From: Haloarcula sp. CBA1127
GTDB lineage: Archaea > Halobacteriota > Halobacteria > Halobacteriales > Haloarculaceae
NCBI RefSeq assembly: GCF_001485575.1
Contig: NZ_BCNB01000006.1
Span: 1,798,001-1,862,000, forward strand
Direction of reading: 5' to 3'
Length of the DNA: 64,000 nucleotides
In this document: positions 1 through 64,000 of the stretch, one piece after another
How positions within the stretch are numbered: position 1 is the stretch's first letter
Layout: each line of letters begins with the position of its first letter
Translations under genes and position numbers: made by a program
Notes under the pieces: generated by a model
What the model saw: only the letters and a program-made list of their open reading frames with translations
Database searches by the model: none
What the model was told of the DNA's origin: nothing

Positions 1-478
1 TCTCGATCTCGTCCAGCAGGTCGAAGTACGCGTCGACGATGACGTCGATGACCCGGTAGGCAGTAAAATCCGGGCCGCGGTGAAGGAGTCGCTCGTCCCC
101 ACGGCCGACAGCGTCCATCACGCGCTGGACGGACGGGACGGCGCCCGTCGACAGCGTGACGACCCAGTCGGGGCCGATAAACAGGCCGAGCGGCGTCGTT
201 TTCACCTCCTTGTCGAATGTCGTATCGCCGGGCGTAAGCGACGCAGATTTGACGAGCACGAACGTGTAGGCGTTGAACTCCTGGACGTTCGCCCGGACGT
301 CGTTCTTGATGTCATCGATAGCCAGCGAATGGAGGTCGAAGGCGGAACTGACGGCGTCGACCTCATCGGCTGTCACGTCGGTGACGTGAACCCACGTCGT
401 TCCGGCAGCCGTTCGGGCGGTCGTCAGATCCTCGTACTCTATCGCCTGCCCGTCAGCGTACACCACTGCGGAAATCAC
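1..478 (-). CDS. corA: CorA-type magnesium/cobalt channel, N-terminal part (runs off window)
   Basis: The visible 159 residues read as the N-terminal cytoplasmic domain of a CorA-family divalent cation channel. The segment WVHVTDVTADEVDAV resembles the early CorA beta-sheet, LAIDDIKND the mid-domain, and YRVIDVIVDAYFDLLDEIE the long stalk helix that leads to the membrane. The two transmembrane helices and the GMN signature lie beyond position 1, so function cannot be confirmed. The start chosen is GTG at 478. It overlaps the stop of the upstream gene by 4 nt (GTGA), which suggests translational coupling. No ATG is available in this frame nearby. Confidence 0.85.
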   Translation of the reverse strand, partial: MISAVVYADGQAIEYEDLTTARTAAGTTWVHVTDVTADEVDAVSSAFDLHSLAIDDIKNDVRANVQEFNAYTFVLVKSASLTPGDTTFDKEVKTTPLGLFIGPDWVVTLSTGAVPSVQRVMDAVGRGDERLLHRGPDFTAYRVIDVIVDAYFDLLDEIE

Positions 479-645
479 GGCGTGTCCTCCGTCGGCGTGG
501 CGTGACCAACGGCCGCCACAGTCAGCCCGACCATCACCGCCGTTACTGACACAGACCGGCCGGGATAGGCGACGCTCGTCCCGACGGCGTAGCCGGCGAT
601 GCCGACAAGCGTGAGCACCACACCGACGACAGACAGCCGATTCAT
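475..645 (-). CDS. Small two-helix membrane protein
   Basis: A 56-residue protein starting MNRLSVVGVV. It has two hydrophobic segments (about residues 4-25 and 30-48) joined by a short SVAYPGRSVS loop, and a polar tail ending in TPTEDTP. I do not recognise a named family. The longer open frame upstream of 645 is not used here because its extra N-terminus is Arg-rich and looks like read-through of intergenic DNA. It overlaps the following corA start by 4 nt, so the two are probably co-transcribed. A role as a small partner of the channel is only a guess from position. Confidence 0.6.
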   Translation of the reverse strand: MNRLSVVGVVLTLVGIAGYAVGTSVAYPGRSVSVTAVMVGLTVAAVGHATPTEDTP

Positions 646-688
646 GCCTCCGTTATCACTGGCCCGAAAGAAAACAGTGTCCCCGCGA

Positions 689-1330
689 TCAGTTGCCCGA
701 GTGCGAGAGGCCGCCAAGCAGCGTATCGACGCGCGGCCCTTCGCTGTCGTCAAGCCGCTCAGGGTAGACGGCGACGGCGACGACCACGTCGCCCTCGTGC
801 TCGAAGCTCGTGAGGTGAATCAGGACGTCGATTTCCTGGCCCTCGATAGCCGTCGTCCCGGAGAACACAGCCACCTCACGGGACTCGCCCAGTGCGTCTA
901 CCGTACGGTTGCGTTCGAACTGGACGTCGTTGATCTGGTCGTTTCGGCTGGCGACTTCCTCGACGAGGCGTTCGTTGGACCAACTCGCAGCGGGGTTCAA
1001 CGTCTGTCCCGCTACACTGGCGCTGGGCGTCGAGAAGACAATGAATCGGCCGGCGTTGACCTCACCGACCGGCCCGAGGTCGATGCCACGCTGGTACTGT
1101 CGGACGTGGTTCGTGACGCGGATGGTCCGCTCCTGCCCAGCGACGGTGACCGTCCGCTCGATTGTTTGTTCGTCCGCCATCGACTGCTCGTAGCCGGTTT
1201 CATCGAGCGCACTGTCGCTGACTGTCGCCGGTGCGGAGTCGAACGCTACCGTCTCCCCGGTTATCAGGCCGGCACAGCCCGACGAGACGACGAGTACCCC
1301 GACAAGAAGCGTGAGTATCCCCTTTCGCAT
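689..1330 (-). CDS. Secreted lipoprotein, DUF6517-like
   Basis: A 213-residue protein with a classic lipoprotein signal: MRKG, a hydrophobic stretch, then the lipobox SSGC with Cys19 as the lipidated residue. The mature part has GETVAFDSAPA, a segment on avoidance of hydrolysis-type motifs is absent, and the ending LLGGLSHSGN. The overall pattern (short signal, ETGY motif near the mature N-terminus, TVTVAGQERTIRVTNHV strand pair) matches the haloarchaeal DUF6517 group as I know it. Function is unknown; it is presumably anchored on the outer face of the membrane. A clear paralogue-like protein is encoded at 30609-31382 in this window. No operon partner is obvious. Confidence 0.75.
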   Translation of the reverse strand: MRKGILTLLVGVLVVSSGCAGLITGETVAFDSAPATVSDSALDETGYEQSMADEQTIERTVTVAGQERTIRVTNHVRQYQRGIDLGPVGEVNAGRFIVFSTPSASVAGQTLNPAASWSNERLVEEVASRNDQINDVQFERNRTVDALGESREVAVFSGTTAIEGQEIDVLIHLTSFEHEGDVVVAVAVYPERLDDSEGPRVDTLLGGLSHSGN

Positions 1331-1435
1331 TGTTGTCCTTACACTGTGTCCAGTATATAAAATACATGGCCGTTCAAGATATTAATCGGACTATAGAACT
1401 CATCGATACGCGTTTAGAGCCGGTCTATCGTCCCT

Positions 1436-2914
1436 TCAGAGGCGATAGGTCGGCCCGTCGTCGGTGTCCTGCACCTCGACACCGAGCGCTTCGAGTTCGT
1501 CCCGGAGTTCGTCGGCGCGCTCGTAGTTACCGGCGTCCCGTTCCTGCTCCCGGATGTCCAGCACTAAGTCGACGACCTCACCGGCCAGCGACACGTCACC
1601 GCTGTCGTCGTCGCCGAAGGCCAGTCCGAGGATGCCGCCGCCGAATTCCTCGAACGTCTCGACGGCGCGGTGGAGTCCCTGATAGTCTCGTTGCTCGTGT
1701 GCGTCGAGGTGAGAGTTCACTGCGGCCGTCAGGTCAAGCAGCGCGGTCATCGCTTCCCGCGTGTTGAAGTCGTCGTTCATTGCCGCCTCGAACGCCGAGC
1801 GGGCATCCTCAACAGCGTCGCGGAGCGCCTCGTCGGTCACCTTTGCGTAGGCATCCACGTCGTCGCAGGCCTCGACCGCGCGCTCATAGCCACGGGAGAG
1901 GCGATCCCAGCGCTCCTCGGCCTCCGCGATGGTCTCATCGCTGTATGTTGCCCGTGAGGTGTAGGCCGTCGACAGCAGGAAGGTCCGGAGCACGTCGGGA
2001 CCGAACTCATCGACGGCGTCGGCGACGGCGAAGTAGTTTCCAAGCGAGGAAGACATCTTCTCTTCCTCGGTCTCCAGCAGGCGGACGTGGAGCCAGTAGT
2101 TCGCGAACTGCTTTCCGGTCGCGGCCTCGCTCTGGGCCACCTCGTTTTCGTGGTGGGGAAAGACGAGGTCCTGCCCGCCGACGTGGATGTCGATGGACTC
2201 ATCGAGGTGGGTCATCGACATCGCCGAGCATTCGATGTGCCAGCCGGGTCGGCCTTCACCCCACGGGGAATCCCACGTCTGAGCGGTCTGGCAGGCTTCT
2301 TCGGCGGGTGCGGCCTCGGGGTGCTGGTGCTCGGCGATGTCTGCCGGGTCGACGCCGCCGGCCTTCCAGAGCGCGAAGTCGGCCGGGTGTCGCTTCTCCC
2401 CCTCGGTGTCCGCGCCCTGTGATTCGATGTCGTCGACGGACTGGTTCGAGAGCTTTCCGTAGTCCTCGAAACTGGTCACGTCGAAGTAGACGGAGCCGTT
2501 CTGCTCGTAGGCGTGGCCCTGCTCGACGAGTCGCTTGACGAGGTCGATGATCTCCGGGACGTGCTCCGAGACGCGGGGGTACACCTCCGCGCGGCCGAGG
2601 TTGAGCGAGCGCATATCGTCGATGGCCTGCTGGACGTAGTGGCGGGCCACGTCGGACTCGCTGTCGCCGTCCTCGCCGACCCGAGCGACGATCTTCTCGT
2701 TGACATCGGTGAGGTTCTCGACGTGGTGGACGTCATAGCCCAGATAGTCGAGCCAGCGAGCCATCACGTCGACGTGGACCCAGCCGCGCGCGTGGCCGAG
2801 ATGGGGCGGGTCGGAGGTCGTCAGCCCACAGTAGTACAGCAGCACGGAGTCGGGGTCGCGCGGCTCGAAGGGCTCTTTCTCACCGGTCAACGTGTTCGTC
2901 ACGCGAAGCGTCAT
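1436..2914 (-). CDS. cysS: Cysteinyl-tRNA synthetase
   Basis: Charges tRNA-Cys with cysteine in the cytoplasm. The 492-residue length is typical for class I CysRS. The HIGH motif appears as HLGH at residues 38-41, with the zinc ligand Cys29 just before it; further zinc ligands fit Cys229 (GWHIECSAM) and the HH pair near 254. The KMSKS motif is KMSSS at 286-290. The C-terminal DALR-like helical domain (about 370-490) ends QDTDDGPTYRL. Start ATG at 2914. The next gene downstream on the same strand is the CDS ending at 689; the one upstream (2962-3447) is only 47 nt away and could share a transcript. Confidence 0.97.
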   Translation of the reverse strand: MTLRVTNTLTGEKEPFEPRDPDSVLLYYCGLTTSDPPHLGHARGWVHVDVMARWLDYLGYDVHHVENLTDVNEKIVARVGEDGDSESDVARHYVQQAIDDMRSLNLGRAEVYPRVSEHVPEIIDLVKRLVEQGHAYEQNGSVYFDVTSFEDYGKLSNQSVDDIESQGADTEGEKRHPADFALWKAGGVDPADIAEHQHPEAAPAEEACQTAQTWDSPWGEGRPGWHIECSAMSMTHLDESIDIHVGGQDLVFPHHENEVAQSEAATGKQFANYWLHVRLLETEEEKMSSSLGNYFAVADAVDEFGPDVLRTFLLSTAYTSRATYSDETIAEAEERWDRLSRGYERAVEACDDVDAYAKVTDEALRDAVEDARSAFEAAMNDDFNTREAMTALLDLTAAVNSHLDAHEQRDYQGLHRAVETFEEFGGGILGLAFGDDDSGDVSLAGEVVDLVLDIREQERDAGNYERADELRDELEALGVEVQDTDDGPTYRL

Positions 2915-2961
2915 TACCCGGGAGAACTGTGTCCGCCCGCTTTAAGCCGTCGGAAGGCGAC

Positions 2962-3447
2962 TCATCCCTGTACTGTCGCTTCGACCACCCGGAGTGCGTC
3001 CGGTCCCGCACGGCGGCTCACCATCACGATGAGCGCCTCGTCGGTGACACCGGCAGCGTCGACGGAGACGTCCGCCGCTCGCAGGCGTCCTAGTACCTCG
3101 CCGAGGGCTTCTGGAGAAAGAGTACCGCTGGCGATGATGCCCGTCAGCGAGCCAGCGTCCTCGGCGAAGGCGGTGTCCGCGACTTCGAGGACGACAGTCG
3201 ACTCCGCGTCGGACGACTCGGCCCGGCCAAGCCCGCTCTGCATCGAGACTCTGGCATCGCTGTCGTGTGGCGAGTCGGCAGGCAATTCCTCGGCGAACCG
3301 ACGGAGCGCAGTCGCGATAGCTTCCTCTTCGCCGTCGATGTCGAGCGTGCGTGCGGCGGCCGTGTAGTTGACCACGCCCGCCCGAAGTGCGTCGTAGAGG
3401 AACGGGCGCTCGCGGACGGCGTCCCTGGTCGCGGCTGCGAGTGACAT
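2962..3447 (-). CDS. Haloarchaeal hypothetical protein, ACT-like fold possible
   Basis: A 161-residue acidic cytoplasmic protein. The first half is a short helical region with a helix-turn-helix-like segment (RAGVVNYTAAARTLDI, residues about 22-37), which resembles regulators that decide when a locus is read. The second half (TGIIASGTLSPEALGEVLGRLRAADVSVDAAGVTDEALIVMVSRRAG) has the alternating pattern of a beta-alpha-beta ACT-like domain. I recognise it as a conserved halobacterial unknown, probably of the DUF7523 group, but the number is from memory. It lies directly upstream of cysS in the same orientation. Confidence 0.7.
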   Translation of the reverse strand: MSLAAATRDAVRERPFLYDALRAGVVNYTAAARTLDIDGEEEAIATALRRFAEELPADSPHDSDARVSMQSGLGRAESSDAESTVVLEVADTAFAEDAGSLTGIIASGTLSPEALGEVLGRLRAADVSVDAAGVTDEALIVMVSRRAGPDALRVVEATVQG

Positions 3448-3658
3448 TGGCGTCGGGCACGAACGGCGCAGACAAAAGCGGTTCCATCGACGCGAGCGAG
3501 CGCTGTTTCACTGAATAGCCAGTGAGGGGGCGCGCCGACCTGTCGTGATCGCTATACGGCGTGGTGGACCCGCAGAATTGCGGCCTCCTCCCAGCAAGTG
3601 AGAACAGTCATAGGGGATTGTGCCTCAGGAGGCCGTCTCTCTACATGAGGAAAGGACA

Positions 3659-3817
3659 ATGGCTATTGCACAACGCGAACGGCAAGTGTTCGGACAGCCC
3701 CTGGAACCGGCGGAACGAGTCATCGGTGGCATTGTTATCGCTGCTGGCGCGCTGGGACACGCCGCGCTGCTGGCAGCAGCCGGACTGTTGTTCTACGTCC
3801 TCCTGTTCGGGCTGTGA
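3659..3817 (+). CDS. Small single-helix membrane protein
   Basis: A 52-residue protein starting MAIAQRERQV with one or two closely packed hydrophobic segments (VIGGIVIAAGALGHAALLAAAG then LLFYVLLFGL). The ATG at 3659 is preceded by a purine-rich GAGGAAAGGA, a plausible ribosome binding site, which is why it is preferred over the GTG at 3620 that would add 13 polar residues. No family recognised. It stands alone between a minus-strand gene and cbiX. Confidence 0.55.
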   Translation: MAIAQRERQVFGQPLEPAERVIGGIVIAAGALGHAALLAAAGLLFYVLLFGL

Positions 3818-3925
3818 CCGGGCGGAGTCGGTCGGCAACCACACACTTTCGGCGCTCAACGTTGCACAGCCCGCCGGCTACCAGAACAGGCCAACGAAGG
3901 CCCTAAGGACGGCTCGCCCCAACCG

Positions 3926-4813
3926 ATGAATATGGACGAAGCACTCGTTATCGCGGCCCACGGCTCCCATCTGAACGCCGAGTCGAGTACGCCCACCTAC
4001 GACCACGCGGACACCATTCGGGCGACCGGCGCGTTCGCCGAGGTCCGTGAGTCGTTCTGGAAGGAGGAACCGTCGTTCCGGGAGGCGCTGCGGACTGTCG
4101 ACGCCGACGAGGTGTATCTGGTCCCGCTGTTCATCTCGGAGGGTTACTTCACAGAGCAGGTCATCCCTCGAGAGTTCCGACTGGAGGACTGGGACCCCGA
4201 GCTGTGGGACTCCGACGGGACGAGCGCGACCAACGCGACGCTAGCCGCCGAGGACACGGACCAGACGGTCCACTACTGCGGGCCGGTCGGAACGCACGAT
4301 TCGATGAGCGATGTCATCGTCCAGCGGGCCGAGTCCGTCACCGGTGACCCCGATGTCGGCGACGGGTTCGGCCTCGCGGTCGTCGGCCACGGCACCGAGC
4401 GAAACGAGAACTCTGCGAAGGCCATCCAGTACCACGCTGACCGCATCCGCGAGCGGGGCCGCTTCGACGAGGTGCAGTCGCTGTTCATGGACGAGGACCC
4501 CGAAGTTGACGACGTCGCGGATTACTTCGAGAGCGACGACATCGTCGTCGTCCCGCTGTTCATCGCCGACGGCTTCCACACGCAGGAGGACATCCCCGAG
4601 GACATGGGCCTGACCGACGACTACCGAACGGGCTACGACGTGCCGACCACTGTCGAGGGCCACGATATCTGGTACGCCGGCGCGGTCGGGACGGAGCCGC
4701 TAATGGCTGACGTGGTGCTCGAACGGGCCGCCGACGCGGGCGCCGATGTGAGTAGCGCCATCGAGCAGGTTCGTGAGGAGACCGGCGGGGGCACCACGGC
4801 CGCTGGGGACTAG
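3926..4813 (+). CDS. cbiX: CbiX/SirB-type chelatase with two tandem domains
   Basis: Predicted to insert a metal (cobalt, nickel or iron) into a sirohydrochlorin-like tetrapyrrole in cobalamin or related cofactor synthesis. The 295 residues form two homologous halves. The first half has AAHGSHLN (residues about 10-17) and VYLVPLFISEGYFTEQVIP. The second half has VVGHGTERN and VVVPLFIADGFHTQEDIP. Each half therefore keeps the metal-binding His of HG and the PLF-GFHT loop. The domain-duplicated form is typical of bacterial SirB and of haloarchaeal CbiX. A DR2241-type partner gene lies 2.3 kb downstream rather than adjacent. Confidence 0.85.
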   Translation: MNMDEALVIAAHGSHLNAESSTPTYDHADTIRATGAFAEVRESFWKEEPSFREALRTVDADEVYLVPLFISEGYFTEQVIPREFRLEDWDPELWDSDGTSATNATLAAEDTDQTVHYCGPVGTHDSMSDVIVQRAESVTGDPDVGDGFGLAVVGHGTERNENSAKAIQYHADRIRERGRFDEVQSLFMDEDPEVDDVADYFESDDIVVVPLFIADGFHTQEDIPEDMGLTDDYRTGYDVPTTVEGHDIWYAGAVGTEPLMADVVLERAADAGADVSSAIEQVREETGGGTTAAGD

Positions 4814-4835
4814 CGGACCTGTCGCCGAAGGGGCA

Positions 4836-5951
4836 CTACCGATAGCGAGCGACGATTGCTTCGGTCCCAGAGTGGACTATGGTGTCCTCGGTAACTGCGT
4901 AGAGAAAACTGAAGTCGAGACGGGGTTCGTGCCAGCGGAGAGTGCCATCGGCCCCAAACTGAAACAGCCCGTGGCGCTTCGTGTTGAGAAACATTGACCC
5001 GCCGTCCGGGGCCGGGACCGCGCCCGTTGCCCCGAGATCTATCTCGAATTCGCTTCGCCCTCGTTCCATGGCCGCCAACCGCTCATCATTGAACCGCCAC
5101 AGTTCTTCGCCATCGGCGGTAGCAATCGCAATCAGGGCGTGACGCTCCGGAATGTAGACGACCTCGTCGTCCCGGCTGAACCGCAACGGCCCACCCGGGG
5201 TCGTAATGTCTTCGGTGACCCAGCGGCGCGTCCCCGAGTCGCGGTCGAACGCGCGTAGGTATTCCGAGCGGACGTACACCGTGTCGCCGCGCACGTACGG
5301 CCGGCCGTTGAGGCTCCGCTGTAGGGGCTGGTCCCACAGAACCGAACCGTCCGGGGCGTACACGTCGAGTCGGTACTCCTCGCCGGTTCCCCAGTCGACG
5401 GCGAGTCCGCCGAGTCCCGCACCGACTGTCGGCAGGTCGCTCTTGGATGGGTCGGTGGGGACAGGAAGCGACTTCGACCACCGCTCGTCCCCGCTCTCGC
5501 CGTCGAAGGCAATGAGGTCGCCGCCGTCGGTCCCGACGTATACGCGGCCGTCAGTGGCGGCGACACTGGCTACTGGGTGGTCGACGGTTTCCGTCCAGAC
5601 TCGTCCGTCGCCGGCCACCGCGACGACGCGGCTGGCTTCCGTTCCCACGTATAGGTGGGCTCCGTCGCTGGCCCAGTCCGTAGCTACGCCCTTGAACTCG
5701 AAGCGACCCAATCTGGCCCCATCAGCGAGAGTGTATCGAGCAACAGCACCTACCGGGTAGTCGTCAAGGAAGCGCGTCGCATCGAACGTCACTTCGAACA
5801 GCGTCTCATCCACCAGCGTGACCAGCCGGCCGCCGTCGTCGGCCGTCTCCCACTTCTTGTCGCCCGGGCCGGGGCGGTAGCCACACCCGGCGAGCGACCC
5901 GACGACACCGGTCAAGCCCGTAAGAACCGTCCGGCGGCTGTACTCCGTCAC
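4836..5951 (-). CDS. PQQ-like beta-propeller lipoprotein (Tat-exported)
   Basis: A 371-residue secreted protein. The N-terminus MTEYSRRTVLTGLTG has twin arginines followed by a hydrophobic run and the lipobox LAGC at about residues 21-24, so Tat export and lipid anchoring are predicted. The rest contains repeats of PQQ-like blades, for example VYVGTDGGDLIAFDGESGDERW, VYVRSEYLRAFDRDSGTRRW and IAIATADGEELWRF. Such propellers are usually protein-interaction modules (BamB-like) rather than true quinoproteins; no catalytic residues for a dehydrogenase are evident. Its start overlaps the stop of the HtpX-like gene by 4 nt, which implies a shared operon, possibly for envelope quality control. Confidence 0.85.
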   Translation of the reverse strand: MTEYSRRTVLTGLTGVVGSLAGCGYRPGPGDKKWETADDGGRLVTLVDETLFEVTFDATRFLDDYPVGAVARYTLADGARLGRFEFKGVATDWASDGAHLYVGTEASRVVAVAGDGRVWTETVDHPVASVAATDGRVYVGTDGGDLIAFDGESGDERWSKSLPVPTDPSKSDLPTVGAGLGGLAVDWGTGEEYRLDVYAPDGSVLWDQPLQRSLNGRPYVRGDTVYVRSEYLRAFDRDSGTRRWVTEDITTPGGPLRFSRDDEVVYIPERHALIAIATADGEELWRFNDERLAAMERGRSEFEIDLGATGAVPAPDGGSMFLNTKRHGLFQFGADGTLRWHEPRLDFSFLYAVTEDTIVHSGTEAIVARYR

Positions 5952-6985
5952 GTCGATCCCTCCGTGGCCATCGCCTCCAGTCGTTCGATGCGCGCCTCGG
6001 TCGGCGGATGGGTCTCCGGGAACACGTCGTTGGCAACGAAATCAGGCGCGTCTGCGAACTGTGTATCGTCGATGGGCGCGATGTAGAGCGCGTCGAGACC
6101 ACCGTCTTGCGCCCTGAGGTCGTGGTCCGGGGCCGCCGCCATCTCGTCATCGATGGTCGCCAACGCACTGGCGAGCGCCGCAGGGTCGCCGGTGATAGCG
6201 ACGGCCCCGCGGTCTGCTGCGTACTCACGGTACCGCGAGAGCACGCGAAACAGCGTAAAACTGGCGAGCCAGAACACGGCTGAGACAGCGAGTGTCAGTA
6301 CGGCACTGACTGTCAGGATAAAGATACCGAGTAAGAGGCCCCGAGCGCTGTCGCTGTCGGTATGTCGGAAGCCAGTGAAGGCACCGGGGATGGCCTGGAG
6401 GAGCCCCAGAGTGCTGGCTGCGAGGCTGTAGGTCAGCGTCGGGAGCACGTAGGAAAGCGACATCACAGTCGCGTCGCGGTTCTTGATGTGAGCGAGTTCG
6501 TGAGCGATAACGGCGTCGCGCTCGTCGGCGTCGAGTGCGTCAAGCAGTCCAGTCGTGAGCACCAGCGTGGCGCTGTCGGGACTCCGGCCGACAGTGAATG
6601 CGTTCGGCGCGTCGCTGTCTGCAATGGCGACTGCCGGTGCCGGAAGGTCCACTGACTGCGCCAAGCGTGTCACGTTTTCAATCAGACTAGGTTCGTCGTC
6701 GGGGCCCACGGGGCGAGCGTCCAGCGCCCGCAGGGCAATGGTGTCGCCAACGGCCAACTGCGTGGCGAACCCAAGCACAACAGCGCCAACGACCAGCCAC
6801 GGCTTGATGTAGAACTCGCCGGCCAGCACCCAATCGGTGGCTAGCTTCGCCAGCCATATTCCGGCCGTGTTCACGACTGCAAGGCCTGCGTAGACGAACC
6901 CTACTGGGAGGAGAGCCACAAGGACGACAGCAGTCGCCATTCGGACCTGTAACCCTCGGTCAGTTGGCCAGTCCATAGCGTCCAC
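5948..6985 (-). CDS. htpX: M48-family membrane metalloprotease, HtpX-like
   Basis: A zinc endopeptidase of the membrane. Two hydrophobic segments occur near residues 16-45 and 60-80, then the catalytic HEXXH as HELAH at 162-166 inside VIAHELAHIKNRD, two more membrane segments around 180-250, and the third zinc ligand Glu in REYAADRGAV. At 345 residues it is slightly longer than bacterial HtpX (about 290). The start could be residue 1 or Met4. It overlaps the downstream PQQ-propeller lipoprotein by 4 nt. Role inferred from the family: degrading misfolded membrane proteins. Confidence 0.9.
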   Translation of the reverse strand: MDAMDWPTDRGLQVRMATAVVLVALLPVGFVYAGLAVVNTAGIWLAKLATDWVLAGEFYIKPWLVVGAVVLGFATQLAVGDTIALRALDARPVGPDDEPSLIENVTRLAQSVDLPAPAVAIADSDAPNAFTVGRSPDSATLVLTTGLLDALDADERDAVIAHELAHIKNRDATVMSLSYVLPTLTYSLAASTLGLLQAIPGAFTGFRHTDSDSARGLLLGIFILTVSAVLTLAVSAVFWLASFTLFRVLSRYREYAADRGAVAITGDPAALASALATIDDEMAAAPDHDLRAQDGGLDALYIAPIDDTQFADAPDFVANDVFPETHPPTEARIERLEAMATEGST

Positions 6986-7127
6986 CTCCGGACACGGGCC
7001 GCCCCCACCAAGACATCATAAATCATGTACCATACTGGTAAAATATAATCCTACCGAATCTGGAACTATCTTCACTCCGATTGCCGGAACAGGCGACTTT
7101 TCCCGGTGCGACACCTACGGCGGCGGT

Positions 7128-8207
7128 ATGGACGACACCCATGTCGAGGCGTTCGCCGAGGCAGCGTCGGACGGTATCGCGTTCGACGGTATCGAGGCAG
7201 CGGTCGAGGGTGGACGCTACGCCGTCGAGACGACAGCGGAAGCAGAGACTACGAGTATCGCGGACCTCGATGGCCTGGCCGCGTCGTACCCCGAGTACAT
7301 TTCGAACTGGTACTTCTGGCACGCAAAAGCGCCCCAGGCGGAGCCTCGCTGGGCGTATCTCCGGTGGCTCGAAAACGCTGAGTCGACGCCGATTCCGGAC
7401 CGATACGACCAGTTACAAGAGGGGCTGACGACGACGTGGGGTGAGCTCTCGATTACCGTGGCACTGGACGAGGACGACGAGCGGGTGTACGACCTCCGTC
7501 ACGTCGACGACATGGGGACAGACGCCGATTCGCTGGACGCGCACGACGACCCATTGGACGCCCGTTCCCTCGCCAAACACGACGACCGTGACCGCTACCG
7601 CCCGCTGAAAACAGCCCCCACTCTCCAGTCAGGCTGGGTGTTTCCCGAACTCGGGCCGACGGAACTAGTCCAGACAGTGGACTTCTTCTATCCGGCCACG
7701 ATTTCGAACTGGCATCGTGAGCGCGAGGGCGAGTTGGACGTGAGCCACTGGCGCGACACCGTCAACCGACAGACCGGGATTTACGGCGTCGTCAAGACCT
7801 GGGACCGCGGCGACGGCTACGAACACGTCAACTGGGTCGCCGAGGCTTGCTGTGACGATTCCCAGTGTCTGAAGCGTCGGGAGTGGCAGTACGACGAGGA
7901 GACGGACCTCGATGTCGACGGTGGGTCAGGAGAATTCCCCTGCCGCGAACCCTGCTCGCTCGTCATCGCCGGCGCACGCCAGTGGACGAAACTCGAGGGC
8001 GAGACGAGCCAGACCTACGAGTTCGAACTCACACCTAACGAGAAAGAACAGTTGGAAGCCATTATCGATGCCGTTGCCGACGGCGAGGCAGACGACATCC
8101 GTGAGGCGGACATCTACGAGGGAGCCAACCGGTACCGCGCACGGTTCCTGCGGGCGAAGCTGTTCGACGACGAGGAGAACCTCGGCGGCGTCGAGACGGA
8201 GCAGTAA
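7128..8207 (+). CDS. DR2241-family iron-sulfur protein
   Basis: A 359-residue protein of the type annotated DR2241 in haloarchaea, named after a Deinococcus protein where related domains are fused to a CbiX chelatase. The N-terminal region has YISNWYFWHAKAPQAEPRWAY. The central part carries a Cys cluster, ACCDDSQCLKRREW followed about 35 residues later by FPCREPCSLVIAGAR, which is well suited to bind a 4Fe-4S cluster. The C-terminal part (about 290-345) is helical and acidic. Likely works with the CbiX protein at 3926-4813 in tetrapyrrole metal insertion. The two genes are separated here by two minus-strand genes, which is unusual. Confidence 0.8.
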   Translation: MDDTHVEAFAEAASDGIAFDGIEAAVEGGRYAVETTAEAETTSIADLDGLAASYPEYISNWYFWHAKAPQAEPRWAYLRWLENAESTPIPDRYDQLQEGLTTTWGELSITVALDEDDERVYDLRHVDDMGTDADSLDAHDDPLDARSLAKHDDRDRYRPLKTAPTLQSGWVFPELGPTELVQTVDFFYPATISNWHREREGELDVSHWRDTVNRQTGIYGVVKTWDRGDGYEHVNWVAEACCDDSQCLKRREWQYDEETDLDVDGGSGEFPCREPCSLVIAGARQWTKLEGETSQTYEFELTPNEKEQLEAIIDAVADGEADDIREADIYEGANRYRARFLRAKLFDDEENLGGVETEQ

Positions 8208-8214
8208 CCCGGTT

Positions 8215-8778
8215 TCAGGACGAGCGAAGAGTCACGGACAGGAGTCCCAGCACGATTGCGACCGCAAATACGGCAGCAACGGTCAACAGCACGCTTTCTG
8301 TGAGTACCAGCGTAATGAGCCCCGCAATCAGGACGGTGAAACCGCCAGCCGCCAGTATCGGCCCCGCGGACAGGTCTTCGAGGCTGGGTTCCGAGTCCGC
8401 CGTCGGTTTCGGCTGTGGCTTCGACAGTTCCTCGTCGACGATGACCGGTTCGTTCTCGGTCCCGCCCTCTGGGATGTAAATGTCGATATATCGGGTTTCA
8501 GCGCCGTATCCAGTCACGACCTTTAGCTTGCCACGGACCGGTCCATCACCGTCGACGGTCACTCTGACCAATCTGTCAGTCTCGGCCCGGACGTGGTGAT
8601 TTGTGGCGTCGAGCGACGCGACCGAAGAGAGCGAGTCGTCGAGGTGGAGATGGACGTGCAGGGCCTCGCCGTGATTGACTAATCGCACGTCGAAACTCCC
8701 TGTCGCGTCGAACTCGTTTGGAACCTCCAGACTGTGGATGTCCGTCCGATTGAGGTGCACGGGCAGGGAGTCAGGCAC
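8215..8778 (-). CDS. Haloarchaeal C-terminally membrane-anchored protein (DUF7524-like)
   Basis: 187 residues. The first 110 residues are beta-rich (FDVRLVNHGEALHVHLHLDDSL) and look like an immunoglobulin-like or C2-like fold facing one side of the membrane. A Pro/acidic linker (VDEELSKPQPKPTADSEPS) leads to two hydrophobic helices (about 135-158 and 160-180). There is no signal peptide, so the beta domain may be cytoplasmic. The family number is from memory; function unknown. The gene follows the Trm112-like gene with a poly-T tract in between. Confidence 0.65.
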   Translation of the reverse strand: MPDSLPVHLNRTDIHSLEVPNEFDATGSFDVRLVNHGEALHVHLHLDDSLSSVASLDATNHHVRAETDRLVRVTVDGDGPVRGKLKVVTGYGAETRYIDIYIPEGGTENEPVIVDEELSKPQPKPTADSEPSLEDLSAGPILAAGGFTVLIAGLITLVLTESVLLTVAAVFAVAIVLGLLSVTLRSS

Positions 8779-8801
8779 GGATGTAACTCCGCGTGGCGAG
8801 G

Positions 8802-8809
8802 AAAAAAAA
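8802..8809 (-). terminator. Poly-T terminator after the Trm112-like gene
   Basis: Eight consecutive A on the plus strand, read as eight T on the minus strand, begin 4 nt past the stop codon of the gene ending at 8813. Oligo-T without a strong hairpin is the usual archaeal intrinsic terminator. Confidence 0.5.
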
Positions 8810-8812
8810 GGT

Positions 8813-9007
8813 TCAGGCCGGTGCCTCGTCGCGCATGTCCGGTGGGAGCAGGTTCGGAATGCCGTCCTCGATGGGGAACGTCTCGCTACACTCGGTACAG
8901 GTGAGTTCGCCCGACAGAATCTCGCCGTCGTCGCGCTCCGTCACTTCGAGGTCGAGGTCGTGCTTGTCCAGAGGGCAGCAAATAATTTCCATCAGGTCCT
9001 CTTTCAT
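8813..9007 (-). CDS. Trm112-like zinc-binding peptide
   Basis: A 64-residue protein starting MKEDLMEIICCPLDKHDL. It carries a CC pair near the N-terminus and a second zinc knuckle, LTCTEC, followed by the family signature FPIEDGIPNLLPPD. This is the Trm112/YcaR fold, whose members activate methyltransferases for tRNA, rRNA or release factor by forming heterodimers. In Haloferax, Trm112 is known to partner several methyltransferases. Start at 9007 is chosen because the upstream extension (MRPPVLVEC) is not conserved in the family. Confidence 0.85.
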   Translation of the reverse strand: MKEDLMEIICCPLDKHDLDLEVTERDDGEILSGELTCTECSETFPIEDGIPNLLPPDMRDEAPA

Positions 9008-9120
9008 ACATTCGACCAAGACCGGCGGTCGCAAAAGTCTGCCGCTCTCTCAGTGGTATCGGCCCACCGCTGGGCGAAGGTAAGTGGGCACTCAAACGCC
9101 GAAGCCGAGAGAAAGGCCGC

Positions 9121-10497
9121 TCAGAACGGCTGTTCGCGGACAATAGTTTCGCCGCGGCCGGGACCGACGCCGATGGCGTAGGCCGGCGTGTCGAGTTCGG
9201 ATTCGATGTATTCGACGTAGGTCTTCGCATTCTCGGGGAGTGCGTCGTACCCCTCTTCGGCGGCGTCCGCCCAGTCAACCTCGGGCCAGCCGTCGAACGA
9301 CCGGAAGTTCGCCTCGCACTTGGCCCACTGCTCGGTGGTCGCAGGCATCGATGCCAGCTCCTCGCCGTCGAGCGTGTAGGTGTGGCCGACCTTCACTTCG
9401 TCAAGGCCGGCGAGGACGTCGAGGTGGTTGATGGCGATGCCGGTAAAGCCGGACACGCGCGCAGAGTGACGCAACATCGGCAGGTCGAGCCAGCCGACGC
9501 GTCGCGGACGGCCGGTAACAGTGCCGTACTCGCCGCCTTCCTCGCGGATGTAGTTCGCCAGCTCCTCGTTTTCGCCCTCGCCCTGCTCGTCGTAGCCGGG
9601 CGTATCGCCGACGACGCCGCCGAGTTCGGTCGGTAGCGGGCCACTGCCGACGCGAGTGAGGTACGCCTTCACGATCCCGATGACTTCGCCGTCGCCGACG
9701 ACGCCGGGGCTGAGTCCGGTCCCGGTCGCCGCGCCGCCGGCCGTCGGGTTCGATGACGTGACGTAGGGGTAGTTCCCGTGGTCGATGTCGATGATGGTCC
9801 CCTGTGCGCCCTCCAGCATGACGTTCTGGCCCTCGTCGATGGTCGCGCTGAGGAAGGCCCCGGCGTTGACGGTCATGTCCTCGGCCTCGAAACGGCGGCC
9901 GAACTCGCGGAACTCCTCGAAGATGGCGTCCACGTCGAAGGCATCCGGGTCGTCAAGCTCGTCGACGTCGAGGTCGTACACGTCCTCGACGACGGCTTGC
10001 TTCTGTGGGACGACGTATTCGAGGCGCTCCCGGAGCACGTCCGGGTCGAGCAGGTCGCCGACGCGGACACCACGCCGACCGGCCTTGTCCTCGTAGGTCG
10101 GGCCGATACCACGGCCCGTCGTCCCGACTTCGTCATCCGTTTCGCTTTTTAGTTCCTCCTCGATACCGTCGAGCACGCGGTGGAACGGGAGAATGACGTG
10201 TGCTCGTTCGGCGATGCGAACGTCCGGGTCGAGGCCCCGCTCCTGGAGCGTGTCTATCTCGTCGAACAGCGTTCGCGGATTGACGACACACCCGTTGCCG
10301 AGTACGCCGACCTTGCCGCGGATGGCTCCGCTCGGAACCAGCGAGAGCTTGTACTCCTCGCCCTCGTGGACGACGGTGTGGCCGGCGTTGTCGCCGCCCT
10401 GATAGCGCGCGACGACGTCTACGTCGTCGCCGTACAGGTCGACGATGCCGCCCTTCCCTTCGTCGCCGAGCTGTGAGCCGACGATGGTTACGGTCAT
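9121..10497 (-). CDS. purA: Adenylosuccinate synthase
   Basis: Catalyses GTP-dependent condensation of IMP and aspartate, the first committed step to AMP. 458 residues from MTVTIVGSQLGDEGKG, where GDEGKG is the P-loop-like GTP-binding motif. Other signatures seen are DNAGHTVV, GTTGRGIGPTYEDKAGRRGVRVGDL (the IMP loop) and EGAQGTIIDIDHGNYPYVTSSNPTAGG. The ATG at 10497 is preferred over the one 9 nt upstream because the family begins at this position. Divergent from the leaderless wHTH gene at 10676. Confidence 0.97.
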   Translation of the reverse strand: MTVTIVGSQLGDEGKGGIVDLYGDDVDVVARYQGGDNAGHTVVHEGEEYKLSLVPSGAIRGKVGVLGNGCVVNPRTLFDEIDTLQERGLDPDVRIAERAHVILPFHRVLDGIEEELKSETDDEVGTTGRGIGPTYEDKAGRRGVRVGDLLDPDVLRERLEYVVPQKQAVVEDVYDLDVDELDDPDAFDVDAIFEEFREFGRRFEAEDMTVNAGAFLSATIDEGQNVMLEGAQGTIIDIDHGNYPYVTSSNPTAGGAATGTGLSPGVVGDGEVIGIVKAYLTRVGSGPLPTELGGVVGDTPGYDEQGEGENEELANYIREEGGEYGTVTGRPRRVGWLDLPMLRHSARVSGFTGIAINHLDVLAGLDEVKVGHTYTLDGEELASMPATTEQWAKCEANFRSFDGWPEVDWADAAEEGYDALPENAKTYVEYIESELDTPAYAIGVGPGRGETIVREQPF

Positions 10498-10642
10498 CGC
10501 ACGCACCTTCCATCCACCGTGATAAACAGATTACGGTCCGGAACTCACGCTCGTGAGCAGTACCCATGTGAATCGTTACGACGGTTTTAAGACACCCCTG
10601 TTCAAACGTATCAACGTTGTAGCGATTATCCGAGGGAGAACC

Positions 10643-10650
10643 TTTAAATA
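10643..10650 (+). promoter_or_regulatory. TATA box of leaderless wHTH gene
   Basis: TTTAAATA, preceded by purine-rich GAGGGAGAACC that resembles a BRE. The centre is about 29 nt before the ATG at 10676, so transcription should begin at or next to the start codon. Confidence 0.75.
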
Positions 10651-10675
10651 CCGCAAACACAAGTTAACAATTGCC

Positions 10676-10981
10676 ATGATAGACAGGCTTGAAAAGGAAG
10701 TTGACATGCTGGAGCGCCACTTGCAGGTGCTTCGCATGGTTATCGAGAACGAGCCTATCGGTATCGTGAAGATGTCCAACGAAACCGGCTACCCGCACCA
10801 CAAGGTCCGGTACTCCCTGCGCGTTCTCGAAGAGGAGAACCTCATCGAGCCCTCCAGCCAGGGTGCGATCACGACCGAACAGACCGGTGAGTTCGTCGAC
10901 GACCTCGACGAGAAGGTCGACGAAATCATCGACAAGCTCGAAGGTATGAAGATCGAAGACGCGGCCGAAATCGAAGGCTAA
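10676..10981 (+). CDS. Small winged-helix transcription regulator
   Basis: 101 residues, starting MIDRLEKEVDMLERHLQVL. A short N-terminal helix is followed by a winged helix-turn-helix, with the recognition region GIVKMSNETGYPHHKVRYSLRVLEEENLIEPS (about residues 27-58) and the wing QGAITTEQTGEF. The acidic C-terminal helix (DDLDEKVDEIIDKLEGMKIEDAAEIEG) may dimerise. It belongs to a strongly conserved archaeal regulator group (COG4738-like, from memory). The start is fixed by the TATA box 26-33 nt upstream, giving a leaderless mRNA; the longer frame from 10553 would begin upstream of the promoter. Confidence 0.85.
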   Translation: MIDRLEKEVDMLERHLQVLRMVIENEPIGIVKMSNETGYPHHKVRYSLRVLEEENLIEPSSQGAITTEQTGEFVDDLDEKVDEIIDKLEGMKIEDAAEIEG

Positions 10982-10990
10982 GCTTCTTTC

Positions 10991-13525
10991 TCAGAGTTCC
11001 GGGACCGCCAGGTGGAACTCCTGGTTTCTCGCTTCTAGCAGACAGAGGTGAAAGCCCTTTTTGCGCGAAATGTTCACGAAGCTCTTGCGCTTATCGCGGT
11101 TGAACAGTCCACTAGAGGTGGCTTCTTCGGCGGTTTCGAGTGCGCCCGGCTCGAAGAAACTGCTCGTGACGAGAAACGCCGACGCGAGTGACCCGGAGGC
11201 GTTGCCGACCCGCTCGGCATTCCGGATGAGGTCCGACATCTGGCCCTCGGAGGCCGGCTCGCGCGAGTCGTTGATGTTTGCGACGACCAGCGGGTTCCCC
11301 ATCCGGTCCCGAACGACCACGTCGAACCGTTCCTGCGAGCGGTTCTCCTGTCCATCCTCGGTGTATGTCACCGTGACGTTGCCGTTCAGTTCGGCGCGGT
11401 CGATGGCCGGAAGCCCTTCGTAGAGGTCTTTCATCGCTCCCGCGTGTCCGGTGTCCCGAATCTCGTAGAGGAGGTTCCGGATGAGCCAGTTGACGAAGCG
11501 GTACTGGATGCTGTCTTCGAGGTACTCCTCGAAGGGCGTCCCGTTGACCGTGGCACCCGCTGCCTCGAACTGCGTGTGATACTCCAGCCTGAGATTCGCC
11601 TCGACCTCCTCGCGGCTCGCTTCGCCGTCCTTGGCTTCCTCCAGCGTCGCCTTACCCTTCGAATCGTACCTGACGAAGAGGTTCGTCCCGTTTATCGCCT
11701 CGCCGGCACTGAGCCGGGTGCCCCCTGCGGCGGCGTCGTTCTGCTCGTCGAGTTGCTCCTCCAGCCGGTCGATTTCGGCCCGTGCGTCGGCTAGCTCCGA
11801 CTCAAGGCGGTCGCGCTCGTCCCGAAGCTCTTGGTTCGTTGCCTCCAGATCCGTGAGTTCGGATTCGAGTTCCGACACCGTCTCGGCTCGCTGTTCGAGC
11901 TCGGATTCGAGCTCTGCCACACGCTCCGGGTCGCGCGGTGTCGGCTCTTCGTCGGCAGGCGACTGTCTCTGGTCCCCTGTCGACGGCTTGGATTGCGGCG
12001 TATCGGCCGGCTGCGCCGGCTCCGGGTCGTTTGCAGTTGTGCCACGGCTTTCCTGAGCCGGTGCTGGTCCCTGCACACTGGATTCGGTCGACGGCGTCGG
12101 GTCGTTCTGGGCCGGCTGGTCGCGTCGCGGTGTCGATGCCTGTTGCCCACCTGTTGGCGGCGTCTGCGTGGGAGACACGCTGGTAGCTGTACTTTCCTGC
12201 GCACCGCCGGACTTGTTCGGGTCCAGCGACGGGACCGAGCGCGTCTCCAGATCCGCACTTGACCCGCCAGAACCGGCCTCCGGCGTCGGCGTTGTCGCTC
12301 CAGTCCCGGACTGTGTCTGGGACGGCTGTGGCTCGGGGCTCTGTGTCGGTTTCGGGTCTTCCGGTTCGGCGCGACGGTCTGCCGAAGCCGCCTGATCGCT
12401 CTGTGCCGGGGTGCTTCGAGCGCTGGCGTGCTGGGGTTCCTGTGTCTGTGATGGCTCAGTCGCCGATGGTTTCGGCTCGGTCTCCCCGGCAGTCTCCCTC
12501 ACTCCGGCCTCCTGTTCAGTGGCCTCGTAATCAGGTTCCGTCTGTGTCGCGGTATCGGTGTCTGTCGTCGCCCGCTCTGTCGCTTTGCTGTCTGGCCGGC
12601 TGTCCGCATTCGGCTTTTCGTCCACGCTCGATTGCTCGTCAGACTCGGAACTGCGGCGGGACCGGCCAGGAGTCGCACCGGCGGCTTTCGATCCCGGCGG
12701 GCCGCTGCTTGCAGGGCCGCGGTCCCGCGTCGACTCTGCTGCGGTCTGGGCCTGTCCGGCGTCGTCGGTTCCATCGGCTTCGGTATCTCCGACGGGGTCC
12801 GGAGACGGGTCTACCGGTTCATCGCTGGCGTCGTCCTGTGGTGTCGGTTCGTCTGGTACCGCCGTATCTGTCGGCGTGCTGTCTATCGTACCTTCGTCGG
12901 TAGCGGCTGTCTCGTCACCAGCCTCGAGCGGGTCGACGCCGGCAGCCGCCGGGTCCGCTGACTGCTCGCCCGTCTCGTCTTCCGGCGGTTCCGGAATCTC
13001 GATGGGCTCAATGTCGACCGGCATGACCTCGTAGATGCCGACCTCGTCGTTGGCCGTCTCGAACGCCTCGTCGTCGGTGATGAGGTTGTCGGAGTTTCCG
13101 ACCCACGCGACGCTCATCGAGCGGCCCTGGTGGTAGACGGTGTAGTAGTCGCCCGAGAGGACGTTCTCGGAGAGTTCAATAAAGCCGGTAAAGTTACCGC
13201 TCGACAGGGTCTGGTCGACTTCTGCAAGCGCCGTGTCTTCGGTGTAGTACTGTGCTTTCACCTCGTCGGCGCGCTCCTGCATCACTGCAAGCAGTGGCAA
13301 CGCCTCGTGCGGTGACCGCTTGGCTGTTCCCGACGCGTCCTCGAAATCCTCGATAGTGCCGTCGAGGACGCCGACGACGGTCCCGTTCAACATGAACAGG
13401 CGCGTCGGACCCGTGATGACCGCGCCGGAGAACTCCTGCCCGGCGAGGTCTTGCAGGCCCGCGAACCCGCCGTCGAACGGAACCGACTCCCACCCGTCGA
13501 CCCGCTCGACCGTGCGTGTACTCAT
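10991..13525 (-). CDS. Large haloarchaeal protein: sensor-like N-terminus, disordered linker, coiled coil, nuclease-fold-like C-terminus
   Basis: 844 residues from MSTRTVERVDGW. Residues 1-185 are globular and contain segments such as FSGAVITGPTRLFMLNGTVVG and FTGFIELSENVLSGDYYTVY that recall PATAN/DUF2226-like domains. Residues about 190-535 are extreme low complexity (Pro, Ser, Thr, Gln, Glu), surely disordered. Residues about 540-600 form a strong coiled coil (VAELESELEQRAETVSELE). The last 240 residues are globular, with FDVVVRDRMGNPLVVANI followed by AFLVTSSFF, an arrangement like a PD-(D/E)XK fold but without an evident E-x-K. I think this is the DUF7527 group. Function unknown. The longer frame upstream of 13525 is not used. 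Confidence 0.75.
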   Translation of the reverse strand: MSTRTVERVDGWESVPFDGGFAGLQDLAGQEFSGAVITGPTRLFMLNGTVVGVLDGTIEDFEDASGTAKRSPHEALPLLAVMQERADEVKAQYYTEDTALAEVDQTLSSGNFTGFIELSENVLSGDYYTVYHQGRSMSVAWVGNSDNLITDDEAFETANDEVGIYEVMPVDIEPIEIPEPPEDETGEQSADPAAAGVDPLEAGDETAATDEGTIDSTPTDTAVPDEPTPQDDASDEPVDPSPDPVGDTEADGTDDAGQAQTAAESTRDRGPASSGPPGSKAAGATPGRSRRSSESDEQSSVDEKPNADSRPDSKATERATTDTDTATQTEPDYEATEQEAGVRETAGETEPKPSATEPSQTQEPQHASARSTPAQSDQAASADRRAEPEDPKPTQSPEPQPSQTQSGTGATTPTPEAGSGGSSADLETRSVPSLDPNKSGGAQESTATSVSPTQTPPTGGQQASTPRRDQPAQNDPTPSTESSVQGPAPAQESRGTTANDPEPAQPADTPQSKPSTGDQRQSPADEEPTPRDPERVAELESELEQRAETVSELESELTDLEATNQELRDERDRLESELADARAEIDRLEEQLDEQNDAAAGGTRLSAGEAINGTNLFVRYDSKGKATLEEAKDGEASREEVEANLRLEYHTQFEAAGATVNGTPFEEYLEDSIQYRFVNWLIRNLLYEIRDTGHAGAMKDLYEGLPAIDRAELNGNVTVTYTEDGQENRSQERFDVVVRDRMGNPLVVANINDSREPASEGQMSDLIRNAERVGNASGSLASAFLVTSSFFEPGALETAEEATSSGLFNRDKRKSFVNISRKKGFHLCLLEARNQEFHLAVPEL

Positions 13526-13614
13526 TACTCCCACCAAGCCGGATGGCGAACAAATAGTTTGTGCCCACGGGCGCGGTCCGATGGACATATGATGATTCGA
13601 ACCGAAGTGTTGGT

Positions 13615-14010
13615 ATGGCAGAGGAGCCGGGACTAAGCGACCAGTATCCGACTGCGAGTCCGTGGCCGCTGTTCGTTGCACTGGGATTAGCACTGTCAGA
13701 GATCGGCGTGTTCGTCGGACTCTTTCCAGTGGCTGTCTTCGGGCTGATACTGTTTGGCGGGAGCATCGCCGGCATCCTCACGGAGTCCGGGTACGTGGGG
13801 CGGCCGTGGCCGACCATGCTGGGTGTGGGCGTCATCCTCATTGCCCTTGCTGTTGCGTTCACGCTCTGGCAGGTTCCGGCCGCTGACATCGCGCTCTCGA
13901 ATGTCGGGACCGGGCCGCTGTTCACTCGGCTGGTGGCTGTCGCCTCGGCGGGTGCAGTGATGATCGCGATGGGCGGCGTCGCCTCGGTTATGGAACAGAC
14001 CACTGTCTGA
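13615..14010 (+). CDS. Haloarchaeal membrane protein upstream of terminal oxidase (DUF7541-like)
   Basis: 131 residues with four predicted membrane helices (about 18-38, 40-60, 72-92 and 105-125) and a short cytoplasmic N-terminus MAEEPGLSDQYPTASPWP. The family appears, to my knowledge, only in haloarchaea next to cytochrome oxidase genes. Here it precedes the DUF6684-like protein and subunit I in the same orientation. The ATG at 13615 fits the conserved N-terminus; the longer frame from 13561 adds a non-conserved extension. A role in oxidase assembly is an inference from context. Confidence 0.75.
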   Translation: MAEEPGLSDQYPTASPWPLFVALGLALSEIGVFVGLFPVAVFGLILFGGSIAGILTESGYVGRPWPTMLGVGVILIALAVAFTLWQVPAADIALSNVGTGPLFTRLVAVASAGAVMIAMGGVASVMEQTTV

Positions 14011-14073
14011 GACGGGAACCTGTCCGATACGGAAACCAACAATCTATTTACTGGCCTGTGCAAACGGGCAGAC

Positions 14074-14325
14074 ATGGCACTGTTCGGGTTCGAAAAAGAC
14101 ACCCTGCTCGACCTCACCGTGAACATCATTCCGCTTGGGATCCTCTTTTTCTTCATAGTCGCATTTGCCGTGTTCCCGGCGTTCGGAACGGACCCCGTTT
14201 TCTCCGGGCTACAGTTCGCACTGATTATCTCGATGTTTCTGTTGCTCGCTGTCCTGACCTACTACGCGGGGAAGGCCGTCGAGAACGCTGAGAAAGAGAA
14301 CGACGAACTGGGCCACGAAGGCTGA
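14074..14325 (+). CDS. Small membrane protein, DUF6684-like, oxidase-linked
   Basis: 83 residues starting MALFGFEKDTLLDLTVNIIPLGILFFF. Two long hydrophobic helices (about 15-38 and 46-68) are followed by a charged tail (GKAVENAEKENDELGHEG). The size and position, between the DUF7541-like gene and oxidase subunit I, suit an accessory subunit of the terminal oxidase. The family assignment is from recall of haloarchaeal cox loci. Confidence 0.75.
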   Translation: MALFGFEKDTLLDLTVNIIPLGILFFFIVAFAVFPAFGTDPVFSGLQFALIISMFLLLAVLTYYAGKAVENAEKENDELGHEG

Positions 14326-14493
14326 GCGGCCAGTTGCAGACAGACCGTTTTGAAGACAACGGCGCTTGGCACCGGACGACTGTGTGAGGTGGTCCCTTAT
14401 TTCTGAAGCTACAATGCCGGATGGAAGCCGTATTTTATGGTCGTTGCTGCAGGAATCGACCCTTTGATAATGTCCCAGTCCTGAAGGACGACT

Positions 14494-16278
14494 ATGGTAG
14501 CAGGAGATATTGTGCTGACGGGGCTGATGGCCGTCCTCCTCGTCGGCGTCGCCGCGCTTCTCACCCGTGTCGAGAACTGGCGTTCGTATACGCCGCTCGC
14601 GGGTGGCGGGGCCGTCACGGGTGACGAGGCGGCAGTCATCAACCGTGAGAAACCCGCAGGTATCATTCGCTGGCTAACAACCGTCGACCACAAGGACATC
14701 GGTCTGTTGTACGGGGTGTACGCTGTCATCGCATTCGCCGTGGGCGGTATCATGGCGATGCTCATCCGCCTCCAGCTCGTCACGCCCGCTGGAGCCATCC
14801 TCAGCAACAACGCCTACAACTCCATCCTGACGAGTCACGGGATTACGATGCTGTTCCTGTTCGGGACGCCGATCATCGCGGCGTTCGCGAACTACTTCAT
14901 CCCCCTCCTCATCGGGGCTGACGACATGGCGTTTCCGCGTATCAACGCCATCGCGTTCTGGCTGCTCCCGCCGGCAGCACTGCTGATCTGGGCGGGGTTC
15001 TTCCTCGCACCGGTGACCGACAACATGATCGAACCGGCCCGAACGGCCTGGACGATGTACACGCCACTGTCGGTTGAGCAGGCGAACCCCGGCGTCGATC
15101 TGATGTTGCTCGGGCTGCATCTCTCCGGCGTCGCAGCGACGATGGGGGCGATCAACTTCATCGCGACCATCTTCACGGAGCGCAACGAGGAGGTCAACTG
15201 GGCAAACCTCGACATCTTCTCGTGGACGATGCTCACCCAGTCTGCGCTGATCCTGTTCGCGTTCCCGCTGCTGGGGAGCGCCATCGTGATGCTGCTGCTG
15301 GACCGGAACCTCCAGACGACGTTCTTCGCGGTCGAGGGTGGTGGCCCGCTGCTGTGGCAGCACCTGTTCTGGTTCTTCGGCCACCCTGAGGTGTATATCC
15401 TTGTCCTGCCGCCGATGGGACTGGTCAGCCTCATCCTGCCGAAGTTCTCGGGCCGGAAGCTGTTCGGCTTCAAGTTCGTCGTCTACTCGACGCTCGCCAT
15501 CGGCGTCCTCTCGTTCGGCGTCTGGGCCCACCATATGTTCTCGACGGGCATGGACCCGCGGCTCCGGGCGTCGTTCATGGCCGTCTCGTTGGCTATCGCA
15601 ATACCGAGCGCGGTCAAGACGTTCAACTGGATCACGACGATGTGGAACGGTCGCCTGCGGCTGACGACGCCGATGCTGTTCTGTATCGGCTTCGTCTCGA
15701 ACTTCATCATCGGCGGCGTCACGGGCGTGTTCCTCGCCTCCATCCCCGTCGACCTGATCCTGCACGACACCTACTACGTCGTCGGACACTTCCACTACAT
15801 CGTGATGGGAGCCATCGGCTTCGCGGCCTTCGCGGGCATCTACTACTGGTTCCCCATCTTCACTGGGCGGATGTATCAGCGCACTCTCGGGAAGGCACAC
15901 TTCTGGTTCTCGATGGTGGGAACCAACATCACGTTCTTCGCGATGCTTGCGCTCGGCTACCTGGGGATGCCGCGGCGCTACGCCACCTACCAGTTCGATG
16001 GTGCTATCGCGCCGCTGACGCAGGTGTCGACGTTCCACCAGGCGGCGACCGTCGGTGCGCTCATCCTGTTTATCGGCCAGCTGTTCTTCGTCTGGAACAT
16101 CGTCCAGTCCTGGCTCGAAGGCCCGAAGGTCGAGGACGGCGACCCGTGGAACCTCGAACGCAACGGTATGCTGGACCGTGAGTTCCAGTGGTTCGAGGAG
16201 CAACTCGAAGCCGACAGTCCGGAGAAGGACCCGTCGCTGCTCGCTGACGGCGGCCAGGAAGAACAAGACGACTCGTAA
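14494..16278 (+). CDS. coxA: Heme-copper terminal oxidase subunit I
   Basis: The catalytic subunit that reduces O2 to water and pumps protons. 594 residues, about 12-14 membrane helices. Signatures: TVDHKDIGLLYG at about residue 65, the low-spin heme ligand in LTSHGITML, ANYFIPLLIGADDMAFPR, the Cu-B/Tyr crosslink motif GHPEVYILVLP, the Cu-B pair in WAHHMFSTGMDPR, and heme ligands in VGHFHYIVMGAIGF. Glu in HPEV indicates an A1-like D-channel; the K-channel motif reads PSAVKTF with Ser in place of the usual Thr. Subunit II is not in this window. An extra N-terminal helix precedes the core. Confidence 0.93.
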   Translation: MVAGDIVLTGLMAVLLVGVAALLTRVENWRSYTPLAGGGAVTGDEAAVINREKPAGIIRWLTTVDHKDIGLLYGVYAVIAFAVGGIMAMLIRLQLVTPAGAILSNNAYNSILTSHGITMLFLFGTPIIAAFANYFIPLLIGADDMAFPRINAIAFWLLPPAALLIWAGFFLAPVTDNMIEPARTAWTMYTPLSVEQANPGVDLMLLGLHLSGVAATMGAINFIATIFTERNEEVNWANLDIFSWTMLTQSALILFAFPLLGSAIVMLLLDRNLQTTFFAVEGGGPLLWQHLFWFFGHPEVYILVLPPMGLVSLILPKFSGRKLFGFKFVVYSTLAIGVLSFGVWAHHMFSTGMDPRLRASFMAVSLAIAIPSAVKTFNWITTMWNGRLRLTTPMLFCIGFVSNFIIGGVTGVFLASIPVDLILHDTYYVVGHFHYIVMGAIGFAAFAGIYYWFPIFTGRMYQRTLGKAHFWFSMVGTNITFFAMLALGYLGMPRRYATYQFDGAIAPLTQVSTFHQAATVGALILFIGQLFFVWNIVQSWLEGPKVEDGDPWNLERNGMLDREFQWFEEQLEADSPEKDPSLLADGGQEEQDDS

Positions 16279-16344
16279 GCGTCCCGAACTCTGTTTTCGT
16301 CTGCCTTGCTTCGTTCGCAGCCCCGTTCGAACTGACAGTGCCTG

Positions 16345-16437
16345 TTAGCTTGCGCCGGAGACAAGTACCATAGCCGTCACGAACATCATGAGTGCGATTC
16401 CGGTCAGGACGAGAAACAGTAGCTCCTTCTGTGACAT
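16345..16437 (-). CDS. 30-residue single-helix membrane peptide
   Basis: A very small frame, MSQKELLFLVLTGIALMMFV then TAMVLVSGAS and a TAA stop. One transmembrane helix (about residues 6-27) with a polar N-terminus. It lies convergent to oxidase subunit I and divergent from the 89-residue membrane protein at 16496, in a spot otherwise without a gene. Base use at third positions is GC-rich like real genes nearby. Its likeness to tiny oxidase-associated subunits makes it a plausible real gene, but nothing beyond composition and position supports it. Confidence 0.5.
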   Translation of the reverse strand: MSQKELLFLVLTGIALMMFVTAMVLVSGAS

Positions 16438-16495
16438 AGGATAGCTACGGCGTGGAAGTGAAAAAGGCTAATCGTCTCCACGCCGTTGTTCTCAC

Positions 16496-16765
16496 ATGAG
16501 CGAGCCAGCCGAGGCCAGATCCGGGCAGCAAATCGTCCTTCGCCTGTACGTTGCTATTGTTGTTCTTGCCGGTGTCATGGGGTTCGTCCTTGGCAGTATC
16601 CGACCAGAGGACCTCGAACCGGAACTGTTCGGTGTGATTGCGCTGCCGCCGACGCCGTTTGGCGTCGCAATCTACGGATTCGTCACTATCGGTATCGTCC
16701 TCGGCGTGTTGCTTGGCCTCGTCATATACGTCTCCGAGCGAATCGACGACGCGGCAAGTTCCTGA
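16496..16765 (+). CDS. Small two-helix membrane protein near oxidase
   Basis: 89 residues; N-terminus MSEPAEARSGQQ, then two hydrophobic helices (about 14-35 and 52-78) separated by a loop with RPEDLEPELFGVIALPPTPFG, ending SERIDDAASS. I believe this is a conserved haloarchaeal oxidase-neighbour family (DUF7520-like), number uncertain. It ends 5 nt from the convergent methylmalonyl-CoA mutase gene. Confidence 0.7.
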   Translation: MSEPAEARSGQQIVLRLYVAIVVLAGVMGFVLGSIRPEDLEPELFGVIALPPTPFGVAIYGFVTIGIVLGVLLGLVIYVSERIDDAASS

Positions 16766-16770
16766 ACCGG

Positions 16771-18474
16771 TCACGCAACGCTTGCCGTCTCCTGATAGCT
16801 TCCGTACTCTGCCTCGAAGACGGCCATGATCTCGCCCATCGTCGCGTAGGCTTTCACCGCGTCGATGATGACGGGCATGACGTTCTCGCCGTCGGTAATC
16901 ACTTGCTGCAGTTCGTCGAGCGTCGCTTCCACGGCCGCGTCGTCGCGCTCTGCCTTGACCGTCGCAAGCTTGTCCCGCTGGCGTTCCTGTACGTCCTCGT
17001 CGACGGTGAGAATCTCGGGTTCGGTGTCTTCCTCGACGGTGTACTTGTTGACGCCGACCATGACTTCTTCCTCGCTCTCGACGCGCTGCTGGTACTCGTA
17101 GGCGGCGTCCTGAATCTCACGCTGGAAGTAGCCGTCCTGAATCCCCTGAATGACGCCGTCGCGGACCGATCCGTCGCCGAGTTCGTCTCTGATGTGGTTG
17201 ATGTAGGCCATCGCCTTTTCTTCGACCTCGTCGGTCAGCGACTCGATTGCGAAACTGCCGCCCATCGGGTCGACGATGTCGGCGGCCCCTGACTCCTCCG
17301 CGATGATCTGCTGTGTCCGAAGGGCGACCCGAACCGCCTGTTCGGACGGGAGCGCCAGCGCCTCGTCGAAGCTGTTGGTGTGCAAGCTCTGGGTCCCGCC
17401 CAGCACACCCGCGAGGGCCTGAATCGTCACGCGGACGATGTTGTTCAGCGGTTGCTGGGCGGTTAGTGACTGGCCAGCGGTCTGGGTGTGGAACTTCAGT
17501 TGCTTGCTCGCGTCGGCCTCCGCGTCGTACCAGTCGTCCATCACGCGGGCGTAGATGCGCCGGGCCGCGCGGAACTTCGCGATTTCCTCGAACATGGAGT
17601 TGTGCGAATTGAAGAAAAAGGAGAGCTGTGGGGCGAACTCGTCGACCTCAAGCCCGCGATTCAGGCAGTCCTCGACGTAGGCGAAGCCGTCCGCGAGGGT
17701 GAACGCGAGTTCCTGTACTGCTGTCGAGCCAGCCTCCCGGATGTGATACCCCGACACCGAGATGGGCTTGAACTTCGGCGTCTCCTGACTGGCGAACTCG
17801 ATGGTGTCGGTGACGAGTTTCAGCGACGGCTCCGGCGGGATGACCCACTCCTTCTGTGCGATGAACTCCTTGAACATATCGTTCTGGAGAGTTCCGCGGA
17901 TCTCCTCGCGTGGGACCCCTTGCTGGTCGGCCAGCGCGATGTACATCGCGTAGATGACGGGAGCACTGGGGTTGATTGTGAAGGAGGTCGACACCTCGCC
18001 GAGGTTGATGCCGTCGAACAGCCGCTCCATGTCCGCCAGGGTGTCGACGGCGACACCCTCCTTGCCCACCTCGCCGTCGGCCATCACGTCGTCGGAGTCG
18101 ATCCCCATCAGCGTCGGCATATCGAAGGCCGTCGAGAGCCCGGTCTGGCCCTCGTCGATGAGGTAGTGGAACCGCTCGTTTGTCTCGTCAGCGGTCCCGA
18201 AGCCCGCGAACTGCCGCATGGTCCACTGTCGGCCGCGATACATCGTCGGATAGACGCCGCGTGTGAACGGCTCCTCGCCCGGGAAGCCGATGTCCTCCTC
18301 ATAATCGATGTCATCCACGTCGCGTGGCGTGTACAGCCGGTCTACATCCAGGTTTGAGACCGTCGCAAACTGTTCTTTGCGTTCACCGTAGGCGTCCAGT
18401 ACGGGGTCCAGTGTCTCGGCTTCCCACTCGTCTTTCTGCTCGCGGATTCGTTGGAGGTCTGACTCGTCGAACAT
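16771..18474 (-). CDS. mcmA: Methylmalonyl-CoA mutase, large (catalytic) subunit
   Basis: Interconverts succinyl-CoA and methylmalonyl-CoA, linking propionate and branched-chain degradation, or the methylaspartate cycle in Haloarcula, to central metabolism. The 567 residues cover the TIM-barrel substrate domain: FPGEEPFTRGVYPTMYRGR, QFAGFGTADETNERF, GLSTAFDMPTLMGIDSD, SVSGYHIREAGST and GGTQSLHTNSFDEAL are family signatures. The chain stops before the cobalamin-binding domain (no DxHxxG), so a separate small B12 subunit encoded elsewhere is needed, as usual in archaea. Convergent with the 16496 gene. Confidence 0.96.
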   Translation of the reverse strand: MFDESDLQRIREQKDEWEAETLDPVLDAYGERKEQFATVSNLDVDRLYTPRDVDDIDYEEDIGFPGEEPFTRGVYPTMYRGRQWTMRQFAGFGTADETNERFHYLIDEGQTGLSTAFDMPTLMGIDSDDVMADGEVGKEGVAVDTLADMERLFDGINLGEVSTSFTINPSAPVIYAMYIALADQQGVPREEIRGTLQNDMFKEFIAQKEWVIPPEPSLKLVTDTIEFASQETPKFKPISVSGYHIREAGSTAVQELAFTLADGFAYVEDCLNRGLEVDEFAPQLSFFFNSHNSMFEEIAKFRAARRIYARVMDDWYDAEADASKQLKFHTQTAGQSLTAQQPLNNIVRVTIQALAGVLGGTQSLHTNSFDEALALPSEQAVRVALRTQQIIAEESGAADIVDPMGGSFAIESLTDEVEEKAMAYINHIRDELGDGSVRDGVIQGIQDGYFQREIQDAAYEYQQRVESEEEVMVGVNKYTVEEDTEPEILTVDEDVQERQRDKLATVKAERDDAAVEATLDELQQVITDGENVMPVIIDAVKAYATMGEIMAVFEAEYGSYQETASVA

Positions 18475-18549
18475 ACTGCGGTGTATGTCATGATTTAGTA
18501 AGAAGGTTCGGGGGAAACGAGATGCGACCGTCGATCACACCGCTAGGGA

Positions 18550-19341
18550 CTAGTCTTGGAGTCGTTCCGTCGTCTGTACGAGCGGGTGGTGTGCGTAGTC
18601 GACGACCTCGATATCGTCGATTGACTCTAGATCGGAATCTGCGGCCGTCTCGGCCATCCCCAGTTCGACCGTCTCATCGAGGACGATGACGTAGGCGTCC
18701 ATCTCGTCGATATCGAGCCGTGCGGCGGCTTTCACCCGGTGGTGACCATCCGCCAGCAGGAGGTCCCCGCCGTTGTCGATGACGACGAGTGGTTCCGCCA
18801 GTCCCCGTTCGAGTTCGTACACCCGGCCTTCGAGTTCGTCGGCGTACACCGTTGTCTGTGTTGGCGTCAGGTCGTCGAGGTCCACCTCACGGCGGCCTTC
18901 GTGTGTCGTGATCCCGTGGATGTTCTCGAGTGTCCGGCCGAGTTTGTCTACCTTGCCCGGTGTCGCCCGTTCGATCTGGGAGCGGATCACGTCGGCGTTC
19001 GAGATGATACCGACGAGGTGGCCGGCGTCGTCGACAACCGGGAGTTTCTGGATGCCCGACCGCAGGATAACGCGCGCTGCGTCCTGCACGGCCATGTCGG
19101 GATGTGCCACGAGGATATCGTCGGTCATCACGCGGAACATCGGCTCGTGGTCCTCCGCGAGCAGCAGGTCGCGCGCACTGACGAATCCTTCGACCCGGCG
19201 GCCGTCAGTCACCGGAAACCCGCTGAAGTGGTCATTGTCGGCGATTCGTCGGGCGACTTCCCCGACGGTATCATCGAGTTCGACGGTGGCAACCTCGCGT
19301 GTCATATAGTCCCCGACCGTCGGGCGATTCGAATCCTCCAT
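18550..19341 (-). CDS. CBS-pair protein with ParB/SerK-like C-terminal domain
   Basis: 263 residues. Two CBS motifs come first: VGDYMTREVATVELDDTV with FPVTDGRRVEGFVSARDLL, then VMTDDILVAHPDMAVQDAA with LPVVDDAGHLVGIISNADVI. They should bind adenosine nucleotides. The C-terminal half (about 140-263) has a ParB/sulfiredoxin-superfamily core with DLLLADGHHRVKAA, the DGHHR motif, and VYADELEGRVYEL. Related archaeal proteins include the ADP-dependent serine kinase SerK, so a kinase rather than a nuclease is possible. The ATG at 19341 is preferred over a TTG at 19368. Confidence 0.75.
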   Translation of the reverse strand: MEDSNRPTVGDYMTREVATVELDDTVGEVARRIADNDHFSGFPVTDGRRVEGFVSARDLLLAEDHEPMFRVMTDDILVAHPDMAVQDAARVILRSGIQKLPVVDDAGHLVGIISNADVIRSQIERATPGKVDKLGRTLENIHGITTHEGRREVDLDDLTPTQTTVYADELEGRVYELERGLAEPLVVIDNGGDLLLADGHHRVKAAARLDIDEMDAYVIVLDETVELGMAETAADSDLESIDDIEVVDYAHHPLVQTTERLQD

Positions 19342-19366
19342 CGGCACTGGGTTCTCGACCGACAGC

Positions 19367-19372
19367 AAAAAA
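19367..19372 (-). terminator. Oligo-T tract after the DHH gene
   Basis: Six T on the minus strand start 8 nt after the TAG of the DHH-family gene and before the CBS-protein start, consistent with an archaeal intrinsic terminator that would uncouple the two. Confidence 0.35.
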
Positions 19373-19379
19373 GGCTCGC

Positions 19380-21095
19380 CTATAGTGGTTCGCCGTCGTC
19401 GGGTTCGACGAGCGTTTCCGGGCTGTCCTCTCCCTGTTCTGCCTCGTCGTCTGTCGGTTCAGCCGCGTCGGCTGCCTGGTCTGTCTCGTCACCACCGTCT
19501 TCGTCGCCGTTCTCCAGAAACATCACATCGCTGTTCCAGTCCGCTGTGCCGTCGTCACCAGACTCTCCAGATGCGCCTTCGCCCGTCGCTGGGGTGTCGT
19601 CGCTGTCCTGACTAAGCGCCGTCGACTCCGTGAACGCGGCCACATCGTAGTCAGCGCGGGCGTAGACGCGCCCGAGCAGCCGGTGGGACCGCGACTGGAC
19701 AGCGTCGAGAAACCGATTCGAAACGATAGCGCGGACAATCTCCTCCAGCGATTCCTCGCGGTCGTCGACGGTAATCATCCCTACGTCGATCTGTGCGCCC
19801 GCCATATCGGCGTGACCGCCCGCGGACCCGATCTGTCCGAAGGCGTCCCGCAGCGCCTCGCCGAGGTCGATATCTGCTCCACGTGCCCGAGCAGAGACGT
19901 ATATCGTCCCGTCGACGACGCCGTACACCATCGTCGTCTGGACGCCTTCGAGGTCGAGTAGCCTGTCAGCCGCCTGTGCGAGCGCGTCCCGGTCACTGAT
20001 CTCACCGACACCAGTCAGGAGCACTGAGCCCTCCTGATCGCGGTTTGCAATCGCGCGGCCGATGACCGACAGTGTCTCCGGGCTCACGCTCGGGTCTTCG
20101 ATGCGCTGGAGCGTCGCCATGTCGGCGTTCGTTACGAGGTGCGCGGCAGCCTCGAAGTCCGCGGCAGCGACCTCCCGGCGGAAGTCCTTCGTGTCGACCT
20201 GAATGCCGAACAACAGGCCCGTTGCGATGGGGGTCGGAATGTCGACGTTGAACCGCTGGAGGTAGTCGACCAGCAGCGTGCTCGTCGCCCCGACGCCGCT
20301 CCGGAGGTCGACGAAGCGGGCCTCTATCGGAACGCGTGGCGGATGATGGTCGATGACGATATCGATGGGGGTCTCTGGCGGGAGCTGGTCGTTGACACCG
20401 GCTCTGGAGTGGTCGACGAGCGCGAACGCGTCGAACGCTTCTAGTTCGTCCGGTGAATCGGCATCGAGGTTCCGGAGGTCGAATTCGAGGAGGTTGACAA
20501 ACGCCCGGTTCTCCTGATGGGAAATCTCCCCGTAGTAACAGATCGTCACCTCGCAGTCAGCTCGTTCAGCGAGCGCGCCGAGGGCGACAGCGCTGGCAAT
20601 CGCGTCAGGGTCGGGATTATCGTGCGTGACGACGGCGAGATGGTCGTCAATGTCCCGGAGAACCTGATGGAGCTGTCTGGCCCGTGTTCCCTCGTCGCCG
20701 ACCGACTGGGTGACGTAGTCGGTAACGACAGACTCCGGCGTGACGAGCCGGTCCGACACGGTATCGAGTCGGTCACGCTGGTCTGCCGTCGCGCCGCGGC
20801 CGGCGTAGGCGAGAAGGAACACGTCGGGAAAGCAGTCACGGGCGGCCGTCGCCGCGTCGGCGTTCCGTTCCGAGTCTTCACTGGCGACGATGACGCTCTC
20901 GGGGTGAAAATCGAGATTGGCGAGAACAGATGGGTCAGTCTGGTCGGCTTCGAGTACGTTGATCCCGTCCGCCCGGAGCGTTTCAGCACGGTGCTCGTCC
21001 TGGGTCACGACTGCCAGCTCGCCGCGGTCGTCGCTAATCGCGTCGAGAAGGTCCGCGGCCGTCGGCCCGAGTCCGAGCACCAGCCGAGAAAGCAT
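19380..21095 (-). CDS. TrkA_N-DHH-DHHA1 fusion phosphoesterase
   Basis: 571 residues with three parts. Residues 1-125 form a Rossmann NAD-binding/RCK-N-like domain (LVLGLGPTAADLLDAI, later NLDFHPESVIVASEDSERN). Residues about 150-320 form a DHH phosphoesterase, with metal motifs THDNPDPDAIASA, ALVDHSRAG, VIDHHPP and FGIQVDTKDFR. Residues about 360-460 form DHHA1, ending in GSAGGHADMAGAQI. The last 90 residues are acidic and disordered. DHH-DHHA1 enzymes degrade nanoRNA or cyclic dinucleotides such as c-di-AMP; the ligand-binding domain suggests regulated activity. All catalytic motifs look intact. The exact substrate cannot be told from sequence. Confidence 0.88.
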   Translation of the reverse strand: MLSRLVLGLGPTAADLLDAISDDRGELAVVTQDEHRAETLRADGINVLEADQTDPSVLANLDFHPESVIVASEDSERNADAATAARDCFPDVFLLAYAGRGATADQRDRLDTVSDRLVTPESVVTDYVTQSVGDEGTRARQLHQVLRDIDDHLAVVTHDNPDPDAIASAVALGALAERADCEVTICYYGEISHQENRAFVNLLEFDLRNLDADSPDELEAFDAFALVDHSRAGVNDQLPPETPIDIVIDHHPPRVPIEARFVDLRSGVGATSTLLVDYLQRFNVDIPTPIATGLLFGIQVDTKDFRREVAAADFEAAAHLVTNADMATLQRIEDPSVSPETLSVIGRAIANRDQEGSVLLTGVGEISDRDALAQAADRLLDLEGVQTTMVYGVVDGTIYVSARARGADIDLGEALRDAFGQIGSAGGHADMAGAQIDVGMITVDDREESLEEIVRAIVSNRFLDAVQSRSHRLLGRVYARADYDVAAFTESTALSQDSDDTPATGEGASGESGDDGTADWNSDVMFLENGDEDGGDETDQAADAAEPTDDEAEQGEDSPETLVEPDDGEPL

Positions 21096-21130
21096 ACCGT
21101 GCAGTCAGCGCTGGAGCGTCTAAAAACCCG

Positions 21131-21559
21131 TTACTTCAGCCGTTCCTGGAGAAACGACGGATGCGCGGCGGTAACACCGTCGAGCGCGAGAATCTTGTCT
21201 TCGATGACGTCCGCCAGCGAGTCACCGTCCATCGCTCGGACCTCCGCCATCAGCATGTGGTCGCCACTTGACGTGTACAGTTCCTCCATTTCCGGGATCT
21301 CCTTGAGGTTCCGCGTGGCTTCGACGTAACAGTCGCTCGCGATGTCGATGCCGACCAGGGCAATCGACTGGCCCGCCAGCTTCTTCGGGTCGACATCGGC
21401 GGAGTAGCCGACGATGACGCCCTCCTCTTCGAGTTTCTGGATGTATTTCCGGACTGTCGGCTTCGATACGTCGGCTCGCTCCGCGATTTCTGCGTACGAG
21501 GCCTGTGCGTCCTCTTCAAGGACCGACAGGATTCGACGCTCCGTAGACTCGGCACTCAT
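21131..21559 (-). CDS. Lrp/AsnC-family transcription regulator
   Basis: 142 residues. N-terminal winged helix-turn-helix (RRILSVLEEDAQASYAEIAERADVSKPTVRKYIQKLEEEGVI, about residues 7-50 with the recognition helix KPTVRKYIQKL) followed by an AsnC/RAM effector domain (SIALVGIDIASDC ... GDHMLMAEVRAMDGDSLADVI). These proteins form octamers and respond to amino acids. It is 86 nt downstream of porB in the same orientation, so regulation of porAB or of related amino-acid carbon flow is plausible. The gene ends 36 nt from the DHH gene start. Confidence 0.9.
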   Translation of the reverse strand: MSAESTERRILSVLEEDAQASYAEIAERADVSKPTVRKYIQKLEEEGVIVGYSADVDPKKLAGQSIALVGIDIASDCYVEATRNLKEIPEMEELYTSSGDHMLMAEVRAMDGDSLADVIEDKILALDGVTAAHPSFLQERLK

Positions 21560-21644
21560 GGACTAATCTTTTCGGTGCATGAAAAAATATCTTCCGAACC
21601 AGAAACCCACGTTCGAGGTGGTGTCTGCAGTCCAGTAACGGGGC

Positions 21645-22583
21645 TTATTTGTGATGTTCGAGGAGGTTGTCGTAGGTCCGCTCCCACTCCGCGTCCTCGT
21701 CGAAGTACCGCTCTGCGAGCGGTTCCTCTGGCATCTCACCGATCTGGCGCTTCTCCTCGCCGTAGGAGGGGCGCTCGTCTTCGATGTACATCCGACCGGT
21801 GAGCACTTCGCCCTCGTACAGTCGTTCCTCGGTCTTTCGCATCATCTCGGCTGCTTCCGCGCGGTCCGAGACGTCGAAGTCGAACTCGTCGGACTGCTGA
21901 ACGTCCGTGTACGGGACGTAGTGTTTCGCGTCCTTGTTCCAGGTCGGACACTGGGTCAGGAAGTCGATGTGCGCGAAGCCGTCGTGCTCGATGGCTTCGG
22001 CGATGATTTCCTTCGCCTGGTTCGGGTTGACAGCCGCGGTCCGGGCGATGTAGGTCGCACCGGCGTTGAGCTGCTGGGACAGGGGGCGAATCGGCGACTT
22101 CGCCGAGCCGTGTGGTTGTGTCTTGGACTTGTGGCCCTTCGGCGATGTCGGGGATGTCTGACCCTTTGTCAGCCCGAAGATCTCGTTGTTGAACACGATA
22201 TACGTCATATCGTGGTTCTCACGGGCCGTGTGGATGGTGTGGTTCCCACCGATACCGTAGCCGTCGCCGTCCCCACCGGCTGCGATGACTTCGAGGTTAG
22301 GGTTGGCGAGCTTCGCGGCCCGGGCGACGGGCAGCGAGCGGCCGTGGATGGTGTGGAAGCCGTAGCTGTTGAAGTAGCTGTTGAGCTTCCCCGAACAGCC
22401 GATACCGGTGAACAGCGCGACTTCGTCAGGGTTCTTGCCGACTTCCGGCATGGCCTGCTTGAGCGCCTTGAGGACGCCGAAGTCGCCACAGCCCGGACAC
22501 CAGGTCGCCTGGGGTTCGATGCCGGGTGTAAACTCGTCGCGCTCGATTTCGCGTTCTTCGTTGATTGCTGAGAATGCACTCAT
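21645..22583 (-). CDS. porB: Pyruvate (2-oxoacid):ferredoxin oxidoreductase beta subunit
   Basis: Thiamine-diphosphate subunit of the CoA-acetylating pyruvate oxidation complex that reduces ferredoxin. 312 residues. Cys residues in TWCPGCGDFG, TGIGCSGKLN and LTQCPTWNKD fit the single 4Fe-4S cluster, and GGDGDGYGIGGNHT is the ThDP/metal motif. Length and sequence match the Halobacterium PorB as I remember it more than KorB. It begins 3 nt after the porA stop; the two form one operon. Confidence 0.9.
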   Translation of the reverse strand: MSAFSAINEEREIERDEFTPGIEPQATWCPGCGDFGVLKALKQAMPEVGKNPDEVALFTGIGCSGKLNSYFNSYGFHTIHGRSLPVARAAKLANPNLEVIAAGGDGDGYGIGGNHTIHTARENHDMTYIVFNNEIFGLTKGQTSPTSPKGHKSKTQPHGSAKSPIRPLSQQLNAGATYIARTAAVNPNQAKEIIAEAIEHDGFAHIDFLTQCPTWNKDAKHYVPYTDVQQSDEFDFDVSDRAEAAEMMRKTEERLYEGEVLTGRMYIEDERPSYGEEKRQIGEMPEEPLAERYFDEDAEWERTYDNLLEHHK

Positions 22584-22586
22584 AGG

Positions 22587-24485
22587 TTAGTCACCTGCCG
22601 CGGGTACGTACTTCATGTTGCTCGCGGCGAGTTCCTCGCCGTCGATGCTGGATTCGAACCCGTCGACGATCTCGGCGGGCTCGAACGGGTTGCCGTTGTA
22701 CTTCAGGAGGCTCGACATCTTGTCGCCGTACTTGCCGAGTTCCTTCTGGGTCAGACCGCGGAACTGGGCCGTGGCGTTCATCTCGACGACGAGCGCCTCG
22801 TCGACTGATTCGAGCCACTCGGAGACTTCCTCCTTCGGGTACGGAGCCATGTCGGAGACGCCAAGCGCCTTCACGGAATGGCCGTTCTCGTTGAGTCGAT
22901 CGACGGCCTCGAAGACGGTCCCCTGCTGGCTGCCCCACACGAGGATGCCGTAGTCGGCTTCGTCGGGTCCGTGGTAGGTCTGGTGGGACGTGTTCTCGTC
23001 CAGATCAGCACGGATGTCGTCGAGCTTGTTGAGCCGACGGTTCATCTGGGCGATGCGGTTCTCGGGGTCCTCGCTGATGTGGCCCGACGGATTGTGCTCG
23101 TTGCCCGTTGCGAGGAAGCGGCCGTCCTTCTGGCCCGGCACGGAGCGCGGGCTGACGTTCGAGCCGTCCTCGGGTTCGTGGAGGAACCGCTGGAACTTCC
23201 CGGAGGAGTGGTGTGCTGCGTCCTGAATCTCCTCTTCGGTGAGGACCGAGCCGGGATCGGCGTTTGGCTCCTCATCGAAGTGGCTGGCCGGGAGGTTTCG
23301 GAGTTCGCCCTGGATCTTCTGGTCGTAGATGACGATGACCGGGATCTGGTACTCGTAGGCGATGCGGAACGCCGAGCGGGTCTGCGTGTAACACTCGCGG
23401 ATGTTCGCCGGTGCGAACACGACGCGGGCGGAGTCGCCCTGTGACGTGTACAGGACGTGTTCGAGGTCAGCCTGCTCGGGCTTGGTCGGCATTCCCGTCG
23501 AGGGGCCGGCTCGCATCGCTTCGACCAGCACGATCGGCGTCTCGGTCATCTCTGCCAGTCCGAGCGGTTCGGACATCAGCGCGAAGCCGCCGCCGGAGGA
23601 CCCGGACATGGCTTTCACGCCAGCGTGGGACGCACCGAGCGCCAGCGCGGCGGCCGCGATCTCGTCTTCGACCTGTTCGGAGATCCCGCCGAACGAGGGC
23701 AGGTGCTGTGACATGATCGTGAACACGTCGGTCCACGGGGTCATGGGGTAGCCCGAAATGAAGCGACAGCCCTCGTCGATTGCGCCGTAGGAGATGGCGT
23801 TCGAGCCCGAGAGAATGACCTGCTCCTCGTCGTGGGAGTCCTCAGGAACCTCAATGTCGTGGTCGACATCGAGTTCGCTGGCGGCTTCGTAGGCGTCGTG
23901 CAGGACGTTAAGATTCGCCTCCTGCATATCGCCGCTCATGTTCTGTTTGATGAGCTTCTCGAACTCGTCGGTGCTGATGTCGAGAATGGCCGCGGTCGCG
24001 CCGATACCGGCCGTGTTCCGCATGATCTCGCGGCCGTGCTCCTTGGCGATGCCGCGGAGGTCCATCGGGACGACGTGCCAGTTGTTCTCCTCGGCGGCCT
24101 CTTCGAGACCGATCTCGTCGACGTCCTCGTCGTCGAGCAGGCCCTCGTCGTACAGCAAGACGCCACCTTCTCGGAGGTCGTCGAAGTTCTCGTACAGCGG
24201 TTTGAGCTCTTCTTTGCCGTAGTAGGCCTCTTCCTGCGGGTTCCGGGCGAACGAGTCACCCAGTGCGAGCAGGAAGTTGTAGCCGTCCCCGCGAGACTGT
24301 ACCGGTTCGTCCTTCGCACGTACCTCTACGTACGTGTGGCCGCCGCGGATACGCGACGGGTAATGACGATGTGTGAACACGTTCAGCCCCGACCACATCA
24401 AGGCCTTCGCGAAGTTCTGGCTTGTCGAGTCGATTCCGTCACCGGAACCACCGGCGATTCGCCAGATTAGTTCGTTGTCTGTCAT
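22587..24485 (-). CDS. porA: Pyruvate (2-oxoacid):ferredoxin oxidoreductase alpha subunit (gamma-alpha fusion)
   Basis: 632 residues. Residues 1-190 are the gamma domain (IWRIAGGSGDGIDSTSQNFA, HRHYPSRIRGGHTYVEVR). Residues about 215-632 are the alpha domain, with the pyrimidine-binding region ISYGAIDEGCRFISGYPMTP, the EDEIAAAALALGASHAGVKA segment, and SGSSGGGFALMSEPLG. No ferredoxin-like delta domain is attached, typical for haloarchaea, where ferredoxin is a separate 2Fe-2S protein. Choice of pyruvate rather than 2-oxoglutarate is by length and recall of Halobacterium PorA (about 630) versus KorA (about 590). The ATG is preceded by GAGGATTTCACA, a possible ribosome binding site. Confidence 0.9.
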   Translation of the reverse strand: MTDNELIWRIAGGSGDGIDSTSQNFAKALMWSGLNVFTHRHYPSRIRGGHTYVEVRAKDEPVQSRGDGYNFLLALGDSFARNPQEEAYYGKEELKPLYENFDDLREGGVLLYDEGLLDDEDVDEIGLEEAAEENNWHVVPMDLRGIAKEHGREIMRNTAGIGATAAILDISTDEFEKLIKQNMSGDMQEANLNVLHDAYEAASELDVDHDIEVPEDSHDEEQVILSGSNAISYGAIDEGCRFISGYPMTPWTDVFTIMSQHLPSFGGISEQVEDEIAAAALALGASHAGVKAMSGSSGGGFALMSEPLGLAEMTETPIVLVEAMRAGPSTGMPTKPEQADLEHVLYTSQGDSARVVFAPANIRECYTQTRSAFRIAYEYQIPVIVIYDQKIQGELRNLPASHFDEEPNADPGSVLTEEEIQDAAHHSSGKFQRFLHEPEDGSNVSPRSVPGQKDGRFLATGNEHNPSGHISEDPENRIAQMNRRLNKLDDIRADLDENTSHQTYHGPDEADYGILVWGSQQGTVFEAVDRLNENGHSVKALGVSDMAPYPKEEVSEWLESVDEALVVEMNATAQFRGLTQKELGKYGDKMSSLLKYNGNPFEPAEIVDGFESSIDGEELAASNMKYVPAAGD

Positions 24486-24753
24486 TGTGAAATCCTCGGC
24501 CCCAGCTCTGGTGCCGTACCATTCCGTTGGGGGGCCATGACTAAAGATTTTCCACTATGTAACCACTCATTAATCGTTATCTTTCGTCTCAGGCACCTCA
24601 GATTGCCGTTTTCGAAATGGGGGTTCGTCACTGTTGGGACATATTCACAGGGTCAATATCTCCGCCTGAGCCGCACGTGTCAGCCACTACTAGTAAGTAG
24701 CGTAACTCCCTCCCGCAACGACTAACACGGTGAATACCGATGTACAGTCGAGG

Positions 24754-25473
24754 ATGTCGTTAACGGAACTCATCACCGGCGTCGAGGACCATCAGAAGAC
24801 GCTGACTATCTTTAACGCTGGGCCGACAGCGGCCGAAGACCTGCGCGAGCGCTTCGCGGACCGTAATGTCCACGTTCAGACCGAGCAGACTGAGAGCGGG
24901 CGCCCGGGCGAGTTTATCACGCTCAGCGAGGACGAAGAGGTCATCGCGGCCGCGAGCCTCACTTCGTTCACCGACTCGCTTGACGAAGGCCGTCAGTACA
25001 TCACGCGGGACAACAGCCCGTACGCATCGATTCTCGACCACCTCGACGAGACGATGTTCACCTCGTGGTCCATCCAGCGGATGACCGCCGCGTCGCGTGA
25101 AATAGAGGACCGCGCATGGCGAGTGGGACAGGGGACTCTACACGCTGGCTTCCAGACACTCTCGACTCTTCAGGGCGAACTCGACCTTTACGAACGACTG
25201 GGGGAGACCGACGTGGACGTTCACGCCTATGCCGTCCCTGACGTCGAACCGCCCGAGTACAGTACGTTCTCGCTGCATCTGGAACGGTCGAACGAGATTG
25301 CCGACTCGTGGTTCGTTGTGTTCGACGGCGGCGGTGACCCGACCCAGAAATGCGCTTTACTGGCCGAGGAGCGCGAACCGCGCGAGTTCTACGGCTTCTG
25401 GACCTACGACGAGTCGACGGTCGACTGGATTATCGACTACCTGGAGGAGACGTACGGCTATCTCGAACAGTGA
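24754..25473 (+). CDS. DICT-domain sensory protein
   Basis: 239 residues, MSLTELITGVEDHQKTLTIF onward. It reads as a stand-alone DICT domain, the sensory module named from diguanylate cyclases and two-component systems and common as a single-domain protein in haloarchaea. Visible features: an N-terminal helix, the TLTIFNAGP strand, the TSWSIQRMTAASREIEDRAWRVG helix, and the C-terminal SWFVVFDGGGDPTQKCALLAEER then GFWTYDESTVDWI. It probably senses light or redox signals, by analogy only. The ATG at 24754 is preferred; a GTG at 24730 would add eight residues. Confidence 0.75.
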   Translation: MSLTELITGVEDHQKTLTIFNAGPTAAEDLRERFADRNVHVQTEQTESGRPGEFITLSEDEEVIAAASLTSFTDSLDEGRQYITRDNSPYASILDHLDETMFTSWSIQRMTAASREIEDRAWRVGQGTLHAGFQTLSTLQGELDLYERLGETDVDVHAYAVPDVEPPEYSTFSLHLERSNEIADSWFVVFDGGGDPTQKCALLAEEREPREFYGFWTYDESTVDWIIDYLEETYGYLEQ

Positions 25474-25542
25474 AAGTCGCGCGCAAACGGGCCAACGCGG
25501 CTATTATCACGGCTCGCCGTTGGGTGCCACCTCATCTGTGAC

Positions 25543-25725
25543 ATGACGGACGTTGCTGCGTCCCGAGAGTTCCGTATCGAAGAGACCGGCGAACGCGTCA
25601 ACGGTCTCGAACTGGATTTGCACCTGTTTTTCGGCGTGTGGGCCGTCGTCGAGCGCCACGAAGACCGGTTGGTCGTGGCGACTGAAGACGGCGAGCGCCG
25701 GACGCTCGTCGCCGTCTGGGACTGA
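25543..25725 (+). CDS. Small hypothetical protein
   Basis: 60 residues, MTDVAASREFRIEETGERV then LHLFFGVWAVVERHEDRLVVATEDGERRTLVAVWD. Predicted as a small beta-rich cytoplasmic protein. Acidic composition fits a genuine halobacterial gene. Family not recognised. It lies 69 nt after the DICT gene in the same direction and 18 nt from the convergent MBL-fold gene, so it could be the last gene of a two-gene unit. Confidence 0.5.
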   Translation: MTDVAASREFRIEETGERVNGLELDLHLFFGVWAVVERHEDRLVVATEDGERRTLVAVWD

Positions 25726-25743
25726 CCTGACGCAGACCGCGTC

Positions 25744-26541
25744 TCAGTCCGTCGTCCCGGCTACGTCCTCAAACACCGCGAGGTCGTGGCCGAGCAGCAC
25801 TTCGGCCCCCGTGGCACGCTGGCGGTCGCGGCATCGTTCCAGACTCTCCTTCCACGCGCCGTTGTTCCACAGGAGGCTCGTCGCCATGGACTGTCCTGCG
25901 TAGTTCGCCTCGACGTATGCTTCGTCGCCGACGACGAGGAGCGACTGGCCCGGGCGGTCGATGAAGCCCCCCATGAGCCCGGGCGTGTGGCCGGGGAGGT
26001 GGAGCAGTTCGATACCATCGGTAAGATGATAGCTGTCGCCGTGGACGATCTCCCAGTTCAGGTCGCGGTCGAAGTCGCTGGCGAGATAGGCGATAGAACC
26101 GTCGTCCGTATTGGCGCTGTAGTACGCGTACGGGAGTTCCTCGCGGTGGACGTAGATCGGCACGTCCGTTCCTGCGAAGTTGTGCAGGCCGCCGGCGTGG
26201 TCCAGATGCAGGTGGCTCATCACGACGGCATCGATGTCACCGATGCTGTAACCCACATCTTCGAGATCTGCTGGCAGGGTGTGCTCGGCAGCATCGACGT
26301 GTGCGAACGCCTCGTACAGCGGCGTCGGCCAGTACCCGTCGCCGGCCTCTGGATGAGAGCCGGTGTCCCAGAGGACGGTTAGCTCGGGCGTCTCGATGAC
26401 GAGGTTCCACACGACGTACGTTTCGTACTCGTGTTCCGGGTCGCGGTCCGAGGCCGTTGCGACGCTGTGGCCGTCGACGACGAAATTTCGGTCAGCCTGT
26501 ACGCGGCCCCGGTCGACGAATGTCACTGCGAGGTCGTCCAT
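25744..26541 (-). CDS. Metallo-beta-lactamase-fold hydrolase, N-acyl homoserine lactonase family
   Basis: 265 residues from MDDLAVTFVDRGRV. The zinc motif HxHxDH is present as SHLHLDHAGGL (about residue 115), with later ligands in LLHLPGHTPG and VVGDEAYVE, and the terminal His in VLLGHD. The N-terminal strand LTVLWDTGSHPEAG is typical of AiiA-like lactonases. The enzyme should hydrolyse an ester or lactone; a true quorum-quenching substrate is not provable here. Met at 26541 is preferred over Met1 of the longer frame. Confidence 0.85.
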   Translation of the reverse strand: MDDLAVTFVDRGRVQADRNFVVDGHSVATASDRDPEHEYETYVVWNLVIETPELTVLWDTGSHPEAGDGYWPTPLYEAFAHVDAAEHTLPADLEDVGYSIGDIDAVVMSHLHLDHAGGLHNFAGTDVPIYVHREELPYAYYSANTDDGSIAYLASDFDRDLNWEIVHGDSYHLTDGIELLHLPGHTPGLMGGFIDRPGQSLLVVGDEAYVEANYAGQSMATSLLWNNGAWKESLERCRDRQRATGAEVLLGHDLAVFEDVAGTTD

Positions 26542-26702
26542 ACAGTGTATACGGGCTGTCACAAAGTAAAGAGCGGTGCCGTGCGCCGCGGGTGATGGGC
26601 TAGCTCGCTATATAACCAGCCGTTCGCTGTGGAAGGGGTGTCATGCTGTATCGACGCCGAGGTACTTTTATAGCGAAATATCCGGGAAAAGCGGGACCCA
26701 CA

Positions 26703-26722
26703 CACACCACCCTGCAAGTGTT
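26703..26722 (-). repeat. Origin recognition box, inverted copy
   Basis: On the minus strand this 20-mer is exactly AACACTTGCAGGGTGGTGTG, the consensus of the boxes on both sides of cdc6. It is the only copy facing the other way, so it forms the left boundary of the origin core. Confidence 0.9.
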
Positions 26723-26734
26723 CTCGGTGTTTGC

Positions 26735-26760
26735 AGGGATGGGGATGGGGAGGGGGAGGG
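26735..26760 (+). promoter_or_regulatory. G-rich tract next to the inverted ORB
   Basis: Runs of three to five G separated by AT or A (GGGATGGGGATGGGGAGGGG and on). It could form a G-quadruplex on the plus strand or act as an enhancer-like element, as G-rich repeats do at Haloarcula oriC1. Role inferred. Confidence 0.45.
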
Positions 26761-26861
26761 TTCTTCTACATACTTAAAAGAAAGTCGGGTTGTTCGATTC
26801 TACTGAGAGTGCATGATCAGAATACCATCCGTACATACGGATATGAGTGTTCTAGGGCCCT

Positions 26862-26966
26862 ATAGATGGGTTTCTATGAAATAGGCCGTTCGATCATAAA
26901 TATGAGATAATTGCATATACCGTAAAATATATAAATACATTACTAGTTCTAGGTATAGTCTAGAAC
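26862..26966. other. AT-rich duplex unwinding element
   Basis: The most AT-rich stretch in the origin region, with TATAGATG, ATCATAAATATGAGATAATT and AAAATATATAAATA. It lies between the inverted and direct ORBs and ends in a 7-bp inverted repeat at 26946-26966. Position and composition fit the site of initial DNA melting. Confidence 0.7.
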
Positions 26967-27056
26967 GAGATAGTCGAGAACCGCAGGACTCAAGTGTACT
27001 AGACGAGGGATCGGTGCAGCAGACTGCTCGTGGCTGTTTTCGAGAGAGATCGAAGG

Positions 27057-27122
27057 AACACTTGCAGGGTGGTGTGTGACTGTTCGGCGTGAAAACACTT
27101 GAAACACTTGTACGGTGGTCAC
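27057..27122 (+). repeat. Two direct origin recognition boxes plus a half box
   Basis: A perfect consensus box lies at 27057-27076. A variant, AACACTTGTACGGTGGTCAC, lies at 27103-27122, and a half site AACACTTG at 27094-27101. The last box ends 4 nt before the cdc6 TATA box, so Cdc6 bound here could also repress its own promoter. Confidence 0.88.
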
Positions 27123-27125
27123 TGG

Positions 27126-27133
27126 TTTTATAT
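27126..27133 (+). promoter_or_regulatory. cdc6 TATA box
   Basis: TTTTATATAG region with its centre about 29 nt before the ATG at 27159, so the mRNA should be leaderless. It directly abuts an ORB. Confidence 0.75.
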
Positions 27134-27158
27134 AGAGTCACTCAAAAGGTGGCATACG

Positions 27159-28487
27159 ATGGTCGACGTGAACGAGAACCCGTTCGATGGGACTGACGCG
27201 ATCTTCGAACGAAAGCAACCGCTGAAAAAAGACACGTTCACGCCGGATACGATCTTTCACCGCGATGAGGAGATCGAATTCTACATTAACGCGCTTCAGG
27301 ACGTCATCGTCGGCCACGACCCCAACAACGTCTTCGTTTACGGCCCAACGGGAGTCGGAAAGACTGCTGTTACGAAGTGGGTCCGGGACAAACTCGAAGA
27401 GAAAGCCGAGGCTGAGGACATCCCGCTCACTGTTGTCGGTCCGATAAACTGCCGGAACTACCGATCAGCGTACGCGCTAGTCAACACACTCGTTAACGAG
27501 TTCCGGGAGCCCGAGAACCAACTGCCAGAGAGCGGCTACAGCACTGACAGCGTCTTTGAGTTCCTCTACGAGGAGATCGAGGCTGTCGGTGGGAACGTCC
27601 TCATCATTCTGGACGAGATCGACAACATTCCAGCGGACGCGCGGAACGACTTCCTGTATGAACTGCCGCGGGCTGAAGCGAACGAGAACACGCCGATCAC
27701 CGATGCAAAGGTCGGGCTCATCGGGATATCGAACGACCTCAAGTTCGTCGACGTGTTGGAACCCAAGGTAAAATCGACACTGGGGGAGCGAGAGATCAAG
27801 TTCGGCCCGTACGACGCGACCGAACTCCGAGACATTCTGGGTTACTACGCCGACATCGCGTTTCGGGAGGACGTGCTCGGCGAAGATGTCGTCCCGCTGG
27901 CGGCCGCCTTCTCGGCACAGGAACGCGGCGACGTTCGGCAGGGACTCCGAATCCTCGAAAAGGCCGGGGAGTACGCGCGGATGGAGGGTGCGGATGGTGT
28001 GACAGAAGCGCACACTCGTCGCGCGACAGATACTATTGAGACTGACGAACTCCTTGATTACTTCGAGCATGACCTGAGTTCACAGCAGGCACTGACGTAT
28101 CTCGCGACGACGCTTGCGCTCATCGAACCGAAACACGAGGCGTCGACGAAACGGATCTACAACCTCTACTCCTCTATCGCGGAGTCGAGCGGCCGCCGAG
28201 TGAAATCCGAGCGGAAAATCTACGAGTTCCTCGACCAGCTTTCGATGCAGGGGCTGGTCCGCTCGGCCGAACGCAATCTCGGTCGCAAGGGTGGGCGCAA
28301 ATACATTTACGAGGTCACTGACGATCCGACCGATATCATCAACGCTGCACTCCAATCCTCCTACAGCGATGCCGTGCCGAGTAACGTCAACGGGATTCTC
28401 GAACATTATCTGGAAGACGAGGCGACTGAGTTTGAGGCACCGGACACTACTGACGACGAGCAACAGAACCTCTGGCAGTTCACGTAG
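27159..28487 (+). CDS. cdc6E: Orc1/Cdc6 replication initiator
   Basis: AAA+ initiator that binds the neighbouring ORBs, melts the origin and recruits MCM. 442 residues from MVDVNENPFDGTD. Walker A is GPTGVGKT (62-69), Walker B LDEID (151-155), sensor 1 GISND (189-193), and the sensor-2 arginine region is RGDVRQGLRILEKAG (about 265-280). The C-terminal winged helix (about 330-410) includes SERKIYEFLDQLSMQGLV. Start ATG at 27159 is fixed by the TATA box; the frame upstream from 27099 lies inside the ORBs. The letter E follows the Haloarcula hispanica naming and rests on the match of locus architecture, not on alignment. Confidence 0.93.
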   Translation: MVDVNENPFDGTDAIFERKQPLKKDTFTPDTIFHRDEEIEFYINALQDVIVGHDPNNVFVYGPTGVGKTAVTKWVRDKLEEKAEAEDIPLTVVGPINCRNYRSAYALVNTLVNEFREPENQLPESGYSTDSVFEFLYEEIEAVGGNVLIILDEIDNIPADARNDFLYELPRAEANENTPITDAKVGLIGISNDLKFVDVLEPKVKSTLGEREIKFGPYDATELRDILGYYADIAFREDVLGEDVVPLAAAFSAQERGDVRQGLRILEKAGEYARMEGADGVTEAHTRRATDTIETDELLDYFEHDLSSQQALTYLATTLALIEPKHEASTKRIYNLYSSIAESSGRRVKSERKIYEFLDQLSMQGLVRSAERNLGRKGGRKYIYEVTDDPTDIINAALQSSYSDAVPSNVNGILEHYLEDEATEFEAPDTTDDEQQNLWQFT

Positions 28488-28526
28488 CCAGCGTCTTTGC
28501 ACGCCCCCCTCCGGCTCACACGGCAG

Positions 28527-29261
28527 AACACTTGCACGGTGGTGTGTGTGTGTTCAGCGGCAGTCTCTCTACTGTGCAGTCCAGAACAGTTGCAGGGTGG
28601 TGTGTGTATGCCCACGATAGACCGCGACCCCGGAGTGCTAACGAGTGATTATGTGGTATTTGTCTCCGCTGCAGTGTGTAGAACACTTGCAGACCGGTGT
28701 GTCACCCCGTCCTGTCGCCGCACCACGGTATTCCGTTTCGAAAACACTTGCAGGGTGGTGTCAACCCGGATTCGGCGCAAATCACGCCCAAAACGGCCTT
28801 TTGGAACACTTGCAGGGTGGTGTCCCAGCATACTCTCACCCACCTCAAGCAGTACGTGAAACACTTGCACGGTGGTGTGCAAGGGCAAATCGGAACTCCG
28901 AACAACGCCACAAAAACACTTGCAGCGTGGTGTTTTCGTAGATTTCAGACGCTCGCATACCCTCCGTGCGAACACTTGCAGGGTGGTGTGTGAACACGTG
29001 TTCACTATTCTGGTCTGGCTGTAGTCGAACTGGAAACACTTGCAGGGTGGTGATAGAACACTCGTATGGTGGTGTCGGATTGCTTGTGTAGGGTTGTCAG
29101 AACACTTGTAGGGTGGTGTGCTGGCCCATTATCACCGGGCTGATCCCTACAGCAACCGTCCCGTTCGGCGTACCTGTGCCGTTCAGGTCATTCGATAATG
29201 ACCTGTCATACAATGATAAAGGCAGCGAGGCTTCGTCAGAGAACACTCGAAGGGTGGTGTT
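28527..29261 (+). repeat. Downstream ORB array, 12 copies
   Basis: Twelve copies of the origin box, all in the same orientation, start at 28527, 28585, 28682, 28743, 28805, 28860, 28915, 28971, 29035, 29057, 29101 and 29242. The consensus is AACACTTGCAGGGTGGTGTG; the copy at 28971 is perfect, and most differ at one to three positions (for example AACACTTGCACGGTGGTGTG at 28527 and 28860). The copies at 29057 and 29242 are the most divergent. Most starts are 55-64 bp apart. The stretch 28488-29327 has no gene. In Haloarcula hispanica a downstream ORB-rich region was reported to titrate Cdc6E and restrain initiation, which this array matches. Confidence 0.92.
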
Positions 29262-29327
29262 CCCGCGAAAAACACGTTGTTTGCGACGCAATCAATCAAG
29301 CGACGGTGATCGACTGAGCCCTCCCCA

Positions 29328-30482
29328 TTACATCGGGGCCTGGTTGTAGATGAGGTTCCGCTGGATATCGTTGGCCCCCTCGTAGATGACCGGAATCCGG
29401 ACGTCACGGTACACGCGGGAGATACGGTTCTCCGTCAGCACCGACCGTCCTCCGTGGAGCTGCATCCCTTTCTCGGCACAGTCCATCGCGGCTTCGGTCG
29501 CGTTGGTCTTTGCCAGTGCGGCCCAGTAGCCGGCGTTCTCCTGGTTTGCGACGCGCTCCGCCGCGTGCCAGGTGAGCGCTCTGGCGGACTGGAGACCGAG
29601 TTGCATATCGGCCAGTTTGTGCTGGACAGCCTGGAACTCATCGACAGTCTTGCCGAAGGCCTCGCGGTCGTGGACGAACTCCCAGGCTTCTTCGATGGCT
29701 GCGGCGGCCAGCCCGAGACCGTGTCCGCCGACGACGACGCGGCCGTGATTGAAGAACTCGGCGAGCATATAGAAGCCGGCCCCTTCGACGCCGACCAGAT
29801 TCTCCTCCGGAATCCGGCAGTCGTCAAGCACGATGTGGGCCTGCTTGGACGCTCGGAAGCCCATCTTTTCGGGGATGTGCTCGGCGTGGTAGCCGTCGGC
29901 GTCCGTCGGGACGATAAACATCGAGTAGTTCCCGTAGCGGTCGTTCGGGTCGTCACCGGTCTTGGCGTACAGCGTCACCCAGTCCGCCTCGACGCCGTTG
30001 CCGATCCAGTACTTTTCGCCGTTAATCACCCACTCGTCGCCGTCCTTCTCGGCGGCCGTCGTCATCCCGGCGAGGTCGCTCCCCGTCTCCGGTTCGGAGA
30101 CAGCGAGACCGGTAAGCTGATCGCCGGCGGCGACGGGCTCAAGGAACTCCTCTTTCTGCCAGTCTGCGCCGTGGTCCTCGACGATCTCCGCCCCGAAGCT
30201 GGCGAGTTGGATTGTCAGCGCGATCCCTGCGTCGGCTTTGTACAGCTCCTCCGCCATCGCAAGCATCTGCTGGAGGTCGTAGCCGCTCCCGCCCCACTCT
30301 TCGCTGATATCCTGTGCGACGAGGCCGGCCTCCCTGGCCGCTTCGAGCACGTCCCAGGGATACTCCCCGGACGCGTAGTACTCACCTGCGACTGGTTCGA
30401 TATGCTCCGCAGCGAACTCCCGAGCCTCCTCCTTGACCTCGTGTGCGTGTTCCGGAACGAGTTTCTCGGATAGCAGATCCAT
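29328..30482 (-). CDS. Acyl-CoA dehydrogenase
   Basis: FAD enzyme that introduces the alpha,beta double bond into an acyl-CoA and passes electrons to ETF. 384 residues from MDLLSEKLVPEHAHEVKEEA. FAD/substrate signatures: LAVSEPETGSDLAGM, WVINGEKYWIGNG, and the C-terminal YRDVRIPVIYEGANDIQRN, where the Glu of YEGANDIQ is the usual catalytic base. Start choice is uncertain: the frame continues upstream, but a TATA-like GTATAT lies about 30 nt before this ATG and the family typically begins here. Next to the replication origin by position only; the acyl-CoA ligase at 31417 suggests a fatty-acid breakdown set. Confidence 0.93.
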   Translation of the reverse strand: MDLLSEKLVPEHAHEVKEEAREFAAEHIEPVAGEYYASGEYPWDVLEAAREAGLVAQDISEEWGGSGYDLQQMLAMAEELYKADAGIALTIQLASFGAEIVEDHGADWQKEEFLEPVAAGDQLTGLAVSEPETGSDLAGMTTAAEKDGDEWVINGEKYWIGNGVEADWVTLYAKTGDDPNDRYGNYSMFIVPTDADGYHAEHIPEKMGFRASKQAHIVLDDCRIPEENLVGVEGAGFYMLAEFFNHGRVVVGGHGLGLAAAAIEEAWEFVHDREAFGKTVDEFQAVQHKLADMQLGLQSARALTWHAAERVANQENAGYWAALAKTNATEAAMDCAEKGMQLHGGRSVLTENRISRVYRDVRIPVIYEGANDIQRNLIYNQAPM

Positions 30483-30608
30483 GGGAATTATCATGGTTTG
30501 TGTACTCATATACTCCGTGGAACTCTGCCAAACACCGTCGTAGTTGTTTTTCGGAAAATCCTGATAATCGGCCAGCACGCTTTTCCACGGCTGTGGCCTT
30601 CCTCGAAC

Positions 30609-31382
30609 ATGAATCGTCGAGACTACCTGCTCGCCGGAGCCACCCTCGGAACCGCCGGGCTTGCGGGATGTTCGTTTCTGGCTGCAGCCGAGGCACCACC
30701 ACCGGACGTTCCGAAACAGCGTCTCGAAGACGGCGGCTGGACGCGAACGGACCAGTCCTCGGAGACAGTGTTCGACCGGAGCTACGGCCCGGTTTCGGTC
30801 GAGGCCGTCTCCAGTACGGTCCAGTACGCCGACGAACAGCTACAGGAGCGTGTCGCCAGCCGAACCCTCGACCAGGTCCAGACTGCGCTCTCCGTGTTTT
30901 TCGCCACCCGCGTCGATTTCAGCCCCAATCTGGATAATCTCCCGGCTGGCGTGGGTCGCGAGGAACTGCTGGCGGAAGTCAGAACGAACGCCCGTGATAG
31001 CTTCGAACAGCAGATGGAAGCGCAGGGGCTGACCGACATCGAGAAATCCGGTGAGGGGACAATCGATATCGACACCGGGGAAACAGCTGAGACGGTGGAA
31101 CTGTCCGCCGTGTACCCATTCGAGGGGATTTCCTTCGACGTGACCGAGGACGAGGCCGTCGAGATACCGGCCAGCGATATCGACATCTCGGCGATGTTCG
31201 CCGTCTGGCACCACGGCGATTTCGTCATCATATCTGGGGGCGCGTACCCGGCACAGAACTTCGAGCAGGTCGTCGAAAACGACCTGAGTGACGGAATCAC
31301 AGTCACTGTCGATGTTGATCTCGGACTTAATCCCGACACCTATCGGACCGAAGTCCGGAATCTCGTCACTGGCGTCCAGTAA
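30609..31382 (+). CDS. Tat-exported lipoprotein, DUF6517-like
   Basis: 257 residues starting MNRRDYLLAGATLGTAGLAG then C at about 21. The RRDYLL twin-arginine motif and the LAGC lipobox predict Tat export with lipid anchoring. The mature protein resembles the lipoprotein at 689-1330 (a Trp-Thr-Arg segment early, TLDQVQ and a terminal TVDVDLGLNPDTYRTEVRNLVTGV), so they are probably paralogues of one family. No function is known. The start at 30609 is used; upstream frame residues are not conserved. Divergent from the acyl-CoA dehydrogenase. Confidence 0.75.
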   Translation: MNRRDYLLAGATLGTAGLAGCSFLAAAEAPPPDVPKQRLEDGGWTRTDQSSETVFDRSYGPVSVEAVSSTVQYADEQLQERVASRTLDQVQTALSVFFATRVDFSPNLDNLPAGVGREELLAEVRTNARDSFEQQMEAQGLTDIEKSGEGTIDIDTGETAETVELSAVYPFEGISFDVTEDEAVEIPASDIDISAMFAVWHHGDFVIISGGAYPAQNFEQVVENDLSDGITVTVDVDLGLNPDTYRTEVRNLVTGVQ

Positions 31383-31416
31383 CCGCTACTGAGCTGCTGA
31401 AAACGCGCCCACTCCC

Positions 31417-33069
31417 CTATTCCGGCGCGGCGTCGTCGGGGACGCGACCCTCGACGAGCGATTCGTTGGCGTACTCGTCACGGAGCGACTTTTTGTCGAA
31501 CTTCCCAGTTGCCGTCTTCGGAACCTCATCGATGGTGACGAAGTTGTCCGGAACCCACCACTTGGGGTAGGACTCGAGGATGTACTCACGGAGTTCATCG
31601 CCAAGCGTCTCCTCGTCGGCGTCGGCCGTCGGAACGATCATCGCGAGCGGGCGCTCCTGCCAGCGCTCGTGGGGGACACCGATGACTGCCGCTTCGTTCA
31701 CGTCGTCGTGGGCAATCAGTTCGTTTTCCAGTTCGAGTGAGGAGATCCACTCCCCGCCGCTCTTGATAACGTCTTTCGCCCGGTCGACGATCTTGATGTA
31801 GCCGTCCTCGTCGACGGACACCACGTCGCCAGTCTTCAGATAGCCGTCCTCGAACTCCTGTTCGTTCGCTTCCGGCCGCTTGAAGTACTCCGTCGTCACC
31901 CACGGCCCGCGGATGTGGAGCTCGCCGAAGTCCTCGCCGTTGTGCGGGACCTCGTTGCCGTTGTCGTCGATGACACGGAACTCCAGCCCGGGCGTGATGA
32001 GTCCCTGCTTCGCCCGCTTGTCCAGTTGCGTCTGGTAGTCGGCGTCCTCCAGGTCGCTCCGCAGGGACGCCACTGCACCCACCGGGGCCGTCTCGGTCAT
32101 CCCCCATGCGTGGACGAGCTCCACGTCGCGGTCGTCGAAGAACCGGATCATCGCTTCCGGCGCGGCGCTCCCGCCAACGATGAGGCGCTCAAGCGATGAA
32201 AGGTCGACATCGTTCTCCTTGATGTACTCCATCAGCCCCAGCCAGACGGTCGGGACGCCGGCGGTGACGGTGACGCCCTCTTCTTCGATGAGCTTCGCGA
32301 GGTCCGCCGGCTCCGGCTGTGGGCCGGGGTAAACGTGTTTGGCCCCGCCCGAAGTTGCTGAGAACGGGAGTCCCCACGCGTTGACGTGGAACATCGGGAC
32401 GACCGGCATCATGACGTCGTCGTCGTCGAGTGGAATCCCCTGTGGCGACTGAATCGCCATCGTGTGGCTCCACAGCATCTGCTGGGTGTACTCGACGCCT
32501 TTCGGTCGTCCAGTCGTGCCGGACGTGTAACAGAGGCCGGCAGGTCGGTCCTCCTCCAGTTCGGGCCAGTCGTACTCCGTCGGCTGGTCGGCGATGAACG
32601 ATTCGTAGGCAACGGCATCAAGCTCCGTCTCCGGGACGGAGTCGCTCATCACGATGAACTGCTCGACCGTTTCGAAGGACTCGGGATCCTCGGCGGCCGC
32701 ACCCTCGAGTTTCGGCAGGAGCGATTCGTCGACGAAAATGAGTTCGTCCTGCGCGTCGCTGACGATATACTGGATGTGTTCGTCGGGCAGGAGCGGGTTG
32801 ATAGTGTGTAGCTGCGCACCGGTTCCCGGTACCCCGAAGTACGTCTCGAAGTGGCGGCTGTGGTTCCAGCAGAACGTCCCGAGGCGTTCGCCGTCACCGT
32901 AGCCGGCTTCCTCGATCGCGTTCGCTAACTGCGCCGTCCGCTCGGCGTATTCGGCGTAGTCGTGACGGACGATGCCCTCGTGGGTACGAGAAACGACTTC
33001 CGTGTCCGGATACAGTGTTTCTGCACGCCACAGGAACGGTCGTAGAGTTTGCGGGCTACCTCCTGGCAT
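31417..33069 (-). CDS. AMP-forming acyl-CoA synthetase (long-chain type)
   Basis: Activates a fatty acid or similar carboxylate to its CoA ester with ATP. 550 residues from MPGGSPQTLRPFLWRAETLY. The AMP-binding signature is CYTSGTTGRPKGVEYTQ (about residue 180), later motifs are GMTETAPVG, the YLKTGDVVSVDEDGY hinge (A8) and GEWISSLELENEL, and the C-terminal lysine in KTATGKFDKKSLR. All catalytic motifs are complete. Met at 33069 is preferred over Met1 nine codons upstream. It may supply substrate to the acyl-CoA dehydrogenase at 29328, although a lipoprotein gene on the other strand separates them. Confidence 0.93.
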   Translation of the reverse strand: MPGGSPQTLRPFLWRAETLYPDTEVVSRTHEGIVRHDYAEYAERTAQLANAIEEAGYGDGERLGTFCWNHSRHFETYFGVPGTGAQLHTINPLLPDEHIQYIVSDAQDELIFVDESLLPKLEGAAAEDPESFETVEQFIVMSDSVPETELDAVAYESFIADQPTEYDWPELEEDRPAGLCYTSGTTGRPKGVEYTQQMLWSHTMAIQSPQGIPLDDDDVMMPVVPMFHVNAWGLPFSATSGGAKHVYPGPQPEPADLAKLIEEEGVTVTAGVPTVWLGLMEYIKENDVDLSSLERLIVGGSAAPEAMIRFFDDRDVELVHAWGMTETAPVGAVASLRSDLEDADYQTQLDKRAKQGLITPGLEFRVIDDNGNEVPHNGEDFGELHIRGPWVTTEYFKRPEANEQEFEDGYLKTGDVVSVDEDGYIKIVDRAKDVIKSGGEWISSLELENELIAHDDVNEAAVIGVPHERWQERPLAMIVPTADADEETLGDELREYILESYPKWWVPDNFVTIDEVPKTATGKFDKKSLRDEYANESLVEGRVPDDAAPE

Positions 33070-33171
33070 ATCATGATGCAGGGACTCACGATACAAGAAA
33101 CACTGCTAAATCTTTCATGAGGGAAAAGGAGTTCATCCGCAGTGCTCGCCGCCCCGTTCGTACGCGTCTGC

Positions 33172-33774
33172 TTACACTTCGATTTCCTGCATCAGGTCGA
33201 CCAGCTCTTCCAGTTCCGGAAACGTGTACACTTTTACGTTGATATTGGACTCCAGCGCGTGGACGCGGGAATCGAACATCAGCGCCATCTCGTTGTCCCG
33301 GTCACCAACGAGCTGGTCCACCATCCCACTCCCGGGGCCGAACGTGAAGTTCGGTGTGGAGATGTCGATGGTCGTATCGAGGACGTTCGCCCAGCCGTCG
33401 ATGAAGCCGCTGGTCATGATGTTCCCGATTTCCTGAATCGCCGAGCGCTCCATGTCGGTGAAGCCGTCGGCGTTGGGGTCCGTCTCGCCCATATCGCCGA
33501 TCATCCCGGTGGCGAGGTCCTTTGCACTGGCGGCGTTGAACAGGAACAGGATGTGTCCGTGGGGCTTTTCGACCATTTCGATACTGATACCGATCTGTTT
33601 CTCGTCGCCGACGTGTGTTTTGATATCTGGGATATCGATGAAGTTGATCTTCGTGATCTCCATCTCTGTCTCCATCCCAGTCATCTGGCTAAGGTGGTTC
33701 GCAACGGTGTTACCGCCCTCTTTAGCCATCTGATTGAACAACCCGAGCTTCCGAATATCTATCATCAGACTCAT
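33172..33774 (-). CDS. cheC: CheC-type chemotaxis phosphatase
   Basis: 200 residues with the two CheC repeats. In the first, the helix LFNQMAKEGGNTVANHL has E-x-x-N but Gln at the upstream active-site position. In the second, DMERSAIQEIGNIMTSGF has the complete S-x-x-x-E-x-x-N motif, followed by the Pro in STPNF. CheC enzymes remove phosphate from CheY-P. No other chemotaxis gene is nearby. The likely start is Met1 at 33774, though Met4 (33765) is possible. Confidence 0.85.
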   Translation of the reverse strand: MSLMIDIRKLGLFNQMAKEGGNTVANHLSQMTGMETEMEITKINFIDIPDIKTHVGDEKQIGISIEMVEKPHGHILFLFNAASAKDLATGMIGDMGETDPNADGFTDMERSAIQEIGNIMTSGFIDGWANVLDTTIDISTPNFTFGPGSGMVDQLVGDRDNEMALMFDSRVHALESNINVKVYTFPELEELVDLMQEIEV

Positions 33775-33874
33775 TCGTTAGGACCAGCGTTGCCGCTGAG
33801 TTGTGTGCCCTCATACATAAGCTATGCACCCGCATTTTCGTCGGCGAGAATCGGAGCGTGTTGCTGCCGCTTGC

Positions 33875-34543
33875 TCACTCCACCCGGACGCTCACAGCGA
33901 CGGCCTCACCGAGCGGTAGCAGCCCGGTTTCGAACGCCGGGTCGTCGCCGACGCGTTCCAGATACGCAGCGATACCGCGACTCGTTTCGTTGGCGTCGAT
34001 ATCGTCGCCGTCCAGCAACGCCCGTACCTCCTTGAACTCCAGCGGCCCGGCTTCGATCATGTTATCGGCGACTACGGCCCCACCGACCGGGACTTTCCCC
34101 CGGACAGCCTCGAAGGCCTCCACGTAACGGTGTTTCTCGTTGTCGATGAGCACCACGTCGAACGGGCCGTCGTAGTTCTCGACGGTTTCGATTGCGTCAC
34201 CGTGCTCGAATGTGGCCCGTGCGGCGAACCCGCCGCGGTCGAGGAACTCGCGGGCCTCGTCTAGTTCGTCGGCGTCGATCTCCGTCAGGATAATCTGCCC
34301 GTCGGCGGATACCGCGGGTGCCATCCAGTACGCCGAGTAGCCGAAGCCGGAGCCGAACTCGAAGACCCGGTCGGCGTCGACCATCCGGGCGACGAGGCGA
34401 AGCCAGCCACCGACTGCGGGGCCGACCGTCGGGAACCCTTCCCGGTCGGCTTTCGCGTCCATCTCTTCGATGATTGCATCGCTGGCTGTCGCCAGTGTCC
34501 GGGCGAACTGCTCTGTCACCCTCGGGAGCGGGGTTTCGTCCAT
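33875..34543 (-). CDS. SAM-dependent O-methyltransferase, family 3
   Basis: 222 residues with the catechol/caffeoyl-CoA O-methyltransferase core: VFEFGSGFGYSAYWMA (motif I, about residue 63), ILTEIDADELDEAREFL, DVVLIDNEKHRYVEAFE with the metal/post-II region, and GGAVVADNMIEAGPL. The substrate is unknown. The gene stands alone between cheC and the DUF7504-like gene. Confidence 0.88.
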   Translation of the reverse strand: MDETPLPRVTEQFARTLATASDAIIEEMDAKADREGFPTVGPAVGGWLRLVARMVDADRVFEFGSGFGYSAYWMAPAVSADGQIILTEIDADELDEAREFLDRGGFAARATFEHGDAIETVENYDGPFDVVLIDNEKHRYVEAFEAVRGKVPVGGAVVADNMIEAGPLEFKEVRALLDGDDIDANETSRGIAAYLERVGDDPAFETGLLPLGEAVAVSVRVE

Positions 34544-34593
34544 ACCGAGTTATGCCGGTAGCGGCGACATAAACGAGTGGGTCCGGACCGGAA

Positions 34594-35631
34594 CTAGCCG
34601 AGTTCGAGGCGTTCGACGTACTGAATCACGGACTCCAGCGCGGGGTTAGCGTAGTACTCCACAGTATTGTCCGCTGTCTCGTATGATAGAATCCCCAGAT
34701 CGTCCAGCCGCGGAAGGTGATTGTGTGCCAGCGACACCCCCACTTCGTCACGTGACTTCGGTGTCGTTCTGGCTGGGATAGCCTTCTCACGCTCGTAGAC
34801 GCGGTCGACGAGGTCGTCCAGCGGGACCTCGGCGTCTGACCGGTCTTTCAGGTGATACAGGAGACTGCGTCGCCGCGGAGCGGAGATCAGTTCCAGTACT
34901 TGATCAAATGAGTACGGTATCGGAATCGTTTCCGGCTCCTCTGGGTCCCCCTTCTTGACGCCGCCGGGTGGGGTGACGGTGTCCCGAAACGTCGGCGTCT
35001 CCTCCGCGTCTTGCGACGCCGTGACGGTCCAGCCGTGGTCCGGGAGATACTCGTACACGACGTCGTACAGGGGCCGAAACATCTCGACTGTCTCTTCAGT
35101 ATGGGCCTCCGGGTCCATGTGGTGGTGGCCGGAGACGTCCATCTCGGCACATTGTCGGTTCAACGCGGTCACCAGCGCGATGACGCGGTCACGTTCCCAG
35201 GACTCAAGCAGGCCAGTAAGCGAATGCAGGCACAGAAGCAGCGGTGCATCTGCCTGTTCAAGTCGACCGAGATGGCGAGAGACGGTCGCGCCGATATCTA
35301 TCGGCTCAACTGTCGAGGGAAGGGTATCAAGCGTCAATGAAGGAAATGCGCCAGACGCCGCTGCCTGCGAGTTAGCCGGTAACTCGCTGCCGGCGTCGAC
35401 GATAATCGCCTCTTCGGGCATCTCGTCGTCGAGGTGCTGCTGCCACAGCGAGAGGCGGGAATCGGGGGACTCAGACACTGTGACACAGATGGCCTTCGAG
35501 TCACTGACTCCCTGTTCAGTCAGGAACCCGGCACACCCCTCTCGTTCGGCGTCGCTCGAACCGCGTGCCAGCACTAATACGGACGCGGCCTCGCTCAGAG
35601 GCTGGTCCACTGTCCCACTCCCGGAGTTCAT
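34594..35631 (-). CDS. DUF7504-like protein with C-terminal winged helix
   Basis: About 345 residues from MNSGSGTVDQPLSEA. The first 200 residues form a RecA-like alpha/beta core without a P-loop (SVLVLARGSSDAERE, LLLCLHSLTGLLE), typical of haloarchaeal DUF7504 proteins that pair a signalling domain with a DNA-binding one. A linker with PPGGVKKGDPEEPE leads to a C-terminal winged helix (LELISAPRRRSLLYHLKD through LDDLGILSYE) of the DUF7344 type. Probably a regulator. The start is uncertain among Met codons at 35730, 35658 and 35631. The family numbers are from memory. Confidence 0.65.
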   Translation of the reverse strand: MNSGSGTVDQPLSEAASVLVLARGSSDAEREGCAGFLTEQGVSDSKAICVTVSESPDSRLSLWQQHLDDEMPEEAIIVDAGSELPANSQAAASGAFPSLTLDTLPSTVEPIDIGATVSRHLGRLEQADAPLLLCLHSLTGLLESWERDRVIALVTALNRQCAEMDVSGHHHMDPEAHTEETVEMFRPLYDVVYEYLPDHGWTVTASQDAEETPTFRDTVTPPGGVKKGDPEEPETIPIPYSFDQVLELISAPRRRSLLYHLKDRSDAEVPLDDLVDRVYEREKAIPARTTPKSRDEVGVSLAHNHLPRLDDLGILSYETADNTVEYYANPALESVIQYVERLELG

Positions 35632-35828
35632 TGCGTACTGTATCGTATCAGGAACCATAAAGCCATCAACAAATAAGCGTTCCCTTGATATAGGGTAATA
35701 TTCAATCAGGAACCGCTCGAAATGAGACACTGTCCGGATCGGTCCCCTCTGTGTTACCGGTTCTCAGTGCGTGTCCCGGACCGTCTCGATTCCGAGGATT
35801 TTTGCAGTACTACGGCGTATTACTTACT

Positions 35829-35987
35829 ATGCCAATCATGTCGAGTAGCGACTTTTCTATCCACATCGAGGAGTGTGATGAGTTTGACGACGGGATGCCG
35901 ATAAGTTCGCTTCCGGACGAGGTCACGTCCATCGACGACCTCGACTGTGAGTGCTGGAGCGGGTTCGAGTCGCTGGACGAAATCTAA
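35829..35987 (+). CDS. Small acidic protein with C-terminal CxC motif
   Basis: 52 residues, MPIMSSSDFSIHIEECDEFD then DGMPISSLPDEVTS and IDDLDCECWSGFESLDEI. Very acidic, with three Cys, two in a CEC arrangement. It is not a recognised family; the short acidic form with a C-terminal CxCW could be a metal-binding peptide or a precursor peptide. The alternative start MSSSD is 9 nt downstream. It overlaps the convergent small gene by 4 nt at the stop codons. Confidence 0.5.
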   Translation: MPIMSSSDFSIHIEECDEFDDGMPISSLPDEVTSIDDLDCECWSGFESLDEI

Positions 35988-36112
35988 CGACGGGCTTTAC
36001 GGCTTGGTTGCCAGAAGTCAGCCTCGGTCGACTGCTCGTCGAGTATCTCGTCGACGACCGTTTCCGCGTCCTCGGTGAGCTTTTTCACGGTGTATGCTGA
36101 CGGCTGTCGCAT
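35984..36112 (-). CDS. Possible small protein, short coiled helix
   Basis: 42 residues starting MRQPSAYTVKKLTEDAETVV and ending in EADFWQPSRKARR. Charged helix typical of small haloarchaeal proteins; a longer start at 36172 is possible. No family. Existence uncertain because little space or signal supports it. Confidence 0.3.
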   Translation of the reverse strand: MRQPSAYTVKKLTEDAETVVDEILDEQSTEADFWQPSRKARR

Positions 36113-36231
36113 CACTGCATAAAAGTGACCGTAGCTAGGAATGTCCTGATCGAAACACGTCTTCTGGGCCACCGATTCACTCCGGGCGACACACTCGTCC
36201 CGAAGACCCTGCTCCCGCTGGGCCGTCCCGA

Positions 36232-36822
36232 TCAGACATCCCAGTACGCCGGTTCGTTACCGGGCTTCCACTTTATCGAGCACCCTCTGGATGGTTTCTC
36301 GACTGCCGTAATCTGATCGCCATCGAGCAACGTTTCGACGTGTATGGCCATCTCTCGCTCGCTGGGTTCGTCATCCGGGTTCGGTGCGTCGTCGAGGCGG
36401 CCGTGGTACGCCAACTTGAACGTCCCGCCGTCGTTGCGAAACAGGAACGGATCAGGGGTACAGCGGGCGCCGTACGCGGCTGCCACGTCCTGAGACTCGT
36501 CGAATAGATACGCGTCGTACTGTATCTCGCCGCGCTCGACGAGCTCCTGCATCCGCTCGAAGGAGTCGTCGGGGTACTCCTCGGGGTCGTTGGCATTGAT
36601 CCCGACGACAGCGAGGTCATCGTATTCCGTCGCGAGACGGTTCAGTTCATCAACCTTCGCTTTCGCGTATGGACAGTGGTTGCACGTAAACACGACCAGT
36701 AGTGCGTCCGTGTCCACGAAATCCGACAGTGAGTATGTTGCCCCGTCCGCCCCCGGGAGTTCGAACGGCAGTGCTTCGTCCCCACGCCCGAGCACGTCGG
36801 ACTCCGAATCGAGTGAAACCAT
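36232..36822 (-). CDS. Thioredoxin-fold peroxiredoxin/TlpA-like protein
   Basis: 196 residues. A peroxiredoxin-like N-terminus (LPFELPGADGATYSLSDF) leads to LLVVFTCNHCPYAKAKVDEL, with a CxxC redox motif (CNHC). Later strands read YLFDESQDVAAAYGARCTPDPFLFRN, where the cis-Pro and the extra Cys of ARCTPD are typical of the redoxin group called thioredoxin-like YbbN/TlpA-type. Probably a cytoplasmic disulfide or thiol peroxidase. It stands alone; upstream is a wHTH gene in the same direction. Confidence 0.85.
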   Translation of the reverse strand: MVSLDSESDVLGRGDEALPFELPGADGATYSLSDFVDTDALLVVFTCNHCPYAKAKVDELNRLATEYDDLAVVGINANDPEEYPDDSFERMQELVERGEIQYDAYLFDESQDVAAAYGARCTPDPFLFRNDGGTFKLAYHGRLDDAPNPDDEPSEREMAIHVETLLDGDQITAVEKPSRGCSIKWKPGNEPAYWDV

Positions 36823-36897
36823 CGCCTTCCGCTACGACTGTCGCCGCTAAAAGTCCACGGACGCGCTACACTGACTTCTGAGGCGACCGCTTTTTGT

Positions 36898-37230
36898 TCA
36901 ACTGTCCGCTTCTTCCGACGTCGCTGCCGCAGTATCGAAGGCTTTCGCTGCCTCGAACGCGGCGCTCCCGTCATCGACTGAGAACAGCGTCTCTTTCCCC
37001 TCCGCTTCGTGCTTTTCCAGCAATCCGACCGTCACCAGCTCTTCGAGCGTCCCGTCGAGGTACAGCGTCTTCAGCGGCACGCCAGCTTCCTCACTCAGGG
37101 CCGTTTTCGTATACGTTTCGTCCGCGTCGAGGCGGAGTATCGTGTCGATAACTGTTGCCGCCTTGTCGTGGTTTGCGACGTGTGCCCATCCCGTGTCAGA
37201 ACCAGCCCGTTGGCCACCCTCTTCAAACAT
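36898..37230 (-). CDS. Small wHTH protein
   Basis: 110 residues from MFEEGGQRAGSDTGWAHVAN. The central part (DKAATVIDTILRLDADETYTKTALSEEAGVPLKTLYLDGTLEELVTVGLLEK) reads as a winged helix-turn-helix with recognition helix PLKTLYLDGTLEEL. The acidic Ala-rich C-terminus is flexible. Start at 37230 follows an AT-rich TTTTAGTATC element about 25-30 nt upstream, so a leaderless mRNA is likely; the longer frame is not used. Family not recognised. Confidence 0.7.
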   Translation of the reverse strand: MFEEGGQRAGSDTGWAHVANHDKAATVIDTILRLDADETYTKTALSEEAGVPLKTLYLDGTLEELVTVGLLEKHEAEGKETLFSVDDGSAAFEAAKAFDTAAATSEEADS

Positions 37231-37347
37231 TAGTCGACACCTAACCGGCAGAGATACTAAAACTGTCTGGTGCATTTCCACCCGAATGATGTGACGCTCT
37301 CTCACTATTGAGCAAGGCTTTTGTCCGCGTCACTCCGCTGGCACTGT

Positions 37348-37842
37348 ATGAGCAGTCGCCGCGAGATACTCGACCTGCTGCGGGAGAACGCTCGTTACAC
37401 GACCGAGGACATCGCTCGGTTGACTGATTACTCCGAGAGCGAGGTAGCCGAGGCTATCGAGGAGTTCGAGGAGGCAGGTGTTATCCGCGGCTACGGGGCA
37501 GTCGTCGACTGGAACGCCGTCGAGACTGACGAGGAGCGCGTTCGCGCCACCGTCGAACTCAACGTCACGCTGGACCGTGAGACCAGCTACGACGACATCT
37601 CCGACCGGATCGCGAAGTTTCCGGAAGTGACCTCGCTTCGCCTCGTCAGCGGTGACTACGACTTCGACCTGGAGGTCGAGGGCGATTCGATGCGCGAAGT
37701 GTCGCACTTCATCAGCGACAAAATCGCGCCGATTCCCGAGATCACGCAGACGGTGACTCACTACATCATGGAGTCGTACAAGGAGCAGGGGATGGAGTTC
37801 GACGACCACGATGACGACGACCGCCTGTCCGTCTCACCATGA
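37348..37842 (+). CDS. Lrp/AsnC-family regulator of the aminotransferase operon
   Basis: 164 residues. N-terminal wHTH (SSRREILDLLRENARYTTEDIARLTDYSESEVAEAIEEFEEAGVI) and AsnC effector domain (ATVELNVTLDRET ... VSGDYDFDLEVEGDSMREVSHFI). The acidic tail ends DDHDDDDRLSVSP. The next gene, an aminotransferase, starts inside its stop codon (ATGA, 37839), so the two are co-translated and the regulator probably senses an amino acid related to that enzyme. The start at 37348 is preferred over 37321 because the extra residues are not typical. Confidence 0.9.
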   Translation: MSSRREILDLLRENARYTTEDIARLTDYSESEVAEAIEEFEEAGVIRGYGAVVDWNAVETDEERVRATVELNVTLDRETSYDDISDRIAKFPEVTSLRLVSGDYDFDLEVEGDSMREVSHFISDKIAPIPEITQTVTHYIMESYKEQGMEFDDHDDDDRLSVSP

Positions 37843-38984
37843 CATTCGAAGCAGCGGACAGGGTCGACAGCGTGCCACCCTCGGGCATCCGTCGGTTCTT
37901 CGAACTGGCCGAGGAGATGGACGACATCATCTCGCTTGGGGTCGGTGAACCGGATTTCTCGGCCCCGTGGGCGGCCCGTGAAGCCGCTATTGCGTCACTC
38001 GAACGCGGCCAGACGTCCTACACCGCCAATCGAGGGAAACGGGAGCTCCGGGAACGCATCGCGGACTACGAAGCGGCGGCACACAACCTGCAGTACGATC
38101 CCGATGAGGAAATCCTCGTCACAGCAGGGGCGAGCGAAGGGCTGGATCTCGCGTTTCGGGCACTGCTAAACCCCGGCGATTCGATCGCTATCGCCCAGCC
38201 CTGCTACGTCTCGTACGTCCCCGGTGCGACGTTCGCCGGTATCGACGTTGTCGACGTTCCGACACGCGCGGCAGACGAGTTCAAGCTCACCCGAGAGGTG
38301 CTGGAATCGTCCGGTGCGGCCGAGGCTGACGCGCTCGTGTACTGTTACCCGAACAACCCGACCGGAGCGACGATGACGGCCGAGGAGATGGCGGATGTGG
38401 CGGCTTTTTGCCGCGAAAACGATCTCCTCGTGTTCGCCGACGAGATCTACGCCGACCTTACGTACGAACACGACCACACGTCTATCGCTACCCTCCCCGG
38501 GATGCGCGAGCGGACCGTCGTTTTCAACGGGTTCTCGAAGGCGTTCGCTATGACGGGGTTCAGACTTGGGTACGCAATGGCCCCACCGGAGGCCATCGAG
38601 GCCATGAACCGCATCCATCAGTACTCGATGCTGTCGGCCCCAACGACGGCCCAGCACGCTGCTATCGAGGCGCTGGACAACTGTCGCGACGAGGTCACAG
38701 ACATGGCCGCCCAGTACGACCGCCGACGGAAGTACGTCCTCACACGCTTCGAAGAGATGGGACTGGACTGCTTCCCGGCGGCTGGGGCCTTCTACGCGTT
38801 CCCGGAATGTCCATGGGACGATGCCGGCGAGTTCGCCGAGAGTCTGCTGCAAGAAAAGCAGGTCGCAGTCGTACCCGGAACCGCCTTTGGTGAGGGCGGG
38901 TCGGGCCACCTGCGAGTGTCGTACGCAACCGGTCTTGACGATCTCAAAGAAGCGATGGTCCGGATCGAGTCGTTCCTTAATTGA
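37839..38984 (+). CDS. PLP-dependent class I/II aminotransferase
   Basis: 381 residues of aspartate-aminotransferase fold type I. Seen: VGEPDFSAPWAAREAA, the pyridine-binding YCYPNNPTGATMTAEEM, VFADEIYADLTY, the PLP Lys in NGFSKAFAMTGFRLGYA, and the arginine in HLRVSYATGLDDL. Likely acts on aspartate, an aromatic or a branched-chain amino acid. Coupled with the Lrp regulator in front. Confidence 0.93.
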   Translation: MTFEAADRVDSVPPSGIRRFFELAEEMDDIISLGVGEPDFSAPWAAREAAIASLERGQTSYTANRGKRELRERIADYEAAAHNLQYDPDEEILVTAGASEGLDLAFRALLNPGDSIAIAQPCYVSYVPGATFAGIDVVDVPTRAADEFKLTREVLESSGAAEADALVYCYPNNPTGATMTAEEMADVAAFCRENDLLVFADEIYADLTYEHDHTSIATLPGMRERTVVFNGFSKAFAMTGFRLGYAMAPPEAIEAMNRIHQYSMLSAPTTAQHAAIEALDNCRDEVTDMAAQYDRRRKYVLTRFEEMGLDCFPAAGAFYAFPECPWDDAGEFAESLLQEKQVAVVPGTAFGEGGSGHLRVSYATGLDDLKEAMVRIESFLN

Positions 38985-39107
38985 CAATTACTCCCGGCGA
39001 AACATTCAGTATGGTCGACTTACTACGGTAAGGAGACCGTGATACGAACAACCGGAACTTCTTTTTCATCGACATTTGGTGGGGATAAAGTTTTTTCCTG
39101 CCTAACT

Positions 39108-39114
39108 GGAGATG
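39108..39114 (+). promoter_or_regulatory. Ribosome binding site of pilB
   Basis: GGAGATG, 7 nt before the ATG at 39122, complements the 16S 3' end (the mature 16S in this window ends GGATCACCTCCT). An upstream AT-rich TAAAG...TTTTTT region makes a leadered mRNA likely, in contrast to many leaderless genes nearby. Confidence 0.5.
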
Positions 39115-39121
39115 AATAACA

Positions 39122-41614
39122 ATGGCTATCGATGATACTGGGGGAGGTGAGTCAGATCAGGTCAACGGTGGGGGGAACCTGACTGACGAGCCTGTACGAG
39201 TCGGCGAATACACGTGGGACGATCTTCGGCGGGAGGTACACGATGGGGGGCGGTTCGACCGGAGCGTGTACCTCGGCTTCGAGCCGAGAGAACTCAGTCA
39301 GCGACTCGAAGACGCGGCAAGCGCCGGTAAGACACTGCAAGCGCCGTTCGAAGAGTACCTCGACCCAACCACGACACCAGTCGCGAAAGACATCTACACG
39401 TGGGAGCATTTCAAACAAGAGTACTATTACAAGGACGGCAGTCTCCCCCGTGACAGTGACGGCGAAGTCATCCCTTTCGACGAAAGTGAGTATCTGAACT
39501 TCGACCCCGAACACACGGAAAACAAGCTGTCCGCCGCCGAAGACATCGCCAGTGAACTGCACGAGTACGTCGACGAAAACACCGTCGACGTGAATCCGGA
39601 ACTGGACGAAGACGAGTTCTTCTCGACACGGGACGGCCACACGACCGTCGTCAACCGCTACGACCTCGAAAAAGCCGTTCCCCAGTCGAAGAAATCTCAT
39701 TTCAACGAACTGGAACGGTACTGGGTCAACAAACCCTACGCCTGCGTCATCATCTTCCACTCACGGAAAGAGAACGAGAAGAAGTACTACGTCATCGAGC
39801 CGTATCTCACCGATATCGAGATCGACCTCCGGGAGTTCCTCTCGGGCAAGCTCAAGACCGCGATCAAGTATTCAGAGGACGATGTGATCGTTCAGGGGAC
39901 CGACGCCGACCGAGCACAGGTCATCCAGCGGGAGGCCGAACAACTCCTCTCGCGGTACGACCTCTACAACGGCTCGGTCTCCAGTAGCGGTGAAGAGAGC
40001 GTTCTCGGACAGGTCAAGGAACTGTTCGGGCTGGACGAGGAAACACAAAGTGAAACGGCGGGACAACTCTCAGGCATTTCAACACGTCCCGAACCGGCTA
40101 TCCTCCAAGATGACGACCCGAAGCTAAACGAGTATCAGGTCGAGAAGCTGCTGTATATGCTCAAGCGGGACTTCGTTGGCTACGCCCGCATCGACGGCGT
40201 CAAACACGACATCAACGTAGAGGATATCTCCTGTGATGGGTACAACTCCCGGGTGTTCGTCTATCACACCGACTACGAGCAGATTATCTCGAACGTCGAA
40301 CACGGCGAGGGGGAACTCGACGACTTCGTCGTGAAACTTGCCCAGCGGTCCGGAAAGGGTATCTCGAAGCGCCAGCCACAGGTCGATGCGACGCTGCCGG
40401 ACGGGTCACGTGCCCAGTTGACCCTGGGCCGGGAGGTGTCTGACCACGGGACAAACTACACCATCCGGCAGTTCAAGGATGTCCCCTTTACGCCGATCGA
40501 CCTCATCAACTGGAACACCTTCTCGCTGGACGAGATGGCGTTCCTCTGGCTCTGTATCGAGAACAACAAGAGCCTCATCTTCGCCGGCGGTACTGCCTCC
40601 GGGAAGACGACGAGCCTGAACGCCGTCTCGCTGTTCATCCCGTCGAACTCCAAGATCGTCTCTATCGAGGACACGCGTGAGGTCGAACTGCCACAGCGGA
40701 ACTGGGTGGCAAGCGTCACGCGCCCCTCCTTCGGCGAGGACGACAAGGGCGACGTCGACGAGTTCGACCTGCTGGAGGCCGCACTCCGTCAGCGCCCGGA
40801 CTACATCGTCATGGGTGAGATCCGTGGTGAGGAAGGGCGGACGCTGTTCCAGGTCATGTCGACCGGCCACACCACCTACACCACGTTCCACGCCGACTCC
40901 GTCGGCGAGGTCATCAAGCGGTTCACGACCGAACCCATCAACGTCTCGAAGACGCTGTTTACGGCGCTGGACCTCGTGTCGATTCAGACCCAGACCCGGG
41001 TCGACGGCAACAAGGTCCGCCGGAACAAGTCCCTGACCGAAATCAACGAGTACTCCGCCGAGAACGACGAGATCAACGTCCGGGACGTGTACGAGTGGCG
41101 CGCCGAGACGGACGAGTACATCCAGATGGGGAACTCGAACACGCTCGAAGAGATCAAGTTCGACCGTGGGTGGACCCAGGATAAACTCGACGAGGAACTG
41201 TTCAAGCGCAAGGTCGTCCTCGCGTACCTCATCGAGAAGGGGCTGAACACCTACACGCAGGTCGCGGCGACCATTCAGGCGTTCATCAACGACCCCGACA
41301 CCATTCTCACGCTCATCGCCAACGATCAACTCGAACTGTCACTTGAGGACCTCCGGGAGATGGAATCTGTCAAGATCGATATCGACCCGGAGAAAGAGGA
41401 GATGGTGCCCCGGCCGGACGCGCCGCCGGAAATGGTCGAGGAGACCAAGCAGGTGCTTGACAACGCACAGCCGCTGTTCAACACCTACAAGAGCCGCGAA
41501 ACGCCGGATATCGTCTCAGCGCTGATGGACGATTCCGAGGAGACCGCTGACGAAGACAGCATCGACTTCGGCCAGTTCGTTCCGAAGGCCGGAGCGGAGG
41601 CAGATAGCGAATGA
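39122..41614 (+). CDS. pilB: PilB-type (GspE/FlaI family) secretion ATPase
   Basis: 830 residues; hexameric ATPase that drives assembly of a type IV pilus-like fibre. The N-terminal half (1-350) is an extended archaeal-type domain with two repeats of a Trp-rich motif (YTWDDLRREVHDGGRFD and YTWEHFKQEYYYKDGS). Core: Walker A GGTASGKTTSLN (about 490), SIEDTREVELPQ (Asp box), Walker B DYIVMGEIRGEEG, His box STGHTTYTTFHADSVG. The acidic C-terminus overlaps pilC by 4 nt. Haloarchaeal PilB3-like ATPases carry such an extension. All motifs are intact, so it should be active. Confidence 0.93.
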   Translation: MAIDDTGGGESDQVNGGGNLTDEPVRVGEYTWDDLRREVHDGGRFDRSVYLGFEPRELSQRLEDAASAGKTLQAPFEEYLDPTTTPVAKDIYTWEHFKQEYYYKDGSLPRDSDGEVIPFDESEYLNFDPEHTENKLSAAEDIASELHEYVDENTVDVNPELDEDEFFSTRDGHTTVVNRYDLEKAVPQSKKSHFNELERYWVNKPYACVIIFHSRKENEKKYYVIEPYLTDIEIDLREFLSGKLKTAIKYSEDDVIVQGTDADRAQVIQREAEQLLSRYDLYNGSVSSSGEESVLGQVKELFGLDEETQSETAGQLSGISTRPEPAILQDDDPKLNEYQVEKLLYMLKRDFVGYARIDGVKHDINVEDISCDGYNSRVFVYHTDYEQIISNVEHGEGELDDFVVKLAQRSGKGISKRQPQVDATLPDGSRAQLTLGREVSDHGTNYTIRQFKDVPFTPIDLINWNTFSLDEMAFLWLCIENNKSLIFAGGTASGKTTSLNAVSLFIPSNSKIVSIEDTREVELPQRNWVASVTRPSFGEDDKGDVDEFDLLEAALRQRPDYIVMGEIRGEEGRTLFQVMSTGHTTYTTFHADSVGEVIKRFTTEPINVSKTLFTALDLVSIQTQTRVDGNKVRRNKSLTEINEYSAENDEINVRDVYEWRAETDEYIQMGNSNTLEEIKFDRGWTQDKLDEELFKRKVVLAYLIEKGLNTYTQVAATIQAFINDPDTILTLIANDQLELSLEDLREMESVKIDIDPEKEEMVPRPDAPPEMVEETKQVLDNAQPLFNTYKSRETPDIVSALMDDSEETADEDSIDFGQFVPKAGAEADSE

Positions 41615-43647
41615 GCCTCGACACACCGAGTCAGCAACAGGTGGGCAGCGGCGGTGCGCTCGGTGACACGTTCTACCCGGCGTACCAGATGGTGTTCGAC
41701 GACGAGGGAGACTTCGTCAACAGCGTCGAGAACAAACTCGCGGAGGCCCGGATGGCCGACAACGTCGAGATGTTCCTCGCACGCGCACTCGCAGTCGGTG
41801 TCATCGCGGGACTTGCGCTGTGGCTCGTCGGCACGTTCCTCGGCTATCTACTGGTCCAGTTGCTGTTTGCCGGTGGGGAAGCGCCGACACTCATCGGGAT
41901 TCCAGTGTCCGAGAGCGTCTCAGAGATTCTAGCTGTGCTGAAGCTCCCCTTCCTCGTCATCGTGACCGGCTTCGTCTTCGGCGCCATCGGGTTCGGTATC
42001 GGGTTCGGGTCGCTGGTATCGATTCCGTACTTCCGCGCGAGCGCGCGCGAGCGCGAAATCAACGTCCTATTGTCCGATTCAATCTCGTTCATGTACGCGC
42101 TATCCGTGGGCGGGCTCAACCAACTCGAAATCCTGCAGTCGATGGGAAAGGCCGAAGACACGTACGGTGAGGTCGCAAAGGAGTTCCAGTCCATCGTGCT
42201 GGAGACGGAGTATTTCGATACTGATTACCGGACCGCTGTCCGGAACCAGGCGCTGCAAACCCCGTCGGACGAACTGTCCCAGTTCCTGACGGATATGCTC
42301 TCTATCATTAACTCCGGCGGGGACATGACCTCTTTCCTCGAAGACCAGAAGGAAAAGCACATGCGAACCGCCCGGCAGGAACAGGAGAAGATGCTGGAGA
42401 CGCTGGAACTGTTCGGCGAGATGTACATGACGCTCTCGCTGTTCCCACTGCTTCTCATCATCATTCTGGTCATCATGTCGATGATGGGCAACGCCCAGAA
42501 ATCCCTCATTTACGGGACCGTGTACGGGCTAATTCCCCTGACAGGTCTGGGCTTTCTGGTCCTCGTCTCGACTGTCACGCAGGACTCTATCGGGGACGGC
42601 TATTTGCGTTCGAGCCCTGGCGAGAAGGAACTCGTCGTCGACGAAGGTGTCGGCGTGTTCAACCTCGGGCTCATCGAGAGCTACACAGGGACCTACAGCG
42701 TCTTCGACCGGATCAAGAGTCGGGAGGGGACCCACGAACTCCTCGCTATCCTCACGCGGCCTGACCTGTTCTTCCGTGACCATCCGCTGTTGGTGCTGTG
42801 GCTGACGGTGCCGCTGTCAATCCTTGCCGTCGTCGCAGCTATCGTCATCGGCTGGGCCCCGTTATCGCTGGACGGGATGATCGCTGTCCCGGTTCGCTCG
42901 ACGTTCTTCTGGGTGTACGTCCCGATGTACCTCAACTTCATCCCGCTGATGATCTTCTACGAGTGGAACCAGCGCTCTCGGAAGGCAATCATCGGTAAAC
43001 TTTCCGAAAACCTCCGGAAGCTCGCATCAGCCAACGACACCGGGATGACGTTGCTAGAGTCGGTCAAGGTGGTCTCCGAGACGTCCTCCGGAAAGCTCTC
43101 TGAGGAGTTCGAGACCATCCACGCAAAGGTCAACTACGGCACGAGCCTGAAAGACGCGCTCCGAGAATTCAACAACAAGTACAACGTCCCACGACTGGCA
43201 CGGACAGTCAAGCTCATCGCAGAGGCACAGGAAGCCTCCAGCCAGATTCAGGACGTGCTCTCGACGGCTGCCCAGGCCTCGGAGAATCAAGACGACATCG
43301 AACGCGAACGAAAATCCCGGACGCGGATGCAGACGGTCATCATCCTGATGACGTACCTGACGTTGCTCGGCGTGATGGCGTTGCTGAAGACACAGTTCCT
43401 CGATGTGATGTCGGGACTGGCGACGCAGGCCTCCGGGTCAAGTAGTTCGAGCGCGCCCGGCGGCGGCTTCGGTGGCAGCGTCGACACGGAACTACTGTCG
43501 ATGCTGTTCTTCCATGCAGTGACGCTACAGGCCCTGCTGTCGTCGTTTATCGCCGGCTATATTCGGGAAGTGAAACTTGTCGCAGGCGTAAAATTCGCAG
43601 TCGTCCTGTCGACGATTGCACTGGTGGTGTGGATCGCCGTGGGATAG
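41611..43647 (+). CDS. pilC: PilC/TadC-type polytopic platform protein
   Basis: 678 residues. Two T2SSF-type cytoplasmic domains, about residues 150-260 (SDSISFMYALSVGGLNQLEILQSMGKAED) and 460-560 (LSENLRKLASANDTGMTLLESVKVVSE). Around them are membrane segments near 52-86, 107-145, 270-325, 390-415, 425-452, 571-590 and 630-678. It anchors the PilB ATPase under the growing fibre. The start overlaps the pilB stop by 4 nt (ATGA). Confidence 0.92.
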   Translation: MSLDTPSQQQVGSGGALGDTFYPAYQMVFDDEGDFVNSVENKLAEARMADNVEMFLARALAVGVIAGLALWLVGTFLGYLLVQLLFAGGEAPTLIGIPVSESVSEILAVLKLPFLVIVTGFVFGAIGFGIGFGSLVSIPYFRASAREREINVLLSDSISFMYALSVGGLNQLEILQSMGKAEDTYGEVAKEFQSIVLETEYFDTDYRTAVRNQALQTPSDELSQFLTDMLSIINSGGDMTSFLEDQKEKHMRTARQEQEKMLETLELFGEMYMTLSLFPLLLIIILVIMSMMGNAQKSLIYGTVYGLIPLTGLGFLVLVSTVTQDSIGDGYLRSSPGEKELVVDEGVGVFNLGLIESYTGTYSVFDRIKSREGTHELLAILTRPDLFFRDHPLLVLWLTVPLSILAVVAAIVIGWAPLSLDGMIAVPVRSTFFWVYVPMYLNFIPLMIFYEWNQRSRKAIIGKLSENLRKLASANDTGMTLLESVKVVSETSSGKLSEEFETIHAKVNYGTSLKDALREFNNKYNVPRLARTVKLIAEAQEASSQIQDVLSTAAQASENQDDIERERKSRTRMQTVIILMTYLTLLGVMALLKTQFLDVMSGLATQASGSSSSSAPGGGFGGSVDTELLSMLFFHAVTLQALLSSFIAGYIREVKLVAGVKFAVVLSTIALVVWIAVG

Positions 43648-43705
43648 CTGCCCCTTTGGCGGCTCGATGGCGGACGTATCAGATAACAAACAGGGTGTGT
43701 GGGAT

Positions 43706-44248
43706 ATGGATACAAGAGCACAAACACCGCAGGACTTCGCCGTAGGGGTGAGCGTCCTGCTCGTGACGATAATCGGGGTATTGGCCTTCGTACAAGGTAG
43801 TGCGATCGGCGTGTACGAATCCCCAGATGTACAGCGTAACCAACCAATTGCGGACAGGGCAGCAACGTACCTTGTGGAAAACCACTCGGTTGAGGGGACG
43901 CGGAACCTCATTCGCTACAACACGAGCGGTGGGATCAGCGAGTCCCTCAACAAGGACGAAGCCAATCCCCCCGGCACGCTTGTGCTTGATGGCTTAAAAT
44001 CGAACGCCGGCCTCAACACCGCAACCCAACGCCGGACAAACGCATCACTCAATGTAACCGTCGTCAACGCGTCATCGCTCGAAGCAGGCACACGGGACCC
44101 AGCAGTTGATGATCACGGCCAGCGGCTCGCATGGGGGCCTGATGCCGCCGATAGAAACAACATCGCAACGACCTCCCGCGTGGTGAAACTGACCAACGCA
44201 ACCGGCCAGTGCGATCCAGTCTGCTGGCTCATCGTGAGGGTGTGGTAA
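43706..44248 (+). CDS. Pilin-like secreted protein 1 of pil operon
   Basis: 180 residues from MDTRAQTPQDFAVGVSVLLV. One N-terminal hydrophobic helix (about 12-32) directly after a short polar segment resembles the H-domain of archaeal type IV pilins; family name likely DUF7287 (memory). The exterior part has several NxT/S glycosylation sequons (NTSG, NATG, NASS, NVTV) and a C-terminal CDPVCW pair that may form a disulfide. The alternative start at 43667 adds 13 residues. Confidence 0.75.
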   Translation: MDTRAQTPQDFAVGVSVLLVTIIGVLAFVQGSAIGVYESPDVQRNQPIADRAATYLVENHSVEGTRNLIRYNTSGGISESLNKDEANPPGTLVLDGLKSNAGLNTATQRRTNASLNVTVVNASSLEAGTRDPAVDDHGQRLAWGPDAADRNNIATTSRVVKLTNATGQCDPVCWLIVRVW

Positions 44249-44250
44249 CG

Positions 44251-44817
44251 ATGCGTGGCCAAGCCTACACGCTAGAAGGTGTTCTCGCGGCTATCGTCGT
44301 TGTGACAGCGACCGTCTACGGCCTGTCGGCAGTCGACACCGGTCCGTTCCAGACCGGCGCCCAGCAGCGGACCGCGGCACTGGAAACCCGCGCGAGCGAC
44401 ACGCTATCACTGGCGGCAGAAACCGGGGCGCTGCACAACGCAACGGCGTGTTACAGCGTCGGAACACCGACACTCAACGGCAACCAGACGGGCAGCTCAA
44501 CCGAGTTCGAGCTGATGTTGAACCGGACTTTCGACCGGCAGGGAGAACAGTACAATCTCTACTTCAGTTACTCGGACTCAGGCGCGCGCCAGACAATCCT
44601 CGCCTCGCAGGAATCAGACGAGAACGTCGCTAAGCGGCCGGCTGATGCAGCTGTCGCAACCGAAACGGTGACGCTGACTGACGATATGCCCACCCGAATC
44701 GGCGACTGCAGCGGCACCGGCCCGTCTCTCTCGACCGTCAGCGGGTATTTCGCTCCCGATGCAGAGCCCGACTCTATCGTCTACAACGTCGTGGAGGTGC
44801 GTCTGGTCGTATGGTAG
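44251..44817 (+). CDS. Pilin-like secreted protein 2
   Basis: 188 residues starting MRGQAYTLEGVLAAIVVVTA. The N-terminal RGQ plus hydrophobic helix (about 8-27) is pilin-like; probably the DUF7288 group (memory). The exterior region has two Cys (ACYSVG and GDCSGTG) that could form a disulfide, and NATA, NQTG, NRTF sequons. It begins 2 nt after the previous stop. Confidence 0.75.
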   Translation: MRGQAYTLEGVLAAIVVVTATVYGLSAVDTGPFQTGAQQRTAALETRASDTLSLAAETGALHNATACYSVGTPTLNGNQTGSSTEFELMLNRTFDRQGEQYNLYFSYSDSGARQTILASQESDENVAKRPADAAVATETVTLTDDMPTRIGDCSGTGPSLSTVSGYFAPDAEPDSIVYNVVEVRLVVW

Positions 44818-45698
44818 CCAACGAGCGCGGACAACTGCTGTTGGTTGGTGGCATTGCCATCGCTATCGTCGTGTTCAGTACAATACTGTTTGCCCACAGT
44901 CTCGCTGTCACTGACGGTATCACGACCACTGGAAGTGCAAACACTATCGAGCGGTCAGCTGACCGAGAAGCCTCCGTTGAGCGGGATTTTGGACGACTCG
45001 CGGCCCAAACGCGGGGCGATGACCTCGACGGATTCGAGGCACGATACGAGGACGCGCTTCAGAACTACACGCGGACACACAACCGTGTCGTTGGAGGCAG
45101 CGGTGGGGTCTATCTGAACGCAAAGCTGAACGAAACTGCGTCGCTCGGCACCGAGGTAAATCAGACTGCTACCCCCGCAGAGAAGTTCAAGAAGCCGAGT
45201 GGTGGTGGTGGAAGCAAGTGGGACTTAGTAAACGATAGTACTCGTGTAGCGGTGTTCAATGTTACCTATGCTGACCTCAATGGCGTTGGGAATCCGACTA
45301 CCATCGTCGTCGAAAATACGACGGATCGATGGACAATGACACTTGACGGAACACCGCCGGGAAAACAGAAAGAGATACTAGTTAACGGTGTCTCACAGTG
45401 CTCAAATAAGGGCACCGCCTACGTCGATTTGCTGGCCGGAACATGTGTGATTAACGGTACAACTGGAACGTACCCAACTTTCACCAGCGAACTTGAGGGA
45501 CCCTACAACGTCACAATCAAACACGGCGCCAAATCAGATGTCAGGTATCGATTCGCGGCCATCGGCACCTTCCCGAGCACGAACTATGGTTCCGGAGATA
45601 CCGCGCCGTATCCCGTCGTCCCTGCCATAGACGTGACCTACGACACACCATCTGCGAGCTACAACCGAACAGTTCTGGTGGAGGTGGACGACGGATGA
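44811..45698 (+). CDS. Pilin-like secreted protein 3, with AT-richer centre
   Basis: 295 residues starting MVANERGQLLLVGGIAIAIV. Pilin-like helix at about 7-30. The mature part has a Gly-rich hinge (KKPSGGGGSKW, about 130) followed by a beta-rich domain (VAVFNVTYADLNGV, then CSNKGTAYVDLLAGTC). The codons of roughly 45100-45500 are distinctly more AT-rich than in neighbours, hinting at a recently replaced or fast-evolving segment. It overlaps the previous gene by 7 nt and the next by 4 nt. Confidence 0.75.
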   Translation: MVANERGQLLLVGGIAIAIVVFSTILFAHSLAVTDGITTTGSANTIERSADREASVERDFGRLAAQTRGDDLDGFEARYEDALQNYTRTHNRVVGGSGGVYLNAKLNETASLGTEVNQTATPAEKFKKPSGGGGSKWDLVNDSTRVAVFNVTYADLNGVGNPTTIVVENTTDRWTMTLDGTPPGKQKEILVNGVSQCSNKGTAYVDLLAGTCVINGTTGTYPTFTSELEGPYNVTIKHGAKSDVRYRFAAIGTFPSTNYGSGDTAPYPVVPAIDVTYDTPSASYNRTVLVEVDDG

Positions 45699-46159
45699 GC
45701 CTCGACCGTCTCCTGTCTGACAGCCGCGGCGTCTCGCCCGCGGTCACGCAGGCGCTCACTATCGGCATCACGTCGCTGCTGGTGACCGGCCTTCTCATCG
45801 GTGGGAGCCAGATGGTCGATTCACAGCGTGAGCGCGTGACAGAGGAAGCGCTGGAGAACGTCGGCGATGGTATCGCGCGCGACCTGATTCGCTTGGATGC
45901 GTTCGACACTGAGTCACTCAATTCGACAGTGTCGTTTCGTGCGACGTATCCCGAGCGGATCGCTGACCAGTCGTACAATGTCGAGGTCTCTCCGGATACC
46001 TCACGCACGAGCGTGTACGTGAATGCATCAGGACTGAACCGGTACGCTGTCGTCCGATTCGAAAATGAAACGAATGTCTGCCCATCTGTCGTCTCCAGTG
46101 GACCGCTAGCTGTCTCGTACAATGCGACGGCCGACTGTATGGAGGTGACACGCGGATGA
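45695..46159 (+). CDS. Pilin-like secreted protein 4 (RGVSPAV motif)
   Basis: 154 residues. The N-terminus MSLDRLLSDSRGVSPAVTQALTI contains RGVSPAV just before a 20-residue hydrophobic helix, almost the archaeal type IV pilin signature (the prepilin peptidase site precedes such helices). A helical stalk (MVDSQRERVTEEALENVGDG) and a C-terminal pair of Cys (NVCPSV, ADCMEV) follow. Of the five it looks most like a genuine prepilin. Overlaps neighbours by 4 nt on both sides. Confidence 0.8.
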   Translation: MSLDRLLSDSRGVSPAVTQALTIGITSLLVTGLLIGGSQMVDSQRERVTEEALENVGDGIARDLIRLDAFDTESLNSTVSFRATYPERIADQSYNVEVSPDTSRTSVYVNASGLNRYAVVRFENETNVCPSVVSSGPLAVSYNATADCMEVTRG

Positions 46160-46911
46160 TCTCGCCACCGTCAGGACAAGGCGGTCACAACCGTGGTGTG
46201 TCCGATCTGCTCGCGTTTACGCTCACGTTCAGCATCATCATCACTGGCATCGCGCTGGTGACGCTCGGTGGACTAGGGGCGTTCGACGCTATTCAACAGG
46301 GGGCGACAACTGATGTCGCCGAAACGTCGATGATCGGGTTCGCAGAGACTACGGACGACCACATCGAGGGCGGCGCCCCACGACGGACCACGAGTATGAA
46401 GCTCCAGGGTCACGGCCTCTCCATTCGGTCGTCAACGCTGAACGTAACTGTCGATGGACGGTCAACAGATATCTCGACCGGAGCGTTCATCCGAGAGACT
46501 GACTCGGGGACTGATATCGTCTACACCAGCGGTGCAGTGTATCGGGTCCAGCAGGAGGGCCTGGTCGTCTCACGGAAACCTAGTTTCCGGTGTACCCCTG
46601 ATAGCGGCAGTGCATACCTCTCCGTCCTTTCGCTTGACGGACAGACCGATTTCTCCGCGTCGAGTCGTGTCACAATCGAGACGACCGTCCAGAACAAAAC
46701 GCTTGTTTCGCCACAGGCCGGTAAGCAGCCATCTGCTACAACCGTCTCGATCAACGTCTCGGAGACTGCGTACCCGGATGCATGGCACCGTCTGTTCGAG
46801 CAGGAACTGTCGAACTGGTCCGGCCACTCGGAACCACACACGTACCAGTGTACTGGTATCAGCCGCGCTGTCGTCCACAATACGACGGTCGATATCCGTA
46901 CTGTCACCTAA
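46156..46911 (+). CDS. Pilin-like secreted protein 5
   Basis: 251 residues. After MISPPSGQGGHNRGVSD there is a helix (LLAFTLTFSIIITGIALVTL, about 18-37), again with RGVSD in the pilin-site position. The rest is beta-rich with ISxx and Thr-rich stretches and two Cys (FRCTPD, YQCTGIS). It is the last gene; no prepilin peptidase follows, so one elsewhere in the genome must process these proteins. DUF7289-like by memory. Confidence 0.75.
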   Translation: MISPPSGQGGHNRGVSDLLAFTLTFSIIITGIALVTLGGLGAFDAIQQGATTDVAETSMIGFAETTDDHIEGGAPRRTTSMKLQGHGLSIRSSTLNVTVDGRSTDISTGAFIRETDSGTDIVYTSGAVYRVQQEGLVVSRKPSFRCTPDSGSAYLSVLSLDGQTDFSASSRVTIETTVQNKTLVSPQAGKQPSATTVSINVSETAYPDAWHRLFEQELSNWSGHSEPHTYQCTGISRAVVHNTTVDIRTVT

Positions 46912-47431
46912 CGGCCTCTGTCTGCGGTGCATAGACCCGTCGCTGTAGGACTCCGTTCTGGACGGTGAGAAAACCGTTATGCAGCAGTCATCAGCGCTGC
47001 GATGAATGACCACTCCGTCCCGCTGTTTGCTTCTTCTTGTTTCGCCATAGCCGCAGTCTTGTCTCGTGGGTGCTTCCAGTTCATTACGACCATCGGTACG
47101 TGCTCAGCAGTCATGAAGTGTTCGATAACTAATATATTGTTGTGGTTTTTCATGATTGAGAGCGCTTCGCAGGTCAGTAGCCACCCAGTTCTCTTTAGCC
47201 GTTAATGACAGAGCTTTCACATAGTGGTAATTCTCCGTTTCGTTCGATATTCGGGGTGGAAAACAGAATATTATGATCCGCAGGCGATAATCGTAGTACA
47301 ATCGGTTATACGGCGGTAAGCGGCTCTCTATTTACATCTAAGATTGCTAAGAGCTGCATCCGAACGACACCCACATGTGAGTCGTTGGCAAGGTAGTACT
47401 ATTACCCTCCACTCCATAAGATTGGATACTA
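46912..47431. other. 520-bp gap without a convincing gene
   Basis: AT-richer than the flanks, with short frames on both strands (for example 47002-47205) that lack haloarchaeal composition. I see no RNA gene or repeat. Near its right end, ACTATTA at about 47397-47403, roughly 30 nt before the ATG at 47432, may be the TATA box of the UPF0058 gene. Confidence 0.4.
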
Positions 47432-47668
47432 ATGAAGAAGCAAGAACTCATTCACCTTCACAGTCTTCTCGCGCAGGTACAACACCACTACGAGCACGAA
47501 GCGGACACGAGCGTTGAGCACGATCTGTACGCCGACCTCGGTGTCAAACCGACATCGATCCACAAATCGAAGACAGACCACAAGGAAGCAGTGTTTGCGC
47601 TCGCTTCCGGACTGACGGATGCAATGGCCGAGGAAGCCGACGAACCACAGGCGCTGACTGCCGACTGA
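47432..47668 (+). CDS. UPF0058 family protein
   Basis: 78 residues, MKKQELIHLHSLLAQVQHHY at the start, then EHEADTSVEHDLYADLGVKPTSIHKSKTDHKEAVFALAS. This matches the archaeal UPF0058 family of short helical proteins of unknown function. TATA-like ACTATTA about 30 nt upstream supports a leaderless start. Confidence 0.88.
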   Translation: MKKQELIHLHSLLAQVQHHYEHEADTSVEHDLYADLGVKPTSIHKSKTDHKEAVFALASGLTDAMAEEADEPQALTAD

Positions 47669-47793
47669 ATCGACGTACTGTCGTCAGTTCGTTCTCACCG
47701 TTTCACTATTCTCAGTAGCTATCGGCCAGTTCCTACCGTGGCACGGCCACTATGTCGGCCGCATGGTACACGCTATCTCGCCTCTCAAACGAC

Positions 47794-47799
47794 TTATAC
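47794..47799 (+). promoter_or_regulatory. TATA box of aIF-1A gene
   Basis: TTATAC, 28 nt before the GTG at 47822. A second TATA-like TTTATAC lies too close to the start (47814) to drive it. Confidence 0.5.
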
Positions 47800-47821
47800 G
47801 GGAGGCCATCGTATTTATACT

Positions 47822-48118
47822 GTGAGCGACGATTCAGGGCGGCGGAATCTCCGCATGCCTACAAACGACGAGATGTTTGCAGTGGTAACAGAGCACCTTG
47901 GCGGGAACCACGTCCGCATTCGCTGTGAGGACGGCGAAACCCGACTCGGCCGGATCCCGGGCCGGATGAAGTTCCGAACCTGGATTAACGAGGACGACAT
48001 CGTTCTCGCCGAACCGTGGGACTGGCAAGACGAGAAGGCCAACATCGAATGGCGCTACAAGGGGCAAGACGCTGACCAGCTCCGTGCCGAAGGCCACATC
48101 GACTCGCTGACCGCCTAA
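47822..48118 (+). CDS. eif1a: Translation initiation factor aIF-1A
   Basis: 98 residues with GTG start ([20 protein letters not shown]). The OB-fold core reads [39 protein letters not shown], then the tail [21 protein letters not shown]. It helps scan and position initiator tRNA on the small subunit. The GTG is used because the family starts with [12 protein letters not shown] and a TATA box is at the right distance; the ATG-free longer frame upstream is not homologous. Located just before the rRNA operon. Confidence 0.93.
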
Positions 48119-48290
48119 TTTTACCACTGTACCGCGTCCTGGTTCACGACGACGGTGAGATATTTCTCTGCTGTAACCAGCGATTGTCCCTGGGCTGACT
48201 GCTTGCTTATTGAGTGTCTTGACCCTTGCTCCGTCTTAGCTCCCGGTGCACTACGGTTGTCTACCGTCGAGTACCTACCACTCCCAATTG

Positions 48291-48298
48291 ATATATAA
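48291..48298 (+). promoter_or_regulatory. Upstream rRNA promoter TATA (P1)
   Basis: ATATATAA, expected start near 48320. With the second promoter at 48461 this makes tandem promoters ahead of the rRNA genes, as in other haloarchaea. The rest of 48119-48752 is leader RNA without a gene. Confidence 0.55.
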
Positions 48299-48460
48299 TG
48301 GCTGGCTGGAACTCGGTCACTGCATCCCATGTCAGAATCAGAGAACGAATACACGTTGGACCACCGACACCCGGATGCAGTCTTGCGGTTATGCGTGTCA
48401 CGCCATCACGTTACGTATGCGTCGTGTGTGTTCTACACAGGGCGGGCGTGAGACGATTCA

Positions 48461-48468
48461 TTTATATG
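48461..48468 (+). promoter_or_regulatory. Main rRNA promoter TATA (P2)
   Basis: TTTATATG followed 27 nt later by TGCGAAGG, which resembles the TGCGAACG start sequence of known halobacterial rRNA promoters, so initiation near 48490 is predicted. Confidence 0.65.
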
Positions 48469-48650
48469 TTCCCCCGTCTTCTGAACTAATGCGAAGGTCG
48501 CACCGGGCAGCGAGCCCGGGTCGACATGCTCGGCCGGCCACCTGGGTCGGCCCGAGCCACGAGAGACTCTCGCCTTCCCTTCTGGGGTCGGCGAGGTCTC
48601 ATCCCATGAGGATTCCACCCCTGCGGTCCGCCGTTAAGATGGAATCTGAT

Positions 48651-48677
48651 GTGAGCCCACGGACCCATGCAGTAGTC
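48651..48677 (+). other. 5' strand of the pre-16S processing stem
   Basis: GTGAGCCCACGGACCCATGC then AGTAGTC. It pairs nearly end to end with 50302-50329 beyond the 16S gene, with small internal mismatches of the bulge-helix-bulge type cut by the splicing endonuclease. Confidence 0.8.
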
Positions 48678-48752
48678 AACATTGGCGTAGGAACCAATGT
48701 GTTAGCTTCCGACGGAGTGCAACCACTTCCGCCGCTGATGTATATCAGCACA

Positions 48753-50223
<1,471 letters not shown>

Positions 50224-50301
50224 ACTGACCGGGATCAGGGCTCTGCCCTGACCCACCTACATTGACTGGTGACCACAAGTCACCACGAGTCGGTAAGCGC
50301 C

Positions 50302-50329
50302 GACTACTGCATGGGCCCGCTGGGCTCAC
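50302..50329 (+). other. 3' strand of the pre-16S processing stem
   Basis: GACTACTGCATGGGCCCGCT then GGGCTCAC, the partner of 48651-48677. The pairing is continuous on both sides of a short bulge. Confidence 0.8.
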
Positions 50330-50536
50330 AAAGACCTATCCGAGGCGGATATCCCTTCACGGGGATGTCGGGTGCAACTCCCGACGGGTCCGTACTTCGT
50401 ATCGCTCCGAACCGTGCCCCTTAAGTGTGGGACGGCGCTCGGATGTGATACGACGACAGATGCACCAGGCCGGGTGAAACCGAGCCTGGGAAGGGTCGAT
50501 TCGCCCACCATCTCCACCTTGGGGGCGAATATGAAA

Positions 50537-50578
50537 CCGTGTGTACGTGCGATCCAGGCGTCCACTGGACTCGTTCAG
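50537..50578 (+). other. 5' strand of the pre-23S processing stem
   Basis: Begins CCGTGTGTACGTGCGATCCAG and ends CTGGACTCGTTCAG. It pairs with 53563-53606 past the 23S gene, with offset three-base bulges near GCGTCCA of the bulge-helix-bulge type. Confidence 0.85.
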
Positions 50579-50598
50579 TTGAACGAGTCACAACGACG

Positions 50599-53520
<2,922 letters not shown>

Positions 53521-53562
53521 TCATACGCACTGTGACTCATTCACCGACGATTTAACTCGTCG

Positions 53563-53606
53563 CTGAACGAGTCCAGGCGCAAACTGGATCGCACGTAATC
53601 ACACGG
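53563..53606 (+). other. 3' strand of the pre-23S processing stem
   Basis: CTGAACGAGTCCAGGCGCAA through CACACGG, complementary to 50537-50578. Confidence 0.85.
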
Positions 53607-53657
53607 TGGAGATCGATCGAGACTGGTACCCTCGCGGTTCGATTCCGTGACTCGACG

Positions 53658-53779
53658 TTAGGCGGCCACAGCGGTGGGGTTGCCTCCCGTACCCATCCCG
53701 AACACGGAAGATAAGCCCACCAGCGTTCCGGGGAGTACTGGAGTGCGCGAGCCTCTGGGAAATCCGGTTCGCCGCCACC
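53658..53779 (+). rRNA. 5S ribosomal RNA
   Basis: TTAGGCGGCCACAGCGGTGG at the start and GTTCGCCGCCACC at the end, 122 nt, nearly identical to the known Haloarcula 5S. The terminal stem GGCGGC/GCCGCC is intact. Confidence 0.98.
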
Positions 53780-53794
53780 ATTCATACCTTTCAT

Positions 53795-53830
53795 AGCCCA
53801 CTCAGGAGAATCATCTCTCCCGAGTGGGCT
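53795..53830 (+). terminator. Hairpin terminator of the rRNA operon
   Basis: AGCCCACTC ... GAGTGGGCT forms a 9-bp stem extended by GGAGA/TCTCC over an ATCA loop, and T-containing sequence follows. No tRNA-Cys is found after the 5S. Confidence 0.65.
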
Positions 53831-53942
53831 TTCCGTATTTATACAAAGTGAGGGCTATCAGCACAGCAAGCCAGTCGTTTACAAGATACGAGCTAGCGGC
53901 AGCGCTATCCGGAGTGATTCCAGTCTGTGCGAGCGGATATGA

Positions 53943-53953
53943 ACTATTAATAC
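53943..53953 (+). promoter_or_regulatory. nikR TATA box
   Basis: ACTATTAATAC, centre about 28 nt before the ATG at 53976, giving a leaderless transcript. Confidence 0.6.
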
Positions 53954-53975
53954 TCCAACGGAGCCGAGTTAATAC

Positions 53976-54395
53976 ATGGGCGTTGTTAGTATCTCGATGC
54001 CGGACGAACTGGAGGAGCGAATCGACACGTTCGCCGACGAACACGGGTACACGGGTCGCAGCGAGGTTGTTCGGGAAGCGGTCAGGAATCTGATGGGGGA
54101 GTTCGAGGACAAGCGGCTGGAGGACCGCGAACTGATGGCGATCGTCACTGTGTTGTTCGACTACGAGACGACAACCGTCGAGGAGAAAATGATGCATCTC
54201 CGTCACGACCACGAGTCCATTGTTGCGTCGAACTTCCACAGTCACGTCGGCGACCGGTACTGTATGGAACTATTCGTGCTGGAGGGACAGCTAGATGACA
54301 TTTCCGCGTTCGTGGGCAAAGTCCGAGCTACGAAAGACACGCTGTCAGTCGATTACTCGGTGCTGCCGGTCGACGACATAAACCTGTTCAGGTGA
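53976..54395 (+). CDS. nikR: Nickel-responsive regulator NikR
   Basis: 139 residues. A ribbon-helix-helix domain ([37 protein letters not shown]) is followed by the ACT-like nickel-binding domain. The nickel ligands fit HLRHDH (near 76) and [14 protein letters not shown] (two His and Cys, about residues 88-96). It represses nickel import when nickel is plentiful. No nickel transporter gene is adjacent; the rRNA operon lies directly upstream and is separated by its terminator. Confidence 0.95.
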
Positions 54396-54496
54396 AGGGG
54401 GTGTCGACGCCGGAAAGCGCTGCCGTGTCTTGGAAGTCCACGAACCGTTTGAGACCTTCAGTAGGCGTTTAAGTCGGGGCCGCGTAGCCGGCGGCG

Positions 54497-55408
54497 ATGG
54501 AAGACTCTATTCTCGATACAATCGGGTCCCCGCTGGTCTCGGTTCACGCACCGGAGGGTGCAACCGTTGCAGCGAAGATCGAGTCGTTCAACCCAGGCGG
54601 GTCCGCGAAGGACCGGCCGGCGAAGTACATGATCGGCGACGCCGAGCGAAACGGCACACTCGAACCGGGTGATACGCTGGTCGAACCGACGAGTGGCAAC
54701 ACCGGCATCGGGATGGCGATGGTTGGCGCGACCAAAGGCTACGACGTGGTGCTGGTGATGCCGTCCTCGAAGTCACCGGAGCGCCGCCAGATAATGAAAG
54801 CCTACGGCGCGGAGATCGAACTGGTCGAGGGCGACATCTCCGACGCGAAAGAGCGTGCGGACGAACTGTGCGACCGCGACGACCACGTCCAGTTACGGCA
54901 GTTCGAAAACCCGGCGAATCCGACGGCGCACTACGAGACGACGGGCGAGGAAATACTCGAACAGGTGGGCGACCGGACTGTCGATGCGCTGGTTGCGGGC
55001 GTCGGAACCGGCGGCACACTCACCGGTACCGGCCGTCGGCTACGGGAAGCGTACCCCGAGATGGATATCGTCGCGGTCGAACCCGCGGACAACGCCGTCC
55101 TCTCGGGGATGGAGCCGGGCACTGGTGAAGATAGCTTCCAGGGAATGGGACCGGGCTTCGTCAGCGACAACTTAGACACCGATCTGCTGGACGACGTGCT
55201 GACGGTCGAACTCCCGGATGCAGAAGACGAGTGCCGACGACTCGCCCACGATGAGGGTATCCTCGTCGGCCAATCCTCGGGTGCGTCGAACCTCGCCGCG
55301 CGCGAGGTAGCCGAGCAACTCGTCGCGGACGGCGTCGACGACCCACTCGTGGTCACAGTCTACTGGGACAGCGGCGAGCGGTATATGTCGACCGGAATGT
55401 TCGACTGA
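54497..55408 (+). CDS. cysK: Cysteine synthase-family PLP enzyme
   Basis: 303 residues of O-acetylserine sulfhydrylase type. The PLP lysine is in SFNPGGSAKDRPAKYMI, the substrate loop is EPTSGNTGIGMAM, and the phosphate loop is GVGTGGTLTGTGRRL. It should make cysteine from O-acetylserine and sulfide, or act on a related serine derivative; distinction from cystathionine beta-synthase-like and CysM enzymes is not possible from motifs alone. Confidence 0.88.
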   Translation: MEDSILDTIGSPLVSVHAPEGATVAAKIESFNPGGSAKDRPAKYMIGDAERNGTLEPGDTLVEPTSGNTGIGMAMVGATKGYDVVLVMPSSKSPERRQIMKAYGAEIELVEGDISDAKERADELCDRDDHVQLRQFENPANPTAHYETTGEEILEQVGDRTVDALVAGVGTGGTLTGTGRRLREAYPEMDIVAVEPADNAVLSGMEPGTGEDSFQGMGPGFVSDNLDTDLLDDVLTVELPDAEDECRRLAHDEGILVGQSSGASNLAAREVAEQLVADGVDDPLVVTVYWDSGERYMSTGMFD

Positions 55409-55442
55409 GAACAGTCTGTTCTGCGCGCGCGGCGTGATTGAG

Positions 55443-55988
55443 TCAGGCCCCGAACTCCGATTCGGTCACCCTGACGGTGAGCGTGTCGTCCACGTCTCGA
55501 AGGTCGTACTCGGGAATCGTGTCTCCAGTCCGTGTCAGGAGCATCGGCTCGACAAGCTCGGGTGGGCGCTCGGTCTCCATCGCCTGTGTGTCGGGCGTTG
55601 GCTCCGGTTCACCTTCAGACGAGGCTTCGTCAGTAGATTCGTCGGGTACGTCCGACTCGACGATACCGTACACCTTGAGAAAGCGACCGGTATCCTCGGG
55701 AGCAACGTCGTCGTCCCGGATCGCTGCGGCGAGGTTCCGGGAGAGCCATTCCGTCTCGCTGATCGAAGGGTCACGGACGAACGCGGCGTCAGCAAAGCGG
55801 ACGAGATACCAGTTCAGATCGTTCAGGAGCGCCACAGCTGCGCCGAGGCTCACGGTGTCGACGGCGACGGTGTTCTCGAACGGTTCCTGCAGGTCGTAGG
55901 TGGCGAGTGCGTTCCGAGCGGTCTCGCGAGAGAGGAGTTCGTACCGGAGATTCACGTCCTCGCTCCCGACGAGACAGACCTGCGTCAT
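55443..55988 (-). CDS. Haloarchaeal hypothetical protein, DUF5804-like
   Basis: 181 residues starting MTQVCLVGSEDVNLRYELLS. The N-terminal 110 residues are mixed alpha/beta (LGAAVALLNDLNWYLVRFADAAFVRDPSI), then an acidic Glu/Pro linker (EASSEGEPEPTPDTQAMETER) and a C-terminal beta region. No catalytic motif seen. Family identity is from memory. It sits 27 nt upstream of the start-to-stop region of thiI in the same direction, so the two may be co-transcribed. Confidence 0.7.
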   Translation of the reverse strand: MTQVCLVGSEDVNLRYELLSRETARNALATYDLQEPFENTVAVDTVSLGAAVALLNDLNWYLVRFADAAFVRDPSISETEWLSRNLAAAIRDDDVAPEDTGRFLKVYGIVESDVPDESTDEASSEGEPEPTPDTQAMETERPPELVEPMLLTRTGDTIPEYDLRDVDDTLTVRVTESEFGA

Positions 55989-56015
55989 GGCTCAACCCTG
56001 GCCCGCCCCGGAAAT

Positions 56016-57203
56016 TTAGCTTTCGATGGGGACGACAGTGCGGTCCCGGGCACAGGCTTCGGCGCGCTCGAACAGGTCGTCGGGCTCGGCCGCCCGAATT
56101 GCTTCGAGCGAGGCATTAGTTTCCGGATGTGATGGCGCGACGCGGTTGCAACCGGTGTCGATTGTCGAGTCCTCGAAGGTCCCGATAGACCGTGCGTGAT
56201 TGGTAATCTTGGACTTATCAACGGTGAGGTTCGGTCGGTGTACTGGAAGCGTAGTTGCGGCATCGGTGACGGCAATGTTCGCGCTCGTCTGGCTGGACTT
56301 CTGCCCGATTGCTTCGCCGGTGACGATGCCGACGGCGTCACACTCGTTCGCGATAGCTTCGGCGGCTGCGAGCATGAACCGGCGGAGAACGAGCATTCGG
56401 AGGGACCCGAGGTTTTGAGAGAGGTCGGTGACGATGTCACCGGCGTCGATTACGGACAGCGACAGGTCGTGTCCGGGTGCGTACGTGGCGAGCGTTTCGA
56501 CGGTCGAAACGGCTCGCGCCCGGTGATCGGGGCCACCGTAGTCACCGAGGTCAACGTAGACGGGGAGCACGGGTGCGCCGCGTTTCATCACTTTCCAGGC
56601 AGCGACAGGCGAGTCGATGCCGCCGCTGACGAGGGCGACGACGGGTCGCTGGGTCCCGAGCGGGAGGCCACCGGGTCCCGAACGTTTCTCACAGAAGACG
56701 TAGGCCTCGTCGGCGCGACACTCGACGAACAGTTCGAAATCGGGGTCGTCGAGGTCGACAGCGGGATCGCCACCCAGTTCATCGATTGCCTCCCAGACGG
56801 CGGTCCCGCCGTCGGATTCGATGTCTGTACTCGAAAAGGGATGTGCGTCCGCCGGCCCCGCCCGGCGAGCGTTGACAGCGAAAGCGCCACCATCGTACTG
56901 TTCTCGCGTGGTTGCGGCCAGTGCCGCTTCGATTGCAGACAGCGTCGGTTCGACGGTCGTGACCGCCGAGGCGGAGGTGACGCCGAACGTGTCGGCCGCG
57001 GCCGCGGTCACGCCCTCGGGCTGGGAAGTGTGGACGAACAGCCGGTTCCGGCGCTGTTCGATGTCTCCTGACAAGCCGCGCGCGTCGAACATTGCGCGGA
57101 GGTTGTCCGCCAGTTGCCCCTCCATCTTTCGACGGACTTGGTCGCTCTTGACGCCGAGTTCTCCGTGGCGAACGAGCACGCTGTCGGCGTCTGGCGGATG
57201 CAT
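56016..57203 (-). CDS. thiI: tRNA 4-thiouridine synthetase ThiI
   Basis: 395 residues. N-terminal ferredoxin-like and THUMP domain (about 1-165; VRHGELGVKSDQVRRKMEG early), then the PP-loop ATPase with ALVSGGIDSPVAAWKV (about residue 190) and GEAIGQKSSQTSANIAV. There is no C-terminal rhodanese domain, as in archaeal ThiI. It adenylates U8 of tRNA for sulfur insertion; in haloarchaea it is used for tRNA rather than thiamine. Confidence 0.95.
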   Translation of the reverse strand: MHPPDADSVLVRHGELGVKSDQVRRKMEGQLADNLRAMFDARGLSGDIEQRRNRLFVHTSQPEGVTAAAADTFGVTSASAVTTVEPTLSAIEAALAATTREQYDGGAFAVNARRAGPADAHPFSSTDIESDGGTAVWEAIDELGGDPAVDLDDPDFELFVECRADEAYVFCEKRSGPGGLPLGTQRPVVALVSGGIDSPVAAWKVMKRGAPVLPVYVDLGDYGGPDHRARAVSTVETLATYAPGHDLSLSVIDAGDIVTDLSQNLGSLRMLVLRRFMLAAAEAIANECDAVGIVTGEAIGQKSSQTSANIAVTDAATTLPVHRPNLTVDKSKITNHARSIGTFEDSTIDTGCNRVAPSHPETNASLEAIRAAEPDDLFERAEACARDRTVVPIES

Positions 57204-57250
57204 ACCCGCGAGTTGACTATCGGTGAGTAAAGGGGTGTCGCCTCGGTGTC

Positions 57251-58453
57251 TTAGAACGTCGAGAGATCGCCCTCAATGACCTGCCGCGTGATGTCGGTCA
57301 CGTCGGCCAGTTCGTCGTCGATTGTGGCCTGGATGTCCGCTTCGACGTCGCCGACCGCGACGCCGTCTTCGGTGACGACCGTCGCGTCGGCGACGTGGGG
57401 CTCGTCGATCGGTGACCCGATCTGTGAGAGCAGGCGCATCTGGACCTGCCGGATGCCATCGACCTCATTTGCGACGGACTGTGCGATAGCTGTCGAGAGG
57501 AGATTGTATATCTTCCCGATGTGGTTGACGGGGTTCTTCCCCGATGTCGCTTCCATGCTCATCGGGCGGTTCGGCGTGATGAGGCCATTCGCGCGGTTCC
57601 CGCGCCCGACAGAGCCGTCATCGCCCTGCTCGGCGCTGGTTCCCGTGGTGGTGAGATAGATGGATTCGGCGTCGTAGTCGTCGGCCGTGTTGACGTGGAC
57701 CGTCACGTCCCGGTCGGTGTACTCCTCGGCGAGGTCGGTGACGAACGATTGGACATCCGAAACAGCGGTTTTGTACGCGCCGAGGTCCGGAACGTGTTCG
57801 TCAACCATCGCAACGGCCACCGTCACGTCGATGTGGTCTCCCTCGCGCTTGCCCATCACCTTCACGTCTTGGCCGACGACTGGGTTGGACTCGGCGTACT
57901 CGCCGGTCAATTTCTGCTCGGTGTTGCGGACGATCTGTTCGGTTTCCGTTAGCGGGGCGTGGCCGACGCCGTAGCTGGTATCGTTCGCCATCGGAATTGC
58001 TGCTTCCTCGCCGAACACGGTCTGGAGGTCACCTGACCCTTCACCGAACTGAACGTCAACGATGACGTCGGAGCCGAGGTCGAGGTGGGGGAACTGCTCG
58101 TCGAGGTAGTCGCGTGCGGCCCGGAGGGCAATACTTTCGGCTGGGATGCGTTCGCCGTCGAACTTCTTCGTCGCTCGACCGACGACCAGAATGTAGATCG
58201 GCTCAAGCACTTCGCCGCCGCCGTACGCCGGGGCGGCAGTGCCGGCGACGAGCTGTGTCTCGTCGGTGTTGTAGTGCAAGACTGTGCCGAACCGGTCGAT
58301 GTACGTCTGTGCCAGCGCACGCGACACTGTCTCCGCGATGCCGTCACAGATAGAGTCCGGATGGCCGATACCCTTGCGCTCTACGACTTCGATATCCTGA
58401 TCTTCGACGGCGAGCCCGCTCGCAGGTTGGACGTGGATGTTCCGCTCGGTCAT
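57251..58453 (-). CDS. mat: Archaeal methionine adenosyltransferase
   Basis: Makes S-adenosylmethionine from methionine and ATP. 400 residues, [20 protein letters not shown] at the start, with the archaeal-type motifs [52 protein letters not shown] and [20 protein letters not shown]. The family is distinct from bacterial MetK in sequence but similar in fold. No operon partner is evident. Confidence 0.95.
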
Positions 58454-58512
58454 TGCCTCGACTTCGTCTGGCCGGGTTCTATAACTTACGGGAACAGATA
58501 ATAGCGGAATGA

Positions 58513-59055
58513 TTACTCGTTCGCATCGCTAAGTAGCATGCCGAGATAGGAGGTCCGCTGCTGGTCGTTGGGGTTCAGACCGAGGTCCTGAAGCACCTCG
58601 TAGGCCCCCTCTCGAACGGGTTCGATGTCGCCGTCGGTCTCTCGTTCGACTTCGACAAACTCGCCGACGTCGTCGACAGCGTCGAGGGTGACATCGTACT
58701 CCCGGACCTCGTAGACCCGGCGGTTCTTCCGGACGGTCGCCGCGGGCTCGAAGCCGAGGTGCTGGACGATAGCGTCGATGTCGTCGCCGTCCTCGACGCC
58801 CGTTTCGAACTCCTCACGGCTTTTCGATTCTGCTTCGAGCAGCGGCCCTTTGTATGTGACTTTCGCGTTCGTTTCCCCCTTTCTGGTTTCACGGCGGACC
58901 CGGAACGCCTCGTCTGTCTCGGCGAAATCCCGATGGGGGGCGTCGTAGTACGTGTCTGTCTGGATCACCGTGTCGACCTGTTCGGCCCCGAGTTCGTCTA
59001 GTCTCTCCGCGACAGCCTCGATATCCGCTGGCACTTTCACCTCGACTTCGTACAT
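58513..59055 (-). CDS. CYTH-domain protein (class IV adenylate cyclase/CyaB-like)
   Basis: 180 residues from MYEVEVKVPADIEAVAERL. The EVEVK motif at residues 3-7 is the CYTH ExExK signature; further acidic/basic strands (FRVRRETRKGETNAKVTYKGP, EEFETGV, FVEVERETDG) complete the tunnel fold. Substrates of the superfamily are triphosphates (ATP to cAMP, thiamine triphosphate, inorganic triphosphate); a haloarchaeal role is not established. The start at 59055 is chosen because the family begins there. Confidence 0.88.
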   Translation of the reverse strand: MYEVEVKVPADIEAVAERLDELGAEQVDTVIQTDTYYDAPHRDFAETDEAFRVRRETRKGETNAKVTYKGPLLEAESKSREEFETGVEDGDDIDAIVQHLGFEPAATVRKNRRVYEVREYDVTLDAVDDVGEFVEVERETDGDIEPVREGAYEVLQDLGLNPNDQQRTSYLGMLLSDANE

Positions 59056-59135
59056 ACTGTGTGGCTGGGCCGGGCCGCTGAAAAACACTCCCGTCGACCG
59101 CGCCCTTTACTGTGTCCGCTCTCCCGGGTAGTAGT

Positions 59136-60164
59136 ATGGCCGGTCGCTACGAACCGATCGACTCCCCGGACGAGACGACCCTCTTTCCGTACCACGACCT
59201 GACGCCGCCGACAGTTCCAACGGTCGCGCGCGCCCGGCAACGCATCCGACAGCACCTCCCAGAGACGCCCCTTGTCCGCAGCGAAGCCCTCTCCGAAGCT
59301 CTCAACGCGGATGTTCTGCTCAAGCGCGAGGACACGCTCCCGACCGGCGCGTTCAAAGTCCGCGGCGGCGTGAACCTCGTCGCGTCCCTCGACGAGGAGT
59401 TCCACGATGCCGGACTGCTCGCCGCGAGCACGGGAAACCACGGCCAGTCTATTGCCTGGGCCGGCCGTGAGTTCGACGTGCCAGTCACTATCGGTGTCCC
59501 CGAAGAAGCCAACGCGGGAAAGGTCGACGCGCTGGAGCAACTCGGGGCAGAGGTCATCCAGTACGGCGAGGACTACGACGAGGCCCGCGAACACATCGAG
59601 GACTTGGCGACCCAGCGTGCGGCACGCTACGTTCACTCGGGCAACGAACCGAAGCTGCTCGCTGGCGTCGGCACAGCAGGCCTCGAAATCCTCGACGAAC
59701 GACCCGACGTTGACCGCGTGTTCTGTCCCGTCGGCGGCGGCACCGCCGCGGCCGGGTACTGCGTCACGCTCGGGGCGATGACCGACGCCGATGTCGTCGG
59801 CGTGCAGGCTGCGGGCGCGCCCGCGGTGTACCGCGCTTGGCAGGACGAGACGCTGGACGCCCTCGACAGCGTCGACACTATCGCCGAGGGTGTCGCAACC
59901 CGGGTTCCGTTCGCGCTCCCGACCGAAATCCTGCAGGCGGGACTCGCCGATTTCCGGCTCGTGTCCGAAGACGCCATTACCGATGCCGTGGCGCGCCTGT
60001 TCGAGACGGACCGCATCGTCATGGAGGGTGCCTGCGCGACGGCTGTCGCCGCAGCAATTCAGGCTGGTGACGAATTACGGGGCGAGACGGTCGTTCTCCC
60101 CATTTCGGGGCGGAACATCGACCGAGAGAAGTTCGACCGACTGCTGGCCGAAAGCGAGTACTAG
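59136..60164 (+). CDS. ilvA: Threonine/serine dehydratase
   Basis: 342 residues of PLP fold type II. Lys of the PLP site in LPTGAFKVRGGVNL, then STGNHGQSIAWAGREF and the Gly-rich phosphate loop PVGGGTAAAGYCVTLG. Deaminates threonine to 2-oxobutyrate. The C-terminal ACT regulatory domain of biosynthetic IlvA is absent, so allosteric feedback is not expected and a catabolic or serine-racemase-like role is possible. Start at 59136 follows the conserved beginning. Confidence 0.85.
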   Translation: MAGRYEPIDSPDETTLFPYHDLTPPTVPTVARARQRIRQHLPETPLVRSEALSEALNADVLLKREDTLPTGAFKVRGGVNLVASLDEEFHDAGLLAASTGNHGQSIAWAGREFDVPVTIGVPEEANAGKVDALEQLGAEVIQYGEDYDEAREHIEDLATQRAARYVHSGNEPKLLAGVGTAGLEILDERPDVDRVFCPVGGGTAAAGYCVTLGAMTDADVVGVQAAGAPAVYRAWQDETLDALDSVDTIAEGVATRVPFALPTEILQAGLADFRLVSEDAITDAVARLFETDRIVMEGACATAVAAAIQAGDELRGETVVLPISGRNIDREKFDRLLAESEY

Positions 60165-60243
60165 CCGACCACTTCCGAAGTTCCTCGACCGCTGCTGACC
60201 GGGAAACGTTGTCCTTAAGAGTGCCACGACTGACGAACAGGGT

Positions 60244-61191
60244 ATGAGCAACGAGTCTGAGACTGACGTAGACGAGGAGACCGCAGACGAAGAAGAACAG
60301 GCTGAGGGACTCCAGAAAGGCGATGTCGTCAAGCTCGCCTACACCGCCCGCACCGTCGACGGCGGCCAGCTTGTCGACACGACCGACGAAGAAGTCGCTG
60401 AAGACGACGGTATCGATACCGAACAGCAGGAGTTCGGCCCGCGAACCATCGTGCTGGGCGAGAACCACATTTTCCCGGATGTCGAGCAGGACATCTACGG
60501 CAAGGAAGTCGGCGACGAGGGTGACGTGACCGTCGCGGCCGCTGACGCCTTCGGCGAGTACGACGAGGAAGAGGTCCGGACGGTTTCGAAGGACAAGATC
60601 CCTGAAGACGACCGCTACCCAGGTGCCCACGTTGACCTCGAGGGTGAACACGGCCACGTCGAGACCATCATCGGCGGCCGCGCGCGAGTGGACTTCAACC
60701 ACCCGCTGGCCGGTGAAGACGTCGAGTACGACTATGAAGTCCTCGAAGAGGTCACGGACCGCGAGGAGAAGGCACAGGGCATCATCCAGATGATGCTCGA
60801 CATGGAGCTCGACGTGTGGTTCGAGACTGACACCGTCGAGGAAGAACAGCTCGTCGAAAGCGAGGACGACGAGGACGAAGACGAAGAGTCCGAGCCCGAG
60901 TACGAAACCGTCGAAGTCGAGAAAGAGACGCTCTACATCGAGGCGACGCCGCAGCTGACGATGAACCAGCAGTGGATGATGGGCAAGCAGCAGATCGCCC
61001 AGCAGCTCACGCAGCTACTCGATATTGACCGCATCATCGTGCAGGAAGAGATCGGTGGCGGCGGCATGGGTATGCCCGGCATGATGGGCGGCATGGGCGG
61101 TGCCGGCGGCGCTGACATCGAAGATGCGCTGGAAGATGCCGACGTTGACGCCGAAGAGATCGTCGAAGAGATCGAAGGCGCCGAAGAGTAA
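60244..61191 (+). CDS. FKBP-type peptidyl-prolyl isomerase with Met/Gly-rich tail
   Basis: 315 residues. An acidic leader (about 1-25) precedes an SlyD-like FKBP domain with insert-in-flap (GDVVKLAYTARTVDGGQLVDTT, DVEQDIYGKEVGDEGDVTV, FGEYDEEEVRTV; HVDLEGEHGHVETIIGGRARVDFNHPLAG). After an acidic block, about residues 215-260 form a second helical/beta unit. The tail (about 268-315) has GGGGMGMPGMMGGMGGAGGA and an acidic end, resembling GroEL tails. Prolyl isomerase and chaperone of nascent proteins. Confidence 0.92.
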   Translation: MSNESETDVDEETADEEEQAEGLQKGDVVKLAYTARTVDGGQLVDTTDEEVAEDDGIDTEQQEFGPRTIVLGENHIFPDVEQDIYGKEVGDEGDVTVAAADAFGEYDEEEVRTVSKDKIPEDDRYPGAHVDLEGEHGHVETIIGGRARVDFNHPLAGEDVEYDYEVLEEVTDREEKAQGIIQMMLDMELDVWFETDTVEEEQLVESEDDEDEDEESEPEYETVEVEKETLYIEATPQLTMNQQWMMGKQQIAQQLTQLLDIDRIIVQEEIGGGGMGMPGMMGGMGGAGGADIEDALEDADVDAEEIVEEIEGAEE

Positions 61192-61300
61192 CTGCGCCGC
61201 GAGCACGCCGAGTGGCTCTGCACTGACGAGTGCCGGCGAGCGGTTTTCCAGTTCCGAGCGATAGCGACTGCCATTTTCTGACGACCCATACGGGCGAACG

Positions 61301-61308
61301 GTTATACG
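61301..61308 (+). promoter_or_regulatory. TATA box of small membrane gene
   Basis: GTTATACG, about 28 nt before the ATG at 61330, supporting a leaderless gene there. Confidence 0.5.
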
Positions 61309-61329
61309 CACAACACGTCATCACTACCC

Positions 61330-61530
61330 ATGCGAGTGTCGCTGGTGTACCCGTTACTGCTCGCGCTCCCACCGGGAATCGCCTTCGGCGTCGGAACGGT
61401 CGTGTTGACTGGAAGCACCGGAACCGGACTTGCAGCGGGCATCAGTGTTGGTCTCGGACTATTCTTGTTGATACTCGTCGGAACTGAGTTCGGCTCGACG
61501 GACAGAGAGCCACAGCCCGGCGGCGAATAG
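61330..61530 (+). CDS. Small two-helix membrane protein
   Basis: 66 residues, MRVSLVYPLLLALPPGIAFG at the start, two hydrophobic segments (about 4-27 and 33-51) and a polar tail GSTDREPQPGGE. A TATA box at the right distance supports it as a real leaderless gene. Family not recognised. Convergent with the RecA-like gene, 2 nt apart. Confidence 0.65.
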   Translation: MRVSLVYPLLLALPPGIAFGVGTVVLTGSTGTGLAAGISVGLGLFLLILVGTEFGSTDREPQPGGE

Positions 61531-61532
61531 AA

Positions 61533-62162
61533 TCAGGCGATGTCGCGGCTCGTATCGATGCTGACCTCTTCGACGAGATTGAGCTTGATGATATCCGTGG
61601 GAGCGCGCCCGCCGCGGAACTTCGGAATCGCGAGGCGGTTTTCGACCTCGTCACCGTTCGTTGTGGTGTTAAGCTGGAACACCACGTCAGCGAAGTGCTC
61701 GGTCGTATCCCGGAGCGGTGGCACGTCACGGCCATCGAGACAGTGGACGATAGCGAGGCTCCCGGTGTTGACGATATGGTTCTGCAAGTCGTTCATGAAC
61801 GCGCGAAAGCGCGAGTGTGGCTCCTGAGCTTCCAGCACGTCGAGCGGGTCGACGATGAGGTTCGAGGTCTCTGGCAGCGCCGAGACGAGCTTACCAGCGT
61901 TGTCGAGGGGCGCTTCGCCGGAGATGTGTCGCACCGTTGGGTCGCCGGTGTTGGCCGGCGTCTGCTCGATGCTCGCGATGACCGACTCGGCGGTCCGGTC
62001 AAGCGACAGCCACAGGGTCCCGCGTGTGGCGGTGAGTTCGTAGAGGAACAGCTCCGCCTGGCTAGCCGGCTGGGCAGAGAGCACGACGATACTCCCGGCA
62101 GGGATGCCACCATCGAGCTTTCTGTCGAGGACGTCGATCCCCGTTCGCAACCGGTTGGCCAT
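61533..62162 (-). CDS. RecA/KaiC-superfamily protein without Walker A
   Basis: 209 residues. The opening TGIDVLDRKLDGGIPAGSIVVL is the KaiC/RadA-like start. The expected P-loop GxxxxGKT is instead SAQPASQAELFLYEL, so no lysine is there to hold ATP phosphates. Later strands LWLSLDRTAESVI, NLIVDPLDVLE and LAIVHCLDG keep the fold. I recognise PASQ-ELLLYELTA as a conserved feature of one haloarchaeal subfamily. The MinD-like gene is immediately upstream (28 nt), so the pair may act together. Confidence 0.75.
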   Translation of the reverse strand: MANRLRTGIDVLDRKLDGGIPAGSIVVLSAQPASQAELFLYELTATRGTLWLSLDRTAESVIASIEQTPANTGDPTVRHISGEAPLDNAGKLVSALPETSNLIVDPLDVLEAQEPHSRFRAFMNDLQNHIVNTGSLAIVHCLDGRDVPPLRDTTEHFADVVFQLNTTTNGDEVENRLAIPKFRGGRAPTDIIKLNLVEEVSIDTSRDIA

Positions 62163-62190
62163 ACCACTGAGGACTTATTTTCCCACGAGA

Positions 62191-62817
62191 TTAAGTATTC
62201 CGCTTGGCGAGAACGTTCGCTATCTCGACGTATTTTGCCGCCGCCCGGTCCGATTCCAGCGGCTTCGACACCGACGGAACGTGTACTGTCTCTGGGCAGG
62301 ACAGCAGTGGCGATGGGTCTACGGACCCGTCACTGCCGACGAGGACTGTGAGGGCAGGCGGTGCGTCAAGCGCACGGGCAATCGCCGCGGTTTTGGCTGT
62401 GTCGGTGAGGCTCTGGCGGGTTGGTGCGCTCACGAGCACTGTCCTGTCAGCCGCCCGTAGCGGCCGCGCGGCGTCCGGGCCAGCGCCGGCTGGACAGTCG
62501 AGTACTACAGGGCCATCACACCGGGACAGACTGCCGATAGCATTGTCGATAGCGGCTCCGGGTGCGGTCTGACAGGGAAGTACGTCGACGTTCTCGACGG
62601 TCGTGGCGGGCTGGGCAACTGCGGTCGGCTCAGCCGAGGCTGTGATATCAGCGATTCCGGGTGTCGGAGCGACGCCAGCGCGACGGTGGAGGTTCGGCAT
62701 GTCGCGGTCGGTGTCCACGACTAGCGACCGCCGGGTGGGCGTTCCCAGTGCCTGGCCGAGCCCGAGGGCGATGGTCGTTTTGCCACAGCCACCCTTGCCG
62801 CCAGCGATTGCGAGCAT
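62191..62817 (-). CDS. MinD/ParA-like ATPase
   Basis: 208 residues. The deviant Walker A KGGCGKTT at about residues 8-15 (MLAIAGGKGGCGKTTIALGL), VVDTDRDMPNLH (switch I), and VVLDCPAGAGPDAARPLRAADRTVLV (Walker B/switch II) are all intact. The 208 length is short for MinD, and no obvious C-terminal membrane-targeting amphipathic helix is seen. It is the first gene of a two-gene unit with the P-loop-less RecA-like protein. Confidence 0.85.
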   Translation of the reverse strand: MLAIAGGKGGCGKTTIALGLGQALGTPTRRSLVVDTDRDMPNLHRRAGVAPTPGIADITASAEPTAVAQPATTVENVDVLPCQTAPGAAIDNAIGSLSRCDGPVVLDCPAGAGPDAARPLRAADRTVLVSAPTRQSLTDTAKTAAIARALDAPPALTVLVGSDGSVDPSPLLSCPETVHVPSVSKPLESDRAAAKYVEIANVLAKRNT

Positions 62818-63031
62818 AGTGAGGGTGGACTGCCTATCGGTTTTGAATCCTCGTACTATGAATCACAAACAGTGACCGCAAAACTGGGCCGGAAGGTCTG
62901 ACTTACGTCGGTTGGCTGTTGCCTACTCTTACACGCTGGGTTCCGTTGCCGGGCAAAGTTCGAGACTGTGACCGCTGTCGGTCGGTGTTAGCCCGGCCAT
63001 AACAATAGCGATACACCCGAACGGCTGGGAC

Positions 63032-64000
63032 ATGAACCTACATCACGAGCGCATCGAAGCCTCGCCGCCGGCGAGCACGATGAGCTTCTGTCTCACAACC
63101 GACCTCACGGGAAATGGTCGACCGGACGTCATCGTCGGGGCGCTCGGCGACGAGCACGAGGTCCAGTTCCCGCTGGTCGATAAGTCGGTCGACTTGCTGT
63201 CCGTGTTCGGCATGGGGCCGCTGGCCCGCTGGCTTCAGACGAACGTGTTCTGGTACGAAAACCCCGGCTGGGAGCGCCACGACGTCGCCAGCGCACCGGA
63301 ACTCTCTGTCGGTGGCTCGCTCGGCGACATCACGGGGAACAGCCGACCGGACATGGTGGCCGGCCAGAACATCCACCAGCACAAACTGTGGTGGTTCGAG
63401 ATACCGGACAACCCGCGGAAGCAGTGGACGCGCCGGCTCATCACCGACGATTTCGAGAAATATCACGACACCGCTGTGGCGGACGTGGACGGCGATGGAC
63501 AGAACGAGGTCGTTGGGCTGTCCCAGGAGTCAAAGACAGTGTTCTACTACGATATTCCTGCGGACCCGACGCGAGAACCGTGGCCGGTGGCCAACCGACA
63601 CGTCGTCGCCGAGGACCTCGATGTTGAGGGTGTCGCTGTCGAGGACATTGACGGGGACGGTGCGGTCGAAATCGTCGCCGGCCCCAACGTCTTCCACCGG
63701 ACGGCCGACGGGTGGGACCGGGAGCCAATCGCCGAGGACTGGCAGTGTACTCGCGTCGCTATCAAGGACGTTGACGGCGACGGCGACCTAGAGATAATCC
63801 TCGTCGAGGGTGACGAACCGTATCTCGACGACCGCCCGGCCAGGCTGGGCGTGTTCGACCCACCCGAGTGGGACCTGACCCTGCTGCACGACGACCTTTC
63901 GAACCCGCACAGCCTCGACGTGGCGGACTTCGACGGTGACGGTAATCCCGATATCTTCGTCGCAGAAATGGGTTTAGAGGACGGACACGAACCGCGACAG
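63032..64000 (+). CDS. FG-GAP/VCBS repeat protein, N-terminal part (runs off window)
   Basis: 323 residues visible, MNLHHERIEASPPASTMSFC at the start. Repeats with calcium-type signatures of the FG-GAP/VCBS beta-propeller occur: TDLTGNGRPDVIVGAL, GDITGNSRPDMVAGQ, ADVDGDGQNEVVGL, EDIDGDGAVEIVAGP, KDVDGDGDLEIILVEG and ADFDGDGNPDIFVAEM. No signal peptide is seen, which is unusual because many such propellers are extracellular. The C-terminus lies outside the window. Confidence 0.85.
   Translation, partial: MNLHHERIEASPPASTMSFCLTTDLTGNGRPDVIVGALGDEHEVQFPLVDKSVDLLSVFGMGPLARWLQTNVFWYENPGWERHDVASAPELSVGGSLGDITGNSRPDMVAGQNIHQHKLWWFEIPDNPRKQWTRRLITDDFEKYHDTAVADVDGDGQNEVVGLSQESKTVFYYDIPADPTREPWPVANRHVVAEDLDVEGVAVEDIDGDGAVEIVAGPNVFHRTADGWDREPIAEDWQCTRVAIKDVDGDGDLEIILVEGDEPYLDDRPARLGVFDPPEWDLTLLHDDLSNPHSLDVADFDGDGNPDIFVAEMGLEDGHEPRQ

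Follow-up and report, generated by a model that had tools for sequence, protein, structure and literature searches.

A CBS domain pair fused to a ParB-CTPase-like fold is an architecture already published for archaea (Kaljevic et al., 2025, PNAS; PMC12704722). In the sections of that paper available to us, the CBS-ParB protein is described as the ParB-fold fusion most often found in archaea, nucleotide binding is suggested to be coupled to metabolic state, and no function, ligand or gene neighbourhood is given for the CBS fusion. The legend to Figure 4 of the same paper labels the CBS domain PF03471, whereas the Pfam CBS family is PF00571, probably a labelling slip. No paper on the CBS-ParB protein itself was recognised in the literature searched.

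Each half of the fusion resembles described proteins. Canonical ParB/Noc CTPases (PDB 4umk, 6sdk and 7bnk) share with the protein described here the fold, a box I glutamine and the GxxR phosphate motif. SerK (TK0378, an ADP-dependent free serine kinase, PDB 5x0b-5x0k) shares the ParB/sulfiredoxin fold, the sequence VDGHHR and an archaeal host; its homologues have been reported from Thermococcales and Desulfurococcales only, and in Desulfurococcales the SerK genes adjoin serine/cysteine metabolism genes (PMC5120207). The CBS half has the fold of the c-di-AMP receptors DarB/CbpB, though DarB lacks a ParB-fold domain. According to the parts of the respective papers available to us, Haloferax volcanii contains both c-di-AMP and pApA, with the degrading enzymes stated as unknown (PMC8646023), and its c-di-AMP-degrading enzyme had not yet been identified in 2021, candidates having been proposed (PMC8305020). 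We recognised no paper identifying that enzyme in the open-access literature searched.

The window analysed here is a stretch of 64,000 nucleotides from Haloarcula sp. CBA1127, and it encodes a protein (P0001) with the architecture described by Kaljevic et al. (Table 1). What is new is a predicted active site that is a hybrid of those of SerK and ParB, a comparison with SerK that fails to support kinase identity, and an operon with a DHH-family phosphoesterase gene.

Table 1. Features of the CBS-ParB gene and the flanking genes, in window positions
Feature	Position	Strand	Basis
CBS-CBS-ParB/Srx-fold protein P0001, 263 aa + stop	18550..19341	-	ORF, Pfam, orthologue alignment
CBS repeat 1, residues 8-62, GFVSARDL motif, D58 in 119/122	19156..19320	-	Pfam, fold match, conservation
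CBS repeat 2, residues 68-124, GIISNADV motif, D117 in 122/122	18970..19140	-	Pfam, fold match, conservation
ParB/sulfiredoxin/SerK-fold core, residues 153-222	18676..18885	-	profile matches, AlphaFold2, Foldseek
Box I PTQ, residues 160-162; Q162 opposite SerK E30 and ParB box I Gln	18856..18864	-	alignment, conservation
Box II DGHHR, residues 198-202, nucleotide-phosphate (P) motif	18736..18750	-	alignment, conservation
Tail, residues 223-258, with conserved ELGM..TA ... VVDYAHHPLV, replacing ParB box III and HTH	18568..18675	-	alignment, conservation
TrkA_N (RCK_N) + DHH + DHHA1 phosphoesterase gene, directly upstream, same strand	19380..21095	-	Pfam, locus comparison
Large subunit of methylmalonyl-CoA mutase, downstream; neighbour kept less often	16771..18474	-	Pfam, locus comparison

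A conserved archaeal gene family

The coding region is a single ORF of 263 codons and a stop, opening with an ATG at 19341. A mechanical ORF call also offers an in-frame TTG 27 bases upstream, but aligned orthologues start at or near the ATG. Of 41 related genomes, 38 carry full-length CBS-ParB orthologues (a row-by-row count; a raw tally of 40/41 takes in CBS-only matches). Across the phylum, 248 of 392 sampled genomes have a match to a C-terminal domain profile, including 224 of the 320 near-complete ones. This distribution confirms that the ORF is a real gene and belongs to a conserved archaeal family. The seven best named relative records are all from Haloarcula and 95-99% identical, and each of the 20 loci retrieved by region from the phylum-wide search encodes a complete CBS-CBS-ParB-like protein that shares 47-63% identity with the one in the window. 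Residue conservation was counted over 122 distinct family sequences, every one of which keeps both PTQ and DGHHR.

One incomplete assembly from the same genus (G006) also contains, at L030:6019-6786, a further CBS-ParB homologue that is divergent, at 46% identity. This homologue has altered motifs in its first CBS repeat and may be a paralogue or contamination.

An intact CBS pair

The sequence-only reading that preceded this analysis had placed a CBS pair ahead of a ParB-like domain, and this arrangement holds: Pfam recognises two CBS repeats (PF00571, E=6.9e-26), and their adenosyl-ligand motifs are intact. The aspartate of the GhhSxxD motif in each repeat (D58 and D117), which we take to be the ribose-contacting residue, is kept in all or nearly all of the distinct sequences (Table 1). 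Tandem repeats with a predicted ribose-binding aspartate in both are what a CBS-domain nucleotide sensor would be expected to have.

An AlphaFold2 model of the whole protein is of moderate confidence only (mean pLDDT 71). Within it, residues 14-134 superimpose on the archaeal CBS tandem 5g5r (Z 15.4, 118 residues, 2.1 A), and the CBS pair also matches the DarB/CbpB structure 8ad6 (Z 13.0, 112 residues, 2.1 A). CBS pairs with bound AMP, ATP or c-di-AMP are all near-equal matches, and many of those with AMP or ATP score at least as well as 8ad6, so structure does not name the ligand.

A hybrid predicted active site on a ParB fold

Because the CBS half filled the fold search of the whole model, the ParB-like half was modelled and searched separately. 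The lone C-terminal domain gives a confident model (pLDDT 90.7), and the best 50 Foldseek rows are all ParB, Noc, KorB, sulfiredoxin, SerK, PadC or Atu1540 chains. Sequence comparisons agree with this placement. The window protein scores below threshold against ParBc_2 (PF08857; 20.2 bits, cut-off 23.6), a family that touches 25 of 25 family C-terminal domains, while ParB_N (PF02195) touches 17 of the 25 (E<=1). When compared with the PDB, the C-terminal profile finds ParB/Noc/Spo0J, SerK and SbnI, the best matches being the ParB/Noc chains 4umk (5.8e-5) and 6sdk (3e-4). The earlier assignment to the ParB/sulfiredoxin/SerK superfamily, and the DGHHR motif on which it drew, are thus borne out.

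Structural alignment with VIA-align 2 does not single out one member of this group. Atu1540 is the best match to the domain model (Z 10.5, 100 residues, 2.6 A), followed by sulfiredoxins (Z 8.3-9.5), SerK (7.5-8.0) and ParB/Noc (mostly 6.5-7.8), a spread too small to favour SerK. A structural comparison with SerK had been proposed along with the sequence-only reading; once run, it put SerK no nearer to the domain model than sulfiredoxin or ParB.

The nucleotide-facing motifs combine features of two relatives. Q162, H200 and R202 are each invariant in the 122 sequences. The first is the glutamine of ParB box I, the last is the GxxR arginine shared with ParB CTPases, and both lie in a predicted active site whose box II reads DGHHR as in SerK. 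The glutamate of the ParB box II motif GERR is replaced by H200 throughout the family. Near the aligned box III glutamate of ParB, position 231 is variable, being mostly Glu, Arg or Lys. The glutamate of SerK that we take to be catalytic, Glu30, lies opposite Q162. A site with neither the SerK nor the ParB catalytic glutamate would be predicted to bind without their known chemistry.

Experimental work on ParB-fold proteins bears on this prediction. In the sections of Kaljevic et al. available to us, mutation of the GxxR arginine abolished nucleotide binding in the proteins tested; against the prediction, 17 of 28 ParB-fold proteins tested bound no NTP (PMC12704722). With the catalytic residues gone, the GxxR arginine invariant and such arginine mutants non-binding, nucleotide binding without known chemistry is the plainest prediction for the family.

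A haloarchaeal pairing with a candidate phosphodiesterase gene

The CBS-ParB ORF begins 38 bp past the stop codon of a TrkA_N-DHH-DHHA1 gene on the same strand. We surveyed 80 named haloarchaeal loci, drawn from 432 relatives, for seven window genes. In 77 of the 80 the DHH gene is found upstream in the same orientation, in 72 of them within 500 bp. Control neighbours are kept far less closely: methylmalonyl-CoA mutase is present in 51 loci (29 within 500 bp), whereas Lrp (39 loci), two genes at 21645-24485 that look por-like by eye (36) and a frame at 14494 that looks coxA-like by eye (24) are never within 500 bp. The 80 loci are related and do not represent 80 independent events. Of 14 loci representing one order-level family each, 11 have the DHH gene; it shares the strand of the CBS-ParB gene at 10 loci and comes within 500 bp of it at seven.

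Among the loci examined this pairing is haloarchaeal only. No DHH gene lies within ~6 kb of the CBS-ParB gene at any of 19 loci from more distant genomes; of the 20 loci from the phylum search, the single one with a DHH gene nearby comes from the window's own family. The distant loci have mixed neighbours with no clear theme (HisE-like, Hsp20-like, CBS-HTH and nucleotidyltransferase-like by eye).

At five distant loci the next gene after CBS-ParB, in the same orientation, is a small HisE-like one (phosphoribosyl-ATP pyrophosphohydrolase-like, by eye) (L147:6914-7192, L149:6956-7282, L155:7258-7542, L156:6223-6498 and L160:6116-6409), possibly another link to nucleotide metabolism.

The architecture of the upstream gene product has been noted for arCOG01566, in the part of that source available to us (PMC3307487). 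Its DHH and DHHA1 domains carry the metal-binding motifs of c-di-AMP phosphodiesterases, and DHH, DPD and GGH are kept in the 107 partner proteins long enough to test (95 fit all four strict patterns, and the other 12 show PDPDA, DHH and GGH). The closest solved structure by sequence to partner residues 146-455 is 9n0l (E=2e-17), which the PDB names a cyclic-di-AMP phosphodiesterase and which is of the GdpP type. It has the DHH-DHHA1 arrangement and matching motifs; the partner adds the N-terminal TrkA_N domain. The window's genome has eight DHHA1 matches, partner included. We compared four of these eight with the PDB, namely the partner and three DHH-DHHA1 paralogues (recognised by eye). All of the paralogues compared match the phosphodiesterase 5xsi/5xt3, but one reaches 9n0l only at 4e-6 and two do not match it at 1e-3. 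The partner is thus the most like 9n0l of the four compared, and judging by these motifs and matches it is a candidate c-di-AMP/pApA phosphodiesterase.

Two paralogues of this kind are notable. In the window's genome, L173:391-1875 encodes another TrkA_N-DHH-DHHA1-like protein, whose DHH motif reads DHY, so that it may be catalytically altered. The DHH-DHHA1 paralogue at L171:1420-2619 has a hydrophobic stretch at its N terminus and competes with the partner as a candidate c-di-AMP phosphodiesterase, in its case a membrane-anchored one.

A proposed nucleotide-binding regulator and its closest alternatives

We tentatively favour a reading in which the CBS-ParB protein is a nucleotide-binding regulator that senses adenosine nucleotides and is linked in haloarchaea to the candidate phosphodiesterase, though we stop short of calling it probable. 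The CBS pair would sense AMP, ADP or ATP, or else c-di-AMP or its product pApA, and the ParB-fold domain would couple this sensing to its own binding of NTPs. In haloarchaea the protein may report to, or control, the partner phosphodiesterase. Probably it would serve as a binding switch or hydrolyse NTPs weakly, and not phosphorylate free serine. In favour of a regulator are the loss of both catalytic glutamates (E30 of SerK to Q162, that of GERR to H200) and the invariance of the phosphate-binding GxxR arginine. The adjoining, likely phosphodiesterase gene suggests a role in nucleotide signalling. Against the partner link, operon neighbours need not interact, and the phosphodiesterase role has at least four DHH-DHHA1 paralogues as contenders. 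The tight haloarchaeal pair nonetheless makes such a role testable, in a setting where, as far as the available part of the source goes, the corresponding Haloferax enzyme was unidentified in 2021 (PMC8305020).

The alternative that survives best is a general sensor of energy or adenosine nucleotides in central metabolism, acting for example on methylmalonyl-CoA mutase, with the DHH neighbour incidental or merely co-expressed. The conservation of CBS-ParB in many genomes without an adjacent DHH gene, the mixed neighbours in more distant genomes and the frequent presence of the mutase gene downstream all agree with it. We nevertheless consider it rather unlikely, given that the DHH gene is by far the best-kept haloarchaeal neighbour and stands within 500 bp at more than twice as many loci as the mutase gene.

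The favoured nucleotide-binding regulator can also be cast in a more specific form, in which the protein is a haloarchaeal receptor for c-di-AMP or pApA, forms with the TrkA_N-DHH-DHHA1 protein the missing sensing and degradation module of c-di-AMP signalling in archaea, and uses its ParB fold to gauge NTP without catalysis. Some connection with the turnover of c-di-AMP/pApA is plausible, but this full version seems improbable to us. The 19 more distant loci lack the gene pair. A diadenylate cyclase is found in 350 of the 392 phylum genomes and is so nearly universal that its co-occurrence with CBS-ParB is uninformative. At least five cyclase-lacking genomes (G063, G100, G129, G208 and G218, among 20 listed, with 22 further ones unlisted) carry the CBS-ParB domain, so c-di-AMP cannot be an obligate ligand across the family, and that proposal is weakened by the phylogenetic distribution. 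A haloarchaeal specialisation for c-di-AMP is possible.

Kinase, partition and reductase readings

The sequence-only reading had proposed an energy-regulated amino acid kinase. Taken as a SerK-type enzyme, this would be a CBS-regulated free serine kinase using another residue as base. The family shares DGHHR with SerK, 23 of 25 family C-terminal domains give some match to the NCBIfam SerK model NF053625 (E=7.2e-7 at best), and the invariant acidic residues D168, E169 and D198 could in principle act. The detailed comparison runs the other way. A HMMER alignment of the family profile with SerK chain 5x0j passes through a shared proline and places Q162 opposite SerK position 30, which is Gln in 5x0j, Glu in the wild type and Ala in another deposit; the PDB titles name these chains E30Q and E30A mutants. 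The invariant glutamine of the family thus equals the substitution carried by the deposited E30Q mutant. This register stands on HMMER and the shared proline, since hhalign against two SerK fragments aligned box II alone and recovered no Glu30 register either way. Between residues 160 and 167 any Asp or Glu occurs in just 11 of the 122 sequences, none of it conserved.

Overall similarity to SerK is also slight. The best of six individually scored proteins, which also holds the best E-value in the 25-member scan, reaches 28.6 bits, far under the curated NF053625 equivalog cut-off of 380, and the window protein does not match the model at E 0.1. Structural alignments span SerK residues 13-221 with just 79-97 aligned positions, leaving ~100 SerK residues without a counterpart, and SerK in turn has no CBS pair. 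The immediate neighbours in the window are the DHH gene, Lrp and methylmalonyl-CoA mutase. Kinase identity is not supported by the sequence and structure comparisons, and we have dropped a SerK-type kinase as the leading reading, regarding it as quite doubtful.

That the protein is a ParB-like DNA clamp dependent on CTP, or a partition protein, is very improbable, even though ParB/Noc chains are the top profile matches and box I has the ParB glutamine. The window protein ends ~40 residues past the fold core and has no Pfam match to an HTH or C-terminal dimer domain at E<=1; ParB_N is unmatched in it at the same threshold and at the locus in a whole-genome search. With the box II glutamate also replaced and no conserved box III glutamate, we reject a chromosome partition ParB, in agreement with the sequence-only reading, which had suggested that this may not be a chromosome protein. 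A sulfiredoxin-like cysteine sulfinic acid reductase is rejected with near certainty, since despite Z scores about as high as any match the family has no conserved cysteine that could be catalytic (any Cys within residues 150-263 in 6/122).

The sole ParB_N match in the window's genome lies on another contig (G000:C8:21285-21530; L166), in an uncharacterised frame of 258 aa.

Follow-up and report, generated by a model that had tools for sequence, protein, structure and literature searches.

The twelve-box array downstream of cdc6E in Haloarcula sp. CBA1127 is a conserved ortholog of oriC2D, a known negative-control region of oriC2 in H. hispanica

The intergenic region downstream of the initiator gene cdc6E in Haloarcula sp. 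CBA1127 harbors twelve initiator boxes (ORBs) that all point in one direction. This is the oriC2-cdc6E locus, and its array is orthologous to oriC2D, a known negative regulator of oriC2 in H. hispanica (PMC3936714). It is a conserved, functional-looking copy of that region, and both the array and its role are thus known in kind. We consider it likely, at roughly three chances in four, that the array is the negative-control region of the oriC2-cdc6E module and that its main mode of action is probably the sequestration (titration) of Cdc6E. Three features are new as far as the literature was checked, namely the division of the boxes into two classes, a composite site at the cdc6E promoter and the single direction of the downstream boxes across cdc6E lineages.

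We analysed a 64-kb stretch of the genome (the window), in which cdc6E (27159–28487, + strand) encodes an Orc1/Cdc6 initiator of 442 amino acids (TIGR02928, 365.7 bits, with Cdc6_lid and Cdc6_C) that is 97–100% identical across 15 Haloarcula genomes. The oriC2 core upstream of the gene consists of a left ORB (26704–26723, − strand) with a GTG-rich tail (GTGTGGGT), a right ORB (27056–27075, + strand) with a GTG tail, each scoring 36.2 bits with a position-weight matrix, and a presumed AT-rich unwinding region (26840–26960) with a GC content of 33%. In all lineages compared, the right ORB is kept 100–136 bp before the ATG, while the left is kept upstream, mostly 375–555 bp before the ATG, and has its GTG tail in every lineage. 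A third core box lies ~57 bp upstream of the ATG; it is weak and has no tail. Just inside the left ORB lies a G-rich run (GGGATGGGGATGGGGAGGGGGAGGG; 26736–26760, + strand) that is found in most Haloarcula chromosomal copies compared and is absent from H. salina and most other lineages; it is G-quadruplex-like and recalls the G-rich enhancer of oriC1, but is not an inverted repeat.

The array is contained in an 840-bp gap (28488–29327) between the cdc6E stop codon (28487) and the stop codon of a convergent acyl-CoA dehydrogenase gene (29328). It is comprised of twelve 20-bp boxes at 28526–29260, all on the + strand: box 1 (28526–28545), which has an extended GTGTGTGT tail, box 2 (28584–28603), with a GTGT tail, box 3 (28681–28700), with a non-canonical GACC core, box 4 (28742–28761), box 5 (28804–28823), box 6 (28859–28878), box 7 (28914–28933), box 8 (28970–28989), with a GTG tail, box 9 (29034–29053), box 10 (29056–29075), which starts only 22 bp after box 9, box 11 (29100–29119) and box 12 (29241–29260), a CGAA variant. 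These assignments draw on the weight-matrix scan and the Haloarcula comparison (boxes 1, 2, 5, 6 and 9–11), on that comparison for boxes 7 and 8, and on the tail test for boxes 1, 2 and 8. Successive boxes are spaced by 58, 97, 61, 62, 55, 55, 56, 64, 22, 44 and 141 bp. The initial annotation had described a gene-free array of twelve boxes in the same orientation, mostly 55–64 bp apart, and this description holds: no gene is evident in the gap, 12/12 boxes share the + strand and seven of the eleven spacings fall in that range. Two details needed correction, as the first box begins one base earlier than had been given (at 28526) and the array does not hold six to ten times more boxes than the core but, with the window's 15 strong sites divided 12 to 3, four times as many (4:1). 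The array contains neither an AT-rich region nor an inverted box pair, and its best 60-nt stretch reaches 57% AT compared with 78% in the oriC2 unwinding region. A helical phasing of the box spacing, which appeared in the window at 11.0 bp (p=0.005), was rejected since it was lost once every period between 9.5 and 12 bp was admitted and since other Haloarcula species did not show it.

A position-weight scan of the whole window gave 15 boxes at 25.8–36.2 bits, every one of them at the oriC2-cdc6E locus; the best match outside the locus scored 9.1 bits, and a first-order shuffled window held on average 0.5 matches of at least 10 bits. Since the matrix had been built from these same boxes, the scan speaks to their isolation and is not an independent discovery, but a repeat finder run without the matrix recovered most of them. 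Genome-wide, 11 sites match the 18-base core sequence AACACTTGCAGGGTGGTG with at most one mismatch, all 11 at this locus. A further 11 matches lie off-locus, with 2–3 mismatches; they are isolated, most in or beside repeated coding sequence and none in an array, and we rejected them as additional Cdc6E sites. On other replicons, four copies of AACACTTGCACGGTGGTC are found where members of a repeated family of small genes begin (L026, L027, L029 and L031), which looks like chance similarity inside a repeated gene.

The assignment to H. hispanica oriC2 with its downstream ORB cluster under negative control, made in the initial annotation, proved right. The two loci share the same initiator gene, the same ORB and the same gap between cdc6E and the convergent acyl-CoA dehydrogenase gene. 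They also share a complete rRNA operon (48752–53780, + strand, with 16S at 48752, 23S and 5S) that lies ~20 kb downstream and points away from the origin, as described for oriC2-cdc6E (PMC4441112); ARAGORN reported no tRNA genes in the 64-kb window, including the 16S–23S spacer (~370 bp). The oriC2D region of H. hispanica comprises 11 ORBs in 722 bp (PMC3936714), and the same scan applied to a genome matching H. hispanica gave 11 boxes and a gap from the cdc6 stop to the next gene of exactly 722 bp; our strain has 12 boxes and a gap of 840 bp. Box 12, present in our strain, is deleted in that genome and in H. amylolytica.

Genetic work on H. hispanica showed that oriC2D has no ARS activity of its own, that it reduces replication of an oriC2 plasmid both in cis and in trans, that a plasmid with two downstream boxes has an intermediate effect, and that the region cannot be deleted unless oriC2 is removed too (PMC3936714). 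Titration of Cdc6E by oriC2D, proposed by analogy with datA, and over-initiation as the cause of the failed deletion are both inferences of those authors (PMC3936714), whose text does not contain the words iteron, handcuff or EMSA. We found no Cdc6E binding or ChIP study of the array or the core in the largely open-access literature that was searched. Deletions around cdc6E in H. hispanica arose between 20-bp repeats that flank the gene (PMC10989794), and these repeats are probably the ORBs described here because the boxes of the right arm and of the array form direct repeats.

The one-way cluster extends well beyond Haloarcula. All 12 lineages whose cdc6E ortholog reaches 67% identity or more (the Haloarcula chromosome, an H. 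pelagica plasmid, Halobellus, two Halorubrum, Natrinema, Saliphagus, Haloparvum and four further genomes) carry downstream boxes, 2–12 each, and all 69 of these boxes point in the same direction, matching the right arm of the core. Boxes within one array are not independent; with one free choice of direction per array, agreement of all twelve would arise by chance about once in 2,000, and part of the agreement could also reflect common descent of the arrays. In Natrinema gelatinilyticum and at locus L084 the downstream cluster is split by an insertion of ~1.6–1.8 kb, and the Haloparvum box distances were measured from an incomplete match; all three counts need care. At L009 (6387–8308) and L084, where insertions of this size divide the cluster, the boxes on either side keep their direction.

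A de novo search of the CBA1127 genome revealed small downstream clusters near several other cdc6 genes. For genes whose main origin lies upstream (L097, L099, L100, L102 and L103), each downstream cluster of 2–4 boxes is one-way, and such clusters may be common among origins. Their polarity runs with or against the right arm, differing by Orc1/Cdc6 family; we thus rejected the idea that one polarity rule governs every haloarchaeal origin, and the polarity seen with cdc6E is not a general one. Two cdc6 genes, L098 (G000:C1:202583) and L095 (C4:10082), have most of their ORBs downstream (7 + and 1 −, and 5 + and 2 −, respectively), as if the origin itself were 3′ of the gene. At L107/L108 (G000:C2:108901-109994) a cdc6 gene is split over two frames and is probably broken; ORB-like repeats are still found on both of its sides.

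Core and array boxes differ in what follows them. Across the 12 lineages, a GTG and a G/T-rich stretch follow 23 of the 24 opposed core boxes compared with 9 of the 69 array boxes, a difference that none of 20,000 within-lineage permutations reproduced (0/20,000) and that also holds with two other tail definitions. When Haloarcula salina is added, the tails are found at 25/26 core and 11/77 array boxes, and there an 8-nt G/T score fails to separate the classes. Three of the twelve array boxes in our strain (boxes 1, 2 and 8) carry the GTG tail and are exceptions to the pattern. In H. hispanica oriC1, mutation of the analogous extended G-string abolished replication. From these sequence patterns we infer that the array boxes would be bound by Cdc6E while missing some of the requirements for firing.

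In the mechanism that we favor, Cdc6E would bind the array boxes and be held there in a form unable to fire, because the array has no inverted pair, no AT-rich unwinding region and mostly no extended G/T tail. Cdc6E held at the array would in turn keep oriC2 from over-initiating, and this sequestration could be strengthened if Cdc6E on the array pairs with Cdc6E at the origin. E. coli datA is likewise a cluster of initiator boxes that restrains initiation, an analogy that has already been published, but datA is far from oriC whereas the array starts ~1.4 kb from the nearest core box. The action of datA depends largely on IHF-dependent hydrolysis of DnaA-ATP.

The cdc6E promoter carries a site that bears on this mechanism. 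The third core box (27102–27121, + strand) is preceded by a half-site, AACACTTG, located 9 bp before it, and the two form a composite site (27094–27121, + strand). With a threshold of at least 6 of 8 letters, the half-site is found exactly 9 bp upstream of 12/12 scored promoter boxes but of 0/26 core and 0/77 array boxes, and L084, which is outside the scored set, shows the same half-site pattern by eye (AACAGATGTAACACTTGCAGG). A TATA-like element of cdc6E (TTTTATATA; 27126–27134, + strand) adjoins the site. The composite site lies directly beside the TATA element in 12/12 scored loci, with a TTTAT-like sequence a few bases further on, and in 10 of 13 loci such an element is located 30–33 nt before the ATG. 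Because the composite site adjoins the TATA box, the arrangement suggests that Cdc6E controls its own promoter through a putative autoregulatory operator. Such autoregulation would buffer pure titration and count against the mechanism outlined above: if Cdc6E represses its own synthesis, extra sites are partly offset by more synthesis, titration is therefore weaker and pairing of core and array becomes a serious rival. In a toy model with free, arbitrary parameters, removal of 12 sites raised free initiator up to 6.4-fold under constitutive expression and 1.5–2.7-fold under autorepression at moderate to high expression.

The rival in question is handcuffing, in which array-bound Cdc6E would pair with core-bound Cdc6E and physically block oriC2 without lowering the level of free initiator, in the manner of iteron plasmids and V. 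cholerae ori2. Its appeal lies partly in the predicted weakening of titration and partly in the layout of the locus, since iteron replicons show the same order of origin, initiator gene and downstream cluster of initiator sites. In control loci of the incA type, as in the iteron plasmid P1, clustered initiator sites depress origin activity in cis and in trans and bring about incompatibility. Iteron-plasmid inc loci and the present arrays have in common a cluster of direct-repeat sites beside the initiator gene (69/69 boxes one-way in the 12 lineages), and cdc6E orthologs of 75% identity are located on plasmids. The inc region of V. cholerae ori2 is comparable as well: its initiator sites are clustered at the replication module, reduce the activity of the origin both in cis and in trans, and cause incompatibility, and in V. 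cholerae titration and handcuffing coexist (PMC6090056). The initiator here, however, is an archaeal AAA+ Orc1/Cdc6 and not RepA or RctB; bridging of two DNAs by archaeal Orc1/Cdc6 is hypothetical, the site spacing is without helical phasing, autorepression is itself putative and the toy model has free parameters. We regard handcuffing as the main mode as rather unlikely. A broader proposal, which we put forward only tentatively, is that haloarchaea have two classes of site, extended, tailed, inverted ones that fire and short, tail-less, one-way ones that only bind. Together with the autoregulatory composite operator, these would make up an iteron-plasmid-like circuit, perhaps one that includes handcuffing, of independent evolutionary origin around Orc1/Cdc6 and brought into the chromosome from elsewhere.

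Partition sites and polar fork barriers, too, typically contain direct repeats in clusters. The array could on that basis serve mainly a different origin process in cis, such as segregation, the setting up of a chromatin domain or the blocking of replication forks, with the effect on oriC2 being secondary. This is improbable, as the sites are boxes of the cognate initiator that co-occur with cdc6E in all lineages, deletion of oriC2D is tolerated once oriC2 is gone, and oriC2D acts in trans on a plasmid origin (PMC3936714).

Conservation within Haloarcula is consistent with negative control by bound Cdc6E and bears on the origin of the array. Related Haloarcula, in which the initial annotation had proposed counting the boxes, do carry the array, and across 13 genomes pairwise identity is 90% in box columns but 59% in spacer columns; none of 734 circular shifts of the box mask reached the observed identity. 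Box 4 is invariant in the 13 genomes. The GACC variant, box 3, is identical in 11 of them and is also found in Haloparvum. Ten genomes have box 12 letter-perfect and two have lost it by deletion; among the boxes present, variation is greatest in boxes 7 and 10. Spacer-to-spacer similarity within the array is no higher than in shuffles. Elsewhere in the family the picture differs, as all spacer pairs match in Halobellus, where eight boxes form a near-perfect 47-bp tandem array (L007 6478–6824), a fresh instance of expansion through duplication, and the Haloparvum array contains one perfect recent duplication. Arrays in the cdc6E family can thus grow by tandem duplication, but in the Haloarcula array we see no sign of such growth, nor are the divergent boxes decaying, because the spacers are unrelated and those boxes are conserved. 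The growth by tandem duplication and later decay suggested in the initial annotation is for these reasons not supported, and we rejected a tandem-duplication origin of the Haloarcula array. That the boxes are a functionless, decaying relic of such duplication would accord with the Halobellus and Haloparvum arrays, the variation of boxes 7 and 10 and the loss of box 12 in two species, but is very improbable for Haloarcula, where it is already contradicted by the footprint of boxes far more conserved than their spacers and of odd variants (boxes 3 and 12) kept nearly letter for letter across species.

How archaea restrain over-frequent firing of their origins is poorly known, and a locus of this kind is a leading genetic example. 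Our comparison splits the notion that many boxes soak up the initiator into separable parts, namely the number of boxes, their direction, their tail and the promoter operator. It also shows that what was published for a single species is old and general, with every cdc6E ortholog examined (at least 67% identity), on chromosomes and plasmids, keeping a one-way downstream cluster.
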